NCBI GenBank assembly: GCA_017435385.1
Contig: JAFSFB010000001.1
Span: 1-64,000 of the forward strand
DNA: 64,000 nt
DNA from: Clostridia bacterium
GTDB lineage: Bacteria > Bacillota > Clostridia > Oscillospirales > Acutalibacteraceae
Reading direction: 5' to 3'
In this document: piece by piece, positions 1 through 64,000 of the stretch
How positions within the stretch are numbered: position 1 is the first letter of the stretch
How the letters are laid out: each line of letters begins with the position of its first letter
Position numbers and translations under genes: made by a program
The notes under the pieces: generated by a model
The model's input: only the letters and a program-made list of their open reading frames with translations
Databases searched by the model: none
Told to the model about the DNA's origin: nothing

Positions 1-350
1 AAATATCAAAGAAGTTTCTGTCAAAGATAAGGTAGATATTACCTGATCCGAAATACAGAGACGACTTGAGGAAAAACTCTGCTCTGAGAGTCTGTCCGGG
101 TTCTACATAGTGGTCGGTAAGTGTGTATTCTCCATCGGCATCCTTTTCATAGAAATCCATACCGAAATACACATAGTGTCCGTCACGGGCATCGAGTGTG
201 GCAAGAGAATCAATAACCGACTCTGAGCCTGTGTGCGAGGTTTCAGTGGTTTCAGCTGTATTATCTGCAGCGATAGCGGCGGGAACGGCGATTCCCAGAA
301 GCATCACAAAGCAGAGAACAAGGCTGACAACCTTTTTGAATGTTGACATT
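1..350 (-). CDS. Secreted protein, N-terminal part only (cut by window edge)
   Basis: An open frame starts at an ATG at 348-350, reads leftwards and leaves the window without a stop, so only about 116 residues are visible. A GGAGG site lies a few bases upstream of the ATG. Residues 1-29 form a Sec signal peptide: basic MSTFKK, a hydrophobic core, then AIAADN as the likely cleavage site. The mature part starts with a Thr/Glu/Ser-rich stretch, followed by a segment about extracellular beta structure (DGHYVYFGMDFYE, then EPGQTLRAEFFLKSS). The phrase about a raised limit followed by hydrophobic strands recalls cohesin-like or other beta-sandwich surface modules of Ruminococcaceae, but too little is visible to name the family. 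The role is unknown; it is most likely an exported or wall-associated protein. Confidence 0.8.
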
Positions 351-522
351 CTTTTTTCCTCCTTCTTGTTGTTGAGGTCCCCGCTCATAAACGGTGACCT
401 GAATAATAAATGCCGGTCGAAGCAAAGCGCTTCAACCCAATATACTTAGTCATTATGACATAAGTTTTAAAATAAAGCAATAGCCTTTATAAAAAACTTT
501 TTTAATCTTTTATTAATTTATG

Positions 523-562
523 AATGTTGCACATTTGCGTGACATCAGATTCGTGCAACATT
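523..562 (-). other. Stem-loop at the 3' end of the malic enzyme gene
   Basis: A perfect 10-bp inverted repeat (AATGTTGCAC at 523-532, GTGCAACATT at 553-562) has a 20-nt loop and spans the stop codon of the malic enzyme gene. No clear T-run follows on the minus strand, so it may protect the 3' end of the mRNA or be a weak terminator rather than a classic intrinsic one. Confidence 0.45.
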
Positions 563-1714
563 ACCATCCCTTGCCGCCTTGGCAACCGCCGCCGCAACTG
601 CAGGGCCGACTCTTTCGTCGAAGGCTTCGGGGATAATATAGTCGGGGCTGAGTTTATCTTCGGGAACAAGCTCCGCAATCGCATAAGCCGCCGCAAGCTT
701 CATTTCCTCTGTTATGTCGGAGGCTCTGACATCGAGCGCACCTCTGAAGATACCCGGAAAAGCAAGAACATTATTGATCTGATTGGGATAATCGCTTCTG
801 CCCGTGCCGACAACGGCGGCGCCTGCTTTTTTCGCAAGGTCGGGCATTATCTCAGGCGTCGGATTCGCCATAGCCATGACAACTGCGCCCTCTGCCATGG
901 AAGCAACCATTTCCTCGCTGACGATTCCCGCCGCAGAAACGCCGACGAAAACATCCGCACCCTTCATCGCATCGGCAAGAGTGCCTCTTATGCGGTTCTT
1001 GTTGGTGAATTCAGCAAGCGATTCAAATGCAGGCGGAAGCTCGTCGCCCTTGCAGATGATTCCCTGCTTGTCGCTCATGATTATGTTTCCTGCGCCGCAC
1101 GCATGAAGCAGCCTTGCAATCGCCGAGCCTGCCGAGCCCGCTCCGCTCATCGCAACCGTACAGTTTTCGATTTTTTTGCCGACGCAGCGCAGAGCATTCA
1201 GCACCGCCGCAAGAACAACGACCGCCGTTCCGTGCTGGTCATCGTGGAAAACGGGAATATCGCATCTTTCCTTGAGCTTTCTTTCAATTTCAAAGCATCT
1301 CGGAGCGGCAATATCCTCAAGGTTTATGCCGCCGAAGCTTCCCGCAAGGAGTGCAACCGTGTTGACGATCTCATCCGTATCCTTTGAGCGGATACAGAGA
1401 GGGATCGCATCGATATCCGCAAACTCCTTGAAAAGCAGGCACTTGCCTTCCATAACGGGCATGCCTGCCTCGGGACCGATATCTCCGAGACCGAGAACAG
1501 CCGTGCCGTCGGTTATGACGGCAACGGTGTTCCATCTTCTTGTAAGCTCGTAGCTTTTATTTATATCCTTCTGAATTTCAAGGCAGGGAGCCGCAACGCC
1601 GGGAGTGTAGGCGAGCGAAAGCTCCTCTTTGTTTGACGCTTTTGTTCTTGACTTTGTTTCAAGCTTGCCCTTCCATTCATAATGAAGCCTTAACGACTCC
1701 TTCAAATAATCCAT
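545..1714 (-). CDS. NAD(P)-dependent malic enzyme
   Basis: This 389-aa protein is a bacterial-type malic enzyme, which oxidatively decarboxylates malate to pyruvate with a divalent metal and NAD or NADP. The N-terminal malic domain has the expected YTPGVA stretch (about residues 36-41), the DG/LGLGD/IGP segment (about 69-80), and the metal/substrate region FHDDQHGTA (about 155-163). A Rossmann domain follows with a GAGSAGSAIA nucleotide-binding motif (about 190) and ends with the ANPTPEI signature. The length of about 390 aa matches the short prokaryotic class rather than the fused maeB/phosphotransacetylase form. The cofactor choice cannot be settled by eye. It stands alone on the minus strand. 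It probably links C4 acids to pyruvate in a fermentative cell. Confidence 0.95.
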   Translation of the reverse strand: MDYLKESLRLHYEWKGKLETKSRTKASNKEELSLAYTPGVAAPCLEIQKDINKSYELTRRWNTVAVITDGTAVLGLGDIGPEAGMPVMEGKCLLFKEFADIDAIPLCIRSKDTDEIVNTVALLAGSFGGINLEDIAAPRCFEIERKLKERCDIPVFHDDQHGTAVVVLAAVLNALRCVGKKIENCTVAMSGAGSAGSAIARLLHACGAGNIIMSDKQGIICKGDELPPAFESLAEFTNKNRIRGTLADAMKGADVFVGVSAAGIVSEEMVASMAEGAVVMAMANPTPEIMPDLAKKAGAAVVGTGRSDYPNQINNVLAFPGIFRGALDVRASDITEEMKLAAAYAIAELVPEDKLSPDYIIPEAFDERVGPAVAAAVAKAARDGNVARI

Positions 1715-1771
1715 TTAAACATCTCCAAATAATTATGAACATCAGGCTATCACCGCCTCATATCCAATTTC

Positions 1772-1939
1772 TCAGATTTCCTTGCAAAAAGTAATAATCA
1801 TAGGAGTTCCGCCTGTTGTAAATGCCATTCCACCGATATGGATATCAGTACTGATGACCTCCCAGCCTTCTTTTGCCATATCATTCATCTTTTCTTCAGC
1901 ATCTTTTATTTTCACTTCAAGAACTTTATAATCTTTCAT
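1772..1939 (-). CDS. Small DUF4177-like protein (55 aa)
   Basis: A 55-residue frame begins MKDYKVLEVK and ends with TFCKEI. An AAAGGA ribosome binding site lies about 10 nt upstream of the ATG. The pattern (YKVLEV near the start, then a short amphipathic helix, the GWEVIST motif, and a C-terminal beta strand) is that of the DUF4177 family of small alpha/beta proteins, whose function is not known. It sits between malic enzyme and glpK with about 90 bp to glpK and about 57 bp to malic enzyme, all on the same strand. Family assignment rests on the GWEVIST pattern only. Confidence 0.7.
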   Translation of the reverse strand: MKDYKVLEVKIKDAEEKMNDMAKEGWEVISTDIHIGGMAFTTGGTPMIITFCKEI

Positions 1940-2000
1940 TAGAACACAATCCTTTCATATGTCGAACAAATTATATACGCTTGCCTGACCTCTGACAAAA

Positions 2001-2030
2001 TTACGCATTGCGCATTGCGCATTACGAATT
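2001..2030. repeat. Fragment of dispersed GCATTACG-type intergenic repeat
   Basis: Repeated GCATT/GCGCATT units followed by ACGAATT abut the glpK stop codon. The same string type occurs at 59747-59779, where it follows a palindromic module. It looks like the end segment of the dispersed intergenic repeat family described elsewhere in this window. Confidence 0.5.
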
Positions 2031-3531
2031 ATTTTGCCCATCCCATCGAGCATTTAACAGCCTTCTTCCATCCGTCATAAAGCTCGTTTCTGCGCTCAAT
2101 TTCCATCTGCGGCTCAAACACCTTTTCAACTGAGCGGTTGTTCTGAATTTCGTCAGTGCTTTCCCAGACTCCGACAGCAAGGCCTGCAAGATAGGCCGCA
2201 CCGAGAGCGGTCGTTTCAACATTCTTAGGTCTGTTTACATTGCATCTTATCATATCCGCCTGAATCTGCATCATGATGTTGCTCACGCTCGCACCGCCGT
2301 CAACACGAAGCTCCGTAAACTCAATGTCGGAATCGGACTTCATCGCTTCGAGAAGGTCTGTCACCTGATATGCAATTGCCTCAAGAACGGAGCGGGCAAC
2401 ATGAGCTCTGTTGACGCCTCTGGTCAGACCAACAACGCAGCCACGGGCATACATATCCCAATAAGGCGCACCGAGTCCCGTGAATGCGGGAACGAAATAA
2501 ATTCCGTTTGCATCGGGTACGCTTTCGGCAAGCTCGTCGCAGCGCTTTGCCGTGTCTATCATATGAAGCTCGTCACGAAGCCACTTGATGACCGAGCCCG
2601 CATTGAACGCCGAGCCCTCGATCGCATATTCAACCTTGTCACCGATACCCCATGCAACGCCCGTTACAAGGTTATTTTTTGATTTTACTCGGGTTTTGCC
2701 CGTGTTCATCAGAAGGAAGCAACCCGTGCCGTATGTATTCTTTGCCTGACCTGCCTCAAAGCAGCCCTGACCGAAAAGAGCGGCAGGCTGGTCGCCGATC
2801 GCTCCGCAGATCGGAATTCCCTCAAGAGCCTCAAGACCGAGGATACCCTTGGAAACTCTTCCGTAAACCTTGCTTGAGGGCACGGGCTCGGGAAGGATCG
2901 ACATCGGAATTCCGAGCTGGTCGCAGAGATATTTGTCCCAGCAGAGCTTATCAACATCGAAAAGCATCGTTCTCGATGCGTTTGAATAGTCCGTAACATG
3001 AACGCTTCCGCCCGTCAGATTCCAGATGAGCCATGTTTCAACCGTTCCGAAAAGAAGTCTGCCCTCGTCGGCAAGCTTTCTCGCTTCGGGAACATTGTCG
3101 AGAATCCATTTGATCTTCGTGCCCGAGAAATAGGCATCGATAAGAAGCCCTGTTTTTTCCTTGACATAATCTTCAAGGCCTCTCACTTTAAGCTCCTCGC
3201 AGAGCTCGGCGGTCCTGCGGCACTGCCAGACGATGGCGTTATAAACGGGCTTGCCCGTCTGTCTGTCCCAGAGGATCGTTGTTTCACGCTGATTCGTTAT
3301 GCCGATGCCTGCAATTTCGCTCGGGCTGACTCCGCCCGAGATAATGCAGTTGGCAACCGCCTGAAACTGGCTGTAAAGAATGGCAAGCGGATCATGCTCA
3401 ACCCATCCTGCCTTGGGATAGATCTGCTCGAACTCGTTCTGAGCCTTGCTGACAATGTTTCCCTTTTTATCGAAAATGATAGCCCTTGAGCTTGTTGTAC
3501 CCTGATCGAGAGCAAGAACATATTTTGCCAT
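2029..3531 (-). CDS. glpK: Glycerol kinase
   Basis: Glycerol kinase (500 aa from the chosen start) phosphorylates glycerol to sn-glycerol 3-phosphate with ATP in the cytoplasm. It shows the FGGY-kinase N-terminal phosphate loop DQGTTSSR (residues 9-16), the substrate region WQCRRT, the central [13 protein letters not shown] block, and the GGASVSN stretch near the C-terminus. The start [10 protein letters not shown] is preferred over an in-frame start 15 codons upstream because AAAGGGTG lies at good distance from it, and glycerol kinases usually begin just before the DQGTTS motif. It begins 19 bp after the uxaC stop, so the two are probably co-transcribed. That pairing is unusual: no glycerol facilitator (glpF) or glycerol-3-phosphate dehydrogenase is nearby. 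Confidence 0.96.
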
Positions 3532-3550
3532 TGAATTCACCCTTTCGTCA

Positions 3551-4951
3551 TCATATGCCGAAATACTTTGCGGCATTATTATATGAGATATCTTCCGCTA
3601 TTTTGCAGATTGCTTTTTCGTCATAGGGATAAAGACCGTTTTCGACCATATCTCCGAGAAGTCCGCACATGATTCTGCGGAAATATTCGTGTCTGGGATA
3701 AGAAAGGAAGGAGCGGGAATCCGTTACCATTCCAACGAATTTACCAAGAGCTCCGAGATTGCCCAGAGCCTTCATCTGCTCACGCATGCCGTCGATATTG
3801 TCGTTGAACCACCATGCGGAGCCGAACTGAATCTTGCTCTCCGCATCGGAGTTCTGGAAGTTTCCGAGCATCGTTCCGAGAACATAGTTGTCCTTGGGGT
3901 TGAGGGTAAAGAGAACCGTTTTGGGAAGCTTCTCCCTGACTGCAAGACTGTCGAGGAATCTTGAAAGCTTGCCTGCGATCTCTCTGTCGTCGATCGAATC
4001 GAAGCCTGCATCGGGGCCGACTCTGTTAAACATAAGAGTGTTATTGTTTCTCATGGGACCGATATGAAGCTCCATAACCCAGCCCTTTTCGGCATATCTT
4101 TCGGCAAGGAAGCCGAGAAGAGCGGTCTTGAATTTGTCGGCTTCGGTAACGCTTGCTTCGCCGCCGTTCTTAACCTTTGCAAAAATTCCGTCAAGCTCCT
4201 CAGCCGTTGCGGTTTCATAGGGAACATATGCAAATGCATGGTCACTCGCACAGCAGCCGAGGGTTGCAAAAAATTCGATTCTTTCGTTCAGAGCATCGCA
4301 AAGAGCATCAAATCCGTCAATGCTTCTGCCTACGCATTTCTCCATTGAATCGAGCCACAGCTTCCATGCAGGAAGATCGATGCCGAGAGCCTTGTCGGGG
4401 CGGAAGGCAGGAAGAACCTTACATCTGAAATCTGCCTCCTTTGCAAGAAGAACATGATATTCGAGGTTGTCCGCAGGATCGTCGGTCGTGCAAAGATGGG
4501 AAACATTCGATTTTTCGATAAGCTCTCTGGGAGTGAAGCCGCCGGCTTTGATTGCGGCATTGGCTCTGTTCCAGATATCGTCGGCTGTTTCGGCGCAGAG
4601 AATATCGTTGATTCCGAAATATCTGCGAAGCTCGAGGTGGCACCAATGATACATCGGGTTTCCGATAAGGTTGGGCATGATATCAGCAAACGCTTTGAAT
4701 TTTTCATATCCGCTTGCTTCGCCCGTTATATATTTTTCGTCAACGCCGCACGAACGCATGGCACGCCATTTATAATGGTCGCCTGCAAGCCAGAGCCATG
4801 CGATGTCCTCAGGCTGAGCGTTTTCATAGATCTCCTTCGGTGAAAGGTGGCAGTGCCAGTCAAAAATCGGCATTTTGTCCGCCGCCTCAAACATTTTGAT
4901 TGCAGGTTCATTGTCGAGCAGAAAATCCCTGCCCATAAATTCTTTTGCCAA
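3551..4951 (-). CDS. uxaC: Glucuronate isomerase (uronate isomerase)
   Basis: This 466-aa protein isomerises D-glucuronate to D-fructuronate and D-galacturonate to D-tagaturonate, the first step of hexuronate catabolism. It belongs to the amidohydrolase superfamily: the DWHCHL metal-binding motif is at about residues 29-34, followed by the family block [21 protein letters not shown] and the C-terminal [22 protein letters not shown] block also fit. The start is a TTG codon eight bases after GGGAGG. The next ATG (MGRDFLLD) is too far from that site. It heads a probable two-gene operon with glpK. No uxuA, uxaB or kdgK gene is visible nearby, so the rest of the pathway must be elsewhere. Confidence 0.95.
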
Positions 4952-5023
4952 TCCAAAAACCTCCCGGATACAGTATTACAGATTAATTTTATCATATCTT
5001 TGAATATTTTCAAGTATCAGAAA

Positions 5024-5056
5024 AAGAAAAAATCCCGCAACAATTCGTGTTACGGG
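5024..5056 (-). terminator. Intrinsic terminator after the small membrane protein gene
   Basis: On the minus strand CCCGTAAC pairs with GTTGCGGG (one T-G wobble, seven-base loop) and is followed by a run of T residues (ATTTTTTC). It lies just past the stop codon of the gene at 5066-5614. Confidence 0.85.
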
Positions 5057-5065
5057 AATCAGAAA

Positions 5066-5614
5066 TCAAATCAGAAAAATTGCCGCTGTGCCTGCCGCCC
5101 ACAGAATCACGGGAACGGAGAATCTTTCAAGAACGGCTCCGATATATGTCCACAGAGCGGGAATCAGCATGAAAACGCCGCCTGCAACGGATCTGCCGTT
5201 TCCCGAGCGAAGCTTGTCGAGGGTTATGTCCCAGAGATTCTGAGCAACCTCGAACTGAGGATGCAGACAGCACATCACCGATGCGCCGACATAGATCATC
5301 AGGATATAAAGAACAAACAGCACGGGAGAATCCGCAAAGGTAACGCCCATCACCCTGATATTTGCAAGCCCCATAACAACGGTCGGCAAGCCCGTCAGAA
5401 CACCCATGATGCCGGGTGCGGTTGCCGAAACAAACGCCGCCGTTGCTTTTTTCGGAAGAATATGCTCGATATGACCGCACATCTCGTCGGCTCGGAGATA
5501 GCCGCTGTGTTCAACGGGAAGACCGAGAAGAAGACAGGTCAGATGCTCCCAGAAGCCTCTGAGAAATGCACCGGGGAAAGTGATATATTTTCCGATTACA
5601 TAAATTATTCTCAT
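5066..5614 (-). CDS. Small integral membrane protein, M50-like remnant?
   Basis: This 182-aa protein has four or so hydrophobic segments and no signal peptide. The first 30 residues read FPGAFLRGFWEHLTCLLLG, which has the spacing of the membrane metalloprotease helix PGxxxHExxHxxxCxxLG, but the first metal-binding His is replaced, leaving only W-E-H. This hints at an inactive relative of M50/DUF3267-type proteins; the suggestion is mine and weak. Its ATG overlaps the stop of the upstream TPR gene by four bases (ATGA), so the two are translationally coupled and probably act together at the membrane. It is followed by a terminator. Function unknown. Confidence 0.75.
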   Translation of the reverse strand: MRIIYVIGKYITFPGAFLRGFWEHLTCLLLGLPVEHSGYLRADEMCGHIEHILPKKATAAFVSATAPGIMGVLTGLPTVVMGLANIRVMGVTFADSPVLFVLYILMIYVGASVMCCLHPQFEVAQNLWDITLDKLRSGNGRSVAGGVFMLIPALWTYIGAVLERFSVPVILWAAGTAAIFLI

Positions 5615-7125
5615 ATCAGATCGCAGTCCCCTTCCGTCAGAATTTCCTTTACGGTCTTTTCGCCGCTGATAATCGCTTTCATATCTCCCTGAGGCTCAAA
5701 ATCTTCTCCGAACATTTCATATGCCATTCCGATAGAGTTAGCCTCTTCCTGAGTGTATGCACCCGTTGATTCATAGAGCTTTGCACAGACATAATAAGTC
5801 TTCGCAAGCTCCTCGCTCGGAGCATCAGCACCGAACTGGGCATAGTAGTTATATGCATTGGCATAAGCCGTTTCGACCTGCGCAAATGCGTTCTTATAAT
5901 TTCCCTCTGCCAGATATATCAGAGCAAGCTGACGGCGGACTTCGGGGAAAATATCATTCTCGGAAACAGCCGTTTCGGCAAGCTCCTTCGCTCTCTGATA
6001 ATCGCCCTTATAACGGAGAAGGGTCACTTCCATTTCGTAAAGCTCGCCGTAGTTTCCGTAGCTTTCTTTCAGGTCTTCAATAAGCTTTTCGGCGTCGTCC
6101 GTTCTGCCTGCCGCAAGAAGAATGCGGTTCTTTGCAAGATAAGCATCGAAGTTGTTCTTGTTCTCGGATGCAAGCATATCGAGAAGTGCAATTGCCTCGT
6201 CGGTTCTTCCCGTCTTTGCAAGAAGGTCCGCATATTCATAGTAATAAAGCCACTTATAATCTCTTCCCGACTCTATCGAAAGCTTGTCGCATGTCTGCAG
6301 ACACGCTATTTTTTCGTCATCGGTCCTGTCGTAAATATCCGCAAGAGCATATTTCATATACGCCACATAAACGGGATCGGCACCCTTCTGCTTTTCTATG
6401 AGATTATAGAATTCAAGCAGGTTTTCATAGTTTTCTTCCTCGGGATATTCCTCGGAATAATTCATGAGCTCTTCCGTATAAAGTATTCCGGAAAACAGCT
6501 CCCAATAGGGTTCAACTCTTTTGTTTTCAAGGAGCTTACCCTCATTCTCAACTACCGCATCATAGCTTGTATAACCGTCGATGACAAGCTTGCTGATCGC
6601 CTCCATCGGGTTATATGCCTTTGCATATGCCTCGATTTTTCTCGCCTTCGCCTCTGTTCCCATACTGAAAAGACGGCGCAGAACGGGCTCGCTCTTGCCT
6701 TCCTTCCAGTCGATCAGTGACTGAAAATCGGAAACCGTTGTGTCCATCTGATTATAGTAATAATATGCATCGCTCCAACGGTTATCTCTCGCCGCCGTTT
6801 CTGCACTCATACCGAGAAAGGTCGGCGCCGCAAGGAAAAATACGGTTGCTGCCGCAACGATTCCGACAATTACCGATGCCGCTGCCGCCATCCACGCAAT
6901 AAGGGGAATTTTTGTGTTAAGCATTCCGTTAAGACAGTCCTCGCAGAATTCGCTGCCTTCAAGACTCTCTTTTTCTCCGCAGCGGATGCACGGCTCTGCC
7001 TGCTCCTCAAGCAAAGCTTCCTCTTCCGCCGCAACACCCTCTGCAAGGATTTCTGCCTCTTCCTTTTCCGTCGGAACATCCTCTGTTCCGATTATTTCTT
7101 TTTCAAGCTTTTCGTTATTATCCAA
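5611..7125 (-). CDS. Zinc-ribbon, single-pass membrane protein with TPR repeats
   Basis: A protein of about 504 aa. From the chosen start it has a very acidic N-terminus, a CxxC...CxxC zinc ribbon (Cys 46, 49, 61, 64), one membrane helix (about 74-99) and a long helical region with tetratricopeptide-like repeats (for example WLYYYEYADLLAKTGRTDEA and NFDAYLAKNRILLAAGRTDDA). Orientation should put the zinc ribbon in the cytoplasm and the TPR part outside. The start is taken as a TTG seven bases after a perfect AGGAGG; an ATG eleven codons upstream has no such site. It overlaps the following small membrane protein gene by four bases. TPR proteins scaffold complexes; the partner is unknown. Confidence 0.85.
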   Translation of the reverse strand: MDNNEKLEKEIIGTEDVPTEKEEAEILAEGVAAEEEALLEEQAEPCIRCGEKESLEGSEFCEDCLNGMLNTKIPLIAWMAAAASVIVGIVAAATVFFLAAPTFLGMSAETAARDNRWSDAYYYYNQMDTTVSDFQSLIDWKEGKSEPVLRRLFSMGTEAKARKIEAYAKAYNPMEAISKLVIDGYTSYDAVVENEGKLLENKRVEPYWELFSGILYTEELMNYSEEYPEEENYENLLEFYNLIEKQKGADPVYVAYMKYALADIYDRTDDEKIACLQTCDKLSIESGRDYKWLYYYEYADLLAKTGRTDEAIALLDMLASENKNNFDAYLAKNRILLAAGRTDDAEKLIEDLKESYGNYGELYEMEVTLLRYKGDYQRAKELAETAVSENDIFPEVRRQLALIYLAEGNYKNAFAQVETAYANAYNYYAQFGADAPSEELAKTYYVCAKLYESTGAYTQEEANSIGMAYEMFGEDFEPQGDMKAIISGEKTVKEILTEGDCDLI

Positions 7126-7202
7126 AAGAAATCCTCCTGACTTCATTTGTTTTTGCATTTCGTTTTATTCTATCACTTTTTTTGCATTATTTCAACATAA
7201 TA

Positions 7203-7880
7203 TTACGGATGAGGAAGTCCTTCTCTGTATGCCGCCATGATCTCTCTGAACACCTCCGCATTTGACGGCGGAGTCCAGGTTATTGCATTTGCGCCCGCAT
7301 CGATCGTTTTCATTATTGACTCTGCGGTCTGTCCGCCCGTCGCAATTACGGGAAAGTCGGGGTATTTTTTCTTTATTTTCTCAACGACGGCAGGGGTGTT
7401 TGCCGCCGCAGAAACATTGAAAATATCCGCTCCCGCCGCAATTCTCGAATCGATATCATCGTTTTCCGAGATAACCGTCACAACAACGGGGATGTCAACC
7501 GATTTTTTCAGCTCTCTTATCGTTTCATCCGAGGTCGGGGCATTGACAACAACCCCGATCGCTCCCTGATATTCGGCGTGCAGAGCAAGGTTGACAACTC
7601 TCGGCCCCTTTGTCAAGCCGCCTCCGACTCCTACAAAAACGGGTACCTCCGCCGCAGTCATAACAGCCTGAGTGATTATCGGCTGGGGCGTGAAGGGATA
7701 GACCGCAATTACCGCATCGGCATTTGTGTTTCTGATTATGCTCGCATCGGTCGAAAAAAGCACCGATTTGATTCGCCTTCCGTGAATTTTTATTCCCGAG
7801 CAGGAATATATTTCCTGAGGAACGGTCAGCATGAAGTCACGCAGATAGCCCGTGACCTGCGGAACATTTTTGTTTTCCAT
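7203..7880 (-). CDS. TIM-barrel enzyme of unknown specificity
   Basis: This 225-aa protein has the alternating beta/alpha pattern of a (beta/alpha)8 barrel and ends with the phosphate-binding strands VIATGGQTAESI and AITWTPPSNAE typical of HisA/HisF/ThiG/TrpC-like barrels. Other strongly patterned segments are VFVGVGGGLTKGPR and GVVVNAPTSDETI. I recognise it as a type often annotated simply as hydrolase in Clostridia, but I cannot name a substrate. A GGGAG site precedes the ATG. It is divergent from the flavin-reductase-like gene, separated by 174 bp. Confidence 0.75.
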   Translation of the reverse strand: MENKNVPQVTGYLRDFMLTVPQEIYSCSGIKIHGRRIKSVLFSTDASIIRNTNADAVIAVYPFTPQPIITQAVMTAAEVPVFVGVGGGLTKGPRVVNLALHAEYQGAIGVVVNAPTSDETIRELKKSVDIPVVVTVISENDDIDSRIAAGADIFNVSAAANTPAVVEKIKKKYPDFPVIATGGQTAESIMKTIDAGANAITWTPPSNAEVFREIMAAYREGLPHP

Positions 7881-7931
7881 TTTTATTCTCCCGTAAATTT
7901 AATGCTGTTAAATAATCGTCGCTGCACCGGC

Positions 7932-7960
7932 TTCCATTTTATAACAGCTTATGTTATAAT
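7932..7960 (+). promoter_or_regulatory. Candidate promoter for the flavin-reductase-like gene
   Basis: TTCCAT (7932-7937), 17 bp, TATAAT (7955-7960). The spacer and -10 overlap the imperfect dyad ATAAC-7-GTTAT, which could be an operator. The -35 match is only moderate. Confidence 0.5.
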
Positions 7961-8054
7961 TATACAATACGGAGTGTGTCGCTTTTTGCGATTTCAGAAT
8001 AATGGCTGCTGAAACCGTAATTTTACAAACGATTAATATTTGGGAGGCTTTATC

Positions 8055-8549
8055 ATGAAAGAAATCAACATCAGAGAGATCAGAAAGAGTGCGGTGGAGC
8101 TCATATCAGACGGCTGGGGACTTGTTACGGCAGGAACCGAAGAAAAGTTCAACACAATGACCGTCAGCTGGGGTGCTCTCGGAGAAATCTGGGGCAAGGA
8201 TGCCGCTTTCGTTTTTATCAGACCGCAGAGATATACCTTTGAATTTATTGAAAAAGAGGAAGTTTTCACCCTTGCATTCTTTTCTGAGGAATATAAGGAT
8301 GCGCTGAAAATCTGCGGATCAAAAAGCGGAAGAGATATTGACAAAATCGCCGCAACGGGACTCACTCCCGTTTTCACCGACGGCGGCGTTACCTTTGAGG
8401 AGGCTGAATACACTCTCGTATGCCGCAAGATGGCTTCTCAGTTCATCGATCCCGCAGGCTTTGAGGATAAGGATATAGAAAAAAATTATTCTTCGGGAGA
8501 TTATCACAAAGTATATATCGGCGAAATTCTGAAAGTTTATGCAAAATAA
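8055..8549 (+). CDS. Flavin reductase-like (FMN-binding split barrel) protein
   Basis: A 164-aa protein with the flavin reductase-like domain pattern: an N-terminal helix, then LVTAGTEEKFNTMTVSWGALGE, where the NTMTVSW segment corresponds to the flavin-contacting strand, then FVFIRPQRYTFEFIE and FTLAFFSEEY. Such proteins bind FMN and reduce flavins, or are electron-transfer components; a specific partner is not visible. The start follows GGGAGG at a spacing of about eight bases; five codons of open frame upstream are disregarded. It is followed directly by a strong terminator, so it is monocistronic. Confidence 0.85.
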   Translation: MKEINIREIRKSAVELISDGWGLVTAGTEEKFNTMTVSWGALGEIWGKDAAFVFIRPQRYTFEFIEKEEVFTLAFFSEEYKDALKICGSKSGRDIDKIAATGLTPVFTDGGVTFEEAEYTLVCRKMASQFIDPAGFEDKDIEKNYSSGDYHKVYIGEILKVYAK

Positions 8550-8572
8550 GCTGCCGCTTTAACACAAAACAA

Positions 8573-8616
8573 AAAGCAAGGCTGTCCCTGCATCGGGGCC
8601 GCCTTGCTTTCTTTTT
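8573..8616 (+). terminator. Intrinsic terminator of the flavin-reductase-like gene
   Basis: AAAGCAAGGC (8573-8582) pairs with GCCTTGCTTT (8601-8610), followed by CTTTTT. Confidence 0.9.
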
Positions 8617-8625
8617 AAAAGGGGT

Positions 8626-8656
8626 GAAGCCTCACCCTGTGGAGAGGTGAGGCTTC
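8626..8656 (-). terminator. Perfect 11-bp stem-loop, probable terminator of the XRE gene
   Basis: GAAGCCTCACC and GGTGAGGCTTC form a perfect stem with a nine-base loop. On the minus strand it is followed by ACCCCTTTT, a modest T-run, and lies 40 bp past the stop of the XRE regulator gene. Confidence 0.65.
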
Positions 8657-8695
8657 GTGAGGAGTTGTATATAAGAGGGTAAGTAGTGGTCTGAA

Positions 8696-8944
8696 TTATT
8701 CTTCGATTCCGAGAAGCTCTGCAACGGAAATGCTGAGAACCTCAGAAAGAGCTTTGAGCTCAAAATCGGTTACATATCTGAGCTGACCTTCCATCTTTGA
8801 AAGTCCCGATGCGTTAAGATCAACTCCCTTGATCTGAAGCTGAGTGAGAAGATCCTTCTGCTTCATGTTGATTTCCTTGCGTCTGGCTTCAATTTTTGCG
8901 CCGACAATGTTTCTCTCACCGAGAGCCTGCTTTCTGATTCTCAT
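8696..8944 (-). CDS. Small XRE-family helix-turn-helix regulator
   Basis: An 82-aa protein that is almost entirely one Cro/CI-type DNA-binding domain. Helix 1 is VGAKIEARRKE, the HTH runs through MKQKDLLTQLQIKGVDLNASGLSKMEG, and it ends with LKALSEVLSISVAELLG, the canonical end of the HTH_3 domain. There is no effector domain, so it is likely a simple repressor. It is divergent from pncB with 359 bp between. A palindrome and related TATACATT copies in that gap suggest it controls itself and perhaps pncB; this is inference. Confidence 0.88.
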   Translation of the reverse strand: MRIRKQALGERNIVGAKIEARRKEINMKQKDLLTQLQIKGVDLNASGLSKMEGQLRYVTDFELKALSEVLSISVAELLGIEE

Positions 8945-8974
8945 AATTTCTTCCTCCGTTTTATGTTCAAAGAT

Positions 8975-8989
8975 TATACATTCTGTATA
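8975..8989. promoter_or_regulatory. Palindromic operator candidate TATAC-N5-GTATA
   Basis: A perfect 5-bp dyad with a 5-bp centre lies 30 bp upstream of the XRE regulator start codon, where an autorepressor would bind. Confidence 0.6.
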
Positions 8990-9238
8990 ACTTGATTTTG
9001 CTCAACTTTGTTTTTATACATTCTTTCTGTTTTGTGCGGTTGCATTTTAACATATCTATTTAAAAAAAGCAAGTTGTTTTCTTAAAAAATATACGACAAT
9101 TTCGCAAAATTAACCGGTTGTTAACATATTTTTGGGCGTTTACTTCAAGTTGTCTGTATTTTTCCTGTATGAAAAAATAACAAACTGTATTTACACCTTA
9201 TATTTTTTAATTGAAATTATTTTTATACATTTTTGCTA

Positions 9239-9267
9239 TTGATTTATAAACAGAAATGCTGCATAAT
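9239..9267 (+). promoter_or_regulatory. Candidate pncB promoter
   Basis: TTGATT (9239-9244), 17 bp, CATAAT (9262-9267), about 30 bp upstream of the pncB start codon. Confidence 0.6.
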
Positions 9268-9303
9268 ACTTAGTAACATTATCACTAAAAAGAAGGGATT
9301 TTA

Positions 9304-10743
9304 ATGGAACTCAACCGCAATCTCACAATGCTCACCGACTTCTATGAAATCACGATGGCTAACGGTTACTTCAAGAATGATTTCAAGGATACCGTTGCCT
9401 ATTTCGATATGTTTTTCAGAAAAGTCCCTGACGGCGGCGGATTCGTCATCATGGCAGGCGTTGAACAGCTTGTCGAATATCTGAAAAATCTTACCTTTAC
9501 CGACGAGGATATTGATTATCTGCGTTCAAAAGGCTTCGGCGAGGAATTTCTCGATTATCTGCGCAATTTTAAATTCTGCTGCGATGTCTGGGCAATCCCC
9601 GAAGGCACGCCGATTTTCCCCGGCGAACCGATCATCAAGGTCAAAGGTCCCGTCATTCAGGCTCAGTTCATTGAAACCATGGTCCTTCTTTGCATAAACC
9701 ATCAGAGCCTTATTGCTACCAAGGCAAACCGCATATGCAGAGCAGCAAAAGGCAGAGCTGTCATGGAGTTCGGCTCAAGAAGAGCTCAGGGCTTTGACGG
9801 TGCGATTTACGGTGCAAGAGCCGCATATATCGGCGGCTGCGCCGGAACAGCATGCACAATATCCGATGAAAAATTCGGCGTTCCCGCACTCGGCACAATG
9901 GCACACAGCTGGGTTCAGCTTTTTGACAGCGAGCTCGATGCATTCACCGCATATGCAAAAGAATATCCCGACTCCTGCACTCTCCTTGTTGACACCTATA
10001 ATGTTCTCAAGTCGGGCGTTCCCAACGCCATAAAGGTTTTCGACGAGGTGCTCAAGCCTCTCGGCAAACGCCCCAAGGGTATCCGCATCGACAGCGGTGA
10101 CATCGCTTATCTTTCACGCAAGGCAAGAAAGATGCTCGACGAAGCAGGCTATCCCGACTGCGGAATCGTTGCTTCAAACTCGCTTGACGAGTATATCATC
10201 AAGGACATGATGGCTCAGGGAGCTCAGGTCACCTCCTTCGGCGTCGGCGAAAGACTCATCACCTCCTCCTCCAGCCCCGTTCTCGGCGGCGTTTACAAGC
10301 TGGTTGCCGTCAAAAAAGACGGCGTGGATGTTCCTAAGATCAAGCTCAGCGAAAATGTTCAGAAAATCACAACTCCCTGTAACAAGAGAGTTTACCGCCT
10401 TTATGACAACGAAACGGGCAAGGCTGCCGCTGACCTCATCACCCTCGCAGACGAGGTCATTGATTGCTCTCAGCCCTATGACCTTTTCGATCCCGACTTC
10501 ACATGGAAGCGTAAAACAATAACCGACTTCACCGCAAGAGAGCTTCTCGAGCCGATATTTGTCAAGGGCGAATGCGTATATCAGCCCAAAACGATTCAGG
10601 AGATCAAGGATTACTGCACAGCGCAGGTTGACACGCTCTGGGATGAGGTCACGAGATTCGAGAATCCGCATAACTATTATGTTGACCTTTCTCAGGCTCT
10701 CTGGGATGAGAAACACCGCCTTCTCAACGAAAACGGAAAATAA
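9304..10743 (+). CDS. pncB: Nicotinate phosphoribosyltransferase
   Basis: A 479-aa enzyme that makes nicotinate mononucleotide from nicotinate and PRPP with ATP hydrolysis, the entry step of the Preiss-Handler NAD salvage route. The N-terminal LTDFYEITMANGYF, the central EFGSRRAQGFDGA loop that binds phosphoribosyl groups, the KGIRIDSGDIAYLS segment and the VGERLITS block are all characteristic. The length fits the longer Firmicute class, which carries a C-terminal extension. The AGAAGGGA site precedes the ATG. It is monocistronic, with a terminator 7 bp after its stop, and is divergent from a small XRE repressor that may control it. Confidence 0.95.
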   Translation: MELNRNLTMLTDFYEITMANGYFKNDFKDTVAYFDMFFRKVPDGGGFVIMAGVEQLVEYLKNLTFTDEDIDYLRSKGFGEEFLDYLRNFKFCCDVWAIPEGTPIFPGEPIIKVKGPVIQAQFIETMVLLCINHQSLIATKANRICRAAKGRAVMEFGSRRAQGFDGAIYGARAAYIGGCAGTACTISDEKFGVPALGTMAHSWVQLFDSELDAFTAYAKEYPDSCTLLVDTYNVLKSGVPNAIKVFDEVLKPLGKRPKGIRIDSGDIAYLSRKARKMLDEAGYPDCGIVASNSLDEYIIKDMMAQGAQVTSFGVGERLITSSSSPVLGGVYKLVAVKKDGVDVPKIKLSENVQKITTPCNKRVYRLYDNETGKAAADLITLADEVIDCSQPYDLFDPDFTWKRKTITDFTARELLEPIFVKGECVYQPKTIQEIKDYCTAQVDTLWDEVTRFENPHNYYVDLSQALWDEKHRLLNENGK

Positions 10744-10749
10744 AAAAGT

Positions 10750-10782
10750 AACTGCTTACGGGCTTACCGTAAGCAGTTTTTA
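10750..10782 (+). terminator. Intrinsic terminator of pncB
   Basis: AACTGCTTACGG pairs with CCGTAAGCAGTT (10750-10761, 10767-10778), followed by TTTATA. Confidence 0.9.
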
Positions 10783-10789
10783 TATATAA

Positions 10790-10826
10790 CAAAAACGCAT
10801 TACCAAGACGAACTCGGTAATGCGTT
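10790..10826 (-). terminator. Intrinsic terminator ending the ribosomal operon
   Basis: AACGCATTACC pairs with GGTAATGCGTT (10794-10804, 10816-10826); on the minus strand it is followed by TTTTTGTT. It lies 26 bp past the rplQ stop and closes the transcript that starts near 26.08 kb. Confidence 0.88.
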
Positions 10827-10852
10827 CTCATTTTTAAAAAGCTATCTTATAA

Positions 10853-11194
10853 TCAAACAAGCTCGATGATGCACATCTCAGCTGCGTCGCCTCTGCGGGG
10901 ACCTGTTTTGATTATGCGGCAATAACCGCCGTTAACTTCCTTATATTTGGGGGCAATTTCATCAAAGAGCTTCTTGACAACGTCTTCCTTTGTGACGTAA
11001 GCAAGAACCTTGCGCTTTGAGTGAAGGGAGTCGTCCTTAGCAATGGTGATCATTTTCTCAGCCATTGCACGAACCTCCTGAGCCCTAGTAACGGTGGTTT
11101 CAATTCTGCCGTTTTCCAAAAGATAGGTAACAAGGCCTCTGAGCATCGACTTGCGATGGTCACTTGTGCGGCCAAGCTTTCTGGTACCGGGCAT
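10853..11194 (-). CDS. rplQ: 50S ribosomal protein L17
   Basis: L17, 113 aa, binds 23S rRNA near the peptide exit tunnel. The N-terminus [21 protein letters not shown] and the [19 protein letters not shown] block are diagnostic; the short length is the usual bacterial core form. It is the last gene of the long operon, 34 bp after rpoA, and is followed by a terminator. Confidence 0.98.
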
Positions 11195-11228
11195 TTAGTT
11201 CACACTCCTTTACCGTTTATCGGGGTAA

Positions 11229-12179
11229 TCATTCCTCATCTCTGCGAAGGTCAAAGCCAAGAGAATTGAGCTTTGCAACAACTTCGTCAAGAGATTTTCT
11301 GCCGAGGTTACGGACCTTCATCATGTCCTCCTCGGTTCTGTTGATCAAATCTTCAACCGTATTTATCTGAGCACGCTTCAAGCAATTGAACGAACGCACA
11401 GACAGGTCAAGTTCCTCAATGGTCATCTCCAGCACTTTTTCCTTGCCGTTGTCATTCTTGACAACCATAACCTCTGTGTCGTAAGCCTCGCCTGAGAGGT
11501 CGCCGAAGAGGTTGAGGTGCTCGTTGAGGATCTTGGCGCCGAGAGAAACAGCTTCCATCGCATTGATGGTGCCGTTGGTCCACACTTCAAGAGTGAGCTT
11601 GTCATAGTCAGTGATCTGACCGACACGTGTGTTCTCGACTGTGTAGTTAACCTTTAACACGGGTGTGTAAATTGAGTCAATTGCTATAACGCCGATAATG
11701 GGCTGCATCATCTGCTTGTTTCTCTCAGCGGAAACATATCCTCTGCCCTTGTCACAGGTCAGCTCCATGCTGACATGAGCATCGGAGTTGAGAGTTGCGA
11801 TGTGAAGCTCGGGGTTGAGAATTTCAACCTCTGAATCGGTCTTGATGCTACCTGCGGTGATTTCATCGTCGCCGTTAGCATCGATATAAATTGTTTTGGG
11901 ACCTTCGCCGTGAATCTTGAGGATAACGTTCTTGAGATTGAGGACAATCTCCGTAACATCTTCCTTGACTCCGGGAATCGTTGTGAATTCATGCAGAACG
12001 CCGTCGATCTTAACGGATGTGATTGCATAGCCGGGGAGAGAGGAAAGAAGAACTCTTCTAAGGCTGTTGCCTAAGGTTGTTCCGTAGCCTCTTTCAAGGG
12101 GCTCTACAACAAAACGACCGTATTTTCCGTCAGCGGAAATTTCTGCAGTTTCAATTCTGGGCTTTTCAATACCAATCAT
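11229..12179 (-). CDS. rpoA: RNA polymerase alpha subunit
   Basis: Alpha subunit, 316 aa, dimerises to nucleate RNA polymerase assembly. The N-terminal domain has [20 protein letters not shown] (residues 33-52). The C-terminal domain, joined by a flexible linker, carries the helix-hairpin-helix region ([29 protein letters not shown]) that contacts promoter UP elements and activators. It lies between rpsD and rplQ in standard alpha-operon order. The gap of 118 bp to rpsD contains a small hairpin and is the largest spacing in this part of the operon. Confidence 0.98.
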
Positions 12180-12264
12180 TCAAAACCCTCCTTATAAGAC
12201 GGCAGGCATTAACCTGCTCAAAATGCATTCAAAAACGCTCTGGTATCCAAGCAACCGCCTGATG

Positions 12265-12285
12265 AACGCCCATAATGCGGGCGTT
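12265..12285 (-). other. Hairpin between rpsD and rpoA
   Basis: AACGCCC and GGGCGTT form a 7-bp stem with a seven-base loop in the rpsD-rpoA gap. No T-run follows, so it is more likely an RNA processing or stability element than a terminator. Confidence 0.5.
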
Positions 12286-12297
12286 TCACTCAGGTTA

Positions 12298-12924
12298 TTA
12301 CTTAGAATAAAGTTCAACGATGAGATGCTCTTCAACGGGAACCATGATCTGCTCACGAGTGGGCAGAGCGAGAACCTTAGCTGTCTGAGCTTCTGCATTG
12401 AGGTCAAGCCACTGGGGAACAGGTCTTGAAGCGTTTGCTTCGAGAGTTGCCTGAATCTTTGTGCTTTCCTTGCTCTTGTCCTTAATAGCGATTTCATCGC
12501 CTGCTTTAAGGAGATATGAAGGAACGTTGACCTTCTTGCCGTTTACTTTATAGTGACCGTGAGTTACAAGCTGTCTTGCTTCTGCTCTGGAGTTAGCCCA
12601 GCCGAGAAGATAAACAACGTTGTCAAGGCGGCTTTCGCAGATACGGAGAAGGTTTTCACCTGTTACGCCCTGCTTACGCTCAGCCATGAGGAAATACTTG
12701 TAGAACTGGCCTTCCTGAATACCGTAGTAACGCTTAGCCTGCTGCTTTGCGCGAAGCTGAAGACCGTATTCAGTTGCCTTTTTGCGGCTCTGACCGTGCT
12801 GGCCGGGAGCATATGCTCTGCGCTCGATTGCGCACTTGCCGGTATAGCAGCGTTCGCCCTTAAGATAGAGCTTCTTGCCTTCACGGCGGCAGAGTTTACA
12901 TACCGCACCGGTATATCTTGCCAT
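12298..12924 (-). CDS. rpsD: 30S ribosomal protein S4, zinc-binding form
   Basis: S4, 208 aa, nucleates assembly of the 30S body. The N-terminus has four cysteines at 9, 12, 26 and 31, the spacing of the zinc-containing C+ form. The S4 RNA-binding domain follows ([26 protein letters not shown]). In many bacteria S4 represses its own operon; no S4-specific pseudoknot was identified here. It lies between rpsK and rpoA, as in the alpha operon. Confidence 0.98.
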
Positions 12925-12952
12925 ATTGTGTTACACCTCCAAATAATTCTGG

Positions 12953-13357
12953 TTACACGCGCCTTCTCTTAGGCGGACGGCATCCGTTATGAGGAATGGG
13001 GGTAACATCCTTAATCATGTTTACCTCCAGACCGGCTGTCTGCAAAGCTCTGATTGCAGCTTCACGTCCCTGGCCGGGTCCCTTAACATAAACCTCAACA
13101 GTCTTCATGCCGTGCTCGATAGCAGCCTTGGCAGCTGTTTCAGCAGCGGTCTGAGCAGCAAAGGGAGTTGATTTCTTTGAGCCTCTGAAGCCCATTTCGC
13201 CTGCACTTGCCCATGAAACTGCGTTGCCCTGAGTATCGGTAATTGTAACGATAGTGTTGTTAAAGGTGGATTGGATATGGGCTGCGCCACGCTCGATATT
13301 CTTGCGCTCACGGCGTCTGCGTGTGCCTGTTGTCTTTTTAGATGCTGCTTTAGCCAT
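12953..13357 (-). CDS. rpsK: 30S ribosomal protein S11
   Basis: S11, 134 aa, forms part of the 30S platform. The [14 protein letters not shown] stretch, the [14 protein letters not shown] block and the C-terminal [15 protein letters not shown] are invariant features. It starts 15 bp after rpsM. Confidence 0.98.
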
Positions 13358-13372
13358 AATATCCCTCCTAGA

Positions 13373-13741
13373 TTATTTCTTCTTATTCGCAATAGTCTTC
13401 TTGGGACCTTTGCGTGTGCGTGCGTTTGTCTTTGAACGCTGGCCTCTTACGGGGAGACCCTTGCGGTGACGAACGCCACGGTAGCACTGGATTTCGATAA
13501 GTCTTTTGATATCGAAAGCTGTTTCTCTGCGAAGATCACCTTCAACCTTGAGATTGTGGTCAATATATTCACGAAGCTTTGAAACATCGTCTTCGGTCAT
13601 GTCCTTGACTCTAAGGTCGGGATCAACGCCGGTTGCTGCGATAATGTCGCTAGCGGTTTTACGACCGATGCCGTAGATATAAGTAAGAGCGATTTCAACT
13701 CTCTTTTCTCTGGGCAGGTCAACACCTGATATACGCGCCAT
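13373..13741 (-). CDS. rpsM: 30S ribosomal protein S13
   Basis: S13, 122 aa, sits at the 30S head and contacts the 50S subunit and P-site tRNA. It has [26 protein letters not shown] at the start (residues 1-26), the [24 protein letters not shown] signature (residues 90-113) and a lysine-rich tail. Standard position after rpmJ. Confidence 0.98.
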
Positions 13742-13782
13742 TTGTCAGTTGCACCTCCAAATTAAATTGGTATTCGTCGGGA

Positions 13783-13896
13783 TTAACCCTGACGCTGCTT
13801 GTGCTTGGGATTTTCACAGATAACCATTACTTTTCCCTTGCGCTTAATGATTTTGCACTTTTCGCAAATTTTCTTGACAGAAGGTCTGACTTTCAT
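13783..13896 (-). CDS. rpmJ: 50S ribosomal protein L36, zinc-binding form
   Basis: A 37-aa protein, [14 protein letters not shown] at the start, with Cys 11, Cys 14, Cys 27 and His 32 forming the single zinc site of the C+ type of L36. It lies in the gap between infA and rpsM in the usual Firmicute order, with a good AGGAGG site upstream. Confidence 0.97.
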
Positions 13897-13916
13897 ATTA
13901 GAATACCTCCTTGAAC

Positions 13917-14135
13917 TTACTTAGAACGCCATGTGATGCGGCCCTTTGTGAGGTCGTATGGCGACATTTCGACCGTCACCTTATCGCCGGGAAGAATCTT
14001 GATATAATTCATGCGAAGCTTGCCGGAGATGTGAGCCAATATTCTGTGTCCGTTTTCCAACTCAACCTGAAAGGTTGCGTTGGGCAATGATTCTACTACC
14101 GTACCTTCAATCTCGATCATGTCCTGCTTAGACAT
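13917..14135 (-). CDS. infA: Translation initiation factor IF-1
   Basis: IF-1, 72 aa, a single OB-fold (S1-type) domain that blocks the ribosomal A site during initiation. [22 protein letters not shown] is the start (residues 1-22) and [11 protein letters not shown] the end of the fold. It follows the KOW protein gene by 9 bp and precedes rpmJ. Confidence 0.98.
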
Positions 14136-14144
14136 AGTAACCTC

Positions 14145-14399
14145 CTAAGTGTTGCCGTTATTTTCTGCATTTAATCGTCTGAGAGCTTTTCTGAGAGCTC
14201 TGTTAGTTGAAAGCTCCTCTTCGCTGAGCAAAGCCTGAGTTATTTCAACATGACGAATATTCTTGCTTTTCGGTCTGTCAACCGGACGCTCTTTTCCGTC
14301 GCAGACAAGAATCCGGTCTTTATCTTCCTGCATGACCGCAAGAAGATAGCCCTTATCTCTGCCTGCAAGGGATCTCACAACTCTGCCTCTCTCAAGCAT
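14145..14399 (-). CDS. KOW-domain RNA-binding protein
   Basis: An 84-aa protein starting MLERGRVVRSLAGRDKG, a KOW motif like those of L24, L14e and L27e, followed by a charged helical tail. Homologues are regularly found between map and infA in Clostridia and Bacilli and are taken to bind RNA or ribosomes, but the role is not established. It starts 9 bp after map, so it is clearly co-transcribed. Confidence 0.9.
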   Translation of the reverse strand: MLERGRVVRSLAGRDKGYLLAVMQEDKDRILVCDGKERPVDRPKSKNIRHVEITQALLSEEELSTNRALRKALRRLNAENNGNT

Positions 14400-14408
14400 A
14401 AGCTCACC

Positions 14409-15158
14409 TTAAATCTGAGTGAGGATAACGGGGCCGTTTGAAGTTATGGCCACGGTATGCTCGAAATGCGCTGAGAGTGCGCCGTCCTTTGTCTTGATAG
14501 TCCAACCGTCAGGCAACTGCCTGATGCCTGCACCGCCCTGATTGATCATGGGCTCGATGGCAATTGTCATGCCGGGGAGCAGGCGCACACCTCTGCCGGG
14601 TGTGCCGAAATTCGGTACGCTGGGGTCTTCATGCATCTGCTTTCCGACTCCGTGGCCGGTAAATTCCCTGACCACCGAAAAGCCTCTTTCCTCGCAATAC
14701 CTCTGGATTGTTGAGCCGATGTCGCCTATTCTGCCGCCTGCGACAGCCATTCTGATGCCTTCGTAAAGGCTCTCTCTGGTCGTGTCGCACAGCCGCTGAG
14801 CTTCGGGAGAGATATCTCCCGCCGCAAAAGTGGCGGCATTATCGCCGACATAGCCGTTAAAGGTTGCGCCGACATCAATGCTGACGATATCGCCCGCTCT
14901 GATGATGCGTTTTTTGCTCGGGATGCCGTGAATGACCTCATCGTTTATGGAAATGCATGTGGCAGCAGGATAACCGTTATAACCTTTGAAGGTCGGGATC
15001 GCTCCGTTCTTCGTTATGAAGTTATGAGCGATGCGGTCAATCTCCTCGGTCGAAATGCCGGGTTCAACCGCTGCGCCCGCTGCCTTTAATGCTCCTGCAG
15101 CGATAACGCAGGCTTCTTTCATAAGCCCGAGTTCTCTTGTTGTTTTGAGCACTATCAT
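14409..15158 (-). CDS. map: Methionine aminopeptidase, type I
   Basis: A 249-aa enzyme that removes the N-terminal methionine from new proteins. Metal ligands of the pita-bread fold are visible in SIDVGATFNGYVGDNAATF (two Asp), GHGVGKQMHEDP (His), and the Glu residues of TIAIEPMI and the C-terminal AHFEHTVAI. It has no N-terminal zinc extension, so it is type Ia. It directly follows secY with a 20-bp gap; adk, normally between them, is absent. Confidence 0.98.
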   Translation of the reverse strand: MIVLKTTRELGLMKEACVIAAGALKAAGAAVEPGISTEEIDRIAHNFITKNGAIPTFKGYNGYPAATCISINDEVIHGIPSKKRIIRAGDIVSIDVGATFNGYVGDNAATFAAGDISPEAQRLCDTTRESLYEGIRMAVAGGRIGDIGSTIQRYCEERGFSVVREFTGHGVGKQMHEDPSVPNFGTPGRGVRLLPGMTIAIEPMINQGGAGIRQLPDGWTIKTKDGALSAHFEHTVAITSNGPVILTQI

Positions 15159-15178
15159 GCTGATCCTCCGTTTAGGGC

Positions 15179-16534
15179 TTAATCAAGGAAGCCCTTGTAG
15201 TGGCGCATCATCATCTGGCTCTCGAGCTGCTTGACTGTTTCGAGTGCAACACCTACAAGAATGATGATCGATGTACCGCCGAGTGAAATGTTCATGCCCT
15301 GCTCATAGCCGACCTTCGCAAGAATGAAGGAAGTGATCTGTGAGAATACGATCGGGAAGAGAGCAACAACGCTCAGAAGAAGAGCACCGAGAAGAACGAT
15401 TCTGTTGATGATCTTGCCGATATATCTTGATGTGGGCTCGCCGGGACGGATGCCGGGGATTGAACCGCCGTTGTCACGGATATTCTTGGACATTTCGATG
15501 GGGTTGTACTGAATGCTTGCATAGAAGTATGCAAAAGCGATTATGAATACGAAATAGATAATCGCATATGCCCAGTGAGTCTGGCTGAACAGGTTAAAGA
15601 AACCGTTCCAGAACTTGCTATCAACCTCACCGACAAACATCTGGATTGTGGGAGGAAGCGAAAGGATTGAGGAAGCGAAGATAACGGGCATAACACCTGA
15701 CATATTGACCTTGATCGGAATATGTGTGCTCTGGCCGCCGTACATCTTTCTGCCGACAACTCTCTTTGCATACTGGACAGGAACTCTTCTCTCAGCATTA
15801 TCCATCCAAACGATGAATGCGATCATGAGAACGAGGATTACAAGAACGATGGGGGACAGTGCATAGTAGGGACCGCCCGACTGCATGTAACCGATAATCT
15901 GAGTGATGAGAGTGGGGATTCTGGAAACGATACCTGCGAAAAGGATGATCGAAATACCGTTGCCGATTCCCTTGTCGTTGATCTGTTCACCGAGCCACAT
16001 GATAAGAGCTGTACCTGCGGTGAAGCAGAGGATAATTACAAGCGCCTGGAAGAATCCGAAGAAGCCTGTATAGTTTTCGCCTGTTGCGGGGTTTGTGACA
16101 AGGAATGTGTCAGCGCTTACTCCGCCGCTTCTGAGATAGAAGTAGTAAGCAGTACTCTGGAGAAGACCGAGAGCGATGGTTACGAAACGAGTGATGGTTG
16201 CAATCTTCTTGCGGCCTTCCTCGCCTTCCTTCTGGAGTCTTTCAAGAGCGGGGATCGCAACAGCGAGCAACTGCATGATAATCGAGCTGTTGATGTAGGG
16301 GGTGATGGACATTGCGAAGATTGTTCCGTAATTGAACGCATCACCTGTCATCATTGTCAGATAGTTCATGAAGGTTGAGCCGTTTGCGTTTGCGATGATA
16401 CCTTCCGAGCCGATGTTAGTGAAGGGCACGGGGATAGCTGAACCGATTCTGAAGATCAGAACGATAAGAGCTGTGAAGAGCAGCTTCTTACGAAGGTCAG
16501 CGATCTTCCATGCGTTAACAAGTGTTTTAAGCAC
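15179..16534 (-). CDS. secY: Preprotein translocase channel subunit SecY
   Basis: A 451-aa polytopic protein, the pore of the Sec translocon, with ten membrane segments. The start MLKTLVNAWKIADLRKKLLFT, the plug/TM2 region (NYGTIFAMSITPYINSSIIMQ, positions roughly 88-108), the cytosolic RRVPVQYAKRVVGRKMYGGQ loop and the PGIRPGEPT loop are all characteristic. It lies one base after rplO, so translation is probably coupled. Its ATPase partner SecA is encoded at about 27-29.7 kb. Confidence 0.98.
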   Translation of the reverse strand: MLKTLVNAWKIADLRKKLLFTALIVLIFRIGSAIPVPFTNIGSEGIIANANGSTFMNYLTMMTGDAFNYGTIFAMSITPYINSSIIMQLLAVAIPALERLQKEGEEGRKKIATITRFVTIALGLLQSTAYYFYLRSGGVSADTFLVTNPATGENYTGFFGFFQALVIILCFTAGTALIMWLGEQINDKGIGNGISIILFAGIVSRIPTLITQIIGYMQSGGPYYALSPIVLVILVLMIAFIVWMDNAERRVPVQYAKRVVGRKMYGGQSTHIPIKVNMSGVMPVIFASSILSLPPTIQMFVGEVDSKFWNGFFNLFSQTHWAYAIIYFVFIIAFAYFYASIQYNPIEMSKNIRDNGGSIPGIRPGEPTSRYIGKIINRIVLLGALLLSVVALFPIVFSQITSFILAKVGYEQGMNISLGGTSIIILVGVALETVKQLESQMMMRHYKGFLD

Positions 16535-16535
16535 T

Positions 16536-16979
16536 TCAGATCACCTCTGCCTTTCCTCCGGCAGCTTCGATCTTTGACTTTGCGCTATCTGAAAAAGCAT
16601 TTGCCTGAACGGTGAGCTTTTTCGTTAATTCGCCTTGACCTAAGATCTTAACGCCGTCCATAGTCTTTTTGATAATGCCTTTCTCAATAAGAGCATCAAC
16701 GGTAACGGTTGCACCGTCTTCGAAATACTTATCAAGAGTAGCAATGTTTGCTATTGCCATCTCTGTTGCAAAGATGTTGTTGAATCCTCTCTTGGGGATT
16801 CTTCTCTGAAGGGGCATCTGACCGCCTTCAAAGCCGGCACGCATACCTCTGCCTGCACGTGCCTTCTGACCTTTATGACCCTTACCGGCTGTTTTACCCT
16901 GACCTGATGCGGGGCCACGGCCGATACGCTTACGCTCCTTTGCGGAACCAGCTGCGGGTGAGAGATCGTGCAACTTCAT
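16536..16979 (-). CDS. rplO: 50S ribosomal protein L15
   Basis: L15, 147 aa, a late assembly protein of the large subunit. The N-terminus [41 protein letters not shown] (residues 1-41) is Gly/Lys-rich as expected. Its start overlaps the rpmD stop by one base. Confidence 0.98.
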
Positions 16980-17176
16980 TAGTTTGCACCTCCTTGCTTG
17001 GCTTCGCTTACTGCGATAAGGTGAGAAATCTTTCTGACCTTGCCCTGAGTTGCGGCGTTATCCGGCTGAACGGAAACGTCGCCAATCTTATGAAGACCAA
17101 GAGCATGGGCGGTTGCAATCTGGGGCTTGGTGCTTCCAATAAGGCTCTTAACGAGCTTTACCTGAATATCTGCCAT
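16979..17176 (-). CDS. rpmD: 50S ribosomal protein L30
   Basis: L30, 65 aa, with the ferredoxin-like core [20 protein letters not shown] and the [10 protein letters not shown] strand. It sits between rpsE and rplO with a one-base overlap to rplO. Confidence 0.97.
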
Positions 17177-17190
17177 TTAATCCGCCCTCC

Positions 17191-17691
17191 TTAACCTAAA
17201 ATTTCTTTAGCGGTCTTGCCACGGATAGCAGCAACTTCTTCAACATTGCGAAGCTTTGAAAGACCGTCAATTGTAGCTCTTACAACGTTGCAAGGATTGT
17301 TTGAACGAAGAGCCTTTGTACGGATATCCTTGATACCTACTGTTTCAACAACCGCACGAACGGGGCCACCTGCGATAACGCCGGTACCGGGTGCTGCGGG
17401 CTTGAGCAGAACAACGCCTGCGCCGAATTTACCGGTAATTTCATGAGGGATAGTTGTGCCCTTGAGAGCAACCTTCATGAGATTCTTCTTAGCATCTTCG
17501 ATACCCTTGCGGATAGCGTCGGGAACTTCGCCTGATTTGCCAAGTCCGAAACCGATGATGCCGTTACCGTCGCCGACTACAACGAGTGCAGCGAACTTAT
17601 AAATACGACCGCCCTTTACGGTTTTGGAAACACGGTTAATGGCTACTACGCGCTCAGTGAGCTCATATGCCGATGCATCAATCTTAGCCAA
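17191..17691 (-). CDS. rpsE: 30S ribosomal protein S5
   Basis: S5, 166 aa, contributes to decoding accuracy at the mRNA entry site. It has the N-terminal double-stranded RNA-binding domain ([21 protein letters not shown], residues 13-33; [19 protein letters not shown], 57-75) and the C-terminal GPVRAVVE...[14 protein letters not shown] domain. Confidence 0.98.
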
Positions 17692-17709
17692 CTTGTATTC
17701 CTCCCCTTC

Positions 17710-18069
17710 TTAGAACTTGAGGCCACCCTCACGGGCGCCTTCGGCCAGTTCCTTAACACGGCCGTGATAAATGTAACCGCCACGATCGAAAACAACATTT
17801 GTTATTCCCTTATCTGCAGCGCGTTTTGCTAACAATTCGCCCACTTTGTGAGCAGCGGTTTTGTTTCCGCCGTATTCCGTAAATTCCTTCTCGACAGTTG
17901 ATGCGGACACAAGGGTTTCACCCTTAACGTCGTCTATTAACTGAGCGTAGATATTCTGGAGGGAACGGAATACATTAAGGCGGGGGCACTCAGCAGTGCC
18001 GGAGATCTTAGCACGGACTCTGGTGTGACGAACCTGTCTGGCCTTATTGCTGTCCGGTCTGTTAACCAT
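17710..18069 (-). CDS. rplR: 50S ribosomal protein L18
   Basis: L18, 119 aa, binds 5S rRNA together with L5. The RPRLNVFRS-type strand ([21 protein letters not shown]), the KRAADKGI and [26 protein letters not shown] end (last 26 residues) are diagnostic. Confidence 0.98.
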
Positions 18070-18093
18070 AAATTTTCACTCCTTAATATAGAC

Positions 18094-18639
18094 TTATTTG
18101 CCGCCCTTACCGGCTTTACCTTCCTTGCGGCGGATATATTCGTCAACATACTTGATACCTTTGCCCTTATAGGGTTCGGGGGGTCTCTTTTCACGAATAT
18201 TTGCGGCAAACTGTCCGACAACCTGCTTGTCGGGACCTGAAACTACAACCTTGTTGGGGTTGGGAGTTTCAACGGTGATTCCTTCGGGTGCTGTCATGAT
18301 GACATCGTGGGAATAACCGATTTTAAGAACAAGATCCTTGCCCTTAACTTCTGCACGGTAACCAACGCCGTTGACTTCAAGTTCCTTCTTGTAGCCTTCG
18401 CTGACGCCGATAACCATGTTGCTGATGAGAGTTCTTGTAAGACCGTGGAGAGATCTGTTGAGCTTCTCATCGTTGGGACGGCTTACGTTGATAACAGCGC
18501 CGTCGATTTCAACAGTGATGTTGGGGTGGAGTTCTCTTGTGAGAGTGCCTTTTGCACCCTTAACGGTAATTACTGTGCCGTCAAGCTTCACTTCAACACC
18601 CGCAGGGATTGCGATAGGCTTCTTACCTATACGTGACAT
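18094..18639 (-). CDS. rplF: 50S ribosomal protein L6
   Basis: L6, 181 aa, near the factor-binding site of the large subunit. [15 protein letters not shown] at the start and the C-terminal [27 protein letters not shown] segment with PEPYKGKGI are invariant. Between rpsH and rplR in standard order. Confidence 0.98.
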
Positions 18640-18653
18640 GTTACGGCACCTCC

Positions 18654-19052
18654 TTACCAGATGAATGCAAGAACTTCGCCGCCAACGTTGGCCTTGCGAG
18701 CGTCCTTGTCAGTCATAACGCCTTTTGATGTTGAGAGGATGGCAATGCCGATGCCCTTCATAACCTTGGGCATATCCTCACAGTTTGTGTAAATTCTCAG
18801 ACCGGGCTTTGAAACTCTGCGAAGACCGGTGATAACCTGAGTCTTGTTGGGACCGTATTTAAGAGCGATTTCGATCATGCCCTGCTTACCGTCGTCCTCA
18901 ACCTTGTATCCCTTAATGTATCCCTCGTCAACAAGAATCTGAGCAATCGCTTTCTTCATGTTGGATGCGGGAACTTTCACTGTATCATGCTTAGCCGCAT
19001 TCGCATTGCGGATACGAGTCAGCATATCAGCGATGGAATCAGTAATTTGCAT
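18654..19052 (-). CDS. rpsH: 30S ribosomal protein S8
   Basis: S8, 132 aa, a primary 16S rRNA-binding protein. [22 protein letters not shown] at the start (residues 1-22) and the [19 protein letters not shown] region near the end fit fully. In enterobacteria S8 represses the spc operon through the rplE region; nothing comparable was traced here. Confidence 0.98.
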
Positions 19053-19080
19053 ACTGTTTACCTCCTTTGCAATTGCTCAA

Positions 19081-19266
19081 TTACCAACTTGCTTTCTTAA
19101 CGCCGGGGATCTGACCTGCGTGAGCCAGCTCTCTGAAGCAGATACGGCAAACGCCGTACTTGCGAAGATAAGCGTGAGGTCTTCCGCAGATCTTACATCT
19201 GTTATAGGCTCTTGTTGAATACTTAGCGGGGCGAGCCTGCTTGATTTTCATTGATGTTTTTGCCAC
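19081..19266 (-). CDS. rpsZ: 30S ribosomal protein S14, zinc-binding type
   Basis: A 61-aa type Z S14. [20 protein letters not shown] gives the CxxC...CxxC zinc site, and the short length distinguishes it from the longer zinc-free form. Some genomes also carry the zinc-free paralogue elsewhere; that cannot be judged from this window. Confidence 0.98.
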
Positions 19267-19278
19267 GGTAATCCCTCC

Positions 19279-19821
19279 TTATCTTGCGAACGGAGCGCCC
19301 ATAAGAGCAAGGAGCTCACGAGCCTCTTCGTCGGATTTAGCTGTTGTGACAAAGCAGATGTCCATGCCTCTTACCTTGTCAATCTTATCGTAGTCGATTT
19401 CGGGGAAGATGAGCTGTTCCTTGATACCCATGGAATAGTTGCCTCTTCCGTCGAATGAGTTGGGGTTAATGCCTCTGAAGTCACGAACTCTGGGGAGAGC
19501 GAGGTTGAAGAGTCTGTCAAGGAACTCATACATTCTGTCGCCTCTGAGAGTAACTTTAGCACCGATGACCATGCCTTCACGAAGCTTGAAGTTAGCAACG
19601 GACTTCTTTGCCTTGCAAACAACAGGTGTCTGACCTGTGATCTGCTTGAGGTCTGAAACTACAGCGTCAATTGCCTTTGAGTTGGTAATTGCTTCGCCGC
19701 AGCCAACGTTGATAACGATCTTATCAAGCTTGGGAATCTGCATAACGCTCTTGTACTCGAATTTCTTCATAAGAGCAGGTGCAACTTCTTTGACATACAT
19801 TTCTTTTAATCTTGCTGCCAT
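19279..19821 (-). CDS. rplE: 50S ribosomal protein L5
   Basis: L5, 180 aa, binds 5S rRNA and contacts tRNA. The segments [48 protein letters not shown] (residues about 119-149) and [10 protein letters not shown] are diagnostic. Confidence 0.98.
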
Positions 19822-19840
19822 TTGTTGTTTCCTCCCTTAA

Positions 19841-20164
19841 TTAAAATTCTGCAAGGCAGTCGCTCTTCTTGCAAGTGCGAACCTTCTTGCCGTTTGCGTC
19901 GATCTTGTGGCCAACTCTTGTGGGTCTGCCGCACTTGGGGCAGATAAGCTGAACCTTGTCAGCATAGAGTGCGCTCTCAGCCTTGATAAGGCCGCCGGGC
20001 TCACCCATCTTGCGGGGCTTAACGTGTTTTGTAACGATGTTAACGCCTTCAACGATTACTTTGCCTTCTGAGGGGCTGACCTGCATGACCTTGCCTCTCT
20101 TGCCTCTGTACTTACCGTTGATAACAACGACTTCATCGCCTGTTTTAACATGAACCTTATTCAT
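19841..20164 (-). CDS. rplX: 50S ribosomal protein L24
   Basis: L24, 107 aa from the chosen start [15 protein letters not shown], with a KOW motif early and a C-terminal cysteine ribbon ([13 protein letters not shown]...CKKSDC) seen in many L24 proteins. The start was chosen from two adjacent ATG codons because the GGAGG site lies 8 bp from this one; a GTG further upstream is part of that site itself. Confidence 0.96.
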
Positions 20165-20179
20165 CATTCGCACCTCCGA

Positions 20180-20548
20180 TTAAAGTACTTCGGGAGCGAG
20201 TGAAAGGATCTTTGTGTAATCCTTTTCACGGAGCTCTCTTGCTACGGGTCCAAAGATACGAGTGCCCTTGGGGTTCTTATCTTCCTTAATGATGACGGCT
20301 GCATTCTCATCGAAGCGAATGTAAGTTCCGTCGTCACGGCGAAGGCCGCTTGCGGTGCGTACTACTACCGCTTTTACAACATCGCCTTTTTTTACTACGC
20401 CACCGGGTGTTGCCTTTTTAACAGAAGCAACAACGACGTCGCCAATATTGGCATACCTCCTGCCGGAACCGCCGAGAACGCGAATGCACATGATTTCCTT
20501 CGCGCCGGTGTTGTCGGCAACCTTGAGGTAACTCTGCTGCTGTATCAC
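20180..20548 (-). CDS. rplN: 50S ribosomal protein L14
   Basis: L14, 122 aa, at the subunit interface. [27 protein letters not shown] at the start (residues 1-27), [24 protein letters not shown] in the middle and [28 protein letters not shown] at the end are typical. Confidence 0.98.
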
Positions 20549-20577
20549 AGTGTTTTCCTCCTTACATATCGGCTAAA

Positions 20578-20835
20578 TTACTTAGCCTTCTCAATGATTT
20601 CAACTACACGCCATCTCTTGTCCTTTGACAGGGGACGGGTTTCCATAACAAGCACTCTGTCGCCCATGCCGCACATGTTTGTTTCGTCGTGTGCCTTGAG
20701 CTTGTATGTGTTGTTAACGATCTTCTTGTAGAGAGGGTGTCTTACCCTGTCCTTAACGGATACGACAACAGTCTTATCCATCTTGTCGCTGGTAACGATA
20801 CCAACGCGAGTTTTTCTGAGGTTTCTTTCGCTCAT
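20578..20835 (-). CDS. rpsQ: 30S ribosomal protein S17
   Basis: S17, 85 aa, an OB-fold 16S rRNA-binding protein. [19 protein letters not shown] and [20 protein letters not shown] are diagnostic. Confidence 0.98.
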
Positions 20836-20856
20836 TGAATTTTAACCTCCCTTTCC

Positions 20857-21060
20857 TTACGCCTTGGTGCCGTGAAGTTCGATATCTCTCTGTACTGTCT
20901 TAATACGAGCGATATCCTTTTTAACGGCACTGATTCGCATCGGGTTGTCGAGCTGGTTTACGGCTTGCTGGAAGCGCAGTTTGAACAGCTCATCCTTCAG
21001 CTCAAGAAGCTTAGCATCCAGCTCTGCGGCGGAAAGTTTTCTGATTTCACTGGCTTTCAT
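20857..21060 (-). CDS. rpmC: 50S ribosomal protein L29
   Basis: L29, 67 aa, a two-helix protein at the tunnel exit. [31 protein letters not shown] fits along the first 31 residues. Its ATG overlaps the rplP stop by one base. Confidence 0.98.
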   Translation of the reverse strand: MKASEIRKLSAAELDAKLLELKDELFKLRFQQAVNQLDNPMRISAVKKDIARIKTVQRDIELHGTKA

Positions 21061-21485
21061 TATTGCTCACCACCCAATTCTTCTTTAGTAACAAATTTAC
21101 ATTTAATAGGAAGCTTGTTAGCTGCAAGACGCATAGCTTCTGCAGCAAGCTCTCTGTCAACGCCGGCGATTTCAAACATAACTCTGCCGGGCTTAACAAC
21201 TGCAACCCAATACTCGGGAGAACCTTTACCTGAACCCATTCGTGTTTCAGCGGGCTTCTCTGTGATGGGCTTGTCGGGGAAGATCTTGATCCAAACCTGA
21301 CCGCCACGCTTGATATATCTTGTCATAGCGATACGGGCTGCCTCAATCTGGTTTGAGGTAATCCAAGCGGGTTCAAGAGCTACAAGGCCGTACTGACCGT
21401 AAGTAACTGTGTTACCTCTTGTAGCCTTACCCTTAAGTCTGCCTCTCTGTACTCTGCGGTACTTAACGCGCTTAGGTAAAAGCAT
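21060..21485 (-). CDS. rplP: 50S ribosomal protein L16
   Basis: L16, 141 aa, organises the A-site side of the peptidyl transferase centre. [24 protein letters not shown] at the start (residues 1-24) and [21 protein letters not shown] in the middle (residues 81-101) are characteristic. One-base overlaps join it to rpsC and rpmC. Confidence 0.98.
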
Positions 21486-22168
21486 TACTTGTTACCTCCT
21501 TCTCTGCGTCTTCTGGGGCGGGAGCTGTTTCTGCTTTCGTGCAGAACCTCGCCTCTGTAAAGCCAAACCTTAACGCCGATACGGCCGTAGGTTGTCTTAG
21601 CTTCTGCAAAGCCGTAGTCGATGTCGGCTCTGATGGTCTGAAGGGGAATTGTTCCCTCTTTGTAAGTTTCGGAACGTGCAATTTCTGCACCGCCAACACG
21701 GCCTGAAACCTGAGTCTTGATGCCCTTTGCGCCGAGCTTCATAGCACGGCCGATAGCCTGCTTGAGAGCACGACGGTAAGAAATTCTTCTTTCGAGCTGT
21801 GAAGCAATGCTTTCAGCAACAAGCTGTGCATTGAGGTCGGGCTGCTTGATTTCGATGATGTTCAGCGAAACCTCTTTGCCGCCGAGCTTCTTCTCACAGA
21901 TCTTCTTGAGCTTTTCGATCTCTGCGCCCTGTCTGCCGATAACCATACCGGGCTTTGCACAGTGGATGTTGACGTAAACTCTCTTTGCGTCACGCTCAAT
22001 CTCAACCTTGGGAACTCCTGCGGGAGCAAGCTTCTCAAGAAGGTACTCACGAAGATTGTAGTCCTCAACGAGAGTATCGCCGAACTTTTCGGGAGCCGCA
22101 TACCAGCGGGATTCCCAGTTCTTAATAACACCGATTCTTAAACCGGTAGGATTAATTTTCTGTCCCAT
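21485..22168 (-). CDS. rpsC: 30S ribosomal protein S3
   Basis: S3, 227 aa, forms the mRNA entry channel and has helicase activity with S4 and S5. The KH type II domain contains [17 protein letters not shown] (GxxG), and the C-terminal domain has [27 protein letters not shown] (residues about 144-170). Overlaps rplP by one base. Confidence 0.98.
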
Positions 22169-22187
22169 TGTTTAACCTCCTCCTCGC

Positions 22188-22550
22188 TTATTCCATTTCC
22201 TTGAGAACAAGGGTGATGTGAGATGTCTTCTTATTGATGCGGAACGCTCTGCCCTGAGCTCTGGGGCGGACTCTCTTGAGAGTGGGGCCCTGGCTTACGC
22301 TGCACTCTGCAACGTAAAGGCGGCTGACGTCCATGTTGTTGTTGTTTTCAGCATTAGCCATTGCTGACTTTAAAAGCTTCATCAAGGGTTCACACGCGGC
22401 CTTGGGCGTGTACTTGAGAATTGCCATTGCCTTATCTGCGGGCTGATTGCGGATTAAGTCAAGCACAATCTGAACCTTGCGAGGCGCAATACGAATATAA
22501 GTGGCTTTAGCTGTTGCTGTGGGCACACTCTGCATTGCCATATCTGACAT
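22188..22550 (-). CDS. rplV: 50S ribosomal protein L22
   Basis: L22, 120 aa, lines the exit tunnel with its long beta hairpin ([19 protein letters not shown]). The N-terminal [16 protein letters not shown] is diagnostic. The first twelve residues are a short extension. Confidence 0.98.
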
Positions 22551-22573
22551 TGTTAATACACTCCTTTCGCCGA

Positions 22574-22855
22574 TTATTTACCGTTATTTGATGTTTTTGA
22601 GCCTGCATGACCTCTGAAGGTTCTTGTAGGCGCAAATTCGCCGAGCTTGTGACCTACCATATCTTCTGTTACATAAACAGGAACATGCTTGCGTCCGTCG
22701 TGAACTGCAAATGTGTGGCCGACAAAGTCGGGGAAGATTGTGGATGAGCGGCTCCAGGTCTTAAGAACCTGCTTCTCGCCTGCTTCGTTCATCTTCTGAA
22801 CTCTTTCGAGCAGTTTAGGCTGCACAAAAGGTCCTTTTTTAACGCTTCTGCCCAT
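22574..22855 (-). CDS. rpsS: 30S ribosomal protein S19
   Basis: S19, 93 aa, in the 30S head with S13. [16 protein letters not shown], the [21 protein letters not shown] block ([13 protein letters not shown]) and [14 protein letters not shown] are invariant. Confidence 0.98.
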
Positions 22856-22874
22856 TATTATCTGCTCCTTTCAC

Positions 22875-23708
22875 TTATTTGTCGTTACGACGCTTTATGA
22901 TAAGCTTGTCGGACGTTTTCTTTGTCTTTCTGGTCTTGTAACCGAGAGCGGGCTTGCCCCAAGGTGTAACAGGACCGGATCTGCCGATGGGAGCCTTACC
23001 TTCACCACCGCCGTGGGGGTGATCGCAGGGGTTCATGACTGAACCACGAACTGTAGGTCTCCAACCCATGTGACGCTTACGGCCGGCCTTACCAACCTTA
23101 ACGTTTTCATGGTCGAGGTTGCCTACCTGGCCGATTGTAGCCATGCAGGAAACGGGAACGTTGCGAAGCTCGCCTGAGGGAAGACGGAGAAGAGCGTAAA
23201 CGCCTTCTTTAGCCATGAGCTGAGCGGAGTTACCTGCTGCTCTTGCAAGCTGGCCGCCTCTGCCGGGGTAGAGCTCAACGTTGTGAATAACTGTACCAAC
23301 GGGGATGTTGGTGAGGGGAAGTGCGTTACCGGGCTTGATGTCAGCGCTTGCGCCGGCAACAACGGTATCGCCTACCTTCAGACCTGCGGGCTGAAGGATG
23401 TATCTCTTTTCGCCGTCTTCATACTGAAGAAGAGCGATGAAAGCAGAGCGGTTGGGATCGTACTCAACGCTTGCTACCTGTGCGGGAATATCGAACTTAT
23501 CTCTCTTGAAGTCGATAACACGATACTTTCTTCTCTGTCCGCCACCACGATGACGAACCGTGATTCTTCCGTAGCTGTTGCGGCCGCTGTTCTTCTTGAG
23601 AGAAACAAGCAGGCTTCTTTCGGGAGCAACCTTTGAAAGCTCGGAATAATCTGTAGTCGACATGTTACGTCTTGCGTTACTTGTCGGCTTGTAAAGCTTA
23701 ATAGACAT
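22875..23708 (-). CDS. rplB: 50S ribosomal protein L2
   Basis: L2, 277 aa, essential for subunit association and peptidyl transfer. [17 protein letters not shown] at the start, [17 protein letters not shown], and the C-terminal [19 protein letters not shown] with the conserved active-site-near His are present. It is preceded by an unusually long 107-bp gap after rplW. Confidence 0.98.
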
Positions 23709-23794
23709 TTTTCTACACTCTCCTTATAGCGGCTTTGCGGAGCAATGTCATTCTCCATACCTTACCGCCGGATTTAATAGGAACCTTGTCCTTT

Positions 23795-23812
23795 GATTAC
23801 CGTTAAGTAATC
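23795..23812 (-). other. Short hairpin in the rplW-rplB gap
   Basis: GATTAC (23795-23800) and GTAATC (23807-23812) can pair across a six-base loop directly after the rplW stop codon. The 107-bp gap around it has no gene. Possibly an RNA processing or stability site; weak. Confidence 0.35.
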
Positions 23813-23815
23813 GGA

Positions 23816-24112
23816 TTACATCATTCCGTCAAAGAATTCGATTGTTTTGGAGTCTTCGGTAAGAGTAACGATTGCCTTCTTGCGAGAAGCTGTGTAGCCC
23901 TCGTAGCGACCGTATCTTCTGAGCTTACCGTCAACATTGATTGTGTTAACCTTTGCTACCTTAACATCAAAGAGCTTTTCGACAGCAGCCTTGATTTCAA
24001 CCTTGTTTGCATCCTTTGCAACTTCAAAGGTGTACTTTCTGTCTGCGATGCCGTCCATGCTGTTTTCAGTGATGATGGGGCGGAGGATAATATCCTGTGC
24101 TAACTTGCTCAT
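23816..24112 (-). CDS. rplW: 50S ribosomal protein L23
   Basis: L23, 98 aa, at the tunnel exit where trigger factor and SRP dock. [13 protein letters not shown], the [12 protein letters not shown]-like helix and [15 protein letters not shown] are typical. Its ATG overlaps the rplD stop by four bases, so translation is coupled. Confidence 0.98.
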
Positions 24113-24732
24113 GCGTAAACCTCCTCGATCTTGCTTACGGCATCCTTGAGAACTACAACTGTGTCGCAGTTAAGGATATCGTAAACGTTGAGTGTGGTGG
24201 CAAGAGTTGTGCTTACGCCTGCAATGTTTCTTGCTGAGCGGTAAACAACATCATTCTTCTCGGGAAGAACGAAGAGAACCTTCTTGCCTGTTTCAAGTGC
24301 GTTAACAACCTTAGCCATTTCCTTTGTCTTGATTGCGTCAAGCTTGATATCGTCGAGAACGATGAGCTCGCTGTCAGCAACCTTAGCGGAAAGAGCAGAC
24401 TTGATAGCAAGTCTTCTGACCTTCTTGTTAACATCCTTGTGATACTTTCTGGGCTTGGGGCCGTGAGAGATACCGCCGTGATACCACTGGGGAGCTCTTG
24501 TCGAACCCTGTCTTGCGCGGCCGGTTCCCTTCTGTCTCCAGGGCTTCTTACCGCCGCCGCTTACTTCTGATCTGGTAAGGGTAGACTGTGTGCCCTGACG
24601 CTGATTTGCCAGATATGCTACTACGCAAAGGTGCATAGCAGGAATGCTGGGTTCGATTCCAAAGATGCTTTCGTTAAGCTCCATGTCGGAAACCTTTTTA
24701 CCTGTCATGTCGAAAACTGATACTGTAGGCAT
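24109..24732 (-). CDS. rplD: 50S ribosomal protein L4
   Basis: L4, 207 aa. Its central tunnel loop is visible ([40 protein letters not shown]). L4 is the classic autogenous repressor of the S10 operon in enterobacteria and has a different leader-binding role in Bacilli; whether it binds the 320-nt leader here is unknown. Confidence 0.98.
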
Positions 24733-24750
24733 TCTTTTCTACTCCTTTCC

Positions 24751-25386
24751 TTAAGCTTTCTTAACTGAGTCACGGACAACAACGATTCCGCCCTTGGGGC
24801 CGGGGATGGCACCCTTGATTGCGAGAAGGTTGTTCTCTGCGTCAATCTTTGCAACTACGAGATTCTGGATTGTTACTCTTTCGCAGCCAAGGTGACCTGC
24901 AAGCTTCTTTCCCTTATAAACTCTTGAGGGATCGGAGCAGGCGCCCAGAGAACCGGCATGTCTTGCAACGGGACCTGTACCGTGGGATTCCTTGAGTCTG
25001 GAGAAGTTCCATCTCTTGATAGCACCGGCAGTACCCTTACCCTTGCTTGTGCCGACTACGTCTACCTTTTCGCCGACTGCAAAGATGTCTGCCTTGATTG
25101 TGTCGCCCACATTGATGCTTGCCATATCGTCAAGCTTGAACTCCTTGAGAGTCTTCTTGGGAGCAACGTCAGCCTTCTTGAAGTGGCCCATCATGGGCTT
25201 GTTCACACGCTGAACCTTTACGTCGCCGTAACCGAGCTGAACTGCTTCGTAACCGTCGTTTTCGATTGTCTTCTTCATAACGACGTTGCAGGGGCCGGCT
25301 TCAACAACTGTTACGGGAATAACATTTCCCTTTTCGTCGAAAATCTGAGTCATACCGATTTTCTTGCCGATGATTGCTTTCTGCAT
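24751..25386 (-). CDS. rplC: 50S ribosomal protein L3
   Basis: L3, 211 aa, reaches the peptidyl transferase centre. [20 protein letters not shown] at the start, the [17 protein letters not shown] block and the [17 protein letters not shown] segment are diagnostic. Starts 66 bp after rpsJ. Confidence 0.98.
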
Positions 25387-25452
25387 TTTATGCTTTCCTC
25401 CTTTAGGTTATTGGTTGACCTCTCGGGCCAACATGACCTGCATTTGTTGAAA

Positions 25453-25764
25453 TTAAAGCTTGATTTCGATTTCAACGCCTGCGGGAAGCTCAAGACCTGT
25501 CAGAGCTTCAACTGTCTTTGCTGAAGGTCTGATAATGTCGATAAGCCTTTTGTGAGTTCTCTGCTCAAACTGTTCACGGCTGTCCTTATACTTATGGACC
25601 GCACGAAGAATTGTAACAACTTCCTTCTCTGTGGGAAGGGGAACGGGACCCGAAACCTGAGCGCCTGTTCTCTTAGCTGTTTCTACGATCTTTTCCGAAG
25701 CCTTGTCGACAACGCTGTGATCATAGCCCTTGAGCCTGATTCTGATTTTTCCCTTTACTGCCAT
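25453..25764 (-). CDS. rpsJ: 30S ribosomal protein S10
   Basis: S10, 103 aa, also the NusE partner of NusB in transcription antitermination. [25 protein letters not shown] and the [15 protein letters not shown] block are invariant. It is the first gene of the operon; no tuf, fusA or rpsL lies upstream in this window. A long leader precedes it. Confidence 0.98.
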
Positions 25765-26084
25765 TTGGAACGCCTCCTTAAAATTTGGCGGGCTTAGAAC
25801 TGCAAACTTTGTGAAAACTGTCCCGGGTGTTTCAACCCGTCCGATTTAAAAACCGGAAAAACATATTTCCGGGTTGGCTTTCGCTCATTTGCACATGGGT
25901 ATCCCGCAGCAAGGCCGCCCGGGAATGGCAGACCTTCGCAAGGACACAAATCGCCCGGTTTAAAATCGGACATACTCCGCGGAAATTTCCTGCCTCAGAG
26001 GGCAGCCACCTCCCGCATCATCGCATATCATGCATGCAACAGGATGGGTTTTGGGCATAATTTGCCCCTAATCCTTGAGCATGC
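25765..26084 (-). ncRNA. S10 operon 5' leader (about 320 nt, structured)
   Basis: The stretch between the inferred transcription start near 26084 and rpsJ carries several stems on the minus strand: CTGCC/GGCAG (hexamer loop), CCGGAAA/TTTCCGG, and CGGGT/ACCCG with a TGAAAC loop, close to the rpsJ ribosome binding site. A 32-codon frame (25960-26058, starting MPKTHPVACM) has an AGGGG site 7 bp upstream but may be chance. The length and structures suggest a regulatory leader, perhaps bound by a ribosomal protein. I cannot match it to a specific known leader family. Confidence 0.55.
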
Positions 26085-26090
26085 TCGAAT

Positions 26091-26119
26091 ATAATATCAT
26101 ATGGAGTCAAGCTTGTCAA
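26091..26119 (-). promoter_or_regulatory. Main promoter of the S10-spc-alpha operon
   Basis: On the minus strand: perfect -35 TTGACA (26119-26114), a 17-bp spacer, -10 TATTAT (26096-26091). This is a strong sigma-A promoter, as expected for ribosomal protein genes. Confidence 0.88.
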
Positions 26120-26310
26120 TAGTTTTTTTAAAAAATTTTTTGAGTCTTCAGGAGCCTCAATCCCAATGATATCAAGGCTTTTGCGCTTTAACGGAACAGA
26201 GTGCATCTCTGCGGGAAATGCATATATATAAAAGGTATAGTAATATAATTGTTGACATATTCCGAGGATATACAACATCATGTGGTCAGAATAAAAATGG
26301 TGCTTACATA

Positions 26311-26339
26311 TTGATAAACACAATTTTTTATGATAGAAT
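26311..26339 (+). promoter_or_regulatory. Promoter of the 104-aa conserved protein gene
   Basis: TTGATA (26311-26316), 17 bp, TAGAAT (26334-26339), 32 bp before the start codon. The stretch 26120-26310 between the two divergent promoters is AT-rich and shows nothing else. Confidence 0.6.
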
Positions 26340-26371
26340 AGGCAAGTAAGCTATGAAAGGAGTTTTTGACT

Positions 26372-26686
26372 ATGATAGGCTTAGGAAAATGGGCATGCAG
26401 CGTAAATACAATGTTTTTCTCGGGTGACGTTGATTTTGAAATTTTTGATAATAACGGTGAATACGGCTTCAATCTCAACATTCCCAACATAAAAATCCCC
26501 GACATCAAGGTTGTTGATGTTGAAGAGGATGACGACACAATTACGGCAACCGTTCAGACGAGTCTGCTCGAGGGCAAGGACATTGTTATCGTTGTCACGA
26601 TTGACGAAGATACCTTCGACGGTTATATCAAGGTTCCCATGTTCGGCAAGGTCAAGCTCAAAAACGGCAGAAGGATTTCAGAATAA
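26372..26686 (+). CDS. Conserved small protein of unknown function (104 aa)
   Basis: A 104-residue acidic protein starting MIGLGKWACSVNTMFFSGD. The rest alternates short beta strands (KIPDIKVVDVEEDDDTITAT, DIVIVVTIDEDTFDGYIKVP) and ends in a basic strand KVKLKNGRR, suggesting a small all-beta fold. There is no signal peptide or membrane segment. The start was chosen because AAAGGAG lies 9 bp upstream; the frame is open two codons further. It has its own promoter and its own terminator, so it is a stand-alone unit between the ribosomal operon and secA. I do not recognise the family. Confidence 0.85.
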   Translation: MIGLGKWACSVNTMFFSGDVDFEIFDNNGEYGFNLNIPNIKIPDIKVVDVEEDDDTITATVQTSLLEGKDIVIVVTIDEDTFDGYIKVPMFGKVKLKNGRRISE

Positions 26687-26700
26687 TCAAATATAAACAG

Positions 26701-26734
26701 CAACCGCACTGCGTAAAACAGTGCGGTTGTTTTG
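26701..26734 (+). terminator. Intrinsic terminator of the 104-aa protein gene
   Basis: CAACCGCACTG (26701-26711) pairs perfectly with CAGTGCGGTTG (26719-26729), followed by TTTTG. Confidence 0.92.
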
Positions 26735-26760
26735 TTCAGTGTTTTAATTGAGAGAAATGC

Positions 26761-26976
26761 TCGGTTCGCCTTTTGTGTTTATTCAGCAGACGGAAAAGGA
26801 TGAAACGGGCGTTTTCTTTGAGTAACAGCGTATCAGTTATACGCCGAACGAGAAAAATCGTTCGGTTCGCCTTTCGTGTTTGTTCAGCAGACGGAAAAGG
26901 ATGAAACGGGCGTTTTCTTTGAGTGACGGCGTATCCAGTTATACGCCGAACGAGAAAAAACGTTCGGTTCGCCTTT
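26761..26976. repeat. Two-and-a-bit copies of a ~101-bp tandem repeat with internal hairpins
   Basis: Copy 1 is 26761-26861, copy 2 is 26862-26963, and a third copy stops after about 13 bases where the secA stop region begins. Copies differ at a few positions only. Each unit holds two possible hairpins: GCGTAT/ATACGC with a short loop, and CCGAACGA/TCGTTCGG with an A-rich loop across the copy junction. No open frame or promoter-like use is evident. It fills the gap between the terminator at 26734 and the 3' end of secA. Confidence 0.9.
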
Positions 26977-29738
26977 TACGGCGCTGAATTTTTAGAAACA
27001 TCGCCGCAGCACTTCTTATATTTCTTGCCGCTGCCGCAGGGACACGGATCGTTGGGGGCAACCTTTTCTTTTTTCTTTACGGTTCTGCCCTTTTCGCTTC
27101 CGTCGGATGCGCCGCTTGTTCCCGTGATCTTTGCGGTCTGCTCACGCTTGGTTTCTTCTTTATTTCTTATCATGACTGTAAGGATCTGTCTTGCGGTATC
27201 CTCACGGATCTCCTCGTTCATGCCGTCAAACATATCCGAGCCTACCTGACGGTAAGCAACAACGGGGTCGGTCTGACCGTAAGCACGCAGACCGATTCCT
27301 CTGCGGAGCTGATCCATGGCATCGATATGATCCATCCACTTGCTGTCAACATTTCTGAGAAGAACCATCTTTTCGATATCACGCATAACGGGCTCGCCGT
27401 TTTCGTTCGTGCCGAAAAGCTCTTCTCTTTCGGCATATCTTGAGCTTGCCTTTTCGAGAAGCGCCTCACGGATCTCTTCCTTGTCGGTCACATCCTCGAA
27501 ATCGCCGTCGGAAACAAGTCCCCAGCCCTTGAATTTATCTTTAAGACCGTCAAAGTTCCAGTCCTTCTTTGAAGCCTGATCGGAGCAGAACATGTCGACC
27601 GCCTCGTTGATGCTGTTTTCAATCATTCGGGTGATAACGGGCTTGAGCTCCTCGCCGTCAAGCACCTGATTTCTCTGCTTATAGATAAGCTCTCTCTGAC
27701 GGTTCATGACATCGTCATACTGAAGAACGCTCTTTCTGATTGCGAAGTTTCTGCCCTCGATCTTCTTCTGAGCGCTTTCGATCGTGTTGGAGATCATCTT
27801 CGCCTCGATGGGCATATCCTCGGGTGTCTTGAGAGTGTTCATGATCGAATTGATTCTCTCACCGCCGAAAAGACGCATGAGATCATCCTCTGTCGAAAGG
27901 AAGAAACGGCTTGCGCCTGGATCGCCCTGACGGCCTGCTCGGCCTCGGAGCTGATTATCGATTCGTCTGGATTCGTGGCGTTCCGTGCCGACGATGAAAA
28001 GTCCGCCCGCATCCCTGACCTTTTCGGCTTCGGGAGCAATTTCGGAATCGTATTTCTTTTCGAGAGAAGTATAGAGAGCTCTTGCATCGAGAATCTCCTG
28101 ATTATCGGTTTCCGCAAAGCCCGTTGCCTCGGCAATAAGCTCTTCGGTGCAGCCCATGCGGCGCATCTCGGATTTTGCAAGATATTCGGCATTACCGCCG
28201 AGCTTGATGTCGGTTCCTCGGCCTGCCATATTGGTTGCGATCGTTACGGAGCCGAACTTGCCCGCCTGAGCAACGATTTCGGCTTCCTTTTCATGGTGCT
28301 TTGCATTGAGGACTTCGTGCTTGATGCCCTTTCTTTTGAGAAGAAGGCTGAGAAGCTCAGACTTTTCGATCGATACCGTACCGACAAGCACGGGCTGTCC
28401 CTTGGCGTGGCATTCCTCGATCGTGTCAATAACGGCAAGGAACTTCGCCTTTTCGGTCTTATATACAACATCGGGCATATCGTTTCTTATCATGGGCTTG
28501 TTGGTGGGGATCTCGATAACATCAAGACCGTAAATCTGATTGAATTCGGCTTCCTCCGTCATCGCAGTACCCGTCATGCCCGAAAGCTTTTTATAAAGAC
28601 GGAAATAGTTCTGGAAGGTGATGGTTGCAAGAGTTTTGCTCTCGTGCTCAACATTTACGCCTTCCTTGGCTTCGATAGCCTGATGCAGACCTTCGTTATA
28701 GCGTCTGCCGAGCATGATTCTGCCCGTGAATTCGTCAACGATGAGAACCTGATTATCCTTGACAACGTAGTCAACATCACGCTTCATAACGCCGATAGCC
28801 TTGATAGCCTGATTGATATGGTGCTGAATCGTCATGTTTTCGGCATCCATGAGATTTTCGAGGTTAAAGAAAGACTCCGCCTTGGCAACGCCTGCTTTCG
28901 TGAGCGTTGCGGTCTTTGCCTTTTCGTCAACAACATAATCGCAGCTCTCGTCAACAAGGTCTTCTATATTCTCCTTGGAATTGACCTCCTTGATCCTCGT
29001 GCATTTAAGGGAAAGCGCAAAACGGTTCGCCATTTTGTAAAGGTCGGTCGACTTTTCACCTCTGCCCGAAATGATAAGAGGTGTTCTTGCTTCGTCAATA
29101 AGAATCGAGTCAACCTCGTCGACAACGGCGAAGCTGTGACCTCTCTGAACCTTATGCTCTTTATATACAACCATATTGTCACGCAGATAGTCGAAGCCCA
29201 TTTCGTTGTTCGTGCCGTAGGTAATATCTGCGGCATAGGCTTCCTTGCGCTCGGGATTTTCTTTTTCATGAACGATCAGACCGACGGTAAGACCCATGAA
29301 ACGGTAAACCTTGCCCATCCATTCGCTGTCACGGCGTGCAAGATAATCGTTGACCGTAACGATATGAACGCCTTCGCCCGTGAGAGCGTTGAGGTATGCG
29401 GGAAGAGTCGCAACGAGCGTTTTACCTTCGCCCGTTCTCATTTCGGCAATTCTGCCCTGATGAAGAATAATTCCGCCGATGATCTGAACGGGGAAATGCT
29501 TCATGCCGATAACTCGCCACGATGCCTCACGGCAAGCCGCAAAAGCCTCGGGAAGAATATCGTCGAGCGTTTCTCCGTTTGCAAGGCGCTGTTTGAACTC
29601 GGGAGTTTTTGCCTGAAGCTGTTCATCGGTCAGCTTTGAAAATTCCTCCTCAAGGTCAAGAACCTTATTGCAAAGCGGCTTGATGCGCTTGATCTCTTTC
29701 GTCGAATAGTCGCCGAAAATCTTGGTTAAAAAGCCCAT
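26976..29738 (-). CDS. secA: Preprotein translocase ATPase SecA
   Basis: SecA, 920 aa, the motor that drives unfolded preproteins through SecYEG. The order is DEAD-type NBD1 with [17 protein letters not shown] (Walker A), [20 protein letters not shown] (Walker B, DEVD) and the inserted preprotein cross-linking domain; NBD2 with [14 protein letters not shown] and [11 protein letters not shown]; then the scaffold and wing domains. The tail is [19 protein letters not shown], the zinc-binding SecB/ribosome-binding motif. The start [12 protein letters not shown] was chosen because the upstream in-frame GTG is part of its GAGGTG ribosome site. It stands alone, far from secY. Confidence 0.98.
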
Positions 29739-29798
29739 TTGAATCACCTCGTAGGTTAGTTTTGAAATGCTTGTTTCGCAATTTATTTATGTTTGATG

Positions 29799-29827
29799 TT
29801 GTATTATTCGTTTTTATATGCTAAAAT
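29799..29827 (+). promoter_or_regulatory. Promoter of the dCMP deaminase gene
   Basis: TTGTAT (29799-29804), 17 bp, TAAAAT (29822-29827) with an extended -10 TGC just before it, about 35 bp upstream of the start codon. Confidence 0.6.
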
Positions 29828-29862
29828 CTCAGTTGAAGATAAAAACAAAGGAGCGGATAACA

Positions 29863-30360
29863 ATGCCTAAAAGAGAAGACTATATTTCATGGGACGAATA
29901 TTTCATGGGTATCGCCATGCTTTCCGCACGCCGCAGCAAGGACCCCAGCACTCAGGTCGGCGCATGCATCGTCAATGACCATAACAAGATAATGTCGGTC
30001 GGATATAACGGCTTCCCCAGAGGCTGCTGCGACGACGAATTTCCCTGGGAGCGCACGGGCGAGGCATATGACACCAAGTATCCCTATGTCTGCCACGCTG
30101 AGCTCAACGCAATTCTCAACAGCGGCGGCTCAAGCCTTGAAGGATGCAAGATCTATGTTGCCCTCTTCCCCTGCAACGAGTGCGCAAAGGCAATCATCCA
30201 GTGCGGAATCAAAGAGGTTTTCTATCTCTCGGACAAATATGCCGACACCTTCGGCGTCAGAGCTTCCAAAAGAATGTTTGACTCTGCAGGCGTGAAATAT
30301 ACCGCCCTTACTCTCGACCACGATGAGATCAAGCTCGATTTCAGAGCCGAAAATGTTTGA
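29863..30360 (+). CDS. Deoxycytidylate (dCMP) deaminase family protein
   Basis: A 165-aa zinc-dependent deaminase, expected to convert dCMP to dUMP for thymidylate synthesis. The zinc site is HAE (His 78, Glu 80) with PCNEC (Cys 104 and Cys 107); the substrate loop NGFPRGCCDDEFPWER is typical of dCMP deaminases rather than of cytidine or guanine deaminases. The start follows AAAGGAG at nine bases; fifteen upstream codons in frame lack a site. Its stop codon directly abuts the stop of the convergent surface-protein gene. Confidence 0.92.
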   Translation: MPKREDYISWDEYFMGIAMLSARRSKDPSTQVGACIVNDHNKIMSVGYNGFPRGCCDDEFPWERTGEAYDTKYPYVCHAELNAILNSGGSSLEGCKIYVALFPCNECAKAIIQCGIKEVFYLSDKYADTFGVRASKRMFDSAGVKYTALTLDHDEIKLDFRAENV

Positions 30361-31650
30361 TCAGAAGGAATAAACAACGCTGCCTGCCGATGAACCGTCT
30401 GCACGAGTCGCTCTGACGAACATGGCGTTTGAGTTATCAAGCCAGACGAAATCCGAGCTTTCCGCAAAGAGAAGGGGCTCGCAGAAATCGGCGGGTGCTT
30501 TTTCGCCGTCGGCAGAGCAGAAAACAGCCTGCTGAACAACTGCACCGTTTTCGTTCGTGATGCCGTTCTTTGTGAAAACGAAGTTTGTTCCGTCGGGCGA
30601 AACATAAACGGTGTCAAATCCGTTGATATCGATATCTTTAAGAGTCTTTGTTGCACCGGTCATAAGGTCGGTGACAACGAGGCTCTTTTTGTTTATCAGC
30701 CATTTGCCGTCCTGAAGGTAATCTGTAAAATAATCGCCCTCAAACTCGGTGAGAACCTTTTCGGCTTTGCTCTGATTGATGACATTGTTGAAGCCCTTGT
30801 CGGTTTTGCGGAGATAATGCATGCCGTTCGCATCGTTGACGAACCATGTTCCGAGAATGTCCTCGGCAACGATCTCGGGCTTATAGGCATTTGAGAGAAT
30901 CATGACATCCGCTCTCGTGCCCTTTTCTTCGGATGTATAATATCTCGACGAGAAGAAATATTTTGCTCCGCCGAGGTTTGCGATGAAATCGTCGGTCAGC
31001 ATTGTCCAGTCGCTTCTGAAAGCGCCGTTTTTATCGATAAGACGGGTGTTGTTTGAAACATAGGTGCTTGCCTTGCCGCTTGCAAGGTCGAAATTATAGA
31101 TTTCGGAATATGTTTTGTCCGCTTTATAGAAGTTCTCCTTCTCGAAATCGGCAAGAAGAAGGTAGCCCGAGCCGTAGCCCGAGGGCTTGTTCGTGAGTTT
31201 GACAAACGCATAGGAATATACCTCGACCGAGGAATCCATATCCGATGTGAAAACGCCGACACCGAATATCCTGCCGTCTTTTTCGATATAGTTTACTGAA
31301 ACGGGAATCGTTTCATAGGTTGCGGAAAGATTGGCTTTCGCCTGCTTTACGGGCAGAGCACTCGCCGAAAAAGCACCGTTGGCATATTCATAAAAGGCAA
31401 CCTTGTTGTTCAGATCGGCTGTAAAATAAATGTTCTCAAAATCGGTCGGCAGGTAAACCTCGCCGTTTGTTCCCTTGACAGAAACGGATTTTGTGAGCTC
31501 GCTGTTTTCATAGGAATAAACAACGGCATCCTTTGAGGGATTGCCGACGGATATGCCGTCATCACCTCTTGTCAGGAAGAATGCGGCGGCGGAAGCAACG
31601 GTCGTCACCGCAAGCACGGCGGCGATTATCTTTAACGCTTTATCTTTCAT
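30361..31650 (-). CDS. Membrane-anchored extracellular protein, beta-propeller-like, unknown function
   Basis: A 429-aa protein with one N-terminal membrane anchor (residues 6-27, no lipobox cysteine) and a long exterior part rich in strand-turn units such as YFTADLNNKVAFYEY, NFDLASGKASTYVS, VVTDLMTGATKTLKDID and VYVSPDGTNFVFTKNG. The last motif (SPDGxxxxF) is typical of propeller blades of the TolB/DPP type, so a propeller fold is likely. It starts 10 bp after exonuclease III, so the two form one transcript, although a functional link is not obvious. It ends base-to-base with the convergent deaminase gene. Confidence 0.8.
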   Translation of the reverse strand: MKDKALKIIAAVLAVTTVASAAAFFLTRGDDGISVGNPSKDAVVYSYENSELTKSVSVKGTNGEVYLPTDFENIYFTADLNNKVAFYEYANGAFSASALPVKQAKANLSATYETIPVSVNYIEKDGRIFGVGVFTSDMDSSVEVYSYAFVKLTNKPSGYGSGYLLLADFEKENFYKADKTYSEIYNFDLASGKASTYVSNNTRLIDKNGAFRSDWTMLTDDFIANLGGAKYFFSSRYYTSEEKGTRADVMILSNAYKPEIVAEDILGTWFVNDANGMHYLRKTDKGFNNVINQSKAEKVLTEFEGDYFTDYLQDGKWLINKKSLVVTDLMTGATKTLKDIDINGFDTVYVSPDGTNFVFTKNGITNENGAVVQQAVFCSADGEKAPADFCEPLLFAESSDFVWLDNSNAMFVRATRADGSSAGSVVYSF

Positions 31651-31660
31651 TTTTATCTCC

Positions 31661-32425
31661 TCACAGTTCTATTGTCAGCTCAACGGGACAATGGTCCGAG
31701 CCGAAAATTTCATTATGAATCTTTGCATCCTTGAGGCTGTCGCTGAGTCTTTCGGAAGCCACGAAATAATCGATTCTCCATCCCGCATTCTTTGCTCTGG
31801 CGGAAAATCTGTAGCTCCACCAGCTGTAGACCCCTTCGAGGTCGGGATAGAAATATCTGAAGGTGTCAACAAATCCGCTTTCGAGAAGCTCGGTAAACTT
31901 GCCTCTCTCCTCATCGGTGAAGCCGGGATTGCGGCGGTTGGATTTCGGATTCTTCAGGTCGATCTCCTTATGGGCAACATTGAGATCGCCGCAGAAAATG
32001 ACGGGCTTTTTCTCATCGAGCTTTTTAATATACGCTCTGAATGCATCCTCCCACTCCATGCGGTAATCAAGACGCACAAGACCGTCCCTTGCGTTGGGGA
32101 CATATACGGTTATGAAATAATAATTCTCAAATTCGAGGGTGATGACCCTGCCCTCCGTGTCATGCTCGGGAATTCCGAGTCCGTAAAAAACGGCGAGCGG
32201 CTCTTCCTTAGAGAAAACAGCCGTGCCCGAATAGCCTTTTTTCTCGGCATAGTTCCAATACTGGTGATATCCGTCAAGAACAAGCTCCGCCTGACCCTCC
32301 TGCATCTTGGTTTCCTGCAGGCAGAAAATATCCGCATCAAGAGCCGCAAAGCTCTCATAGAATTCCTTTCCGAGGCAGGCTCTTATTCCGTTGACATTCC
32401 ATGAAACAAACTTTTTTATCGCCAT
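31661..32425 (-). CDS. Exodeoxyribonuclease III (AP endonuclease)
   Basis: A 254-aa protein of the EEP nuclease family (xthA/exoA type) that cleaves abasic sites and trims 3' ends. Key residues are visible: WNVNGIRA (Asn 12), LQETK (Glu 38), the GDLNVAHKEIDL active-site block (Asp/Asn) and the final GSDHCPVELTI. The start was set at the second ATG (MAIKKFVSWN), which is 9 bp from GGAGG; the ATG two codons earlier is only three bases from that site. It is followed after 10 bp by the propeller-like surface protein. Confidence 0.95.
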   Translation of the reverse strand: MAIKKFVSWNVNGIRACLGKEFYESFAALDADIFCLQETKMQEGQAELVLDGYHQYWNYAEKKGYSGTAVFSKEEPLAVFYGLGIPEHDTEGRVITLEFENYYFITVYVPNARDGLVRLDYRMEWEDAFRAYIKKLDEKKPVIFCGDLNVAHKEIDLKNPKSNRRNPGFTDEERGKFTELLESGFVDTFRYFYPDLEGVYSWWSYRFSARAKNAGWRIDYFVASERLSDSLKDAKIHNEIFGSDHCPVELTIEL

Positions 32426-32540
32426 GCACATAATCCTCCAGTATAATTATCTGTATTATACCACAAGTTTTCGGTTCTGTCACCATTAAATATTTAATAA
32501 AATGTAAATAATCATAAATATTAAGAAATCAAAATCCATC

Positions 32541-32569
32541 TTGACAAACATTATATTATGTAGTATTTT
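32541..32569 (+). promoter_or_regulatory. Promoter of the minisatellite lipoprotein gene
   Basis: Perfect -35 TTGACA (32541-32546), 17 bp, TATTTT (32564-32569); about 70 bp of untranslated leader follows. Confidence 0.6.
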
Positions 32570-32641
32570 TATTATAAGCGGATGTGCGGAATGCATATCT
32601 CTGTGCATTCTGCCGAAACTATATTTTTTGGAGGAAAAATC

Positions 32642-33544
32642 ATGAAAAAAATTCTCGCAGTTCTCCTCGCATTTGCAATGCTCTTCGCATTCGCAGCTTG
32701 CGGCGGAAACGAAGAACCCGAAACCACAACAGCTCCCGTCGTTGACGATGCAACAGAAGCACCCGCAACAGATGCTCCCTCAGTTGCAGATCCCTCAGTT
32801 GCAGATCCCTCAGTTGCTGATCCTTCCGTAGCTGATCCCTCAGCTGCAGATCCTTCAGTTGCTGATCCTTCGGCAGCAGATCCCTCAGCAGTTGCTCCCG
32901 CAGGCGAAATGACAGCAGCTCAGTTCGTTGCTTTCTACAACGCTGAATCAGCTAAGGCAGCAAAGGGCTCCTACAAGTACAACAGAACCTGCACATATGT
33001 CAACCCCATCAACGTCGGTGACATGACAAACGCTCTCAACAAGGTTATCAAGATGGTTGACGAGAACTCCGACCTCAACTCCGTTGTCGGCGGTTTCCTC
33101 GGAATCGGTAACAAGACAGGTAACTTCCCCAAGGATGATCCTGATGACGACTATCAGATCAAGGCTGCAAAGCTCACAGAAGCTGACCTTCAGAACTTCA
33201 AGTACGATGCAGCTACAGGCACATACAGCTTCACGCTCGCTAACGCTAACAACCCCAAGAAGACAAATGCTACTCCCATCTCAAGATTCATGAACGACTT
33301 CATCACTCACGAAGAAGTTGACGAAGGAATCAAGGATGCAGCAGGCAGCCTCATCACTCTCAAGGAAACAGACGTTAAGTACACAAACATCAAGGTTACA
33401 GTTAAGGTTGTTGACAATAAGGTTGCTGAGATTACATATCAGTATAACTTCGCTGCAACTCTTTCACTCAAGATCCTTGTCGGTAACGTTAACGGCTCAG
33501 GCTCAGCCAAGACAACAGGTGCTTTCACAAACATCGCTTATTAA
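32642..33544 (+). CDS. Lipoprotein with (S[VA]ADP)n repeat linker
   Basis: A 300-aa secreted lipoprotein: MKKILAVLLAFAMLFAFAAC is the signal with lipobox FAAC (lipidated Cys 20), then a Thr/Ala/Pro-rich linker of seven pentapeptide repeats (SVADP or SAADP, about residues 47-81), then a globular part of about 210 aa. The globular part has an opening MTAAQFVAFYNAESAKAA, a NVGDMTNALNKV helix and a C-terminal beta region (NIKVTVKVVDNKVAEITYQYNF). The start follows GGAGG at a good distance. Codon use (many GCA, TCA, ACA, AAG) suggests high expression. Family not recognised; probably a surface or substrate-binding lipoprotein. Confidence 0.88.
   Translation: MKKILAVLLAFAMLFAFAACGGNEEPETTTAPVVDDATEAPATDAPSVADPSVADPSVADPSVADPSAADPSVADPSAADPSAVAPAGEMTAAQFVAFYNAESAKAAKGSYKYNRTCTYVNPINVGDMTNALNKVIKMVDENSDLNSVVGGFLGIGNKTGNFPKDDPDDDYQIKAAKLTEADLQNFKYDAATGTYSFTLANANNPKKTNATPISRFMNDFITHEEVDEGIKDAAGSLITLKETDVKYTNIKVTVKVVDNKVAEITYQYNFAATLSLKILVGNVNGSGSAKTTGAFTNIAY
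32780..32884 (+). repeat. 15-bp minisatellite inside the lipoprotein gene, seven units
   Basis: Seven in-frame 15-bp units (consensus TCAGTTGCAGATCCC) encode the pentapeptide linker. Several neighbouring units are identical at nucleotide level, so the number of units is likely to vary by slippage between strains without breaking the frame. Confidence 0.92.
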
Positions 33545-33565
33545 TCTAACATAATAAACGGTTCG

Positions 33566-33594
33566 CCCCGTATCTTCGGATACGGGGTTTTTTT
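33566..33594 (+). terminator. Intrinsic terminator with TTCG tetraloop
   Basis: CCCCGTATC, TTCG loop, GATACGGGG, then seven T residues. It ends the lipoprotein gene. Confidence 0.95.
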
Positions 33595-33599
33595 ATGCA

Positions 33600-33690
33600 G
33601 TGAAAAATGAAGAATGAAAAGTGAAGAGTTAAGGGCGGGCGTTGCCCGCACCCGATTTTGTTTCGGTTATTCACAAATCGCCCGTGCATA
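33600..33690. repeat. Dispersed intergenic repeat, copy A
   Basis: GAAAAATGAAGAATGAAAAG-type AT-rich head, then AAGG, a hairpin GCGGGC-GTT-GCCCGC (33635-33649), ACCCGATT, and a degraded ATCGCCC tail (about 33677). It shares this order with copies at 56.25, 58.6 and 58.7 kb. Confidence 0.8.
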
Positions 33691-33694
33691 TACC

Positions 33695-33727
33695 AAAAAC
33701 GGAGCAGGGATCTCTCCCTGCTCCGTT
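33695..33727 (-). terminator. Intrinsic terminator of the rhamnosidase gene
   Basis: AACGGAGCAGGGA (33698-33710) pairs with TCCCTGCTCCGTT (33715-33727), four-base loop; on the minus strand a T-run follows. Confidence 0.93.
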
Positions 33728-33732
33728 TAATT

Positions 33733-35919
33733 TTATTCTGTTATTTCATTGACTCCCGCTTTGAGAACATATTCCTTTCCGCCGATATATGCGGTTGCCG
33801 TGCTTTCCTCGGGAACAACAAAGGTGTATGTAACCTTGCCGTTTTCACGCTTCCACTCGGACTTGACAAGCCCCTTTCGGGTTTCAACCGACGCCTTGAC
33901 ATAATCGAGTCTTTCATCGGTGAGGGGACGGAAGATTATGTTGGCATAGCCGGGCTTGCTCTCGTCGGCGTTGATGCCTGCCGCATCGCCGTAGAGCCAG
34001 TCGCCCACACAGCCGTAAGCATAGTGATTGAACGAGTTCATCGAGGTGCTCCACATTGAGCCGTCCTCACGAACGCTGTCCCAATGCTCCCAGATAGTCG
34101 TTGCGCCCATCTTAACGGAGAACAGCCATGAGGGATATTCCTCACGGAGAACAAGGTCATATGCAGTTTTGACATAGCCGTTGTCGCTGAGTGCATGAAG
34201 AATATAGGGCGTTCCGACGAAGCCCGTTTTGATGTGTCCGCACCCGGTCACAAGCTCATTGAGCTGAGCGGCGGTTTCGGCAATATTATCGGAAATTCCG
34301 AACTGAACCGCAAGAGCACACGCCGTCTGAGTTTCATATTCGGGAGCGATCCTGCCGTCTTTCATATATCTGCGGCGGAAAGCTTCGATCGATTTGCTGC
34401 GCAGCTCTTCATATTCCTCGCTGTCCTCGCCGAGAACCTTCATTGTCTTGATAAATATTTCGCTCGAGTAAATGAAGAATGCGGTTGCGATGAGCTGTTT
34501 ATCCGTACCCTTGCTGCAGTCCTCCGCACTGCTGCCGTCGAGGTTGAGCCAGTCGCCGAAATGCCAATGCTGAACCCAGATTCCGTCAACGAGCCTTGTT
34601 CTGATATAATCAATATAGTCCTTCATCGAATCCAGAGAATCTCTGAGTATCTGCTCGTTATCGTATGAAAGATATAACTGCCACGGGCAAACCGTTGCCG
34701 CATCCGCCCATGCGGAGGAGCATTCATCGTCAACCCCGAAAACATCGGGAATAACATGAGGAACCGTTCCCCAGCCGGTCTGGTCGGCTCTGAGATCACC
34801 GAGCCACTTTATGAAGAAACGCTCAACATCGTAGTTATATGCCGCCGTTTTGATGAACACCTGTGCATCGCCCGTCCATCCGAGTCTTTCGTCACGCTGA
34901 GGGCAGTCGGTAGGCACATCGAGGAAGTTGCCTCTCTGTCCCCAGACGATGTTTGAGAACAGCTTGTTTATTCTGCTGTCCGAGCATTCAAAATGTCCCG
35001 TTCTCTTCATTTCGGAGTGAACGACGATTGCGGTGAAATTTTTGAGCTCGATCTCATCGGTGAAGCCGTCAAGGCAGATATATCTGAAGCCGTAGAAGTT
35101 GAAGGGCGGCTTATAGGTCTGCTTCTTGCCGTCGCAGATGAAAACAGCCTCCGCCTTTGCGCCTCTGAGATTATCCGTATAGAAATTGCCCTCGGCATCA
35201 AGCACCTCGGCGTGGCGGATAGTCACCATTTCACCCGAATTCCCTTTGACGGTAAACTCGACATATCCCGTCAGATTCTGACCGAAATCAATAACCTTTT
35301 CGCCCTTGGGGGTTATGATAAGCTCTTTCGCCTCAACCCGCTCGACCTCAACCGCCTTTTCTCCGACACGGTCGATGAGAATTTCCGTCGGATGCGGAAA
35401 TTCAACGGCAGACTTCGGCTTTGTGTCAAAATATTCGCTGTCATAAACATATCCGTTGTATATGTTGGAATAGCGCACCTTCGACTGACGGGCACGCCAG
35501 TCCTTTCCGCTGTAAATCACTTCGGTTTCGCCGTTTTTATATGTGATCTCAAGTGCACAGATAAGAGCAACCTCTTTTGCGCCGATGAAGTTCCCTGCAT
35601 AGTGGAAAGGAGCCGCCATATAGTTGCCTCTCCAGCCGGGCGCAACGCCGACGGTTATCTGATTATTCTTTCTGACAAGCGCAGTAACATCATAGGTGTC
35701 AACCTGCAAACGCTTATTATATGATGTCCAGCCGGGAGCAAAAATGAAGTCACCGACTCTTTTTCCGTTGATTTTCGCTTCGTAAACACCAAGCGAGGTT
35801 ATTTCAAGCGACGCAGATGCGATCTCTCCCTTTATCACGAAGGATTTGCCGAATTCAATCGCCTGATCGACATAAACCTCAGGATGTTTTATCCATTTTG
35901 CCGATTTGATGTTTTTCAT
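33733..35919 (-). CDS. Alpha-L-rhamnosidase, GH78 family
   Basis: A 728-aa cytoplasmic enzyme (no signal peptide) expected to release L-rhamnose from plant pectin fragments or glycosides. Beta-sandwich domains occupy about residues 1-310 (with YEAKINGKRVGD, APGWTSYNKRLQVDTYDVT and the DFGQNLTGYVEF segment). The (alpha/alpha)6 catalytic barrel opens with the family signature DCPQRDERLGWTGDAQ (residues 338-353), which contains the general acid region, and includes WEHWDS with the second catalytic Glu and SFNHYAYG near the end. It is monocistronic with its own promoter and terminator. No rhamnose pathway genes are next to it; substrate uptake must be encoded elsewhere. Confidence 0.94.
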   Translation of the reverse strand: MKNIKSAKWIKHPEVYVDQAIEFGKSFVIKGEIASASLEITSLGVYEAKINGKRVGDFIFAPGWTSYNKRLQVDTYDVTALVRKNNQITVGVAPGWRGNYMAAPFHYAGNFIGAKEVALICALEITYKNGETEVIYSGKDWRARQSKVRYSNIYNGYVYDSEYFDTKPKSAVEFPHPTEILIDRVGEKAVEVERVEAKELIITPKGEKVIDFGQNLTGYVEFTVKGNSGEMVTIRHAEVLDAEGNFYTDNLRGAKAEAVFICDGKKQTYKPPFNFYGFRYICLDGFTDEIELKNFTAIVVHSEMKRTGHFECSDSRINKLFSNIVWGQRGNFLDVPTDCPQRDERLGWTGDAQVFIKTAAYNYDVERFFIKWLGDLRADQTGWGTVPHVIPDVFGVDDECSSAWADAATVCPWQLYLSYDNEQILRDSLDSMKDYIDYIRTRLVDGIWVQHWHFGDWLNLDGSSAEDCSKGTDKQLIATAFFIYSSEIFIKTMKVLGEDSEEYEELRSKSIEAFRRRYMKDGRIAPEYETQTACALAVQFGISDNIAETAAQLNELVTGCGHIKTGFVGTPYILHALSDNGYVKTAYDLVLREEYPSWLFSVKMGATTIWEHWDSVREDGSMWSTSMNSFNHYAYGCVGDWLYGDAAGINADESKPGYANIIFRPLTDERLDYVKASVETRKGLVKSEWKRENGKVTYTFVVPEESTATAYIGGKEYVLKAGVNEITE

Positions 35920-35947
35920 AACATTCCTCCTTTTGGGGTATGCTTCA

Positions 35948-35976
35948 ATTCTATATCATCGGCTCCGAAAAAGCAA
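35948..35976 (-). promoter_or_regulatory. Promoter of the rhamnosidase gene
   Basis: On the minus strand TTGCTT (35976-35971), 17 bp, TAGAAT (35953-35948). No obvious operator dyad next to it. Confidence 0.55.
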
Positions 35977-35989
35977 TAGAAAATAGGTA

Positions 35990-36018
35990 TTGAATAATTT
36001 TTATTAATCTGCTAAAAT
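35990..36018 (+). promoter_or_regulatory. Promoter of the DUF3298-like lipoprotein gene
   Basis: TTGAAT (35990-35995), 17 bp with TGC at the extended -10 position, TAAAAT (36013-36018). Confidence 0.6.
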
Positions 36019-36054
36019 GACTTAGTACAACCCGCATATGAAAGGATTTTAAAA

Positions 36055-36831
36055 ATGAAAAAAATCATCTCAGTAATTCTTGCTCTTACTCTTTCGCTTT
36101 CTCTGCTTGCGGCATGCAAAAAGCCTTCGGAAGGTTCTCCCGGTGATAATTCTCTTCCCGAAATCAAAACCGCCGATGAGGTCAGAGAATTCAAAAATGC
36201 CGAAGGCAGGGTTGCTTATCAGGTTGAATACAGTATCCCTGATCTGACAACCGACATCTGCAGCGAGTTTGCGGCAAAATTCATAAACGACTATATCAAC
36301 GAATTCTATCTCAGCCCCGCTTTTAATTTTGCGGAAATCAATGTTCAGAATTTCAGGAGCGAGGAAAAAGAGCCCCGGAAAATAACGCTGACTCATGAAA
36401 TAAAATACAGAACCAACGATGTTCTCAGCGTCGTTTTCAAAACCTCTTACTCCAAGGCAAGCTCCGTTATCGAAGCAAGAACATTCGACCTGCGTGAAGG
36501 CTCGGTCATCAGCTTCGACCGACTTCTGAACGGAACCGACAACTCTGCAAAGGAAAATGTTCTTCTCTGCATTAAGGACGATGCAAAAACCGGCTTCACC
36601 GACGCTCCTCTTACAGACGAGCAACTCGCAGAACTCGACTCGGCATTTGATCCCGTCAATTTCTGGTTCTCCGACAGCGGCATAACTTTCGTGTTCAACA
36701 AGAGCTCTGTTATCAGCGGCCTCGGCGCAACCTCGGGAATCTATGAATATCTTCTTGATTGGTCCTGGGCATATCCTCTCGGTCTTATCTCTTCTCCCGA
36801 AGAGCTGTTTACCGAAGCAACAACAGCATAA
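36055..36831 (+). CDS. Lipoprotein with RsiV/DUF3298-like domain
   Basis: A 258-aa lipoprotein: signal MKKIISVILALTLSLSLLAA with lipobox LAAC at Cys 21. The core has a beta-rich region with VEYSIPDLTTDICSEFAAKFINDYI, then FDLREGSVISFDRLLNG, which matches the conserved phrase of DUF3298/RsiV-type proteins (a strand ending in Gly followed by Ile/Leu-Ser-Phe-Asp-Leu-Leu), and a C-terminal FDPVNFWFSDSGITFVFNK with the expected WF/F-x-GITF motif. RsiV homologues sense lysozyme as anti-sigma factors, but here there is no cytoplasmic domain or sigma factor gene, so the role is open. Monocistronic. Confidence 0.82.
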   Translation: MKKIISVILALTLSLSLLAACKKPSEGSPGDNSLPEIKTADEVREFKNAEGRVAYQVEYSIPDLTTDICSEFAAKFINDYINEFYLSPAFNFAEINVQNFRSEEKEPRKITLTHEIKYRTNDVLSVVFKTSYSKASSVIEARTFDLREGSVISFDRLLNGTDNSAKENVLLCIKDDAKTGFTDAPLTDEQLAELDSAFDPVNFWFSDSGITFVFNKSSVISGLGATSGIYEYLLDWSWAYPLGLISSPEELFTEATTA

Positions 36832-36837
36832 AAAATA

Positions 36838-36870
36838 AAGGACATCGGTGAAAACCGATGTCCTTGTTGT
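36838..36870. terminator. Bidirectional terminator between the lipoprotein and permease genes
   Basis: AAGGACATCGGT and ACCGATGTCCTT form a perfect 12-bp stem with a GAAA-type loop; T-rich on the right (TTGTTGTTT) and A-rich on the left, so it can stop transcripts from both sides. Confidence 0.88.
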
Positions 36871-36882
36871 TTATAATTTATC

Positions 36883-38265
36883 TTATGCCTTCTTCTTCTT
36901 TGAAAGCATGATGTTCATGAGAATGCCGAGGATAAGAGCGGTTGCAATTGAGGTGATCTTGATTGCGCCGAAATCGAGAACGAGTCCGCCGATACCTGCA
37001 ATAAGAATAACCGAAACAACGAAGAGATTTTTGTTATCCTCAAGGTCAACCTTCTGAACCATTTTAAGACCGCTGACTGCGATGAAGCCGTAAAGAGCCA
37101 TGCAGACACCGCCCATTACACATGAGGGAATGGAGTTAAGGAAGAGCACGAACGGGGAAACGAACGAAATTGCCATGGCAAGAATTGCAGTCGTGATGAT
37201 CGTTGCAACCGATGCGTTTCTCGTGATAGCAACGCAGGCAACGGATTCGCCGTAGGTGGTGTTGGGGCAGCCGCCGAAGAATGCGCCGACCATTGAGCCT
37301 ACGCCGTCGCCGAGAAGAGTTCTGTGAAGTCCGGGCTCCTTGAGAAGATCCTTCTCGATGATTGAGGAAATGTTTTTATGGTCAGCGATATGCTCCGCAA
37401 AAACAACGAATGCAACGGGAACATATGCCGCAGCAAGAGAAGCAATAAACGCTCCGTCAATTTCCTTGAAGCCCTTGATGCCTTTGAGGAAAGTAAATTC
37501 GGGAACCGTAAATGCGCCCATATCCTTGAAGAGGTCAAAGTTGATGATTCTCAGAGCATCGTTGCCTGTCGAAATGCCGATAACGGTGAATATTGCGGCA
37601 AGAGCATAGCCCGAAACGATACCGATGATAAAGGGAACAAGCCTGACGCCCTTTTTACCGTAGACCGAGCAGAGGGTCGTTACTGCAAGAGTAACAAGAC
37701 CGCAGACGATTGCGATGAGAGGATTCGCAGCAGGAGCAGAGCCGACAACGTCAACGATTGCGCCGTTTTCGATTGCCTGAGAAACGGTTTCAACCATGTA
37801 GCTGCCCTTCTGAAGATCGCCGACAGCGTTGCCTGCAAGGGAAAGACCGATGATCGCAACTGTGGGACCGATAACCTGCTTGGGCATGAGCTTGTCAACC
37901 CACTTGACGCCTGCAAACTTTACGATTGCGGCGATAATGACATAAACAAGACCTGCGAAAGCTGCACCGATGATAAGACCTGCATAGCCCTTTTCCATCG
38001 AAACTGCACCCGCAAAAGCGGCAGGCATCGAGCCGAGGAACGCAAAGGATGAGCCGAGGAAAACAGGGCTCTTACCCTTGGTGAAAAGAACATAGACAAG
38101 AGTGCCCACACCTGCGCCGAAGAGAGCCGCCGAAGGCTGCATTCCGTTTCCGACGATCATCGGAACGGCAACAGTTGCCGCCATGATGGCGAGAAGCTGC
38201 TGGAATGCGAAGATGATGAGCTGACCGAATTTGGGTTTGTCGTTGGTGTTGTAAACGAGTTTCAT
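36883..38265 (-). CDS. Uracil/xanthine permease family transporter (NCS2)
   Basis: A 460-aa nucleobase:cation symporter with 12-14 membrane segments. FQQLLAIMAATVAVPMIVG at the start and FLGSSFAFLGSMPAAF in TM3 resemble UraA; the substrate helix shows GLSLAGNAV, and TM10 has VFAEHIADHKN with the conserved Glu, followed by GVGSMVGAFFGGCPNTTYGES, the strongest NCS2 signature. The sequence is closer to uracil than to xanthine/urate carriers in my reading, but substrate is not proven. It is alone, with a terminator shared with the convergent gene. Confidence 0.92.
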   Translation of the reverse strand: MKLVYNTNDKPKFGQLIIFAFQQLLAIMAATVAVPMIVGNGMQPSAALFGAGVGTLVYVLFTKGKSPVFLGSSFAFLGSMPAAFAGAVSMEKGYAGLIIGAAFAGLVYVIIAAIVKFAGVKWVDKLMPKQVIGPTVAIIGLSLAGNAVGDLQKGSYMVETVSQAIENGAIVDVVGSAPAANPLIAIVCGLVTLAVTTLCSVYGKKGVRLVPFIIGIVSGYALAAIFTVIGISTGNDALRIINFDLFKDMGAFTVPEFTFLKGIKGFKEIDGAFIASLAAAYVPVAFVVFAEHIADHKNISSIIEKDLLKEPGLHRTLLGDGVGSMVGAFFGGCPNTTYGESVACVAITRNASVATIITTAILAMAISFVSPFVLFLNSIPSCVMGGVCMALYGFIAVSGLKMVQKVDLEDNKNLFVVSVILIAGIGGLVLDFGAIKITSIATALILGILMNIMLSKKKKA

Positions 38266-38438
38266 TCTTCAACCTCCATGATATTGAATTGTGGTTTTGC
38301 CTTAAATATTCTATCATTATATAAATGCTTTGTAAACCCTTTTAAGACATATTGCGACACAATCTTTCAGCAAATTTATTGTTTAATTTGACTATTTCTT
38401 TCAGGAATTAGAACAAGTCACAAAAAATTTTTATTTGC

Positions 38439-38467
38439 TTGACTTTGATGTTCCGTTGTGATATACC
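38439..38467 (+). promoter_or_regulatory. Promoter of the antiporter gene
   Basis: TTGACT (38439-38444), 17 bp, TATACC (38462-38467), about 45 bp before the start. The rest of the 245-bp divergent gap is AT-rich with no further signal seen. Confidence 0.6.
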
Positions 38468-38510
38468 TTAATAGGTTTAAAACAAAATTTAAAAGAAATC
38501 AGGCGAAAAA

Positions 38511-39791
38511 ATGGAAACTTTACTTTGTCTTTCAATCGCTCTTGCGGCAGGTCTTTTCATGAGCCGTCTTTCCAAGGTTCTCAACCTGCCTTCAGTCACC
38601 GCATATCTCGTTGCGGGAATCATCGTCGGTCCCTATTGCCTCGGCAGACTTGGAATCGACGGCCTCGGCTTCACCTCTGGCGCAAATGTCAAGGAGTTTG
38701 AGATCATTTCAAATGTTGCCCTCGGCTTTATAGCTTTTGCAATCGGCAACGAATTCAGACTTTCTCAGCTCAAGCAGGTCGGCAAGAAAGCAACCTTCAT
38801 CGGTATTTTTCAGGCTCTTGTCGCAACGCTCTTCGTTGATGCGGTGCTTATCGGTCTGCATTTTGTCCTCGGAGAAAAGCTCCCCCTCCCCATGGCAATA
38901 ACCCTCGGTGCCGTTGCGGCGGCAACCGCTCCTGCGGCAACGCTCATGGTTGTCCGTCAGTATAAAGCAAAAGGTAAGCTCACCGACCTTCTTCTCCCCA
39001 TCGTTGCTATCGACGACGCTGTCGGTCTGATTATTTTTGCTGTTTCCTTCGGCATTTCAAAGGCTCTCGTTCACGGACAGTTCAGCCTTATCTCGATTAT
39101 TGTTGAGCCGATTCTCGAAATCGTCTGCTCGCTCGGTCTCGGAGCGCTCATGGGCGTTCTTTTCACCGTCTGCGAAAAGTTCTTCAGCTCAAACAGCAAG
39201 CGACTGAGCCTTTCGATCACCTTCGTTATTTTCACCGTTGCTCTTTCGATGCTCAAGTTTGAGATCGGCGGAGTTCACATCGGCTTCTCAACTCTGCTCG
39301 TTTGCATGATGCTCGGAACGATGTTCTGCAACCTCTGCGACTTCTCTGCAGAAATCATGGAAAAAACAGATAAATGGACAAACCCCCTGTTTACGCTTTT
39401 CTTTGTTCTCAGCGGTGCGGAGCTTGAGCTCGGCGTTTTCACGGATGTTGCAATCGTCGGAATCGGCGTCGCATACATTGCCTCCCGTTCTCTCGGCAAA
39501 TATTACGGAGCCTATGCAAGCGCAAAGCTTTCTCATTGCGACAAGAAAACAACAAAGTATCTCGGCATAACTCTTCTGCCCCAGGCAGGCGTTGCCCTCG
39601 GCATGAGCGTAACGGCAATGGAGCTGGGTGAGATCGGTAACCTTATCCGAAACATCGTTCTCTTCTCGGTTCTTGTATATGAGCTTGTCGGTCCGATGCT
39701 CACGAAAATCGCACTCACCAAGGCAGGCGAAATCGCTCCCAAGGAGCCGCATCACCACAGAAAAAACAGAACAGCCCCCGCAAAGGTATAA
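38511..39791 (+). CDS. Cation:proton antiporter (CPA2-like, Na+/H+ exchanger family)
   Basis: A 426-aa membrane protein with about 12 segments. LPSVTAYLVAGIIVGPYCLG in the first segments is typical of the Na+/H+ exchanger domain; ALGFIAFAIGNEF lies in TM3; the ion-binding acidic pair is in the VAIDDAVGL segment, which is the expected double-Asp/Asn-Asp position; TATAPAATLMVVRQ precedes it. The C-terminus is short, histidine-rich and basic (EPHHHRKNR) and lacks TrkA-N domains, unlike KefB/KefC. It probably exchanges Na+ or K+ for protons. It has its own promoter and a strong terminator. Confidence 0.9.
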   Translation: METLLCLSIALAAGLFMSRLSKVLNLPSVTAYLVAGIIVGPYCLGRLGIDGLGFTSGANVKEFEIISNVALGFIAFAIGNEFRLSQLKQVGKKATFIGIFQALVATLFVDAVLIGLHFVLGEKLPLPMAITLGAVAAATAPAATLMVVRQYKAKGKLTDLLLPIVAIDDAVGLIIFAVSFGISKALVHGQFSLISIIVEPILEIVCSLGLGALMGVLFTVCEKFFSSNSKRLSLSITFVIFTVALSMLKFEIGGVHIGFSTLLVCMMLGTMFCNLCDFSAEIMEKTDKWTNPLFTLFFVLSGAELELGVFTDVAIVGIGVAYIASRSLGKYYGAYASAKLSHCDKKTTKYLGITLLPQAGVALGMSVTAMELGEIGNLIRNIVLFSVLVYELVGPMLTKIALTKAGEIAPKEPHHHRKNRTAPAKV

Positions 39792-39803
39792 CGGATATAA
39801 CGA

Positions 39804-39832
39804 AAACGCAGGAAAAAATCCTGCGTTTTTTT
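39804..39832 (+). terminator. Intrinsic terminator of the antiporter gene
   Basis: AAACGCAGGA pairs with TCCTGCGTTT, A-rich loop, followed by TTTT. Confidence 0.92.
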
Positions 39833-39901
39833 ATTTTTATAATGCAATTTGAAAAATAATGTGTTATTATATTTCTATCAATCAACGGAAAGGCGGATTT
39901 T

Positions 39902-41815
39902 ATGAAAAAAATAATTGCCGTTATTCTTTGCGTAACCATGCTCATTGCCACCTGCGCCTTCGGTGCGGCGGCAAACACAAAAGAAGAAACCAACATTTCC
40001 GATTACCCCGTTATCATCGTTCCCGGCTACAGTGCATCGACTCTCTATGTCGGCGACGATTTTGAATCGGGCGAAAAAATATGGGGTCTGAACATGGACC
40101 TCATCCTTGAAAGAGTTCTTGCAAGAATCGTTGACCTGGGCATCGGTCTGGGTGCGATGACGGTCGGCAACGCAGAGATAATCGCCAGAACCCTCGGCGA
40201 GGAGATCTCGGGCATTTTTGAAAAAATGCGCTGCAATCCCGACGGCACAAGTGCATACGATGTGAAAAGAAAATATGTAACTGCCGAAGAATGCAACAGC
40301 GCATACATGCTCGAGCACATGACCGACACCGATGACCGCCACGAGCAGGACATCGCCGCCGAGCTTGCCGAATATATCGGTACGGAAAACATTTATAATT
40401 TCACAAGTGACTTCCGCATGGGTGCCGAATACTGCGCAGGTCTTCTCCATGAGTTTATTCAGGATGTAAAAAGAACCACGGGCAAGGAAAAGGTCAACAT
40501 CTTTTGCCTCAGCCACGGCGGTCAGGTAACCGCAACATATCTCAGCCTTTACGGTCATCTCGGCGATGTTGACAACGCCGTTCTGACAATTCCTGCAATC
40601 GGCGGCGCGGGTATTCTTTATGACTGCTTCAACGGCGACATTGACTTTGACGAAGAATGCCTCATTCGCTTTATCGAGCACGGAACAAGAACCGAAGAGG
40701 ACTATAACTGGCTCGTCAAGGCTCAGCAGCTCGGATTCATTGATAAGATTCTCGAGGAGCTTATTCCTCACATCTTCCCGACTCTCGGCTATTGGGGAAG
40801 CCTCTGGGATTTCTGCCCCGTTGACAAATACGAGGACATCAAGAAAAAGCTTCTTGACGAAAAGGAAAGCGCTGCCCTGATTGAAAAAAGCGACCGCTTC
40901 CATTATGAGATCCTCCCGAAGATAGGCGAAAAGCTTCAGGAGTGCATCGATGACTACGGCATGAACATCACCATCATCGCCGGCACGGGCAACAGAATTG
41001 TCACGGGACTCATGGAAAATTCCGACGGCATTATCACAACCAACGCTTCGACCGGTGCATACTGCGCACCCCTCGGAGAAAGATTTGCTGACGGATATGT
41101 TCAGAAGAACGACTGCGGCGGCAAAAACAAGATCAGCCCCGACATGGACATCGATGCTTCAACTGCATATCTGCCCGACAACACATGGTTCGTTGACGGA
41201 CTTTTCCACGGCATGACCTTCTGGGACTACTATACAAGAAGCCTGCTGTTCACAACGCTTCTGACCGATGAGATCACCGATGTTTATTCAGATCCCGAAT
41301 ATCCTCAGTTCAGGGATACCTCGAATCCCTCGCATGCGGTCTACGCCGCTTTCAACACCGCCCTGCCCGGTATTCTCGACGGCGAGGCAACAAGCCTCGT
41401 TATCACCAACTGCTGCTGGCAGAACGATGTCAGACTCTCAGCGATCCATGTTGACGGTCTTGACCTTGAATTTGACCTCGAAAGAGTCACCCTCGCCCCC
41501 GGCGAAAGCATTGAGGTCCCGTTCACGGGAGAGATTCCCGAGGTCAGCAAAAAGGTTTTCAGCATAACGGTTTATTACACCATGGGAACCCTGACTCCTC
41601 TCGGCTACAGAACCCAGAACTTCACCGTCATGAACGGCGAAGCGGTCGACAACGCAGGCGGCACGGTTTCCTCGGCGGCAAAAACACCGTTTGACGACAT
41701 CATCGGCGACGGCATGACAAAGCTTCTTAAAAACCTCGGTCTTTATGAGCTGTTCTCCATGGTCTATACGATGATTTTCTACAGAATAGTCCCGATTTTC
41801 AAAGCAGTATTTTAA
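39902..41815 (+). CDS. Secreted alpha/beta-hydrolase (lipase/LCAT-like)
   Basis: A 637-aa exported protein: MKKIIAVILCVTMLIATCAFGAAA is a Sec signal (residues 1-24), so it acts outside the cell. The hydrolase core starts with YPVIIVPGYSASTL, where VPGYSAS provides the oxyanion region; the nucleophile elbow is FCLSHGGQ with Ser in LSHGG, a variant of the usual GHSMGG. WFVDGLFHG later may hold the catalytic His region. About 120 C-terminal residues form a beta-rich domain (NDVRLSAIHVDGLDLEF, APGESIEVPFTGEIP), and the tail is amphipathic and hydrophobic (LYELFSMVYTMIFYRIV), perhaps a membrane-associating helix. A lipid or ester substrate is likely; which one is not known. Confidence 0.85.
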   Translation: MKKIIAVILCVTMLIATCAFGAAANTKEETNISDYPVIIVPGYSASTLYVGDDFESGEKIWGLNMDLILERVLARIVDLGIGLGAMTVGNAEIIARTLGEEISGIFEKMRCNPDGTSAYDVKRKYVTAEECNSAYMLEHMTDTDDRHEQDIAAELAEYIGTENIYNFTSDFRMGAEYCAGLLHEFIQDVKRTTGKEKVNIFCLSHGGQVTATYLSLYGHLGDVDNAVLTIPAIGGAGILYDCFNGDIDFDEECLIRFIEHGTRTEEDYNWLVKAQQLGFIDKILEELIPHIFPTLGYWGSLWDFCPVDKYEDIKKKLLDEKESAALIEKSDRFHYEILPKIGEKLQECIDDYGMNITIIAGTGNRIVTGLMENSDGIITTNASTGAYCAPLGERFADGYVQKNDCGGKNKISPDMDIDASTAYLPDNTWFVDGLFHGMTFWDYYTRSLLFTTLLTDEITDVYSDPEYPQFRDTSNPSHAVYAAFNTALPGILDGEATSLVITNCCWQNDVRLSAIHVDGLDLEFDLERVTLAPGESIEVPFTGEIPEVSKKVFSITVYYTMGTLTPLGYRTQNFTVMNGEAVDNAGGTVSSAAKTPFDDIIGDGMTKLLKNLGLYELFSMVYTMIFYRIVPIFKAVF

Positions 41816-41823
41816 ACATAAAA

Positions 41824-41858
41824 AAGCAGGAACGGCTGACCGTTCCTGCTTAATTTTT
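41824..41858. terminator. Bidirectional terminator between lipase and small peptide genes
   Basis: AAGCAGGAACGG and CCGTTCCTGCTT form a perfect 12-bp stem with a four-base loop, T-run on the right and A-run on the left. Confidence 0.93.
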
Positions 41859-41868
41859 TGCTTTTCAA

Positions 41869-42051
41869 TTAGAAACCGAACCAGTTCTCAAGGAAAACGT
41901 TAACTGCTGCCCAGATGGGGTTCCAGATAGCGCTGTACTTTGTGAGAAGCTCTGCAAGCCAGTCGAAATCAAGAGCCTTGAGGTCAAGATTTGCGATTGC
42001 GTTTGCGATGGTAAGGAAAAGCTGCTGGATGCCTTCGGTATTGATTTCCAT
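41869..42051 (-). CDS. Highly expressed small helical peptide (60 aa), unknown function
   Basis: A 60-aa peptide starting MEINTEGIQQLFLTIANAI and ending FLENWFGF, acidic in its first half and very rich in Trp, Phe, Leu and Ala in its second half; the whole is predicted by eye to be amphipathic helix with no signal peptide and no Cys. The start lies about nine bases after GGGGG; an ATG seven codons upstream contains the ribosome site within it. A perfect consensus promoter precedes it and a strong terminator follows, so it is an independent, strongly transcribed unit. It could be a small membrane-associated protein or a leaderless peptide; I do not recognise a family. Confidence 0.75.
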   Translation of the reverse strand: MEINTEGIQQLFLTIANAIANLDLKALDFDWLAELLTKYSAIWNPIWAAVNVFLENWFGF

Positions 42052-42112
42052 CGGATTTATCCCCCTTTTCAAAAATAATTTCAGGCAACTCCTTATGGGA
42101 GTTTACGGCATC

Positions 42113-42141
42113 ATTATAACCTAAGGTTTGCTGTTTGTCAA
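42113..42141 (-). promoter_or_regulatory. Perfect consensus promoter of the 60-aa peptide gene
   Basis: On the minus strand TTGACA (42141-42136), exactly 17 bp, TATAAT (42118-42113). It is the only promoter in the window with both hexamers fully consensus. A 5' hairpin (AACTCC/GGAGTT, 42087-42103) follows at the start of the transcript and could stabilise the mRNA. Confidence 0.9.
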
Positions 42142-42163
42142 CAAACATAATTTTAACAATTTA

Positions 42164-43081
42164 TTAAGGTTGCACAAGCTCAACGGTCACGAACAGTTCT
42201 TCAAACCAATCTCCGTCAAGAAAATTCCTCGGGCGAAGCTCAACCTTTCCGTCGTGAATCTCAACGCAATAGCCCGTTCCTCTGCTGGGAGTTGAGCCGA
42301 CGGAATGGTCGGAAAGAACGGACGGAACATCAATAAAGGTTACGCCGTCAATCTGTCTGACGCCCGAATAATCAACCGCATTGTGAAGATGTCCCGAGAA
42401 AAAGAAAACATTTTTGTGTTTTTTAAGAACGGACAAAACCTCACCGCTCTGCTCACCCATAAGTCCGCCGGGCCATAGAGTGTCAACCGTTCCGTCAATC
42501 GGGAAATGGCAGAAAACAAACGCAGGCTTTCCGTTTTCCGTTGCTTCGGCAAGGGTTGCGTCAAGCCATTCGATCTGCTCGGGAGAAATATAGCAGGTTA
42601 CGCCCATATCCGCCTCGGTGCTCATGACGATAAAGGTATATCCGTCAACCTCACGGCTGTAATACGGCTTTTCATATTTTTCACCCATTATAAAACCGCC
42701 GTAGGCGAGAAACTTTTTCAGTCCTTTTTCATATCCGTTTTCTTCCGTAAAAATTTCATGGTTGCCCATAACGAGAAGATTATTTCTTATGTTGCTGAAA
42801 AGTTTCAGAGAAAGAGTAAGAAAAGTATATTCGATATGCTGACCGTTCATCGTGTTGTCGCCACACATAACGAGGGCATCGTTCTTGCGTGAGTAGCCGT
42901 TGATATCAAGAAGAATTTTCGGAAAATCCCTGAATCGGTCAGGGTTGTTTCCCTCCATATGAATGTCCGAAACAACAACAAAATCAAGGTCTGCCTTTTC
43001 GGAAACGGGCTGATAGCTTTCTGGAAAGATTCCGAGAGCAACAGCAAGCACAAAGCTGAGAACAAGCGAAATAACTTTCAT
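42164..43081 (-). CDS. Secreted calcineurin-like metallophosphoesterase
   Basis: A 305-aa exported protein with an N-terminal signal sequence (MKVISLVLSFVLAVALG). The catalytic domain shows all metallophosphoesterase blocks in order: VVSDIHM (DxH), MCGDNTMNGQ (GDxxxxG), MGNHEIF (GNHE), FCHFPID and FSGHLHNAVD (GHxH). A dinuclear metal centre is therefore complete. Substrate unknown; outside the cell a phosphate ester or wall-linked phosphate is possible. It begins 12 bp after the hflX stop, so it is probably co-transcribed with it. Confidence 0.92.
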   Translation of the reverse strand: MKVISLVLSFVLAVALGIFPESYQPVSEKADLDFVVVSDIHMEGNNPDRFRDFPKILLDINGYSRKNDALVMCGDNTMNGQHIEYTFLTLSLKLFSNIRNNLLVMGNHEIFTEENGYEKGLKKFLAYGGFIMGEKYEKPYYSREVDGYTFIVMSTEADMGVTCYISPEQIEWLDATLAEATENGKPAFVFCHFPIDGTVDTLWPGGLMGEQSGEVLSVLKKHKNVFFFSGHLHNAVDYSGVRQIDGVTFIDVPSVLSDHSVGSTPSRGTGYCVEIHDGKVELRPRNFLDGDWFEELFVTVELVQP

Positions 43082-43093
43082 GTTTTCTCCACC

Positions 43094-44341
43094 TCACACA
43101 CAATAATCCTTATATCTGTCAATGAGCGAAACATCGGCAATAAGCTCGAGATAGAGCCCGTCGGCTCTGTATTCCTCGAAGGAAATAACGCCGTCTTTAC
43201 GCATGACCGCACCCGCCGCTCCGTCGGAATACGGAATAAGCATTTTGACCTTGGCTCTTGTGGGCGGAAGAGCCTTTGAAATTGCCTCAAGAAGCTCATC
43301 AAGCCCCTTCTTTTCAAGAGCGGAAATACGCACGGCATTCGGCTCGTTGAAAAGGAAAACATTTGCGGTATCGATATCGCACTTGTTGAAAACGGGAATT
43401 GTCGGCTTGCCTGAGCAGCCAAGCTCATTGAGAAGCTCGTTTGTGACCTCGAGATGCTCGGCGCATTCTTCATCGGATGCATCGCAGACATTGAGGATCA
43501 CCTTTGCGCAGACCGCCTCTTCAAGCGTTGACTTGAAGGCTTCGACAAGATTATGGGGCAGTCGGCGGATAAAGCCGACCGTATCGATAAGCATGACCTT
43601 TCTTCCGTCGGGAAGAGTGAGCGCCCTCGAGGTCGGATCAAGAGTTGCGAAAAGCTTATCCTGAGCGAGAACTCCCGCTTCAGTCAGAGCATTCATCAGA
43701 GTTGATTTGCCCGCATTCGTATAGCCGACGATAACAACGGTTTCAACGCCGTCCTTTTCACGCCTCGCACGGGCAAGACCTCTGCGCTTTTCAAGAGCCT
43801 CAAGCTCCTCTTCGAGCGATTTGATCCTTCTTCGGATATGGCGTCGGTCGGTTTCGAGCTTCGTTTCGCCGGGACCTCTTGTACCGATGCCGCCGCCGAG
43901 TCTTGAAAGCTGAATTCCCTTGCCCGTCAGTCGGGGCAGAGAATATTTAAGCTGAGCCAGCTCAACCTGCAGCTTACCCTCGTTGCTTCTCGCTCTGTCT
44001 GCAAAAATGTCGAGAATCAGCGTTGTGCGGTCAACGATTCTTGTGTCAACCTCTTTTTCGATGTTGCGAAGCTGTGCGGGAGAAAGCTCGCTGTCCGCAA
44101 TAACGAGGTCGATTTCGTTGCTTTCGCAGAATTCCGCAAGCTCCTCGAGCCTGCCGCTTCCGAGAAATGTTGCGGAGTCGGGCTTGTCCCTCTTCTGCCA
44201 CATTCTTCCGATAACCTGAGCGCCTGCCGTTTTCGCAAGCTCCTCAAGCTCGTCGAGGGATGCCTCGCAGTTATATTCGCCCGTGTCAACGGCGATAAGC
44301 ACCGCCTTTTCAGGCTCTTGTTTATTTTCGTAAAATTCCAT
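43094..44341 (-). CDS. hflX: Ribosome-associated GTPase HflX
   Basis: A 415-aa GTPase that splits stalled or heat-damaged 70S ribosomes. The N-terminal HflX domain carries GSGRLEELAEFCESNEIDLV (about 61-80) and LGGGIGTRGPGETKLETDRR (residues 148-167). The G domain has G1 GYTNAGKS (206-213), G3 DTVGF, G4 NKCD and G5 SALEKKG. The start ATG is preceded by AAAGGA. It forms an operon with the metallophosphoesterase and is separated from the upstream membrane protein gene by a terminator. Confidence 0.96.
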   Translation of the reverse strand: MEFYENKQEPEKAVLIAVDTGEYNCEASLDELEELAKTAGAQVIGRMWQKRDKPDSATFLGSGRLEELAEFCESNEIDLVIADSELSPAQLRNIEKEVDTRIVDRTTLILDIFADRARSNEGKLQVELAQLKYSLPRLTGKGIQLSRLGGGIGTRGPGETKLETDRRHIRRRIKSLEEELEALEKRRGLARARREKDGVETVVIVGYTNAGKSTLMNALTEAGVLAQDKLFATLDPTSRALTLPDGRKVMLIDTVGFIRRLPHNLVEAFKSTLEEAVCAKVILNVCDASDEECAEHLEVTNELLNELGCSGKPTIPVFNKCDIDTANVFLFNEPNAVRISALEKKGLDELLEAISKALPPTRAKVKMLIPYSDGAAGAVMRKDGVISFEEYRADGLYLELIADVSLIDRYKDYCV

Positions 44342-44354
44342 AGATATCCTTTCA

Positions 44355-44385
44355 AGATAAAAGCCGCCTCGGAAAGAAGCGGCTT
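44355..44385 (-). terminator. Intrinsic terminator upstream of hflX
   Basis: On the minus strand AAGCCGC pairs with GCGGCTT across an eleven-base loop, followed by TTATCTTG; it lies between the 587-aa membrane protein and hflX. Confidence 0.75.
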
Positions 44386-44398
44386 TGGTTTTGTGAGA

Positions 44399-46162
44399 TT
44401 ACTTGATTTCGATTGACTCAGCGGCGATGATCGCTCCCTCACCCTTATAGGTGATCTTCACGCTGTCGCCTGCATTGAGAATAACAACGCTTTCGTTATT
44501 CTTTGCGGCAAATGAGAAATAAGCCGCATTTGAGTCGAGCTTGATATAGTAGTAGCTCTCTCCGCCCTTTACAGCCGTTCTGATATCGGCGATAACACCT
44601 TCTGCGGTGAGTGCGGGTGCTGTGTCCTCATCCTCGGAGGGCTTTGTGGTATCAACATCGTCGGGGTTGATATCCGTTGTGACGCCTGCCTTTTCTTCAA
44701 GAACGGCAAGGTAGTTTTCAAGGCACTTTGCAAGGTCTGTTCCCGTTGCACCGATGTTGTTATACTGACGGACATTGATGAGAGCATACTGCTGAACGAT
44801 GTTGCTGTCATCCTTGAGCGACATGAAATATGTGGGCTCGCCGCCGATGTTGAGAAGAAGCGGGAAGGTTGCGCTGTAGCCAAGGTCCTTGACACGGCCC
44901 TGAGCTGCATCCTGAGCCGAATTTTCGGTACCGCCCGTTACGCTGTAATACTTGGTTTCCTTGGTTCTCTGATTAACGAGAACGAAGCCTGTGATTGAAT
45001 TGTCGCCCGTGACGGAGGTAACGCCCGTATACATCCAGACGTCATCGCCCTGAGCAATATAGTTATAGCCCTGAGTTGTTGTGACAACTTCCTTCTGACC
45101 GAGAATGGAGTTCCAGAAGCCCTGACGGTATTTTCCGTAATAGTTATACTGCTCAACAATAAGGTCTGAATCGTAAACTCGGTCGATCCACTGAAGGTCT
45201 GCGTTTGTCTTGATTTCTTCGAGAGAATATTCCTTGCATTCGCCCGTGATTGCATCAACAAGAATGATCGACTTGACATCCGTTCCGCCGAAAAGACCGA
45301 TAGTCTTGTCAAGAACGGGGCATACCCAATAGGGGCTGTTGTCGTCGGTTACTTCAAAGGTTGCATCGCCGAACATGTAGGTGGGATATTCAAAACGGAG
45401 ATGACGGTCAAGGAAATACTTGAAGTGCTCCGCAGTCGAATATCTGATATTCTTGTCAAGCTTGACAAATTCTGTCTTTTCGCTTGCCATATCGATCTTG
45501 ATAAAGCCGGGAAGACCCTCTCTTGTATTATAGAACCATTTGATGACCGTGTCATATTCAAGAGGAACAACTCTTGTGGGGTTGCCGTTATAATTGATCT
45601 GAGTGTTGTTTTCGGCGGAAACCTTGAACTGCGATTCGAGGTTGATCTTTGCAAGGTCGCCGAGTGCTCTCGTTGCAAGCTGATTTGCGGAATCGCTGTC
45701 AAGCTTGGGAATAACCTTGAAGGATTCTGCGCTCTGAGCCTCAACATCCTCTGCAAAGGTTTTCGAATCGTCAACGGTGATGATCTTGCTGTAAGCCTCT
45801 GCTCTGAAGAACTGGCACGAAATAACATAGCCCACGCCGACAACCGCAACAAGAAGAGCTATGACTATAAGCGGAACGGTTGCCTGCTTCTTGACATAAG
45901 GCATATATTCGGGCTTTGAGAGCGCATTCGTGAAAACAGCGCTGAAAACAACGAACGAAGCGGCAACAAGTCCGAGATAAATATAGAAATCATAGGACTT
46001 GAAATTGACTGCGGGGAGCATGACATAGAATGCAACCGCCGCAAAAACGAGGGTGCAGACTATGCTGAGTATAGTTTTAAGAACGGCTCTTTCGGGCGGA
46101 ACGACGATGTCGGTCTTTCTGCCGCCGTCTTTTCTTGAAAAATCAACCTTGATAGGATCCAT
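44399..46162 (-). CDS. Large membrane-anchored protein of unknown function (587 aa)
   Basis: A cytoplasmic start (MDPIKVDFSRKDGGRKTDIVV), three membrane helices (about 28-48, 58-80, 94-116) and then some 470 residues that should lie outside. The exterior part is mixed alpha/beta (for example VVPLEYDTVIKWFYNTREGLPGFIKIDM) and ends in an acidic Asp/Glu/Thr linker followed by a small OB-like beta module (GVIADIRTAVKGGESYYYIKLD, AAYFSFAA, GDSVKITYKGEG). Long hydrophilic proteins with this architecture are common in Clostridia and are often left unnamed. It has its own promoter and terminator. Function unknown. Confidence 0.8.
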   Translation of the reverse strand: MDPIKVDFSRKDGGRKTDIVVPPERAVLKTILSIVCTLVFAAVAFYVMLPAVNFKSYDFYIYLGLVAASFVVFSAVFTNALSKPEYMPYVKKQATVPLIVIALLVAVVGVGYVISCQFFRAEAYSKIITVDDSKTFAEDVEAQSAESFKVIPKLDSDSANQLATRALGDLAKINLESQFKVSAENNTQINYNGNPTRVVPLEYDTVIKWFYNTREGLPGFIKIDMASEKTEFVKLDKNIRYSTAEHFKYFLDRHLRFEYPTYMFGDATFEVTDDNSPYWVCPVLDKTIGLFGGTDVKSIILVDAITGECKEYSLEEIKTNADLQWIDRVYDSDLIVEQYNYYGKYRQGFWNSILGQKEVVTTTQGYNYIAQGDDVWMYTGVTSVTGDNSITGFVLVNQRTKETKYYSVTGGTENSAQDAAQGRVKDLGYSATFPLLLNIGGEPTYFMSLKDDSNIVQQYALINVRQYNNIGATGTDLAKCLENYLAVLEEKAGVTTDINPDDVDTTKPSEDEDTAPALTAEGVIADIRTAVKGGESYYYIKLDSNAAYFSFAAKNNESVVILNAGDSVKITYKGEGAIIAAESIEIK

Positions 46163-46192
46163 GGGTTCATCTCCTTAATAATATTCTCATAC

Positions 46193-46221
46193 AGTATAAC
46201 CTATTTAAAACAATAATACAA
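46193..46221 (-). promoter_or_regulatory. Promoter of the 587-aa membrane protein gene
   Basis: On the minus strand TTGTAT (46221-46216), 17 bp, TATACT (46198-46193). Confidence 0.65.
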
Positions 46222-46244
46222 GTATTTTTTGTTAAGAATGCAAT

Positions 46245-46274
46245 TTGACAAAATGTCGGAATCCGTGGTATTAT
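46245..46274 (+). promoter_or_regulatory. glyA promoter
   Basis: TTGACA (46245-46250), 18 bp, TATTAT (46269-46274), about 42 bp before the glyA start. Confidence 0.7.
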
Positions 46275-46316
46275 TTCATTATAATAGGAAAATATGTACT
46301 TCAGGAGGGTTTCACT

Positions 46317-47567
46317 ATGTTTTCAGATTATCTTGACACCATAAGCTTTGTCGCAAAATATGACAAGGAGATCGGAGATGCAATGGCATCCGAGCTCGTC
46401 AGACAGAGAAGAAACATCGAGCTTATCGCATCCGAAAACATCGTTTCCCCCGCAGTTATGGCGGCGATGGGAAGCGTTCTGACAAATAAATATGCCGAGG
46501 GTTATCCCGGAAAAAGATATTACGGCGGCTGCGAATGCGTTGACGTTGTTGAGCAGCTTGCTATTGACAGAGCAAAGAAACTCTTCGGCGCAGAAGCTGC
46601 AAATGTTCAGCCCCACTCGGGTGCTCAGGCAAACATGGCGGCTTATTCCGCAATTCTTCAGCCCGGCGATGTTGTCATGGGCATGAATCTCGCTCACGGC
46701 GGCCACCTCACTCACGGCTCACCCGTCAATGCGAGCGGCAAGCTTTATAAGTTCGTTCCCTACGGCGTCGGCGAAGACGGCTTCATCGACTATGACGAGC
46801 TTGAAAAGGTTGCAAATGAAACAAAGCCCCGCCTCATCGTTGCAGGCGCATCGGCATACGCAAGAACGATCGACTTTGAACGCATTTCCAAAATCGCTAA
46901 ATCGGTCGGCGCATATTTCATGGTCGACATGGCTCATATCGCAGGTCTTGTTGCCGCAGGCCTTCATCCCTCACCCGTTCCCTATGCGGACATCGTTACA
47001 ACAACAACTCACAAAACCCTCAGAGGTCCCAGAGGCGGTCTGATCCTCTGCAAGGCAGAGCTTGAAGCGGCAATCAACAAGGCTATCTTCCCCGGCAACC
47101 AGGGCGGACCTCTCATGCATGTTATTGCTGCAAAGGCTGTCTGCTTCGGCGAAGCTCTCAAGCCCGAATTCAAGGAATATCAGAAGAAGATCATTTCCAA
47201 CTGCGCCGCTCTCGCAAAGGGCCTCACCTCGAGAGGCGTTAATCTGGTTTCGGGCGGAACGGACAACCATCTCATTCTCGTTGACCTTCGCTCTCTCGGC
47301 ATCACGGGCAAGGAGCTCGAGCACAGACTCGACGAGGTTTATATCACCGCCAACAAGAATGCGATTCCCAACGATCCCGAAAAGCCGTTCGTAACAAGCG
47401 GTCTCAGACTCGGAACCGCCGCCGCAACCTCAAGAGGTCTTGACGAAGCGGACATGGATAAAATTGCAGAATTCATTTATCTCTGCGCTGTCGATTTTGA
47501 AAACAGCAAGGAAAAAATCAGAGATGGCGTAAACGAAATCTGCAGCCGCCATCCCTTATATGAATAA
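46317..47567 (+). CDS. glyA: Serine hydroxymethyltransferase
   Basis: A 416-aa PLP enzyme that transfers the serine beta-carbon to tetrahydrofolate, giving glycine and methylene-THF. Visible signatures: [44 protein letters not shown], and the PLP lysine in [15 protein letters not shown] (Lys 233). The length is typical of the bacterial form. The start follows AGGAGGG; 24 further open codons upstream overlap its promoter and are not coding. It is monocistronic. Confidence 0.97.
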
Positions 47568-47577
47568 TTAAAAACAG

Positions 47578-47613
47578 AAAGACGGAAGCTGAACTTCAGT
47601 TTCCGTCTTTTTT
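47578..47613 (+). terminator. glyA terminator
   Basis: AAGACGGAA pairs with TTCCGTCTT, extended inwards by CTGAA/TTCAG, followed by TTTT. Confidence 0.9.
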
Positions 47614-47624
47614 GTTTGCTTTTA

Positions 47625-48509
47625 TCAGCTTTCACTCAGAAAATGGAGCGAAAAGATAAGCTTTCCGTTTTTGTCGGGATCTGCGGCAACGCCGATTCCG
47701 ACCTTGGTGAATTTCTTGTTCATTATGTTGTTATAATGCGTTCTCGATTCCTTCCACGCCTGACAGACATCCTCGGGATAGTCAAAGCCGTAGCCGAGAT
47801 TTTCGCCTGCCGTTCCGGTTTCAAAGCCCGCTTCTTTGAAGATCGTGAAGCATTTTCTTCCGTCGGGTCTTGTATGCTCACGCACACCCGACCACGCTAT
47901 TTCCTCCGAACGGGCGCATGACATAACCGTCAGCCCTTCGTGAAGCTTCAGAGGAGCAACGCCCTTTTCTGCTCTGTAGCCGTTGATTATTTTCAAAATC
48001 TGATTGATATAGCTGCGGTAGGTTTCCCTGTTTTCCCTTGCCGCAGGCAGAAGCTCTTTATAGCTTGCGCTGTAATCCCGACGGATATAACGGCTTTCCG
48101 TATATTCGCTGTCATAAATAACCTTCTCACCGTCAACCATCTGATAATATATTGTTTTGTACTTATGAACGATTACGCCGTATTTCAGCTTCTGTTTTTC
48201 AATAACGGTGTCCTTGTATTTCCTGCCGCTGACGGTTGAGCCGACCTCAGGTTTTTTTGTCGTTACGGGCTTCGTTGCTTTTTCCGTTGTTGCCTGCTCC
48301 TCCCTCTGCGTTGTCAGCAGAGTGGTGAGCATCGTTGTCGGAGCGGCTGTTGTTTCCGTCACGGTTTCGGTCTGAGTCTGCGAAACAGTCGCAACCGCCT
48401 GCACATCGGCTGCCGTTGTTGTCGGGACCTCTTCTTTTTTATCCGAGCATGCTGTGAGAAGCGATGCCGAAGCAATCAGCAGCGCCGCCGCAATCAGTTT
48501 TGCCTTCAA
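47625..48509 (-). CDS. Lipoprotein with CAP/SCP (PR-1-like) domain
   Basis: A 294-aa lipoprotein: signal MKAKLIAAALLIASASLLTA with lipobox LTAC, then a long Thr/Glu-rich linker (about residues 25-90), a middle region, and a C-terminal CAP domain (about 175-294). The CAP motifs are ILKIINGYRAEKGVAPLKLHEGL at the start of the domain (residues about 178-200), RSEEIAW and EHTRPDGR with the expected His, TAGENLGYG and QAWKESRTHYNNIM with Glu and His, then KVGIGVA. The start overlaps the histidine kinase stop by four bases, so it is translated together with the two-component system. Confidence 0.92.
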   Translation of the reverse strand: MKAKLIAAALLIASASLLTACSDKKEEVPTTTAADVQAVATVSQTQTETVTETTAAPTTMLTTLLTTQREEQATTEKATKPVTTKKPEVGSTVSGRKYKDTVIEKQKLKYGVIVHKYKTIYYQMVDGEKVIYDSEYTESRYIRRDYSASYKELLPAARENRETYRSYINQILKIINGYRAEKGVAPLKLHEGLTVMSCARSEEIAWSGVREHTRPDGRKCFTIFKEAGFETGTAGENLGYGFDYPEDVCQAWKESRTHYNNIMNKKFTKVGIGVAADPDKNGKLIFSLHFLSES

Positions 48510-50527
48510 TTCGTTTTCCCCTCCGTTGACCTGCTCTTTTTCTTCTTGGTCTGCACCTTATCGACTGCGATATCGAATACCAGCTTCGCCGTAAAGCGAC
48601 CTTCTTCAACCCCTACCTCTAGCTGAGCATCCTGAAGCTCGGCAAGAATCTTGGTTATCGAAAGACCGAGCCCGCTTCCCTCGGTATGACGGGAGCTGTC
48701 GCCTCTGACAAATCTCTCGGTAAGCTCCTGCGCATCGATGTTGATTTCCTCTCTGATATTGTTCGATATGCTCAGAATTGCTTTGCCGTTATCCGTTTCA
48801 AGGCGTATCTCAACATCGGTTTCGGGTGCGGAATATTTGCAGGCGTTGTTGAGCAGATTTGCAAGAATGCGCCATATCCATCTGCCGTCGCCCATAATAT
48901 AAACATCTTCCTCGGGAATCATGATTCTGGGAAGAAGATAAAACTTTTCAAACTTGTCCGCAAACTCCTCAACGGTCTGTCCGATGATGATATTCAGACT
49001 GATTCTCGAAAGCTCGATCTCAATGTTGCCCGAGCTGATTTTCGAGGCCTCGATAAGCTCGTCGAGAAGATTGTTGAGATTTTTCGTGTGGCGGTCAAGG
49101 ATATCCAGATATTTCGCTCTCTCCTCTTCGGTCGTTTCCGCCCTGCCGAGAAGGTCGACATAGCTGACGATCGAAGTCAGAGGAGTTTTGATATCGTGAG
49201 AAACATTCGTGATGAGCTCGGTCTTGAGCCTTTCGCTCTTTATCTCCTGCTCCATCGCTTTGTTGATTTCTTTCTTTATCTGGTCGAGATTTTTACCGTG
49301 AGCCCTGAAGCTGGCAATCGTCAGCTTGGTGGCAATCTCGTCGCCGAGAACACCCTCGGCAAGTCTTTGTCCCTCTTCTCGGATATAGTTGAGATTGATG
49401 GCAACCATTGTGATAATGGGAATCATGATGAGTCTTGAAAGAGCCCATATGACAAGGAACATACCGAAAACGCTCATCGGCTCAAAGACCTCTCCGATAA
49501 TTCCGAGATAGGTCATCGTGAAAAGAATCGCCGCCTCGGAAATTATATAGAGCGTTACGCCGATGCATATCTTCTTGAAGAAGCTCAGCTCCTTGAAGAT
49601 ACGGCGGCGGATCTTTCTGGGAGTCTTTCTTTTGAAGCTTCGTATGATTCTGTAAATCACCGTGTTTTTATAAAGCTTGCCCATTTTGACTCGCACGGAA
49701 AGCGTTGTCAGGAAGGTCATCAGGACAAGGATAACGGCAACGAACAGAATCATGATGATAACATTGTTAAGAACCATGTCGACGTCGCCCGCCATAGTCA
49801 GCCCCATGATTATCCACGATGCCGCAAAAACGACCAGCAGGAAAAGCAGACAGATGTCGAACGGTATTCTGTCGATGAATCCGGGCTCCACCTCGCCCGT
49901 TTCGTTTTCTTTAATACCTGCGTTAATGGTTATCTGCGAAAGCATGATGATAATGATGATCGCCGCAATTCCGAGCGCAAAGAACAGAACATATTTCAGC
50001 GTGTCCGCAATTTCGATCCACTGAAATGCGCTGGAATATTTATCCCGCACGGAATCGGAGTTTATCTCGGGAATATAATAGTTTATCCTCAGCGGAATCG
50101 TTTCGCCCTCTTCGTCATAAATGAAACAGCTCGAGCTGCCTCTGTATTCCGCCTGAACGAATTCCGCCGCTACGCCCGATACGCCGCTGTCGGAATTTGT
50201 ATAATAGACAACATTACTGTTATCCGTGACATAAAACATGAAATTCGTTCGTGAGGTCGAAAACTTATCCATATAATAGTTAAGTCTGTAGCTGTCTTTG
50301 TCCTCATAGTAACAGCTGTAATAGTCCTGAGCATGTTCAAGGTCATCGAGAGAATAAATCTGAAAGGCGATCGTTTTTGCGGTTTTACCCTCGTCGCCTT
50401 TTTCATAGAAATTATATTCAACAAGATACGATATGCCGAGAACACAGCCTACCGCAACCATCGCCATGCAGATAAGAATGATTATTGCAGATGTGCGGTC
50501 GGTTTCGGAACGCATATTGCTTCCCAC
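48506..50527 (-). CDS. Membrane sensor histidine kinase
   Basis: A 673-aa sensor kinase. TM1 at about 11-34, an extracellular sensor region about 35-175 (beta-rich, no recognised fold), then five more hydrophobic segments (about 177-197, 222-242, 253-275, 321-343, 350-378). The dimerisation helix carries the phospho-accepting His 444 (NVSHDIKTPL). The ATPase domain has the N box LANLLNNACKY (555-565), and the G2 box GSGLGLSI (617-624). The start is a GTG six bases after GGAGG; an ATG four codons later is too far from the site. It follows the response regulator by 18 bp and overlaps the lipoprotein by four. Confidence 0.94.
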   Translation of the reverse strand: MGSNMRSETDRTSAIIILICMAMVAVGCVLGISYLVEYNFYEKGDEGKTAKTIAFQIYSLDDLEHAQDYYSCYYEDKDSYRLNYYMDKFSTSRTNFMFYVTDNSNVVYYTNSDSGVSGVAAEFVQAEYRGSSSCFIYDEEGETIPLRINYYIPEINSDSVRDKYSSAFQWIEIADTLKYVLFFALGIAAIIIIIMLSQITINAGIKENETGEVEPGFIDRIPFDICLLFLLVVFAASWIIMGLTMAGDVDMVLNNVIIMILFVAVILVLMTFLTTLSVRVKMGKLYKNTVIYRIIRSFKRKTPRKIRRRIFKELSFFKKICIGVTLYIISEAAILFTMTYLGIIGEVFEPMSVFGMFLVIWALSRLIMIPIITMVAINLNYIREEGQRLAEGVLGDEIATKLTIASFRAHGKNLDQIKKEINKAMEQEIKSERLKTELITNVSHDIKTPLTSIVSYVDLLGRAETTEEERAKYLDILDRHTKNLNNLLDELIEASKISSGNIEIELSRISLNIIIGQTVEEFADKFEKFYLLPRIMIPEEDVYIMGDGRWIWRILANLLNNACKYSAPETDVEIRLETDNGKAILSISNNIREEINIDAQELTERFVRGDSSRHTEGSGLGLSITKILAELQDAQLEVGVEEGRFTAKLVFDIAVDKVQTKKKKSRSTEGKTN

Positions 50528-50545
50528 GGTACCCCTCCCGTTATT

Positions 50546-51262
50546 TTACTTTCTTTTGCCGTCAGGCTTTTTTTCCATTTTATAGCCGTGACCCCAGACG
50601 ACCTTGAGATAATCGGGGCTGGCAGGATTGATCTCGATCTTTTCCCTGAGGTGGCGGATATGGACCGTAACCGTGTTTTCAGCGCCGAGAGGATCGTCGT
50701 TCCAGACATTGCGGTAAATCTCCTTCGGGGAGAAGACCTGGTCGGTGTTTTCCATAAAAAATTTGAGAAGCTGATATTCCGTCGGAGTAAGGCTGACGGG
50801 ATCTCCGTCAATGATAACCGTCTTTGACTTCACATCAAGCTCGATACCGCCGTTGCAGATAATTCCGCCCATCGGATTCTGGGATGAGGATCCGCCAAGA
50901 CGCATATATCTGCGAAGCTGTGACTTGACTCTTGCCGTGACCTCGATCGGATTGAAGGGCTTGATGATATAATCGTCAGCTCCTGCGTTCAGACCGAGTA
51001 TCTTATCCATATCCTGAGTTTTCGCCGTCAGAAGGATAACGGGAATGTTTGAAAAATCCCTGAGCCTTGTCAGCGCACTTATACCGTCCATAACGGGCAT
51101 CATGATGTCCATTATCAGCAGATGGATCTCCTGCTTTTCGATTATTTCAAGAGCCTGAAGTCCGTTCTCGGCTTCAAAAACGGCATAGCCGTCACCGTTG
51201 AGATATATTTTCAGCGCAGAACGGATATCAGCCTCGTCATCGCATATGAGAATATTATACAT
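50546..51262 (-). CDS. OmpR-family response regulator
   Basis: A 238-aa regulator: receiver domain with acidic pair DDE (residues 8-10), phospho-acceptor Asp 52 in LLIMDIMMPVMDG, Thr in LLTAKTQDM and Lys in YIIKPFNP; then a winged-helix output domain (GGIELDVKSKTVIIDG, SLTPTEYQLLKFF, VWNDDPLGAENTVTVHIRHLREKI). It is the first gene of a three-gene operon with the histidine kinase and the CAP lipoprotein, and so probably responds to a signal at the cell surface. Upstream there is an extended -10 promoter on the minus strand (TGCTATAAT, -10 at 51307-51302). Confidence 0.95.
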   Translation of the reverse strand: MYNILICDDEADIRSALKIYLNGDGYAVFEAENGLQALEIIEKQEIHLLIMDIMMPVMDGISALTRLRDFSNIPVILLTAKTQDMDKILGLNAGADDYIIKPFNPIEVTARVKSQLRRYMRLGGSSSQNPMGGIICNGGIELDVKSKTVIIDGDPVSLTPTEYQLLKFFMENTDQVFSPKEIYRNVWNDDPLGAENTVTVHIRHLREKIEINPASPDYLKVVWGHGYKMEKKPDGKRK

Positions 51263-51367
51263 ACCTTTTCCTCTTTATAATAGAAATTCCGTTTTTGTTT
51301 TATTATAGCAGGAGCAAATTCAGAAATAAATAGTTTTTAAAATTATTTATAATAATTTAAGAATTTA

Positions 51368-51406
51368 AAAAGCCGAGGGCACCGGTTTCCCGATGCCCTT
51401 GGCTTT
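51368..51406 (-). terminator. Intrinsic terminator of the MFS transporter gene
   Basis: On the minus strand a long stem (AAGCC...GGCTT, AGGGCATCGG/CCGGTGCCCT) is closed by a GAAA tetraloop and followed by TTTTT. A second GC-rich stem (about 51441-51475) lies between it and the stop codon. Confidence 0.88.
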
Positions 51407-51486
51407 TATAGAAGGATGTATGATTTGACCGGAAAGCCCGCAGAGTTGCGGAAGCTCCGCAAGCCGTTCCGGCAGAAGAAAGCTGA

Positions 51487-52983
51487 TTAATCCTCGCCGG
51501 CTTCCTTTGCCGCCTTGATAACCTCGTCGGTAACCGCTTCGCCGTGTCTGACAACAAGAATGCAGAGAAGGCTGAGGGCAAACATGATCGGGCTGTAAAC
51601 AAACAGCGACATATATGTGCCCGAAAGCATACGGACAATACCGTAAACGATGGGAGAAGCGATCTGAGCCGAGAAGGTTGCGGTATAATAATAACCCGTA
51701 AATGTGCCGACCTTATCGTTACCGCCGATCTCGAGAACAAGGGGAAGAGTATTAACCGTGATAAGCATGTTTGCGAAGCCGCCGAATACAAGAGCAACCC
51801 AGATAAGAGCCATGCTTCTTGTAACAACATAAACGCCGAAAACTGCCATGAAGAGTGCAAGACCGATAAGAATGGTCTTCTTTCTGCCGAGCTTCTTGCC
51901 CATGTAGCCTGCAGGGATTGCGGCAACTGCTGAGCAGACGGCAAAGAGAGTTGTCATGATGGTTGCTTCTGCGGTTGTTTTGCCGAGAACCTCCGCTGCA
52001 AAAAGAGCGAAGAATGTCGTGATAGCGTTTGTGCCGCAGAAGAGGAAGAACAGACCTGCAAGCATGAAGATAAGGCTTGTTCTCTCACTCTTTGAGAGCT
52101 TCTGAGCTTTTCTTGCAGCTTTTTCTGCTTTCTTTGCTTCCTTTTCAGCCTTTGCTCTTGCGGCGGCATCCATAGCCTGATTCTGAGCCGCAACTGCTTC
52201 GAGCTTGCTTGAAGGCTCCTTGACAAAGAAGAGAATGACAAGCATACCGATAACCATAACGATTGCGCCCGTAAGGAAAACATAGGGGAATGCAAGGTTT
52301 TCGTTTTCGGTTGTGAGCTTGACGCCCGTGATAAGAGTATAGATCGCACCGACGATCGTTCCTGCGAACATGCCGATTGCGGAACCGACACCGCCCATGA
52401 GGTTGATGATTGCGTTACCCTCGCTTCGGAGTGCGGGAGGAGTCAGCGCAGGCATGAGAGCAACAACGGGAGCTCTCCAGAGCGACATCGAGAAAACGAA
52501 CAGAATGATGAACAGCATTGTCATCGGAAGAGAACCGCTCAGAGCAATCCACGGAATGACCGCAAAGAGGAATGCCGAAACGGGAGCACCGAAAACAATG
52601 AAGGGGCGGCGCTTGCCGAGCTTTGAATGGCAGCGGTCGGAAAGCTTGCCGAAGGTCGGCTGGAAGATAACGCCGAATATATTATCGAATGTCATGATGA
52701 TACCGATAAAGAGCGGAACGAGAGTAATTCCTCCGCCGACGGTATTGACATCCTGACCCTGAGTTTCCGCAAACTTTGCAAGAACAGGGAACATTTCGTT
52801 AAGCTTGATGCTCCACTGAGTTACGGTTTCGGAAGCATTAAGAAGTCTTTCAAGAATTTTTGTGATGTAGGGATCATAGATTGCCCATGCGATCGAAGAA
52901 GCCATGAAGCCGAAGCCCGTGAGAATCGTTCTCGGGCGGTGAAGCTTACCGTTTTCTCTCGCACAGAAGAAGGTGTTTTCCAT
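51487..52983 (-). CDS. MFS transporter, GPH/SLC45-like
   Basis: A 498-aa carrier of about 12 membrane segments. The DNIFGVIFQPTFGKLSDRCHSKLGKRRPFI region holds the GxxSDR-type loop between TM2 and TM3 with the Arg/Lys pattern (GKRRPFI) shared by sucrose/glycoside-pentoside-hexuronide carriers. GGVGSAIGMFAG and the second-half loop MGKKLGRKKTILIG mark the internal repeat. A charged, alanine-rich cytoplasmic loop (KAEKEAKKAEKAARKAQK, about residues 280-300) separates the halves. A sugar is the likely substrate; which one is unknown. It lies alone, divergent from the ABC operon. Confidence 0.88.
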   Translation of the reverse strand: MENTFFCARENGKLHRPRTILTGFGFMASSIAWAIYDPYITKILERLLNASETVTQWSIKLNEMFPVLAKFAETQGQDVNTVGGGITLVPLFIGIIMTFDNIFGVIFQPTFGKLSDRCHSKLGKRRPFIVFGAPVSAFLFAVIPWIALSGSLPMTMLFIILFVFSMSLWRAPVVALMPALTPPALRSEGNAIINLMGGVGSAIGMFAGTIVGAIYTLITGVKLTTENENLAFPYVFLTGAIVMVIGMLVILFFVKEPSSKLEAVAAQNQAMDAAARAKAEKEAKKAEKAARKAQKLSKSERTSLIFMLAGLFFLFCGTNAITTFFALFAAEVLGKTTAEATIMTTLFAVCSAVAAIPAGYMGKKLGRKKTILIGLALFMAVFGVYVVTRSMALIWVALVFGGFANMLITVNTLPLVLEIGGNDKVGTFTGYYYTATFSAQIASPIVYGIVRMLSGTYMSLFVYSPIMFALSLLCILVVRHGEAVTDEVIKAAKEAGED

Positions 52984-53047
52984 AAATATTTCTCCTTAGC
53001 TGTGAGTCTGTCCGTTTTAAAAATGCCGTTATTCTGCGGACACGGAT

Positions 53048-53076
53048 ATTATATCATCTTTGATATGGATTTTAAA
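53048..53076 (-). promoter_or_regulatory. Candidate promoter of the MFS transporter gene
   Basis: On the minus strand TTTAAA (53076-53071), 17 bp, TATAAT (53053-53048). The -10 is perfect, the -35 weak. Confidence 0.55.
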
Positions 53077-53155
53077 GACAACATTTTAACCTAAAAAACT
53101 CGTTAAATTTTGTTAGTCTTGCCGAAAAATTTTTCCCGAATTGGAAAAAAACGGC

Positions 53156-53185
53156 TTGACAAACCGCATATTGCGGGGTTATACT
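53156..53185 (+). promoter_or_regulatory. ABC-exporter operon promoter with dyad in the spacer
   Basis: Perfect -35 TTGACA (53156-53161), 18-bp spacer, -10 TATACT (53180-53185). The spacer contains the perfect dyad CCGCA-TAT-TGCGG (53164-53176), which would place a regulator across the promoter. Confidence 0.85.
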
Positions 53186-53219
53186 CTAAAAAGAAATTTA
53201 AAGAAAGGAGGCGGACTCA

Positions 53220-53288
53220 ATGACAAACAGAAATCTCAGAAAACTTACCTGCTCATCAGAAAAAGAGTTGTGTCCGCTTGCCGAATAA
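53220..53288 (+). CDS. Leader peptide of the ABC-exporter operon (22 aa)
   Basis: A 22-codon frame, MTNRNLRKLTCSSEKELCPL followed by AE and a stop, with a strong AAAGGAGG site eight bases upstream. It lies about 30 nt after the inferred transcription start and ends about 25 nt before an intrinsic terminator that itself precedes the first exporter gene. The position and the good ribosome site make it a leader peptide for transcription attenuation. A stem TCCGC/GCGGA (53273-53277, 53293-53297) covers its last codons and stop, so ribosome position there could steer downstream folding. It is too small for any function of its own to be claimed. Confidence 0.7.
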   Translation: MTNRNLRKLTCSSEKELCPLAE

Positions 53289-53312
53289 TTTTGCGGATAT
53301 CTTGCCGTTTCA

Positions 53313-53344
53313 CAGCGCTTCTGATGGCAGAAGTGCTGTTTTTT
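53313..53344 (+). terminator. Attenuator terminator before the ABC exporter genes
   Basis: CAGCGCTTCT (53313-53322) pairs with AGAAGTGCTG (53329-53338), six-base loop, followed by six T residues, only 20 bp before the start codon of the first exporter gene. A terminator in that place makes sense only as a conditional one. Confidence 0.85.
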
Positions 53345-53364
53345 GTTTATAAAGAGGTGAAATA

Positions 53365-55707
53365 ATGAAAAAGGAAAGAAGAAAAAATTCTGCTCATCCG
53401 CAGAAAAACAAGCACCGTTTTCCCGATGCTCTGCTCATGAAGCTCGAAGAAGCGGGGCTCGACACAAAAAACCTGATTTTCTGCTGCTCGGGCGACATGG
53501 ACAACGATGCCTGCTACAGAAATGCGTGGCTCAGCTTCGACGAAAAGGGATTCTATATCGCTTTCGGCACGGAGGAGCTTGTTAAGGTAAAACGGAAAAA
53601 GCATGTTGAAACAAAATATACGGTTGAAAAGATCATATCGATTCCCCTTGAGGATATAGATTCTCTTGAAACGGAACGATACGTTTCAACGGGCAGACTC
53701 GTTGCAGTCAAGGACGGCGAGCAGACAAGCCTTGTCCGCTTCTCGGTCGGCAAGCTCGGTCAGTTTGACAATCTCACGAAAGCATTCAATTCTTTTAAAG
53801 AAAAAGGCGAGGCGGAGATCCCCTCCTCAGCCGAGCCCGAGGAGAAAAAATGTAAGAAGTGCGGCAAGCCCTGCCCCGAAGGAAAGGACTTCTGCAAAAA
53901 ATGCGGAAAGAATTCCGCCGTTGCGATCCGTCTTTTCAAATTTTTCGGCGGATATGTTCCGCAGATCGTTGCCATAATCGCAACCATGCTCCTCGGCTCT
54001 GCGGTTTCGGTTTTTATTCCGCAGATAAGCACCCGTGCGCTCTTTGACGAGGTTCTCGCAAACCCCGACGGTCTGCCCGCAACCGAGCTTCTCAAGGCAT
54101 TGGGAGTTCTTGTTGCTTCGATTTTCGGAGTCAAGCTGCTCAACACTCTGCTGACAGTCATTCAGCAATACCTCACGGGCGGTATAATGCCTATGGTAAT
54201 CTATGACATCAGAGTCAAGATCTTCAAGGCTATGCAGCGTCTTTCCGTCGGTTTTTATTCATCAAAGCAGACGGGCTCTCTGATGGAAAGAGTCGTGAGC
54301 GATTCAAACAATATTTACTGGTTTTTTGTTGACGGTGTTCCGAGTGTTATCATTGACATTGCAACGGTCATCGGCGTTACGGCTCTGATGTTTGCCATGA
54401 GCTGGAAGCTCTCTCTCATCGTTATTCTTGCTTTACCGCTGATTCTCGGAGCCCTTGTCCTCGGTGACAAATTTTTCAGAGGTCTTCACCACAGAAACTG
54501 GCTCTTCGGCGCAAGAGTTTCGGCTATGGTCAGCGACAACATCAACGGACAGCGTGTTATCAAGGCTTTCGCCAAGGAAGACGACGAATATGACCGCTTC
54601 AGCAAGGCAAGTGAGGACCTGATGAATTCGGAAATAAAGCTCACCGTTTCCGAAGCAACTCTTTTCCCGATTCTCGAGGTTTTCATCCTTCTGCTTTCAA
54701 CGGTCGTTCTCGGCGTCGGCGGCGTTCTCGTTGCAAAAGGCGAAATGACCGCAGGCACTCTGCTGACATATATCGTCTATCTCGAAATGCTCAGAGGTCC
54801 GTTCGATTTCCTCTCATGGGTTTCCAACTGGTGGTCGAGATGTGCCGACTCCGCTCAGAGAGTTTTCGAGATCTGCGACGCCGAACCCGATATCGTTGAA
54901 AAAGAAAACGCCGTGAGCTTCGACAGCCTCAGAGGCGATATAGAAATAAACGACCTCGAATTTGAATACGAACCCGCAAGACCCGTTATCCGCAAGCTCA
55001 GCCTTAAAGTCAAGGCAGGCGACATGCTCGGCATCGTCGGCAAAACGGGCGCAGGCAAAACAACGATCGCCAACCTCATCGCCCGTCTTTACGATGCGAA
55101 GGAGGGAAGCGTTAAGATCGACGGAATCGATGTGCGTGACCTCAGACTCACCGAGCTTCGCCGCAACATCGGTCTCGTTTCGCAGGATATCTATCTTTTC
55201 ATCGGCACGATCGCCGACAACATCCGCTACGCAAAGCCCGACGCAACCATGAGCGAAATCATCGCTGCTGCAAAGGCGGCATCCGCCCACGACTTCATCA
55301 TGAAGCTCCCCGACGCTTACGAAACGAGAGTCGGCGCAGGCGGTCAGAAGCTTTCGGGCGGTGAAAGACAGAGGATCTCTATTGCCAGAACGATAATCCA
55401 GAATCCCAAAATTCTGATTCTCGACGAGGCAACCGCCGCCATGGATACGGAAACCGAAAGAAACATCCAGAATTCGCTGACAAAGCTCAAGGCAGGCAGA
55501 ACGACTCTCGCCATAGCCCACAGACTTTCAACGCTCAGAGATTCCGATTATCTCGCAGTCATTGACGACGGAAAGATCATCGAATACGGCACATATCAGG
55601 AGCTTCTCAAGCAGAAGGGCGAATTCTATAAACAGTATAAAATACAAGCGGAAGCGCTTAAAACAATCGGCATCGGCGTTTCCGAAGCCGACACGGAGGA
55701 GGAATAA
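53365..55707 (+). CDS. ABC exporter subunit 1 with PH-like and zinc-ribbon N-terminal extension
   Basis: A 780-aa type IV ABC exporter half. Residues 1-160 are a soluble beta-rich region (WLSFDEKGFYIAFG, ISIPLEDIDSLETERYV, SLVRFSVGKLGQFDNLTKAF) resembling a bacterial PH-like fold. A zinc ribbon follows with Cys 163, 166, 177 and 180. Six membrane helices occupy about 190-480. The ATPase domain has Walker A GKTGAGKTT (559-567), the Q loop VSQD, signature LSGGERQ (663-669), Walker B ILILDEA with catalytic Glu 688, and the switch His 719. Exporters usually start right at TM1, so the extension is unusual. It is the first structural gene of the operon and probably pairs with subunit 2. Confidence 0.93.
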   Translation: MKKERRKNSAHPQKNKHRFPDALLMKLEEAGLDTKNLIFCCSGDMDNDACYRNAWLSFDEKGFYIAFGTEELVKVKRKKHVETKYTVEKIISIPLEDIDSLETERYVSTGRLVAVKDGEQTSLVRFSVGKLGQFDNLTKAFNSFKEKGEAEIPSSAEPEEKKCKKCGKPCPEGKDFCKKCGKNSAVAIRLFKFFGGYVPQIVAIIATMLLGSAVSVFIPQISTRALFDEVLANPDGLPATELLKALGVLVASIFGVKLLNTLLTVIQQYLTGGIMPMVIYDIRVKIFKAMQRLSVGFYSSKQTGSLMERVVSDSNNIYWFFVDGVPSVIIDIATVIGVTALMFAMSWKLSLIVILALPLILGALVLGDKFFRGLHHRNWLFGARVSAMVSDNINGQRVIKAFAKEDDEYDRFSKASEDLMNSEIKLTVSEATLFPILEVFILLLSTVVLGVGGVLVAKGEMTAGTLLTYIVYLEMLRGPFDFLSWVSNWWSRCADSAQRVFEICDAEPDIVEKENAVSFDSLRGDIEINDLEFEYEPARPVIRKLSLKVKAGDMLGIVGKTGAGKTTIANLIARLYDAKEGSVKIDGIDVRDLRLTELRRNIGLVSQDIYLFIGTIADNIRYAKPDATMSEIIAAAKAASAHDFIMKLPDAYETRVGAGGQKLSGGERQRISIARTIIQNPKILILDEATAAMDTETERNIQNSLTKLKAGRTTLAIAHRLSTLRDSDYLAVIDDGKIIEYGTYQELLKQKGEFYKQYKIQAEALKTIGIGVSEADTEEE

Positions 55708-55709
55708 AA

Positions 55710-56225
55710 ATGAGCTCCAACACAATATCTCCCGAAACCCTCAGAACGGAATATGTCACTCCCGAAAGCTGCATATTCTCGCTGAATCCGAGCGGCTTTC
55801 TTGCCGCCGAAATCGACGGAAAGACTTATAAGAGAGTTATTCTCACCCGCTCCCTGCCCCTGACTCTTCCCGATGAATATATCTGCATTTCCGACATCGA
55901 AAAGAACGAGGTCGGCATCATCGAAAAGATTGCGGATTTTCCCGAGGAGCAGCAGGCACTCATCAATTCCGAGCTTTCTCAGCGTTATTATTGCCCCGTT
56001 ATCGAAAAAATTGAGTCGATCAAAGAAAAAATGGGACATTTCTATTTTGATGTTGTTATCGGTGGAACAAAAAAATCCTTTGCGGTCAAGGATATCACCA
56101 AAAGCATCCGCCAGCACGGCGATGCAATCGATGTTACGGACATCGACGGCAACCGTTACAGAATAACGGATTTCGATTCGATCGAAGCAAAAAGCCGCCG
56201 CAAATTAGAGCCGTATCTGTATTAA
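55710..56225 (+). CDS. DUF1854 family protein, ABC-exporter accessory
   Basis: A 171-aa soluble protein. Its features (RVILTRSLPLTLPDEYICISD near residue 43, NEVGIIEKIADFPEEQQALINSEL in the middle, HFYFDVVIGGTKKSFAVKDI, and DVTDIDGNRYRITDFD near the end) are those of DUF1854, which I recall being encoded next to ABC exporters in other bacteria, including genes labelled cyanophycin-associated in proteobacteria. No function is established. The ribosome site GGAGG lies within the last codons of subunit 1, two bases separating the genes, so it is made with the exporter. A likely role is binding the transporter's cytoplasmic extension or handling its cargo; that is inference. Confidence 0.88.
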   Translation: MSSNTISPETLRTEYVTPESCIFSLNPSGFLAAEIDGKTYKRVILTRSLPLTLPDEYICISDIEKNEVGIIEKIADFPEEQQALINSELSQRYYCPVIEKIESIKEKMGHFYFDVVIGGTKKSFAVKDITKSIRQHGDAIDVTDIDGNRYRITDFDSIEAKSRRKLEPYLY

Positions 56226-56290
56226 GTGAAGAATGAATAATGAATAGTGAATAGTTAAGGGCGGACTCTGTCCGCACCTGATTATATTCA
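56224..56290. repeat. Dispersed intergenic repeat, copy B, inside the ABC operon
   Basis: GAAGAATGAATAATGAATAG-type head, AAGG, hairpin GCGGAC-TCT-GTCCGC (56261-56275), then ACCTGATT. It occupies nearly the whole gap between the DUF1854 gene and exporter subunit 2. Confidence 0.85.
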
Positions 56291-56320
56291 CACCCAAACA
56301 TCCGAAAAGGGGTGAAAATT

Positions 56321-58471
56321 ATGCAAAACAAAGTGCGGTTTGACCTGACCGCCGACGGTAAGCTCTGCAACGGAGAGCTGATTTTTGAAAACGGCTCTCT
56401 GCTTGCCGTCTGCGACGGAAAAACCGTTTTCAGCCATAACCTTGACGGAATCGGAGAACTGCTTCAGCGCTCTTATGTCGGCTGCGGCTGCCTTGAGCTT
56501 GTGCCTGAAAACGCAGGTGCGGAAATGGAGAATTCCGTTCCCGTCTGCCGCTTCTCGCTCTCTCAGGCAAACGAAATCGGCGAATTCTGCAAGGTCGTCA
56601 ACCACTATATAAAAACGGGCGAAGAAACCGAGCTTTCCCGTGAGGACTTCAGAGTCTGCCCCAAATGCGGCAAGCATTATCCCAAGGGAATCGATGTGTG
56701 CCTTTTCTGCGTTGAAAAAAGCTATATAATCAGACGTGCATATTCTCTCGCAAAGCCCTATCTCGGCGGTCTTGCCGTTTCGGGCATCCTTCTTTCGGTC
56801 TGCACGGCTCTCGGAGCGATGCTCCCCGTTCTCAACGCAGAGCTGCTTGACGGCTATCTGACAAACTCCGCTCTTTCAATGAATGAAAAAACAAAGGGCA
56901 TCGTTATTCTCGTGCTTTTAATGGCGTTCACGCAGATTCTCAGCAGAATTTTCTATATCGTTTCCCAGAGAAGAACAAACCGGATCAGCTCCCGCTTTTC
57001 AAACGATATGCGGCTTCTTGTCTATGACAAGGTGCAGAGGCTCTCGCTTTCCTCCATGTCAAAGAAAACCTCGGGCGACCTGATGAAAAGAATAACCAAG
57101 GATACCGAGGTTGTGCGCCGCTTCCTTACGGAGCACGGCATGTATGCCATTGAAAAGCTGATAATGTTCACCGTTATCCTCGTTGTTCTCATCAGCATCA
57201 GCCCTCTGCTGACCTTCCTCGTTTTCGTTCCCGTGCCGCTGGTTATTTTCGCAATACGCAGCTTCTGGAAATTCATTCATCTGCGCTATGAAAAGCAGTG
57301 GAGATGCAATTCAAGGTCAAACTCCGTTCTGCACGATATCGTCAGAGGCATAAGAGTTGTCAAAACCTTCGGAAGCGAAGAAAGAGAGATCAAAAAATTC
57401 GACAGCATCTGTTTGCGGCTCGCCAAGATTTCGGCAAGCAACGAACAGCTCTGGGCACGGGTCTTCCCCTTCCTCTCGTTCTTTATGGGCGTTGGCGAAT
57501 TCCTCGTTCTCTATTTCGGCGGCAGAATGGCAGTCAACGGAACGATAACCGTCGGCGAGCTGCTCGAATTCACGCTCTTCCTTGCCTATATCTATCAGCC
57601 CCTGCGCTGGATCTCGTCGCTTCCGAGAAGACTCGGCGAGGTTGCAACAAGCCTTATCAAGATATTTGAGATCATCGACGAAAAGCAGAGCGTTGAGGAT
57701 ACGGATTCTCCCGTTTCCGCCGATCTTGACGGCGACATTGTTTTCAGCGATGTCCGCTTCGGCTACAAGGCATACGAGCCCGTTCTCAGGGACATCAATC
57801 TCACCGTAAAGCAGGGAGAAATGATCGGTCTTGTCGGTCATTCGGGAGCAGGCAAATCCACGCTCATCAACCTTATCATGCGGCTTTATGACACCGATGC
57901 CGGCAGCATAACCGTCGGCGGCAAGGACATAAAGCAGATGCGCCAGAGCGATTACAGAGAAAAGGTCGGCGTTGTTTTTCAGGAAACCTTCCTCTTTGCT
58001 GGAACGATCTATGACAACATCGCCTATGCCCGACGAAACGCCGAGCCGAGCGAGGTTATTGCGGCGGCAAAGGCGGCAAACGCTCACGAGTTCATCATGA
58101 AGCTTCCCGACGGATATAACACGATCGTCGGCGAAAACGGACATAATCTCTCGGGTGGCGAAAGACAGAGAATTTCAATCGCAAGAGCCGTTCTGAGAAA
58201 CCCCGAAATCCTCATTCTTGACGAGGCGACATCGGCTCTCGATCCCGAAACCGAAAGCCTGATTCAGGAAGCACTCTCCAAGCTTGTCAAGGGCAGAACG
58301 ACCTTTGCAATTGCCCACAGACTCTCGACCCTGCGGAATGCAGACCGACTCGTTGTTATCGAAAAGGGCAGGATCGCCGAGGTCGGCACTCACAGAGAGC
58401 TTCTTCTGCAAAACGGAATCTACGCAAGACTCGTCATGGCTCAGCGCCAGACGGCAAAATTATCAAACTGA
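56321..58471 (+). CDS. ABC exporter subunit 2 with PH-like and zinc-ribbon N-terminal extension
   Basis: A 716-aa ABC exporter half built like subunit 1. Residues 1-110 are beta-rich and end in VCRFSLSQANEIGEFCKVVN, which parallels the RFS...F block of subunit 1; a zinc ribbon follows with Cys 113, 116, 127, 130 (CPKCGKHYPKG, CLFC). The membrane domain spans about 145-440. The ATPase has Walker A GHSGAGKST (506-514), signature LSGGERQ (610-616), Walker B with Glu 635 and the AHRLSTLR switch. Both subunits keep a full catalytic Glu and signature, unlike most heterodimeric exporters, where one site is degenerate. The start is an ATG eight bases from GGGG; a GTG three codons earlier is part of that site. 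Confidence 0.93.
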   Translation: MQNKVRFDLTADGKLCNGELIFENGSLLAVCDGKTVFSHNLDGIGELLQRSYVGCGCLELVPENAGAEMENSVPVCRFSLSQANEIGEFCKVVNHYIKTGEETELSREDFRVCPKCGKHYPKGIDVCLFCVEKSYIIRRAYSLAKPYLGGLAVSGILLSVCTALGAMLPVLNAELLDGYLTNSALSMNEKTKGIVILVLLMAFTQILSRIFYIVSQRRTNRISSRFSNDMRLLVYDKVQRLSLSSMSKKTSGDLMKRITKDTEVVRRFLTEHGMYAIEKLIMFTVILVVLISISPLLTFLVFVPVPLVIFAIRSFWKFIHLRYEKQWRCNSRSNSVLHDIVRGIRVVKTFGSEEREIKKFDSICLRLAKISASNEQLWARVFPFLSFFMGVGEFLVLYFGGRMAVNGTITVGELLEFTLFLAYIYQPLRWISSLPRRLGEVATSLIKIFEIIDEKQSVEDTDSPVSADLDGDIVFSDVRFGYKAYEPVLRDINLTVKQGEMIGLVGHSGAGKSTLINLIMRLYDTDAGSITVGGKDIKQMRQSDYREKVGVVFQETFLFAGTIYDNIAYARRNAEPSEVIAAAKAANAHEFIMKLPDGYNTIVGENGHNLSGGERQRISIARAVLRNPEILILDEATSALDPETESLIQEALSKLVKGRTTFAIAHRLSTLRNADRLVVIEKGRIAEVGTHRELLLQNGIYARLVMAQRQTAKLSN

Positions 58472-58562
58472 TATTTCCCCTGCATCCACGGGTGCAGGGA
58501 TTTTGTTTGCCCCAATTTTCATCTTGACCGTTTCTTTATGCATTGATATAATGTAAATAATA

Positions 58563-58689
58563 TAAATCAGGTGTGAACGGAGTCCACCCTTGAATTTTAA
58601 CTCTTCACAAAAAATTCGGGCGATTCGTAAATCGCCCCTACGCAATCGGGTGCGGGCAGAGCCCGCCCTCAACTCTTCATTCTTCACTA
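58563..58689. repeat. Dispersed intergenic repeat, copies C and D with palindrome module
   Basis: Read on the minus strand, right to left: AT-rich head (about 58689-58668), hairpin GCGGGC-TCT-GCCCGC (58666-58652), ACCCGATT, palindrome GGGCGATT/AATCGCCC (58637-58618), a second AT-rich segment, hairpin GTGGAC-TCC-GTTCAC (58587-58573), ACCTGATT. This is a composite of two hairpin modules around one palindrome. Confidence 0.85.
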
Positions 58690-58750
58690 TAAATCAGGTG
58701 TGAACGGAGTCCACCCTTAACTGTTCACTATTCATTATTCATTAATCATA
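58690..58750. repeat. Dispersed intergenic repeat, copy E
   Basis: Minus-strand copy nearly identical to copy B over about 50 bp, with hairpin GTGGAC-TCC-GTTCAC (58714-58700). It ends 20 bp before the cysK start, so it is part of the cysK leader. Confidence 0.85.
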
Positions 58751-58769
58751 TTTTTCCGGAGATGGTCTT

Positions 58770-59690
58770 ATGAAAATATATAACAATGCATCCGAGCTCG
58801 TCGGAAACACTCCCCTCGTCAGGTTTTCGGGATTTTCCGCAGACTGCGGCGCAGATATTCTCGCAAAGCTTGAATATATGAATCCTGCAGGAAGCACAAA
58901 GGACAGAGTCGGCAAGGAGATGCTCGAAGCTGCTCTCGCCGACGGGAGAATAACCGAAAAGTCCGTTATTATCGAGCCGACAAGCGGCAACACGGGCATC
59001 GGAATCGCTTCGTTCGCTGCTCAGAAGGGCATGAAGGTTATCATCACCATGCCCGAAACGATGAGCGTTGAGCGCAGAAAGCTTCTTGCCGCATACGGCG
59101 CAGAGCTTGTGCTCACAGACGGCTCAAAGGGTATGGCGGGTGCAATTGCAAAGGCGGAGGAGATCGCCGCCGAAACCGAAGGAGCTTTCATTCCCGCTCA
59201 GTTTGACAATCCCGACAACGCCGCCGCCCACTATAAAACAACGGGCCCCGAAATATGGAACGATACCGACGGAAAGGTTGACATTTTCGTTGCAGGCGTC
59301 GGCACGGGCGGCACGATAACGGGCACGGGCAGATATCTCAAAGAAAAAAATCCCGACATAAAAATCATCGCCGTCGAGCCTGCGGATTCGCCGTTTCTTT
59401 CGGAAGGCAGAGCAGGAGCTCACGGACTCATGGGTATCGGTGCAGGCTTTGTGCCGAAAATCCTCGACACGGAAATATACGATGAAATTATAACGGTCAC
59501 AACAGAAGAGGCATATGCCGCCTCAAAGAAAACAGTTAAAACCGAAGGCATTCTCGTCGGAATAACCTCGGGTGCGGCGCTTCATGCGGCTTCTCTCGTT
59601 GCTTCAAGACCTGAAAATGCAGGCAAAACAGTCGTTGTCCTTCTCCCCGACGGCGGAGAAAGATATCTATCGACACCGATGTTTGACTAA
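58770..59690 (+). CDS. cysK: Cysteine synthase (O-acetylserine sulfhydrylase)
   Basis: A 306-aa PLP enzyme making cysteine from O-acetylserine and sulfide. Visible: ELVGNTPLVRF, the PLP lysine 44 in NPAGSTKDRVG, the substrate loop TSGNTGIGIA (70-79), and the phosphate-binding GTGGTITGTGRYL. The C-terminal LLPDGGERYLSTPMFD is a typical end. No cysE, sulfate genes or T-box leader were seen; the upstream 300 bp is filled by repeat elements, which must be part of its transcript if it is transcribed from upstream. Confidence 0.95.
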   Translation: MKIYNNASELVGNTPLVRFSGFSADCGADILAKLEYMNPAGSTKDRVGKEMLEAALADGRITEKSVIIEPTSGNTGIGIASFAAQKGMKVIITMPETMSVERRKLLAAYGAELVLTDGSKGMAGAIAKAEEIAAETEGAFIPAQFDNPDNAAAHYKTTGPEIWNDTDGKVDIFVAGVGTGGTITGTGRYLKEKNPDIKIIAVEPADSPFLSEGRAGAHGLMGIGAGFVPKILDTEIYDEIITVTTEEAYAASKKTVKTEGILVGITSGAALHAASLVASRPENAGKTVVVLLPDGGERYLSTPMFD

Positions 59691-59717
59691 GGCGACGAAT
59701 AAAATTCTACAAAAACA

Positions 59718-59783
59718 ACGGGCGATTCGTGAATCGCCCCTACACATAATTGCGCATTACGCATTCCGAATTACGAATTGAAA
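59718..59783. repeat. Dispersed intergenic repeat, palindrome plus GCATTACG segment
   Basis: GGGCGATT-CGTG-AATCGCCC (59720-59739), CCTAC, then GCATTACG/GAATTACG strings. The palindrome matches that of the composite element at 58.6 kb and the tail matches the fragment at 2.0 kb. Confidence 0.85.
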
Positions 59784-59795
59784 CAGAGGTGCAAT

Positions 59796-61238
59796 ATGTC
59801 ACAGACCTCAAACCTAAAAACCAATCCCGATGCATGTCCGCTTGCCAGAAAGTGCGGCGGCTGTCAGCTTCAGAACATGACCTATGACCGCCAGCTGAAG
59901 TGGAAGCAGGCAAGATGCGAAATTCTGCTGAAAAAATTCGGCAAGGTTTCAAAAATCATCGGTATGGAAAACCCGTATCATTATCGCAACAAGGTTCAGG
60001 CGGCATTCGGCAGAACAAAAAGCGGAAAAATCATTTCGGGAGTCTATCAGTCGGGCAGTCACCGCATCGTTTCGGTTGACTCCTGCATGACCGAGGATGA
60101 AATTGCCGACAAGATCATCGTCGATATCCGCAGCATGATTCCGAAATTCAAGATATGGACCTATGATGAAGACAAGGGCACGGGCTTTCTGCGCCATGTT
60201 CTCGTCAAGAGAGGCTTCTCGAGCGGAGAGGTCATGGTTGTCATCGTCGGTGCAAGCGGATATTTCCCGATGAAGAAAAAGTTCACCGCCGCCCTGCTTG
60301 AAATGCATCCCGAAATAACAACCGTTGTTCTCAACATCAATTCCAAAAACACCAACCTTGTTCTCGGCGACAAGGAAGAGGTTCTTTACGGCGACGGATA
60401 TATCGAGGACACCCTCTGCGGCTGTGTTTTCAGAATCTCTCCCAAATCTTTTTATCAGATAAATCCCGTGCAGACCGAAAAGCTCTATAACAAGGCGATG
60501 GAATTTGCCTGCCTTGACAAAAGCACGAGAGTTATTGATGCATATTGCGGAATCGGCACGATCGGACTCGTTGCCGCAAAAACGGCTGGTGAGGTCATAG
60601 GCGTTGAGCTCAATCCCGATGCTGTCAAGGATGCGATCTCAAACTGCAAGCGCAACGGAATGAAGAACGCAAAATTCTTCTGCGCCGATGCAGGCGATTT
60701 CATGGAAGCTCTTGCCGAAGAGGGTGAAAGCGCAGATGTTGTTTTCATGGATCCTCCCAGAGCAGGCAGCAGCAAAAAATTCATTGACTCGCTGACAAAA
60801 ATGGCTCCCGAAAGAATTGTTTATATCTCCTGCAACCCCGAAACCCTCGCACGGGATCTGCAGCTGATCGTCAAAAAAGGCTATGCCGTCAAAGCGATCC
60901 AGCCCGTTGATATGTTCCCCCACACAAACCATATAGAAACGGTTGTCCAGTTGTCCCAACGAAAGGCCGACGCATATATCGACATAGATTTAGACCTTGA
61001 TGAGCTGGATATTACAGCCGCCGAAAGCAAGGCAACCTATGACGAAATCAAGGGATATGTGCTCAATAAGTTCGGACTGAAAGTTTCAACATTGAATATA
61101 GCTCAGATTAAAGCAAAACACGGCATCATCGAAAGAGAATGCTATAACAAAGGCAAAGACGGTCACCGTGTACCCAACTGCCCGAAAGAAAAAGAAAACG
61201 CCATCATTGATGCGTTAAAGTATTTTAAGATGGTATAA
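59796..61238 (+). CDS. 23S rRNA (uracil-5-)-methyltransferase RumA/RlmD family, with C-terminal extension
   Basis: A 480-aa SAM-dependent RNA m5U methyltransferase. An iron-sulfur site is given by Cys 14, Cys 20, Cys 23 and Cys 97. SAM motif VIDAYCGIGTIGL (247-259), catalytic region FMDPPRAG (317-324) and nucleophile Cys 346 in YISCNPETLARD follow. The usual protein ends near residue 390 (HIETVVQLS); here about 90 extra residues follow (YDEIKGYVLNKFGLKVSTLNI, then ERECYNKGKDGHRVPNCP). The N-terminal TRAM domain of many members is absent. The start follows GAGGTG; an in-frame TTG six codons upstream is not used. Standard codon use until the end of the extension. Confidence 0.9.
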   Translation: MSQTSNLKTNPDACPLARKCGGCQLQNMTYDRQLKWKQARCEILLKKFGKVSKIIGMENPYHYRNKVQAAFGRTKSGKIISGVYQSGSHRIVSVDSCMTEDEIADKIIVDIRSMIPKFKIWTYDEDKGTGFLRHVLVKRGFSSGEVMVVIVGASGYFPMKKKFTAALLEMHPEITTVVLNINSKNTNLVLGDKEEVLYGDGYIEDTLCGCVFRISPKSFYQINPVQTEKLYNKAMEFACLDKSTRVIDAYCGIGTIGLVAAKTAGEVIGVELNPDAVKDAISNCKRNGMKNAKFFCADAGDFMEALAEEGESADVVFMDPPRAGSSKKFIDSLTKMAPERIVYISCNPETLARDLQLIVKKGYAVKAIQPVDMFPHTNHIETVVQLSQRKADAYIDIDLDLDELDITAAESKATYDEIKGYVLNKFGLKVSTLNIAQIKAKHGIIERECYNKGKDGHRVPNCPKEKENAIIDALKYFKMV

Positions 61239-61274
61239 TTAAATTTAGGTGTTGTCTTTTTATAAGGAGAATAT

Positions 61275-62231
61275 ATGGGAAATGATGCTTATGTACACAT
61301 AGATAAAAAGAATCATTCTGTTAAATCCATTGAAAATCTTTTGTTTATGTTAGATTTTGAAAAGCGTAACGATTTTTATTATTTTGGAAACGATGAAGAG
61401 TATAAGTATTTTTCGGGAGTATGTGTATGGAAATGTGATGAGAACACTGATGAATTGATCTATAGAGTTCGAACACAAATCTTTGCAAGTGGTTATGATA
61501 TAAAGAAACAAAACGATACAATAAGAGCTTTTAAAAAGTATTGTAATGCTTGGTTTGTTGGAGATATGGGGAAAAATCGTTATTTTAAAGTTGAAAAATT
61601 GGTTAAAGGAGCAGAAAGCGGTTGCTGTTTTGCTATTAAAAAATTAGATAACAATTTTTCGCTCTTGTTATATTCGTTAAGCAAATATCCCCTCGACAAT
61701 GAAGGCGAGATACAGATGAGTTCTTGGGGAATCCCCACACCAAGTGTTTTCAATGCTAATGTTTATTTAGCATATCTTTGTTCTTTGATGGAAGACTTTT
61801 TTCGTTCTACTTATGTTGCGCTCTTGAAATATTCAGAAAACAAAGAAAAAATAATTAAAAATGTAAAATTATCTCCGTTTGATTTGATAGATATAAGTAA
61901 TGGTAACAAATCTTTAGAAGAAGCACTCGCAAGAACATTGTCTTTTCAAAACATTAAAAAAATCAACTCCAATTTTATGGATATTGATAAAAAATATGAT
62001 TTGGGAAGAGTACTTAAGAAGCCGTACAAAAACAGAAAAGAATCCTTGTATGAACAAATAAATCGATTGTTTGAATGTCGACACGCAATGATTCATAAAA
62101 CAGAAATAAACGTAGATTACGGAACTGAATCTCTGAAAAAAGATATTACAGATATTAAAGTTGCGTTTAAAAGAGTATATGAATTTATTTGTGAGCAAAA
62201 TGGTTGGATTCCAGAAAATATCATTATATAG
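61275..62231 (+). CDS. HEPN-like domain protein, probable defence component
   Basis: A 318-aa protein of AT-rich codon use with no signal or membrane segment. The N-terminal half is mixed and unrecognised. The C-terminal half is helical and looks like a HEPN domain: YLAYLCSLMEDFFRSTYVAL (165-184, with the acidic ED pair in the first helix) and, about 90 residues on, CRHAMIHK with R269-x4-H274, the RNase motif of HEPN proteins, then a final helix. HEPN RNases occur in toxin-antitoxin and anti-phage systems. An OLD-type nuclease starts 44 bp later on the same strand. The family call is by eye only; an AGGAG site precedes the ATG. Confidence 0.7.
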   Translation: MGNDAYVHIDKKNHSVKSIENLLFMLDFEKRNDFYYFGNDEEYKYFSGVCVWKCDENTDELIYRVRTQIFASGYDIKKQNDTIRAFKKYCNAWFVGDMGKNRYFKVEKLVKGAESGCCFAIKKLDNNFSLLLYSLSKYPLDNEGEIQMSSWGIPTPSVFNANVYLAYLCSLMEDFFRSTYVALLKYSENKEKIIKNVKLSPFDLIDISNGNKSLEEALARTLSFQNIKKINSNFMDIDKKYDLGRVLKKPYKNRKESLYEQINRLFECRHAMIHKTEINVDYGTESLKKDITDIKVAFKRVYEFICEQNGWIPENIII

Positions 62232-62275
62232 AAAACAATGATAAAAAGAAAATATGTGATTAGAGGGAATAAACA

Positions 62276-64000
62276 ATGTATCTCAAGTACATACAAATCG
62301 TAAATTATAAGAATTTAAAATCTTCTGTTTTTAAATTTGATAAGGGTGCTAACACAATAATTGGGGAAAATGATTCTGGAAAAAGCAATGCTATGACTGC
62401 TATTAGAATTTTACTTGATAGTACTTTCTTTTATAATACAAAAAGGCTAAAAGAAAGTGATTTCTCTGATTCATTGGGTGATTGGAGAGGACACTGGATT
62501 ATTGTATCTGCTTTTTTTGATGAAATAACAGATGACGACAAAACAAATGAGATATGTGCAGAGATTATTCCTTCTGAAGAAAACCAAAACTTTTTAAAGT
62601 CTTTCATAAGGTGTGAAGACAACAATTATGGAACGGTAACGCTTTTCATTAGGCCAATCAAAAAAATTCGAAACGATTTACATAAAGCAAAAACCAAAGA
62701 GGAATTTGAACGTATCAGAGCAGGTATTTCGTTAACTGATTATGAATTCTTTTACACATCTCGGTCACAAGCTGATTATACCAATCCGGAAATTTATAAT
62801 GCTTTAGTTGGCGATCTCGAACAGGGCGAATATGTAGATCCAGAAAAAATTGATTATGAGATTATGGGTAATAGAATTGACATTTTGAGCGTTTGGCAAC
62901 ATATATCTTTAGTATTTATTGATGCTTTAAGAGATGTTGAATCTGAACTCAGAAAGCCACGCAATCCTATTAGAAGAGTTTTTGACACAATACAAAAAGA
63001 TGTTGCCAACGAATCAAAAGACTCCATAACTCAAAAGATACAAGAGCTTAACGAAATTATTTCGTCTATTCCGCAGATTTCAAATATTGGTAAGGAAGTA
63101 AACGGAAAACTAAATGAAATAGCTGGACTGGTGTATTCACCGGAGATCAAGGTTGAGTCCAAGTTAAAAGAGAGTATAGACTCTTTAGCAAAATATTTAG
63201 CTGTTTCTCCTTCAAATCAAGATGATGTTGATTCGTTGGGTTTGGGCCATTTAAATATTTTATATATTGCATTGAAACTTGTAGAGTTTGAGTATAACAG
63301 AAATCATGAAATACTCAACATAATGATTATAGAAGAGCCAGAAGCTCATATCCACACACATATTCAGAAAACATTGTTTGATAATTTAAAAGTAGCTAAA
63401 GATTATACTCAAGTTATTATGACAACTCATTCTAATCAAATATCTGAGGTTTCTGATATAACAAAAGTTAATGTGTTGAAAATCAATAATTCAACAACCG
63501 AAGTAATGTATCCAAGTGCTGGATTAGATGATTTTGGATTTGACAGACTTAAACAAAAAGAATTTCCATTGAGTTTGTGTTTAGAGCGATATTTAGATGC
63601 AAAAAGATCTGTTCTTTTGTTTTCTAAAGGAGTAATCCTGGTTGAAGGTGACGGCGAAGAAATTCTATTGCCTGCGTTAGCAAAAAATATATTTGGTGTT
63701 TCGCTCGATGAGTTGGGAATAGGATTAATCAATGTTGGAAGCGTAGGATTTGAGAATATTGCCTCCATTTTTTCTCCGCAACGGTTAAGAAGGTACTGTG
63801 CAATAGTAACGGATTTAGATACCGTAGTGGATGGGGCTGACAAAAGCAATGAAGAAGCTGCAAAACGAGGGGAAACAAGAAAAGAAAAACTTAACAACTT
63901 GTTTTTTGATAATCCTTGGGTTGAAATGTTTTATGCACCATATACATTTGAGGTGGACTTTGCAGCTATCCAAGAAAACCAAGAATTTATCAAAACAATA
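62276..64000 (+). CDS. OLD-family ATP-dependent endonuclease (AAA + TOPRIM), 3' truncated by window
   Basis: 575 codons are visible and the frame is still open at the edge. An N-terminal SMC/RecF-like ATPase starts MYLKYIQIVNYKNLKSSVFKF (residues 1-21) with Walker A GENDSGKS (30-37); LGHLNILYIALKLV is signature-like; Walker B is IMIIEEPEAH with Glu 353/354/356; MTTHSNQISEV carries the switch His. A TOPRIM domain follows with GVILVEGDGEE (Glu 457) and TDLDT (Asp 513, Asp 515). This is the architecture of OLD nucleases such as GajA of Gabija and of retron- or PARIS-related ATPases. An AGAGGGA site precedes the ATG. The codon use is AT-rich like the HEPN gene, suggesting common foreign origin. 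What follows it is outside the window. Confidence 0.88.
   Translation, partial: MYLKYIQIVNYKNLKSSVFKFDKGANTIIGENDSGKSNAMTAIRILLDSTFFYNTKRLKESDFSDSLGDWRGHWIIVSAFFDEITDDDKTNEICAEIIPSEENQNFLKSFIRCEDNNYGTVTLFIRPIKKIRNDLHKAKTKEEFERIRAGISLTDYEFFYTSRSQADYTNPEIYNALVGDLEQGEYVDPEKIDYEIMGNRIDILSVWQHISLVFIDALRDVESELRKPRNPIRRVFDTIQKDVANESKDSITQKIQELNEIISSIPQISNIGKEVNGKLNEIAGLVYSPEIKVESKLKESIDSLAKYLAVSPSNQDDVDSLGLGHLNILYIALKLVEFEYNRNHEILNIMIIEEPEAHIHTHIQKTLFDNLKVAKDYTQVIMTTHSNQISEVSDITKVNVLKINNSTTEVMYPSAGLDDFGFDRLKQKEFPLSLCLERYLDAKRSVLLFSKGVILVEGDGEEILLPALAKNIFGVSLDELGIGLINVGSVGFENIASIFSPQRLRRYCAIVTDLDTVVDGADKSNEEAAKRGETRKEKLNNLFFDNPWVEMFYAPYTFEVDFAAIQENQEFIKTI

Follow-up and report, generated by a model that had tools for sequence, protein, structure and literature searches.

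A putative ribosome-sensing transcription attenuator before a DUF1854-associated ABC exporter operon in a Clostridia bacterium

Introduction

In the window analysed here (64,000 nucleotides of contig JAFSFB010000001.1, assembly GCA_017435385.1), an intrinsic terminator sits between a promoter and the first structural gene of an ABC exporter operon. How could the operon be transcribed past it? A first-pass annotation, made from the letters alone, had pointed to a leader peptide and transcription attenuation. The folds and comparisons described below indicate that a ribosome-position-sensing transcription attenuator very probably controls the operon.

Results

Organisation of the locus and identity of the exporter

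The elements of the leader region and the genes around it are listed in Table 1. Behind the leader and terminator the genes follow in the order ABC exporter, DUF1854 protein, ABC exporter. Because the upstream MFS transporter gene lies on the opposite strand, the terminator is not simply the end of that gene. An MFS transporter gene adjoins the exporter operon in genomes G006 and G014 too. The 22-codon frame behind its ribosome site, AAAGGAGG, and the terminator with its T run before the exporter start, both named in the first-pass annotation, were found as described, and the TCCGC and GCGGA sequences do flank the leader stop codon and pair in some partial folds.

Table 1. Positions in the window of the leader elements, the exporter operon and other features
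Feature	Position	Strand	Details
S10-Clostridia ribosomal protein leader	25951-26030	-	Rfam RF03136
MFS transporter	51487-52983	-	Divergent from exporter operon
Promoter	53156-53185	+	TTGACA, 18-nt spacer, TATACT; 11 of 12 consensus matches
Leader ribosome site	53204-53211	+	AAAGGAGG; upstream of leader ATG
Strand A	53204-53221	+	Leader ribosome site and start codon, AAAGGAGGCGGACTCAAT; A:B duplex; minimum-energy fold
Leader ORF	53220-53288	+	ATG, 22 codons, TAA; encodes MTNRNLRKLTCSSEKELCPLAE; homologous ORFs in relatives
Strand B	53252-53281	+	Leader codons ~11-20; pairs with A or C; prefix folds and own-versus-swapped test
Strand C	53293-53327	+	GCGGA, then terminator 5' arm and loop; antiterminator partner of B
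Intrinsic terminator	53312-53344	+	12-bp stem 53312-53339, loop ATGG, T run to 53344
First ABC exporter subunit	53365-55707	+	780 aa; ORF listing; PF00664 and PF00005
DUF1854 protein	55710-56225	+	PF08909, E 1.2e-31
Second ABC exporter subunit	56312-58471	+	ORF listing; PF00664 and PF00005

When searched against Rfam 15, the leader region gave no match above the gathering score of any family, and on that basis identification as a riboswitch, or as any other RNA family in that collection, was rejected. The S10-Clostridia leader is the sole Rfam match in the window. The leader peptide matched nothing in Pfam or NCBIfam, so membership of a known leader-peptide family in those collections was likewise rejected.

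The DUF1854 protein scored 109.7 against PF08909, above the Pfam cut-off of 26.8. For this protein and both exporter subunits the nearest NCBIfam models are labelled 'cyanophycin metabolism-associated', all with scores far below the cut-offs: the subunits reached 526 and 563 against NF052233 (cyanophycin-associated ABC transporter; curated cut-off 880), and the DUF1854 protein reached 69 against NF052234 (DUF1854 partner; curated cut-off 150). With the transporter scores below cut-off and no cyanophycin synthetase above cut-off in this genome, a link to cyanophycin metabolism lacks support. The first subunit carries an extra N-terminal domain and zinc-ribbon-like cysteines, and among solved structures its sequence is matched best by multidrug or lipid exporters, those of the P-glycoprotein type included. 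A full-text search of one paper library found no paper naming DUF1854.

The genus also holds a second group of paralogous DUF1854-ABC loci (L040, L049 and L059-L070), which lack this leader and have DUF1854 frames of ~160-166 aa. More distant DUF1854-ABC operons (L188, L185, L141, L142 and L117) are preceded by short ORFs and terminator-like hairpins with unrelated leader sequences, suggesting repeated origin or replacement of leaders in front of this type of exporter.

Alternative folds of the leader

In the minimum-energy fold of the full-length leader, the last codons of the ORF pair with the leader's own ribosome site. This fold has an energy of -43.2 kcal/mol (shuffled sequences, -33.7 +/- 3.5; z -2.7), and the A:B duplex within it was calculated at -20.4 kcal/mol, against -16 to -25 kcal/mol in all 12 leaders of the comparison set described below.

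When the transcript was folded only as far as the terminator loop, leader codons from ~53252 to 53277 could instead pair with the terminator 5' arm and loop, forming an antiterminator (B:C). The competing helix has three parts: CATCAGA (53254-53260) with TCTGATG (53320-53326), GTTGTG (53267-53272) with CACAGC (53311-53316), and TCCGC (53273-53277) with GCGGA (53293-53297). In these computed folds the antiterminator overlaps both the ORF and the terminator and is mutually exclusive with the latter; its column covariation, given below, is weaker. An alternative fold thus exists, as had been proposed, with a different helix: the suggested pairing of TTGCC (53302-53306) with GGCA is minor, appearing only if the codons before 53258 are left out, and it was rejected as the competing fold in favour of the long antiterminator from codons ~11-20. 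At equilibrium the state with no ribosome is ambiguous, in that some prefixes favour the antiterminator over A:B; the off state in that case would therefore depend on A:B forming first.

Conservation of the leader among relatives

Searches with the first exporter subunit gave matches in named ruminant-gut Clostridia assemblies and, within the window's own genus, in 32 of the 45 genomes. A homologous leader is present at nine of the 30 loci fetched from the genus; at several others there is no leader and the exporter lies directly behind another ORF. Related leaders, with CAVCLF or RAVCPF at the end, occur in three relatives that are more distant. The comparison set therefore comprised 12 leaders, the nine closest from the genus and the three distant ones, mostly from uncultured metagenome assemblies. 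Elsewhere, a loose pattern for the leader ribosome site, searched across the order, found mostly unrelated start sites, and the window's leader had no match in a phage collection.

Ribosome site, start codon, ORF, anti-ribosome-site strand and terminator are kept in all 12, and the homologous leaders are likewise preceded by TTGACA and a TATACT-like box. The distance from the ATG to a conserved TTG is 36, 39 or 48 nt in the nine closest leaders, always a multiple of three; the non-coding spacer from stop codon to stem ranges from 18 to 30 nt across the 12 and follows no such rule. The frame is open in every leader; for independent leaders, the probability of this happening by chance in all 12 would be ~1e-6. 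Codon differences within groups of equal register were 21 synonymous and 102 non-synonymous. There is thus no synonymous bias, and the peptide sequence itself is not what selection keeps. On the question of whether the frame is preserved, start, ribosome site and stop are retained in the 12 leaders.

The terminator, whose free variation together with loss of the frame would have spoken against attenuation, is kept by compensatory changes: across the nine relatives 97% of cells are paired, with a covariation score of 0.49 against 0.29 for shuffled alignments (0 of 500 shuffles as good). For the antiterminator, column covariation is modest and only weakly positive (74% paired against 71% shuffled, 18 of 500; 35-50% in slid registers). 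It is the weakest point of the comparative case, whose weight for this reason falls on the swapping of partners and on folding with a placed ribosome, both given below. Around the TTG codon the leaders pair in a common register, the outer helix varies between subgroups, and the conserved codons coincide with the pairing strands.

In the swap test, each leader's B strand was paired with its own or another leader's terminator arm. For the nine closest leaders the pairing energies with own arms summed to -170.5 kcal/mol, whereas permuted partners gave -137.0 kcal/mol on average (sd 10.4; P = 0.0005), and for all twelve own again beat swapped (P < 1 in 50,000), in permutations that ignore the relatedness of the leaders.

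Folding with a ribosome placed at successive positions gave a graded response. With the ribosome at codons 1-5, the leader captured 0.51-0.98 of the terminator 5' arm in 12 of 12; at codon 7 the captured fraction was 0.39-0.86 in 11 and 0 in the remaining one (L098). It fell to ~0-0.3 in most leaders at codons 9-13, and to 0 in all 12 at the stop codon. Codon-shuffled leaders pair worse than real ones, averaging 26-51% capture with the ribosome at codon 3. In eight of the 12, at most 2% of codon shuffles equalled the real leader's switching; in three (G014, G427 and L100), more than 10% of the shuffled controls switched as well as the real leader. Computation shows the elements, their alternative pairings and the conservation of both.

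Proposed mechanism and alternative explanations

Comparison with relatives supports the attenuation first suggested for this leader, in the following form. With no ribosome on the leader, B would pair with A, the terminator would form and the operon would be off. A ribosome translating freely to the stop codon would cover B, again allowing the terminator to form. A ribosome stalled at about codons 1-7 would cover A and free B, and the resulting B:C antiterminator would permit read-through into the exporter genes. Stalling near the last codons (CPLAE), which the first-pass annotation had singled out, is not inducing in the folding model, which predicts induction for the early stalls instead. 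On the same model, the RNA would be expected to switch in this way in the cell.

The three-strand logic would be identical in a trp- or his-type attenuator, in which repeated codons sense starvation for one amino acid and the exporter handles a metabolite; the distant relationship of the operon to cyanophycin-associated transporters, which handle arginine-rich material, also fits such a scheme. Across the relatives, however, no amino acid is consistently repeated in codons 1-7 (the N-termini compared were MTNRNLR, MTIRKNL, MTIRMNN, MTRINNS, MMTNMSP and MMKNLKI). AGA is the commonest arginine codon in five nearby genes of the window and therefore does not mark a rare-codon pause, and the genome has no cyanophycin synthetase above cut-off. 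We regard amino-acid sensing as unlikely. Lack of conservation in the peptide points instead to sensing of ribosome position.

That same lack of conservation would also suit an incidental ORF in front of a constitutive partial terminator that merely sets a low basal expression, and a 12-bp terminator would by itself lower expression. Such a terminator does not account for the better match of B to its own terminator in two separate leader sets, for the retention of frame, start and stop through in-frame indels, or for the pairing of the last codons to their own ribosome site in 12 of 12 leaders here and 27 of 27 in the wider set below, and it is rather less probable still. Least probable of all, and hardly to be expected, is a functional small protein with the RNA pairing secondary: the ribosome site and ORF are well formed, yet the differences run 21 synonymous to 102 non-synonymous, the peptide has no Pfam or NCBIfam match, and its conserved codons are those in the pairing strands.

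For the ribosome-position-sensing attenuator, the usual stalling agent may be a translation-inhibiting antibiotic or a similar compound; an inducer of this kind is suggested because the leader peptide is non-specific and by analogy with BmrB and VmlR. Ten of the 12 leaders begin Met-Thr, Met-Ser or Met-Met-Thr, and chloramphenicol- and linezolid-type drugs stall ribosomes after such residues. An early stall caused by these drugs is a reasonable first guess, though only a guess. The wider set cannot be used in its support because it was partly collected with patterns requiring ATGAC.

Comparison with known attenuators

The nearest parallels are in Bacillus subtilis. In bmrB, as in the window leader, a small translated ORF is combined with a terminator, an antiterminator and an anti-antiterminator before a two-subunit ABC exporter, bmrCD in that case, and induction of the B. 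subtilis genes needs translation and ribosome-targeting antibiotics (PMC4191407). The coding region of bmrB (nt 60-162) contains all three structures (PMC4191407). Here the terminator follows the stop codon, and the leader's own ribosome site and start serve as the anti-antiterminator strand. The likeness drawn between the leaders is one of design, and the exporter here groups with DUF1854 transporters. In the vmlR leader, too, a ribosome stalled early in the upstream ORF blocks the anti-antiterminator and lets the antiterminator form (PMC9226507). That ORF is three codons long and its target is an ABC-F factor, in contrast to 22 codons and an ABC exporter here, and in vmlR a further hairpin conceals the ribosome site of the gene itself (PMC9226507). 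No such hairpin was found in the window leader. Judged by their descriptions, neither BmrB nor vmlR has last leader codons that hide the leader's own ribosome site.

The mef(E)/mel and erm(K) leaders also combine a leader peptide with a terminator, there before drug-resistance genes, and are set by stalling; they encode a conserved macrolide-stalling peptide of the MTASMRLR type, unlike the unconserved peptide here (PMC4335068). Compared by eye, the leader peptides of the present set do not share the RLR motif. For patAB of Streptococcus pneumoniae, terminator, antiterminator and anti-antiterminator are likewise predicted before a two-subunit ABC exporter; in the parts of that report consulted, no translated leader is described and the regulatory signal is not established (PMC4319486). 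A genome-wide survey has found many attenuators before ABC transporter genes and some that hop between genes. A switch of this kind is therefore not new in itself; what is new, to our knowledge, is the leader with its self-hiding ribosome site, and its gene context.

A wider set of similar leaders

The most interesting aspect of the attenuator is a wider set of similar leaders. A covariance model built from the nine closest leaders scored these at 112-138 bits and detected a second class at ~34-50 bits across the genus and family. Second-class leaders read AAAGGCAGGTGGACAAAATGACA…GTTTTGTCCG…, and their ORFs end in …AVLSVCD / …AVLSAV or SVVLSAMLC; one lies elsewhere in this genome (G000 C6:100943-101073, L239). 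A direct pattern search gave 19 matches in 12 of 300 family genomes, all with spacings that keep a single reading frame; the reversed control gave no match. None of 196 genomes sampled from across the class contained the exact pattern, which had no match in viral contigs either, and a wider-set leader had none in a plasmid collection.

A:B pairing is present in 27 of 27 wider-set leaders, at -15 to -25 kcal/mol. Antitermination by an early ribosome was reproduced in 26 of the 27, in folding from which five leaders were left out for having no hairpin by rule and in which L269 was given an evidently wrong one. Own pairing beat swapped pairing in all of 20,000 permutations.

The genes behind these leaders are mostly GNAT acetyltransferases, followed by histidine phosphatases, with HAD, GrpB, methyltransferase, LytTR response regulator, kinase-like and ABC exporter genes among the rest. 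From ~100 nt upstream through the leader, the sequence is nearly identical before unrelated genes in this genus. Sequence comparison suggests either copying of the control unit or the arrival of different genes behind it. Nearly identical units of ~230 nt stand before unrelated genes at L239 and L241-L246, in one genus, each with ~100 nt upstream bearing AACACTTTTGCA-like boxes, a TTGACA promoter, a MTMMINTMNRRAVLSVCD-type leader and a terminator.

The window leader may represent one branch of a larger, so far undescribed family of ribosome-sensing units, each made up of a promoter, a leader ORF that masks its own ribosome site with its last codons, an antiterminator and a terminator. Such units would stand before many unrelated genes in one clostridial family, apparently moving as a module, and would jointly form a stall-induced stress regulon. 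We give this reading about the same weight as its contrary.

Discussion

With the attenuator proposed here, the regulation of a DUF1854-associated exporter can be modelled in concrete, testable terms. The wider set points to a stall-responsive switch shared by many resistance-like genes in uncultured Clostridia of the ruminant gut. If translation inhibitors are the inducers, these leaders could reveal the genes that such bacteria deploy against natural antibiotics.

Follow-up and report, generated by a model that had tools for sequence, protein, structure and literature searches.

A complete Gabija system preceded by an orphan HEPN-like gene on a mobile element inserted within rlmD of a gut Clostridia genome

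The window analysed here is the stretch of 64,000 nucleotides formed by bases 1-64000 of a 300 kb contig, which belongs to a 2.5 Mb Clostridia genome in 26 contigs; window and contig share one numbering. Near its right-hand end, a gene for an RlmD/RumA-type 23S rRNA uracil methyltransferase (rlmD, 59778-61238, plus strand) is followed on the same strand by two open reading frames that had been singled out in a sequence-only reading and that the ORF list places at the positions claimed. The first (61275-62231) has a ribosome-binding site, AAGGAG, in front of it and codes for a HEPN-like protein of 318 amino acids, and the second (62276-64414, past the window edge at 64000) codes for an OLD-family ATPase/TOPRIM nuclease of 712 amino acids. 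The gap between rlmD and the HEPN-like gene is 36 bp and that between the HEPN-like gene and the nuclease gene 44 bp, and no terminator is predicted on this strand. The turn to AT-rich sequence that had been seen after the methyltransferase gene is plain in the base composition: GC is 0.43-0.51 per 2-kb block of the window up to 60000 and 0.486 over most of the methyltransferase gene (59778-60938), then 0.417 over 60939-61238, 0.292 over 61239-62300 and 0.329 over 62276-64000, a change from 0.49 to 0.29-0.33.

This turn had been taken as the edge of a foreign defence island. Foreign DNA with defence genes does lie here, but it begins at about 60936, inside the methyltransferase gene and some 300 bp before position 61239, where the edge had been drawn. 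A probable left attachment core, GAAACGGTTGTCCAGTTGTCC (60936-60956, plus strand), which marks the start of the element and the approximate crossover, resembles the sequence GAGACGGTATGTCTTTTGTCC near contig position 79504, within the gene for a serine recombinase (contig 77773-79704) that ends in an RlmD-type tail. In ICEs that integrate into rumA, the 3' parts of rumA and of the serine integrase gene are reciprocally exchanged (PMC4701971), and the placing of the foreign DNA start follows from the two similar cores, the RlmD-type recombinase tail and the agreement of the whole arrangement with that report. Judged by sequence, there is one att site in rumA and a second in the recombinase gene, and the 3' ends of the two genes have been exchanged, so that the last ~95 codons of the present rlmD gene, as indicated by comparison with sister genomes, derive from the element. 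Among rlmD copies of sister genomes, similarity to the gene in the window often stops near nucleotide 1161 of the gene, and the length past the DMFPHT motif, counted from HT, is 13-27 amino acids in most sister proteins as against 105 here; a minority of sister RlmD proteins carry an extension to ~105 amino acids, as here. These features identify the island as an element with a serine recombinase that has inserted itself into the housekeeping gene rlmD (rumA). It shares with the streptococcal rumA serine-integrase ICEs the insertion inside rumA/rlmD, the att sites in rumA and the integrase gene, and the swapped 3' ends (PMC4701971), and differs from them in that the host belongs to an uncultured gut Clostridia genus and that no conjugation genes were recognised in the sequence read.

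A second copy of the element is present in a sister genome of the same genus (G010, the goat-colon MAG 'Clostridia bacterium RGIG2007'). The two copies are alike in DNA from inside the methyltransferase genes onward through the cargo, and the methyltransferase genes that host them, both of the RlmD/RumA type, are not the same gene in the two genomes. Behind the extended rlmD of another sister genome lie, by eye, a Fic-like gene and an apparent type I restriction system, which indicates that the cargo at the rlmD site varies. Directly after the first element, contig 82519-88312 holds a second large serine recombinase together with a segregation-like and a relaxase-like gene (functions assigned by eye). 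These genes, and the extension-type tail that the first recombinase still bears, point to a possible stacking of several elements in rlmD.

The classification of the nuclease as an OLD-type ATPase/TOPRIM protein is confirmed by strong Pfam matches (AAA_15, E 3e-29; OLD-like_TOPRIM, E 4e-16) and by the PADLOC model PDLC00072 for GajA (E 9.9e-210). One of two proposals made for this gene was that it might belong to a Gabija-like system whose helicase would lie beyond the window, and the sequence past the edge agrees: directly 3' of gajA, overlapping its end by 8 bp, is a gene for a UvrD-type helicase of 578 amino acids (contig 64407-66143) that matches the PADLOC model PDLC00127 for GajB (E 1.3e-193), and the locus is thereby recognised as Gabija. 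GajA combines an ABC ATPase with a class 2 OLD TOPRIM domain and retains, by motif position, Walker A (residue 30) and the TOPRIM residues E457, G488 and D513xD515, and GajB, an SF1 helicase, retains CPGSGKT (residue 30) and DEFQD (residue 193), of the DEXQD type; the Walker, TOPRIM and DEXQD elements are the catalytic features by which Gabija is defined (PMC10781630). By its sequence, then, gajA with gajB is a complete Gabija system. It resembles characterised systems such as that of Bacillus cereus VD045 in the order of the OLD ATPase-TOPRIM gene and the UvrD-like helicase gene and in the intact motifs (PMC10781630, PMC10822852), and differs in that GajA is a long form of 712 amino acids, nearest to PDLC00072 among the PADLOC models, that it has no significant match to the sequence of any solved GajA at E 0.001, and that a HEPN-like gene precedes it. 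A separate observation concerns the TOPRIM/C-terminal part of gajA (contig 63599-64199), where differences from the sister copy cluster (58, of which 28 are nonsynonymous), unlike the HEPN-like gene and the genes after gajA, which are nearly identical between the copies. Local recombination and fast evolution are alternative explanations of the cluster.

The HEPN-like protein had been put forward as an RNase candidate, and this stands in part. The protein matches the Pfam family HEPN_RiboL-PSP (PF18735) with E 3.3e-4, its residues 163-306 aligning with profile positions 33-190 of 191, at a score of 21.1 bits against a curated cut-off of 28.4 (26.8 bits in a genome-wide search). It contains a single Rx4H motif, R269-HAMI-H274, and the polar residue after the arginine agrees with the motif rule for HEPN domains, Rx4-6H followed in this way (PMC3710099). 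The resemblance to RiboL-PSP-type HEPN toxins, whose superfamily is described in the same work, thus lies in a helical C-terminal half with the Rx4H motif and in a location among defence genes; the differences are the score below the family cut-off, an N-terminal part of ~150 amino acids that has no assignment, and the lack of close relatives. That the protein is instead an unrelated, mostly helical orphan outside the HEPN superfamily is a reading to which we give a minor share of belief. It would accord with the score under the curated cut-off, with the absence of any match in PADLOC, NCBIfam or PDB sequences, and with a model of the domain alone (mean pLDDT 63) that matches mainly generic helical bundles (Z <= 6.2). 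Against it, an E-value of 3e-4 was reached across all of Pfam by a match spanning nearly the whole profile, the R-polar-x3-H motif is typical of active HEPN domains, and the three top structural alignments of the full-length AlphaFold model are all HEPN proteins (5yep_B, Z 8.2; 6m6u_D, Z 7.7; Csm6 8pe3_B, Z 7.2), although that model, predicted from the single sequence without alignment depth, is of low confidence (pLDDT 41). Foldseek searches with the low-confidence models returned nothing below E 0.9. The HEPN assignment, founded on the sub-threshold Pfam match and the R-HAMI-H motif, is tentatively kept as the likely one.

Relatives of this protein are scarce. None were found in 72,556 plasmids, in 50,697 phage records or in IMG/VR, and the only one in GTDB contigs is the sister copy; the IMG/VR and GTDB scans reach close relatives only. 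In genome sets of the phylum (398), the class (291) and the genus (45), the protein occurs only in the source genome and the sister genome, apart from weak matches taken as chance, and the two copies of the gene differ by two synonymous changes and no amino-acid change. Several candidate relatives were discarded. The strongest tblastn hits among the weak matches in the 291 class genomes (L019 and L022, 57% over 35 amino acids) are antisense to a long ORF resembling a peptide synthetase and are thus attributed to chance; a gene that looked HEPN-like by eye (G239, L012:9211-10407) gave nothing in Pfam and no similarity in BLASTP; and two PF18735 proteins from the same order were without real similarity in BLASTP.

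The other proposal was that the HEPN-like gene and the OLD nuclease form a new two-gene combination, with the suggestion that gene order be compared in other genomes. This idea is rejected, given that gajB, which makes Gabija complete, overlaps gajA at its end and that tblastn against every fetched locus returned, besides the element's own copies, only chance-level pieces: a homologous HEPN gene lies beside GajA in none of 34 other GajA loci (95% upper bound 8%, the loci being not all independent). The pairing is known from two copies of one element, and no recurrence in independent lineages was found among the loci compared. GajA relatives at 61, 54, 49, 48 and 38% identity are preceded by a type II methyltransferase, a IIG-like protein or a Fic protein, or lack a close upstream gene on the same strand, and at 19 plasmid and 10 viral-contig GajA loci the upstream gene is AbiJ_NTD4, a DEDDh exonuclease, Shedu, an Abi_alpha-like gene, AbiEii, an integrase, another gene, or none close. 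As a side observation, a 3'-5' exonuclease gene precedes gajA by 30-42 bp on three alphaproteobacterial plasmids (L043, L045 and L049), with the DEDDh/RNase_T profile match confirmed for two of the three; this recurrent pair may be worth a study of its own.

One might still suppose a three-gene variant of Gabija, in which the HEPN-like RNase would contribute to function, perhaps as a back-up effector that GajAB restrains or that fires when GajAB fails. The gene does adjoin gajA on the same strand across a short gap without a predicted terminator, it is retained in both element copies, and other defence-type genes (AbiJ_NTD4, DEDDh exonuclease, Shedu) stand close upstream of GajA genes elsewhere. 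The lack of a homologous pair at the other GajA loci speaks against such a variant, as do the counts of close same-strand neighbours of Gabija, which do not differ significantly between the upstream and downstream sides (9/19 vs 5/19, p 0.31), and the description of characterised Gabija systems as two proteins (PMC10781630, PMC10822852). Full-text literature searches on Gabija together with HEPN listed no paper with a HEPN-Gabija operon in its title or abstract. We judge a functional operon of this kind unlikely, with little weight left to it, and we give still less credence to the broader idea that the long form of Gabija, with a GajA of ~710 amino acids, recruits a swappable upstream effector (HEPN RNase, DEDDh exonuclease, AbiJ-type or Shedu) as a third component.

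The best reading is that the HEPN-like gene is ordinary mobile defence cargo in a variable slot: the protein is found on this element only, it has no homologue at the other GajA loci, and the upstream genes there are unrelated. Some observations weigh on the other side, in that the position of the gene is kept and its protein unchanged in the sister copy, as would also be expected of a working operon, that the HEPN assignment is sub-threshold, and that knowledge of the pair from a single element limits any test of conservation. The sameness in the sister copy reflects mainly recent descent, since nearby genes are almost as unchanged. With good though not full confidence, we regard the locus as the left end of a mobile element in rlmD that carries a complete Gabija system as its first cargo, with an orphan HEPN-like gene in front that does not encode a Gabija subunit.

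Other genes lie further along the element. At contig 66421-68095, on the minus strand and within the defence cargo, a gene for a UppS-like cis-prenyltransferase, an unusual enzyme for such a location, overlaps one of unassigned family; both genes are almost unchanged in the sister copy. A ToxN/AbiQ-type toxin gene of a type III toxin-antitoxin system (contig 69121-69627, minus strand; Pfam E 1.7e-45) follows, and neither an antitoxin RNA family nor a tandem repeat array was recognised upstream of it; an AbiEi antitoxin-like gene lies at contig 75107-75820, with no adjoining AbiEii toxin ORF seen in the ORF list.

As ordinary cargo, the HEPN-like gene would have arrived together with gajAB when the serine-recombinase element inserted inside rlmD. 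Co-transcription with gajAB is probable, and transcription reading through from rlmD is possible, given the short interval without a predicted terminator between rlmD and the HEPN-like gene. GajA and GajB form immune complexes that act on DNA as nuclease-helicase machines (PMC10781630), and their target, according to a preprint, is linear DNA lacking RecBCD (PMC12407980); by analogy, GajA and GajB encoded here would assemble and attack foreign DNA. The HEPN-like protein would be a defence protein or toxin in its own right, one that cuts RNA and arrests growth, and its gene would travel with Gabija.

Gabija and the mobile element inserted in rlmD are both of kinds already known, and the HEPN-like neighbour is an orphan. 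Cooperation of the HEPN-like gene with GajAB would make Gabija modular and not a closed two-gene system, an outcome that the present evidence does not favour. What the locus adds is a further example of a mobile Gabija, from a gut genus that has been little studied and at a known integration hotspot, together with an orphan HEPN-like candidate RNase.
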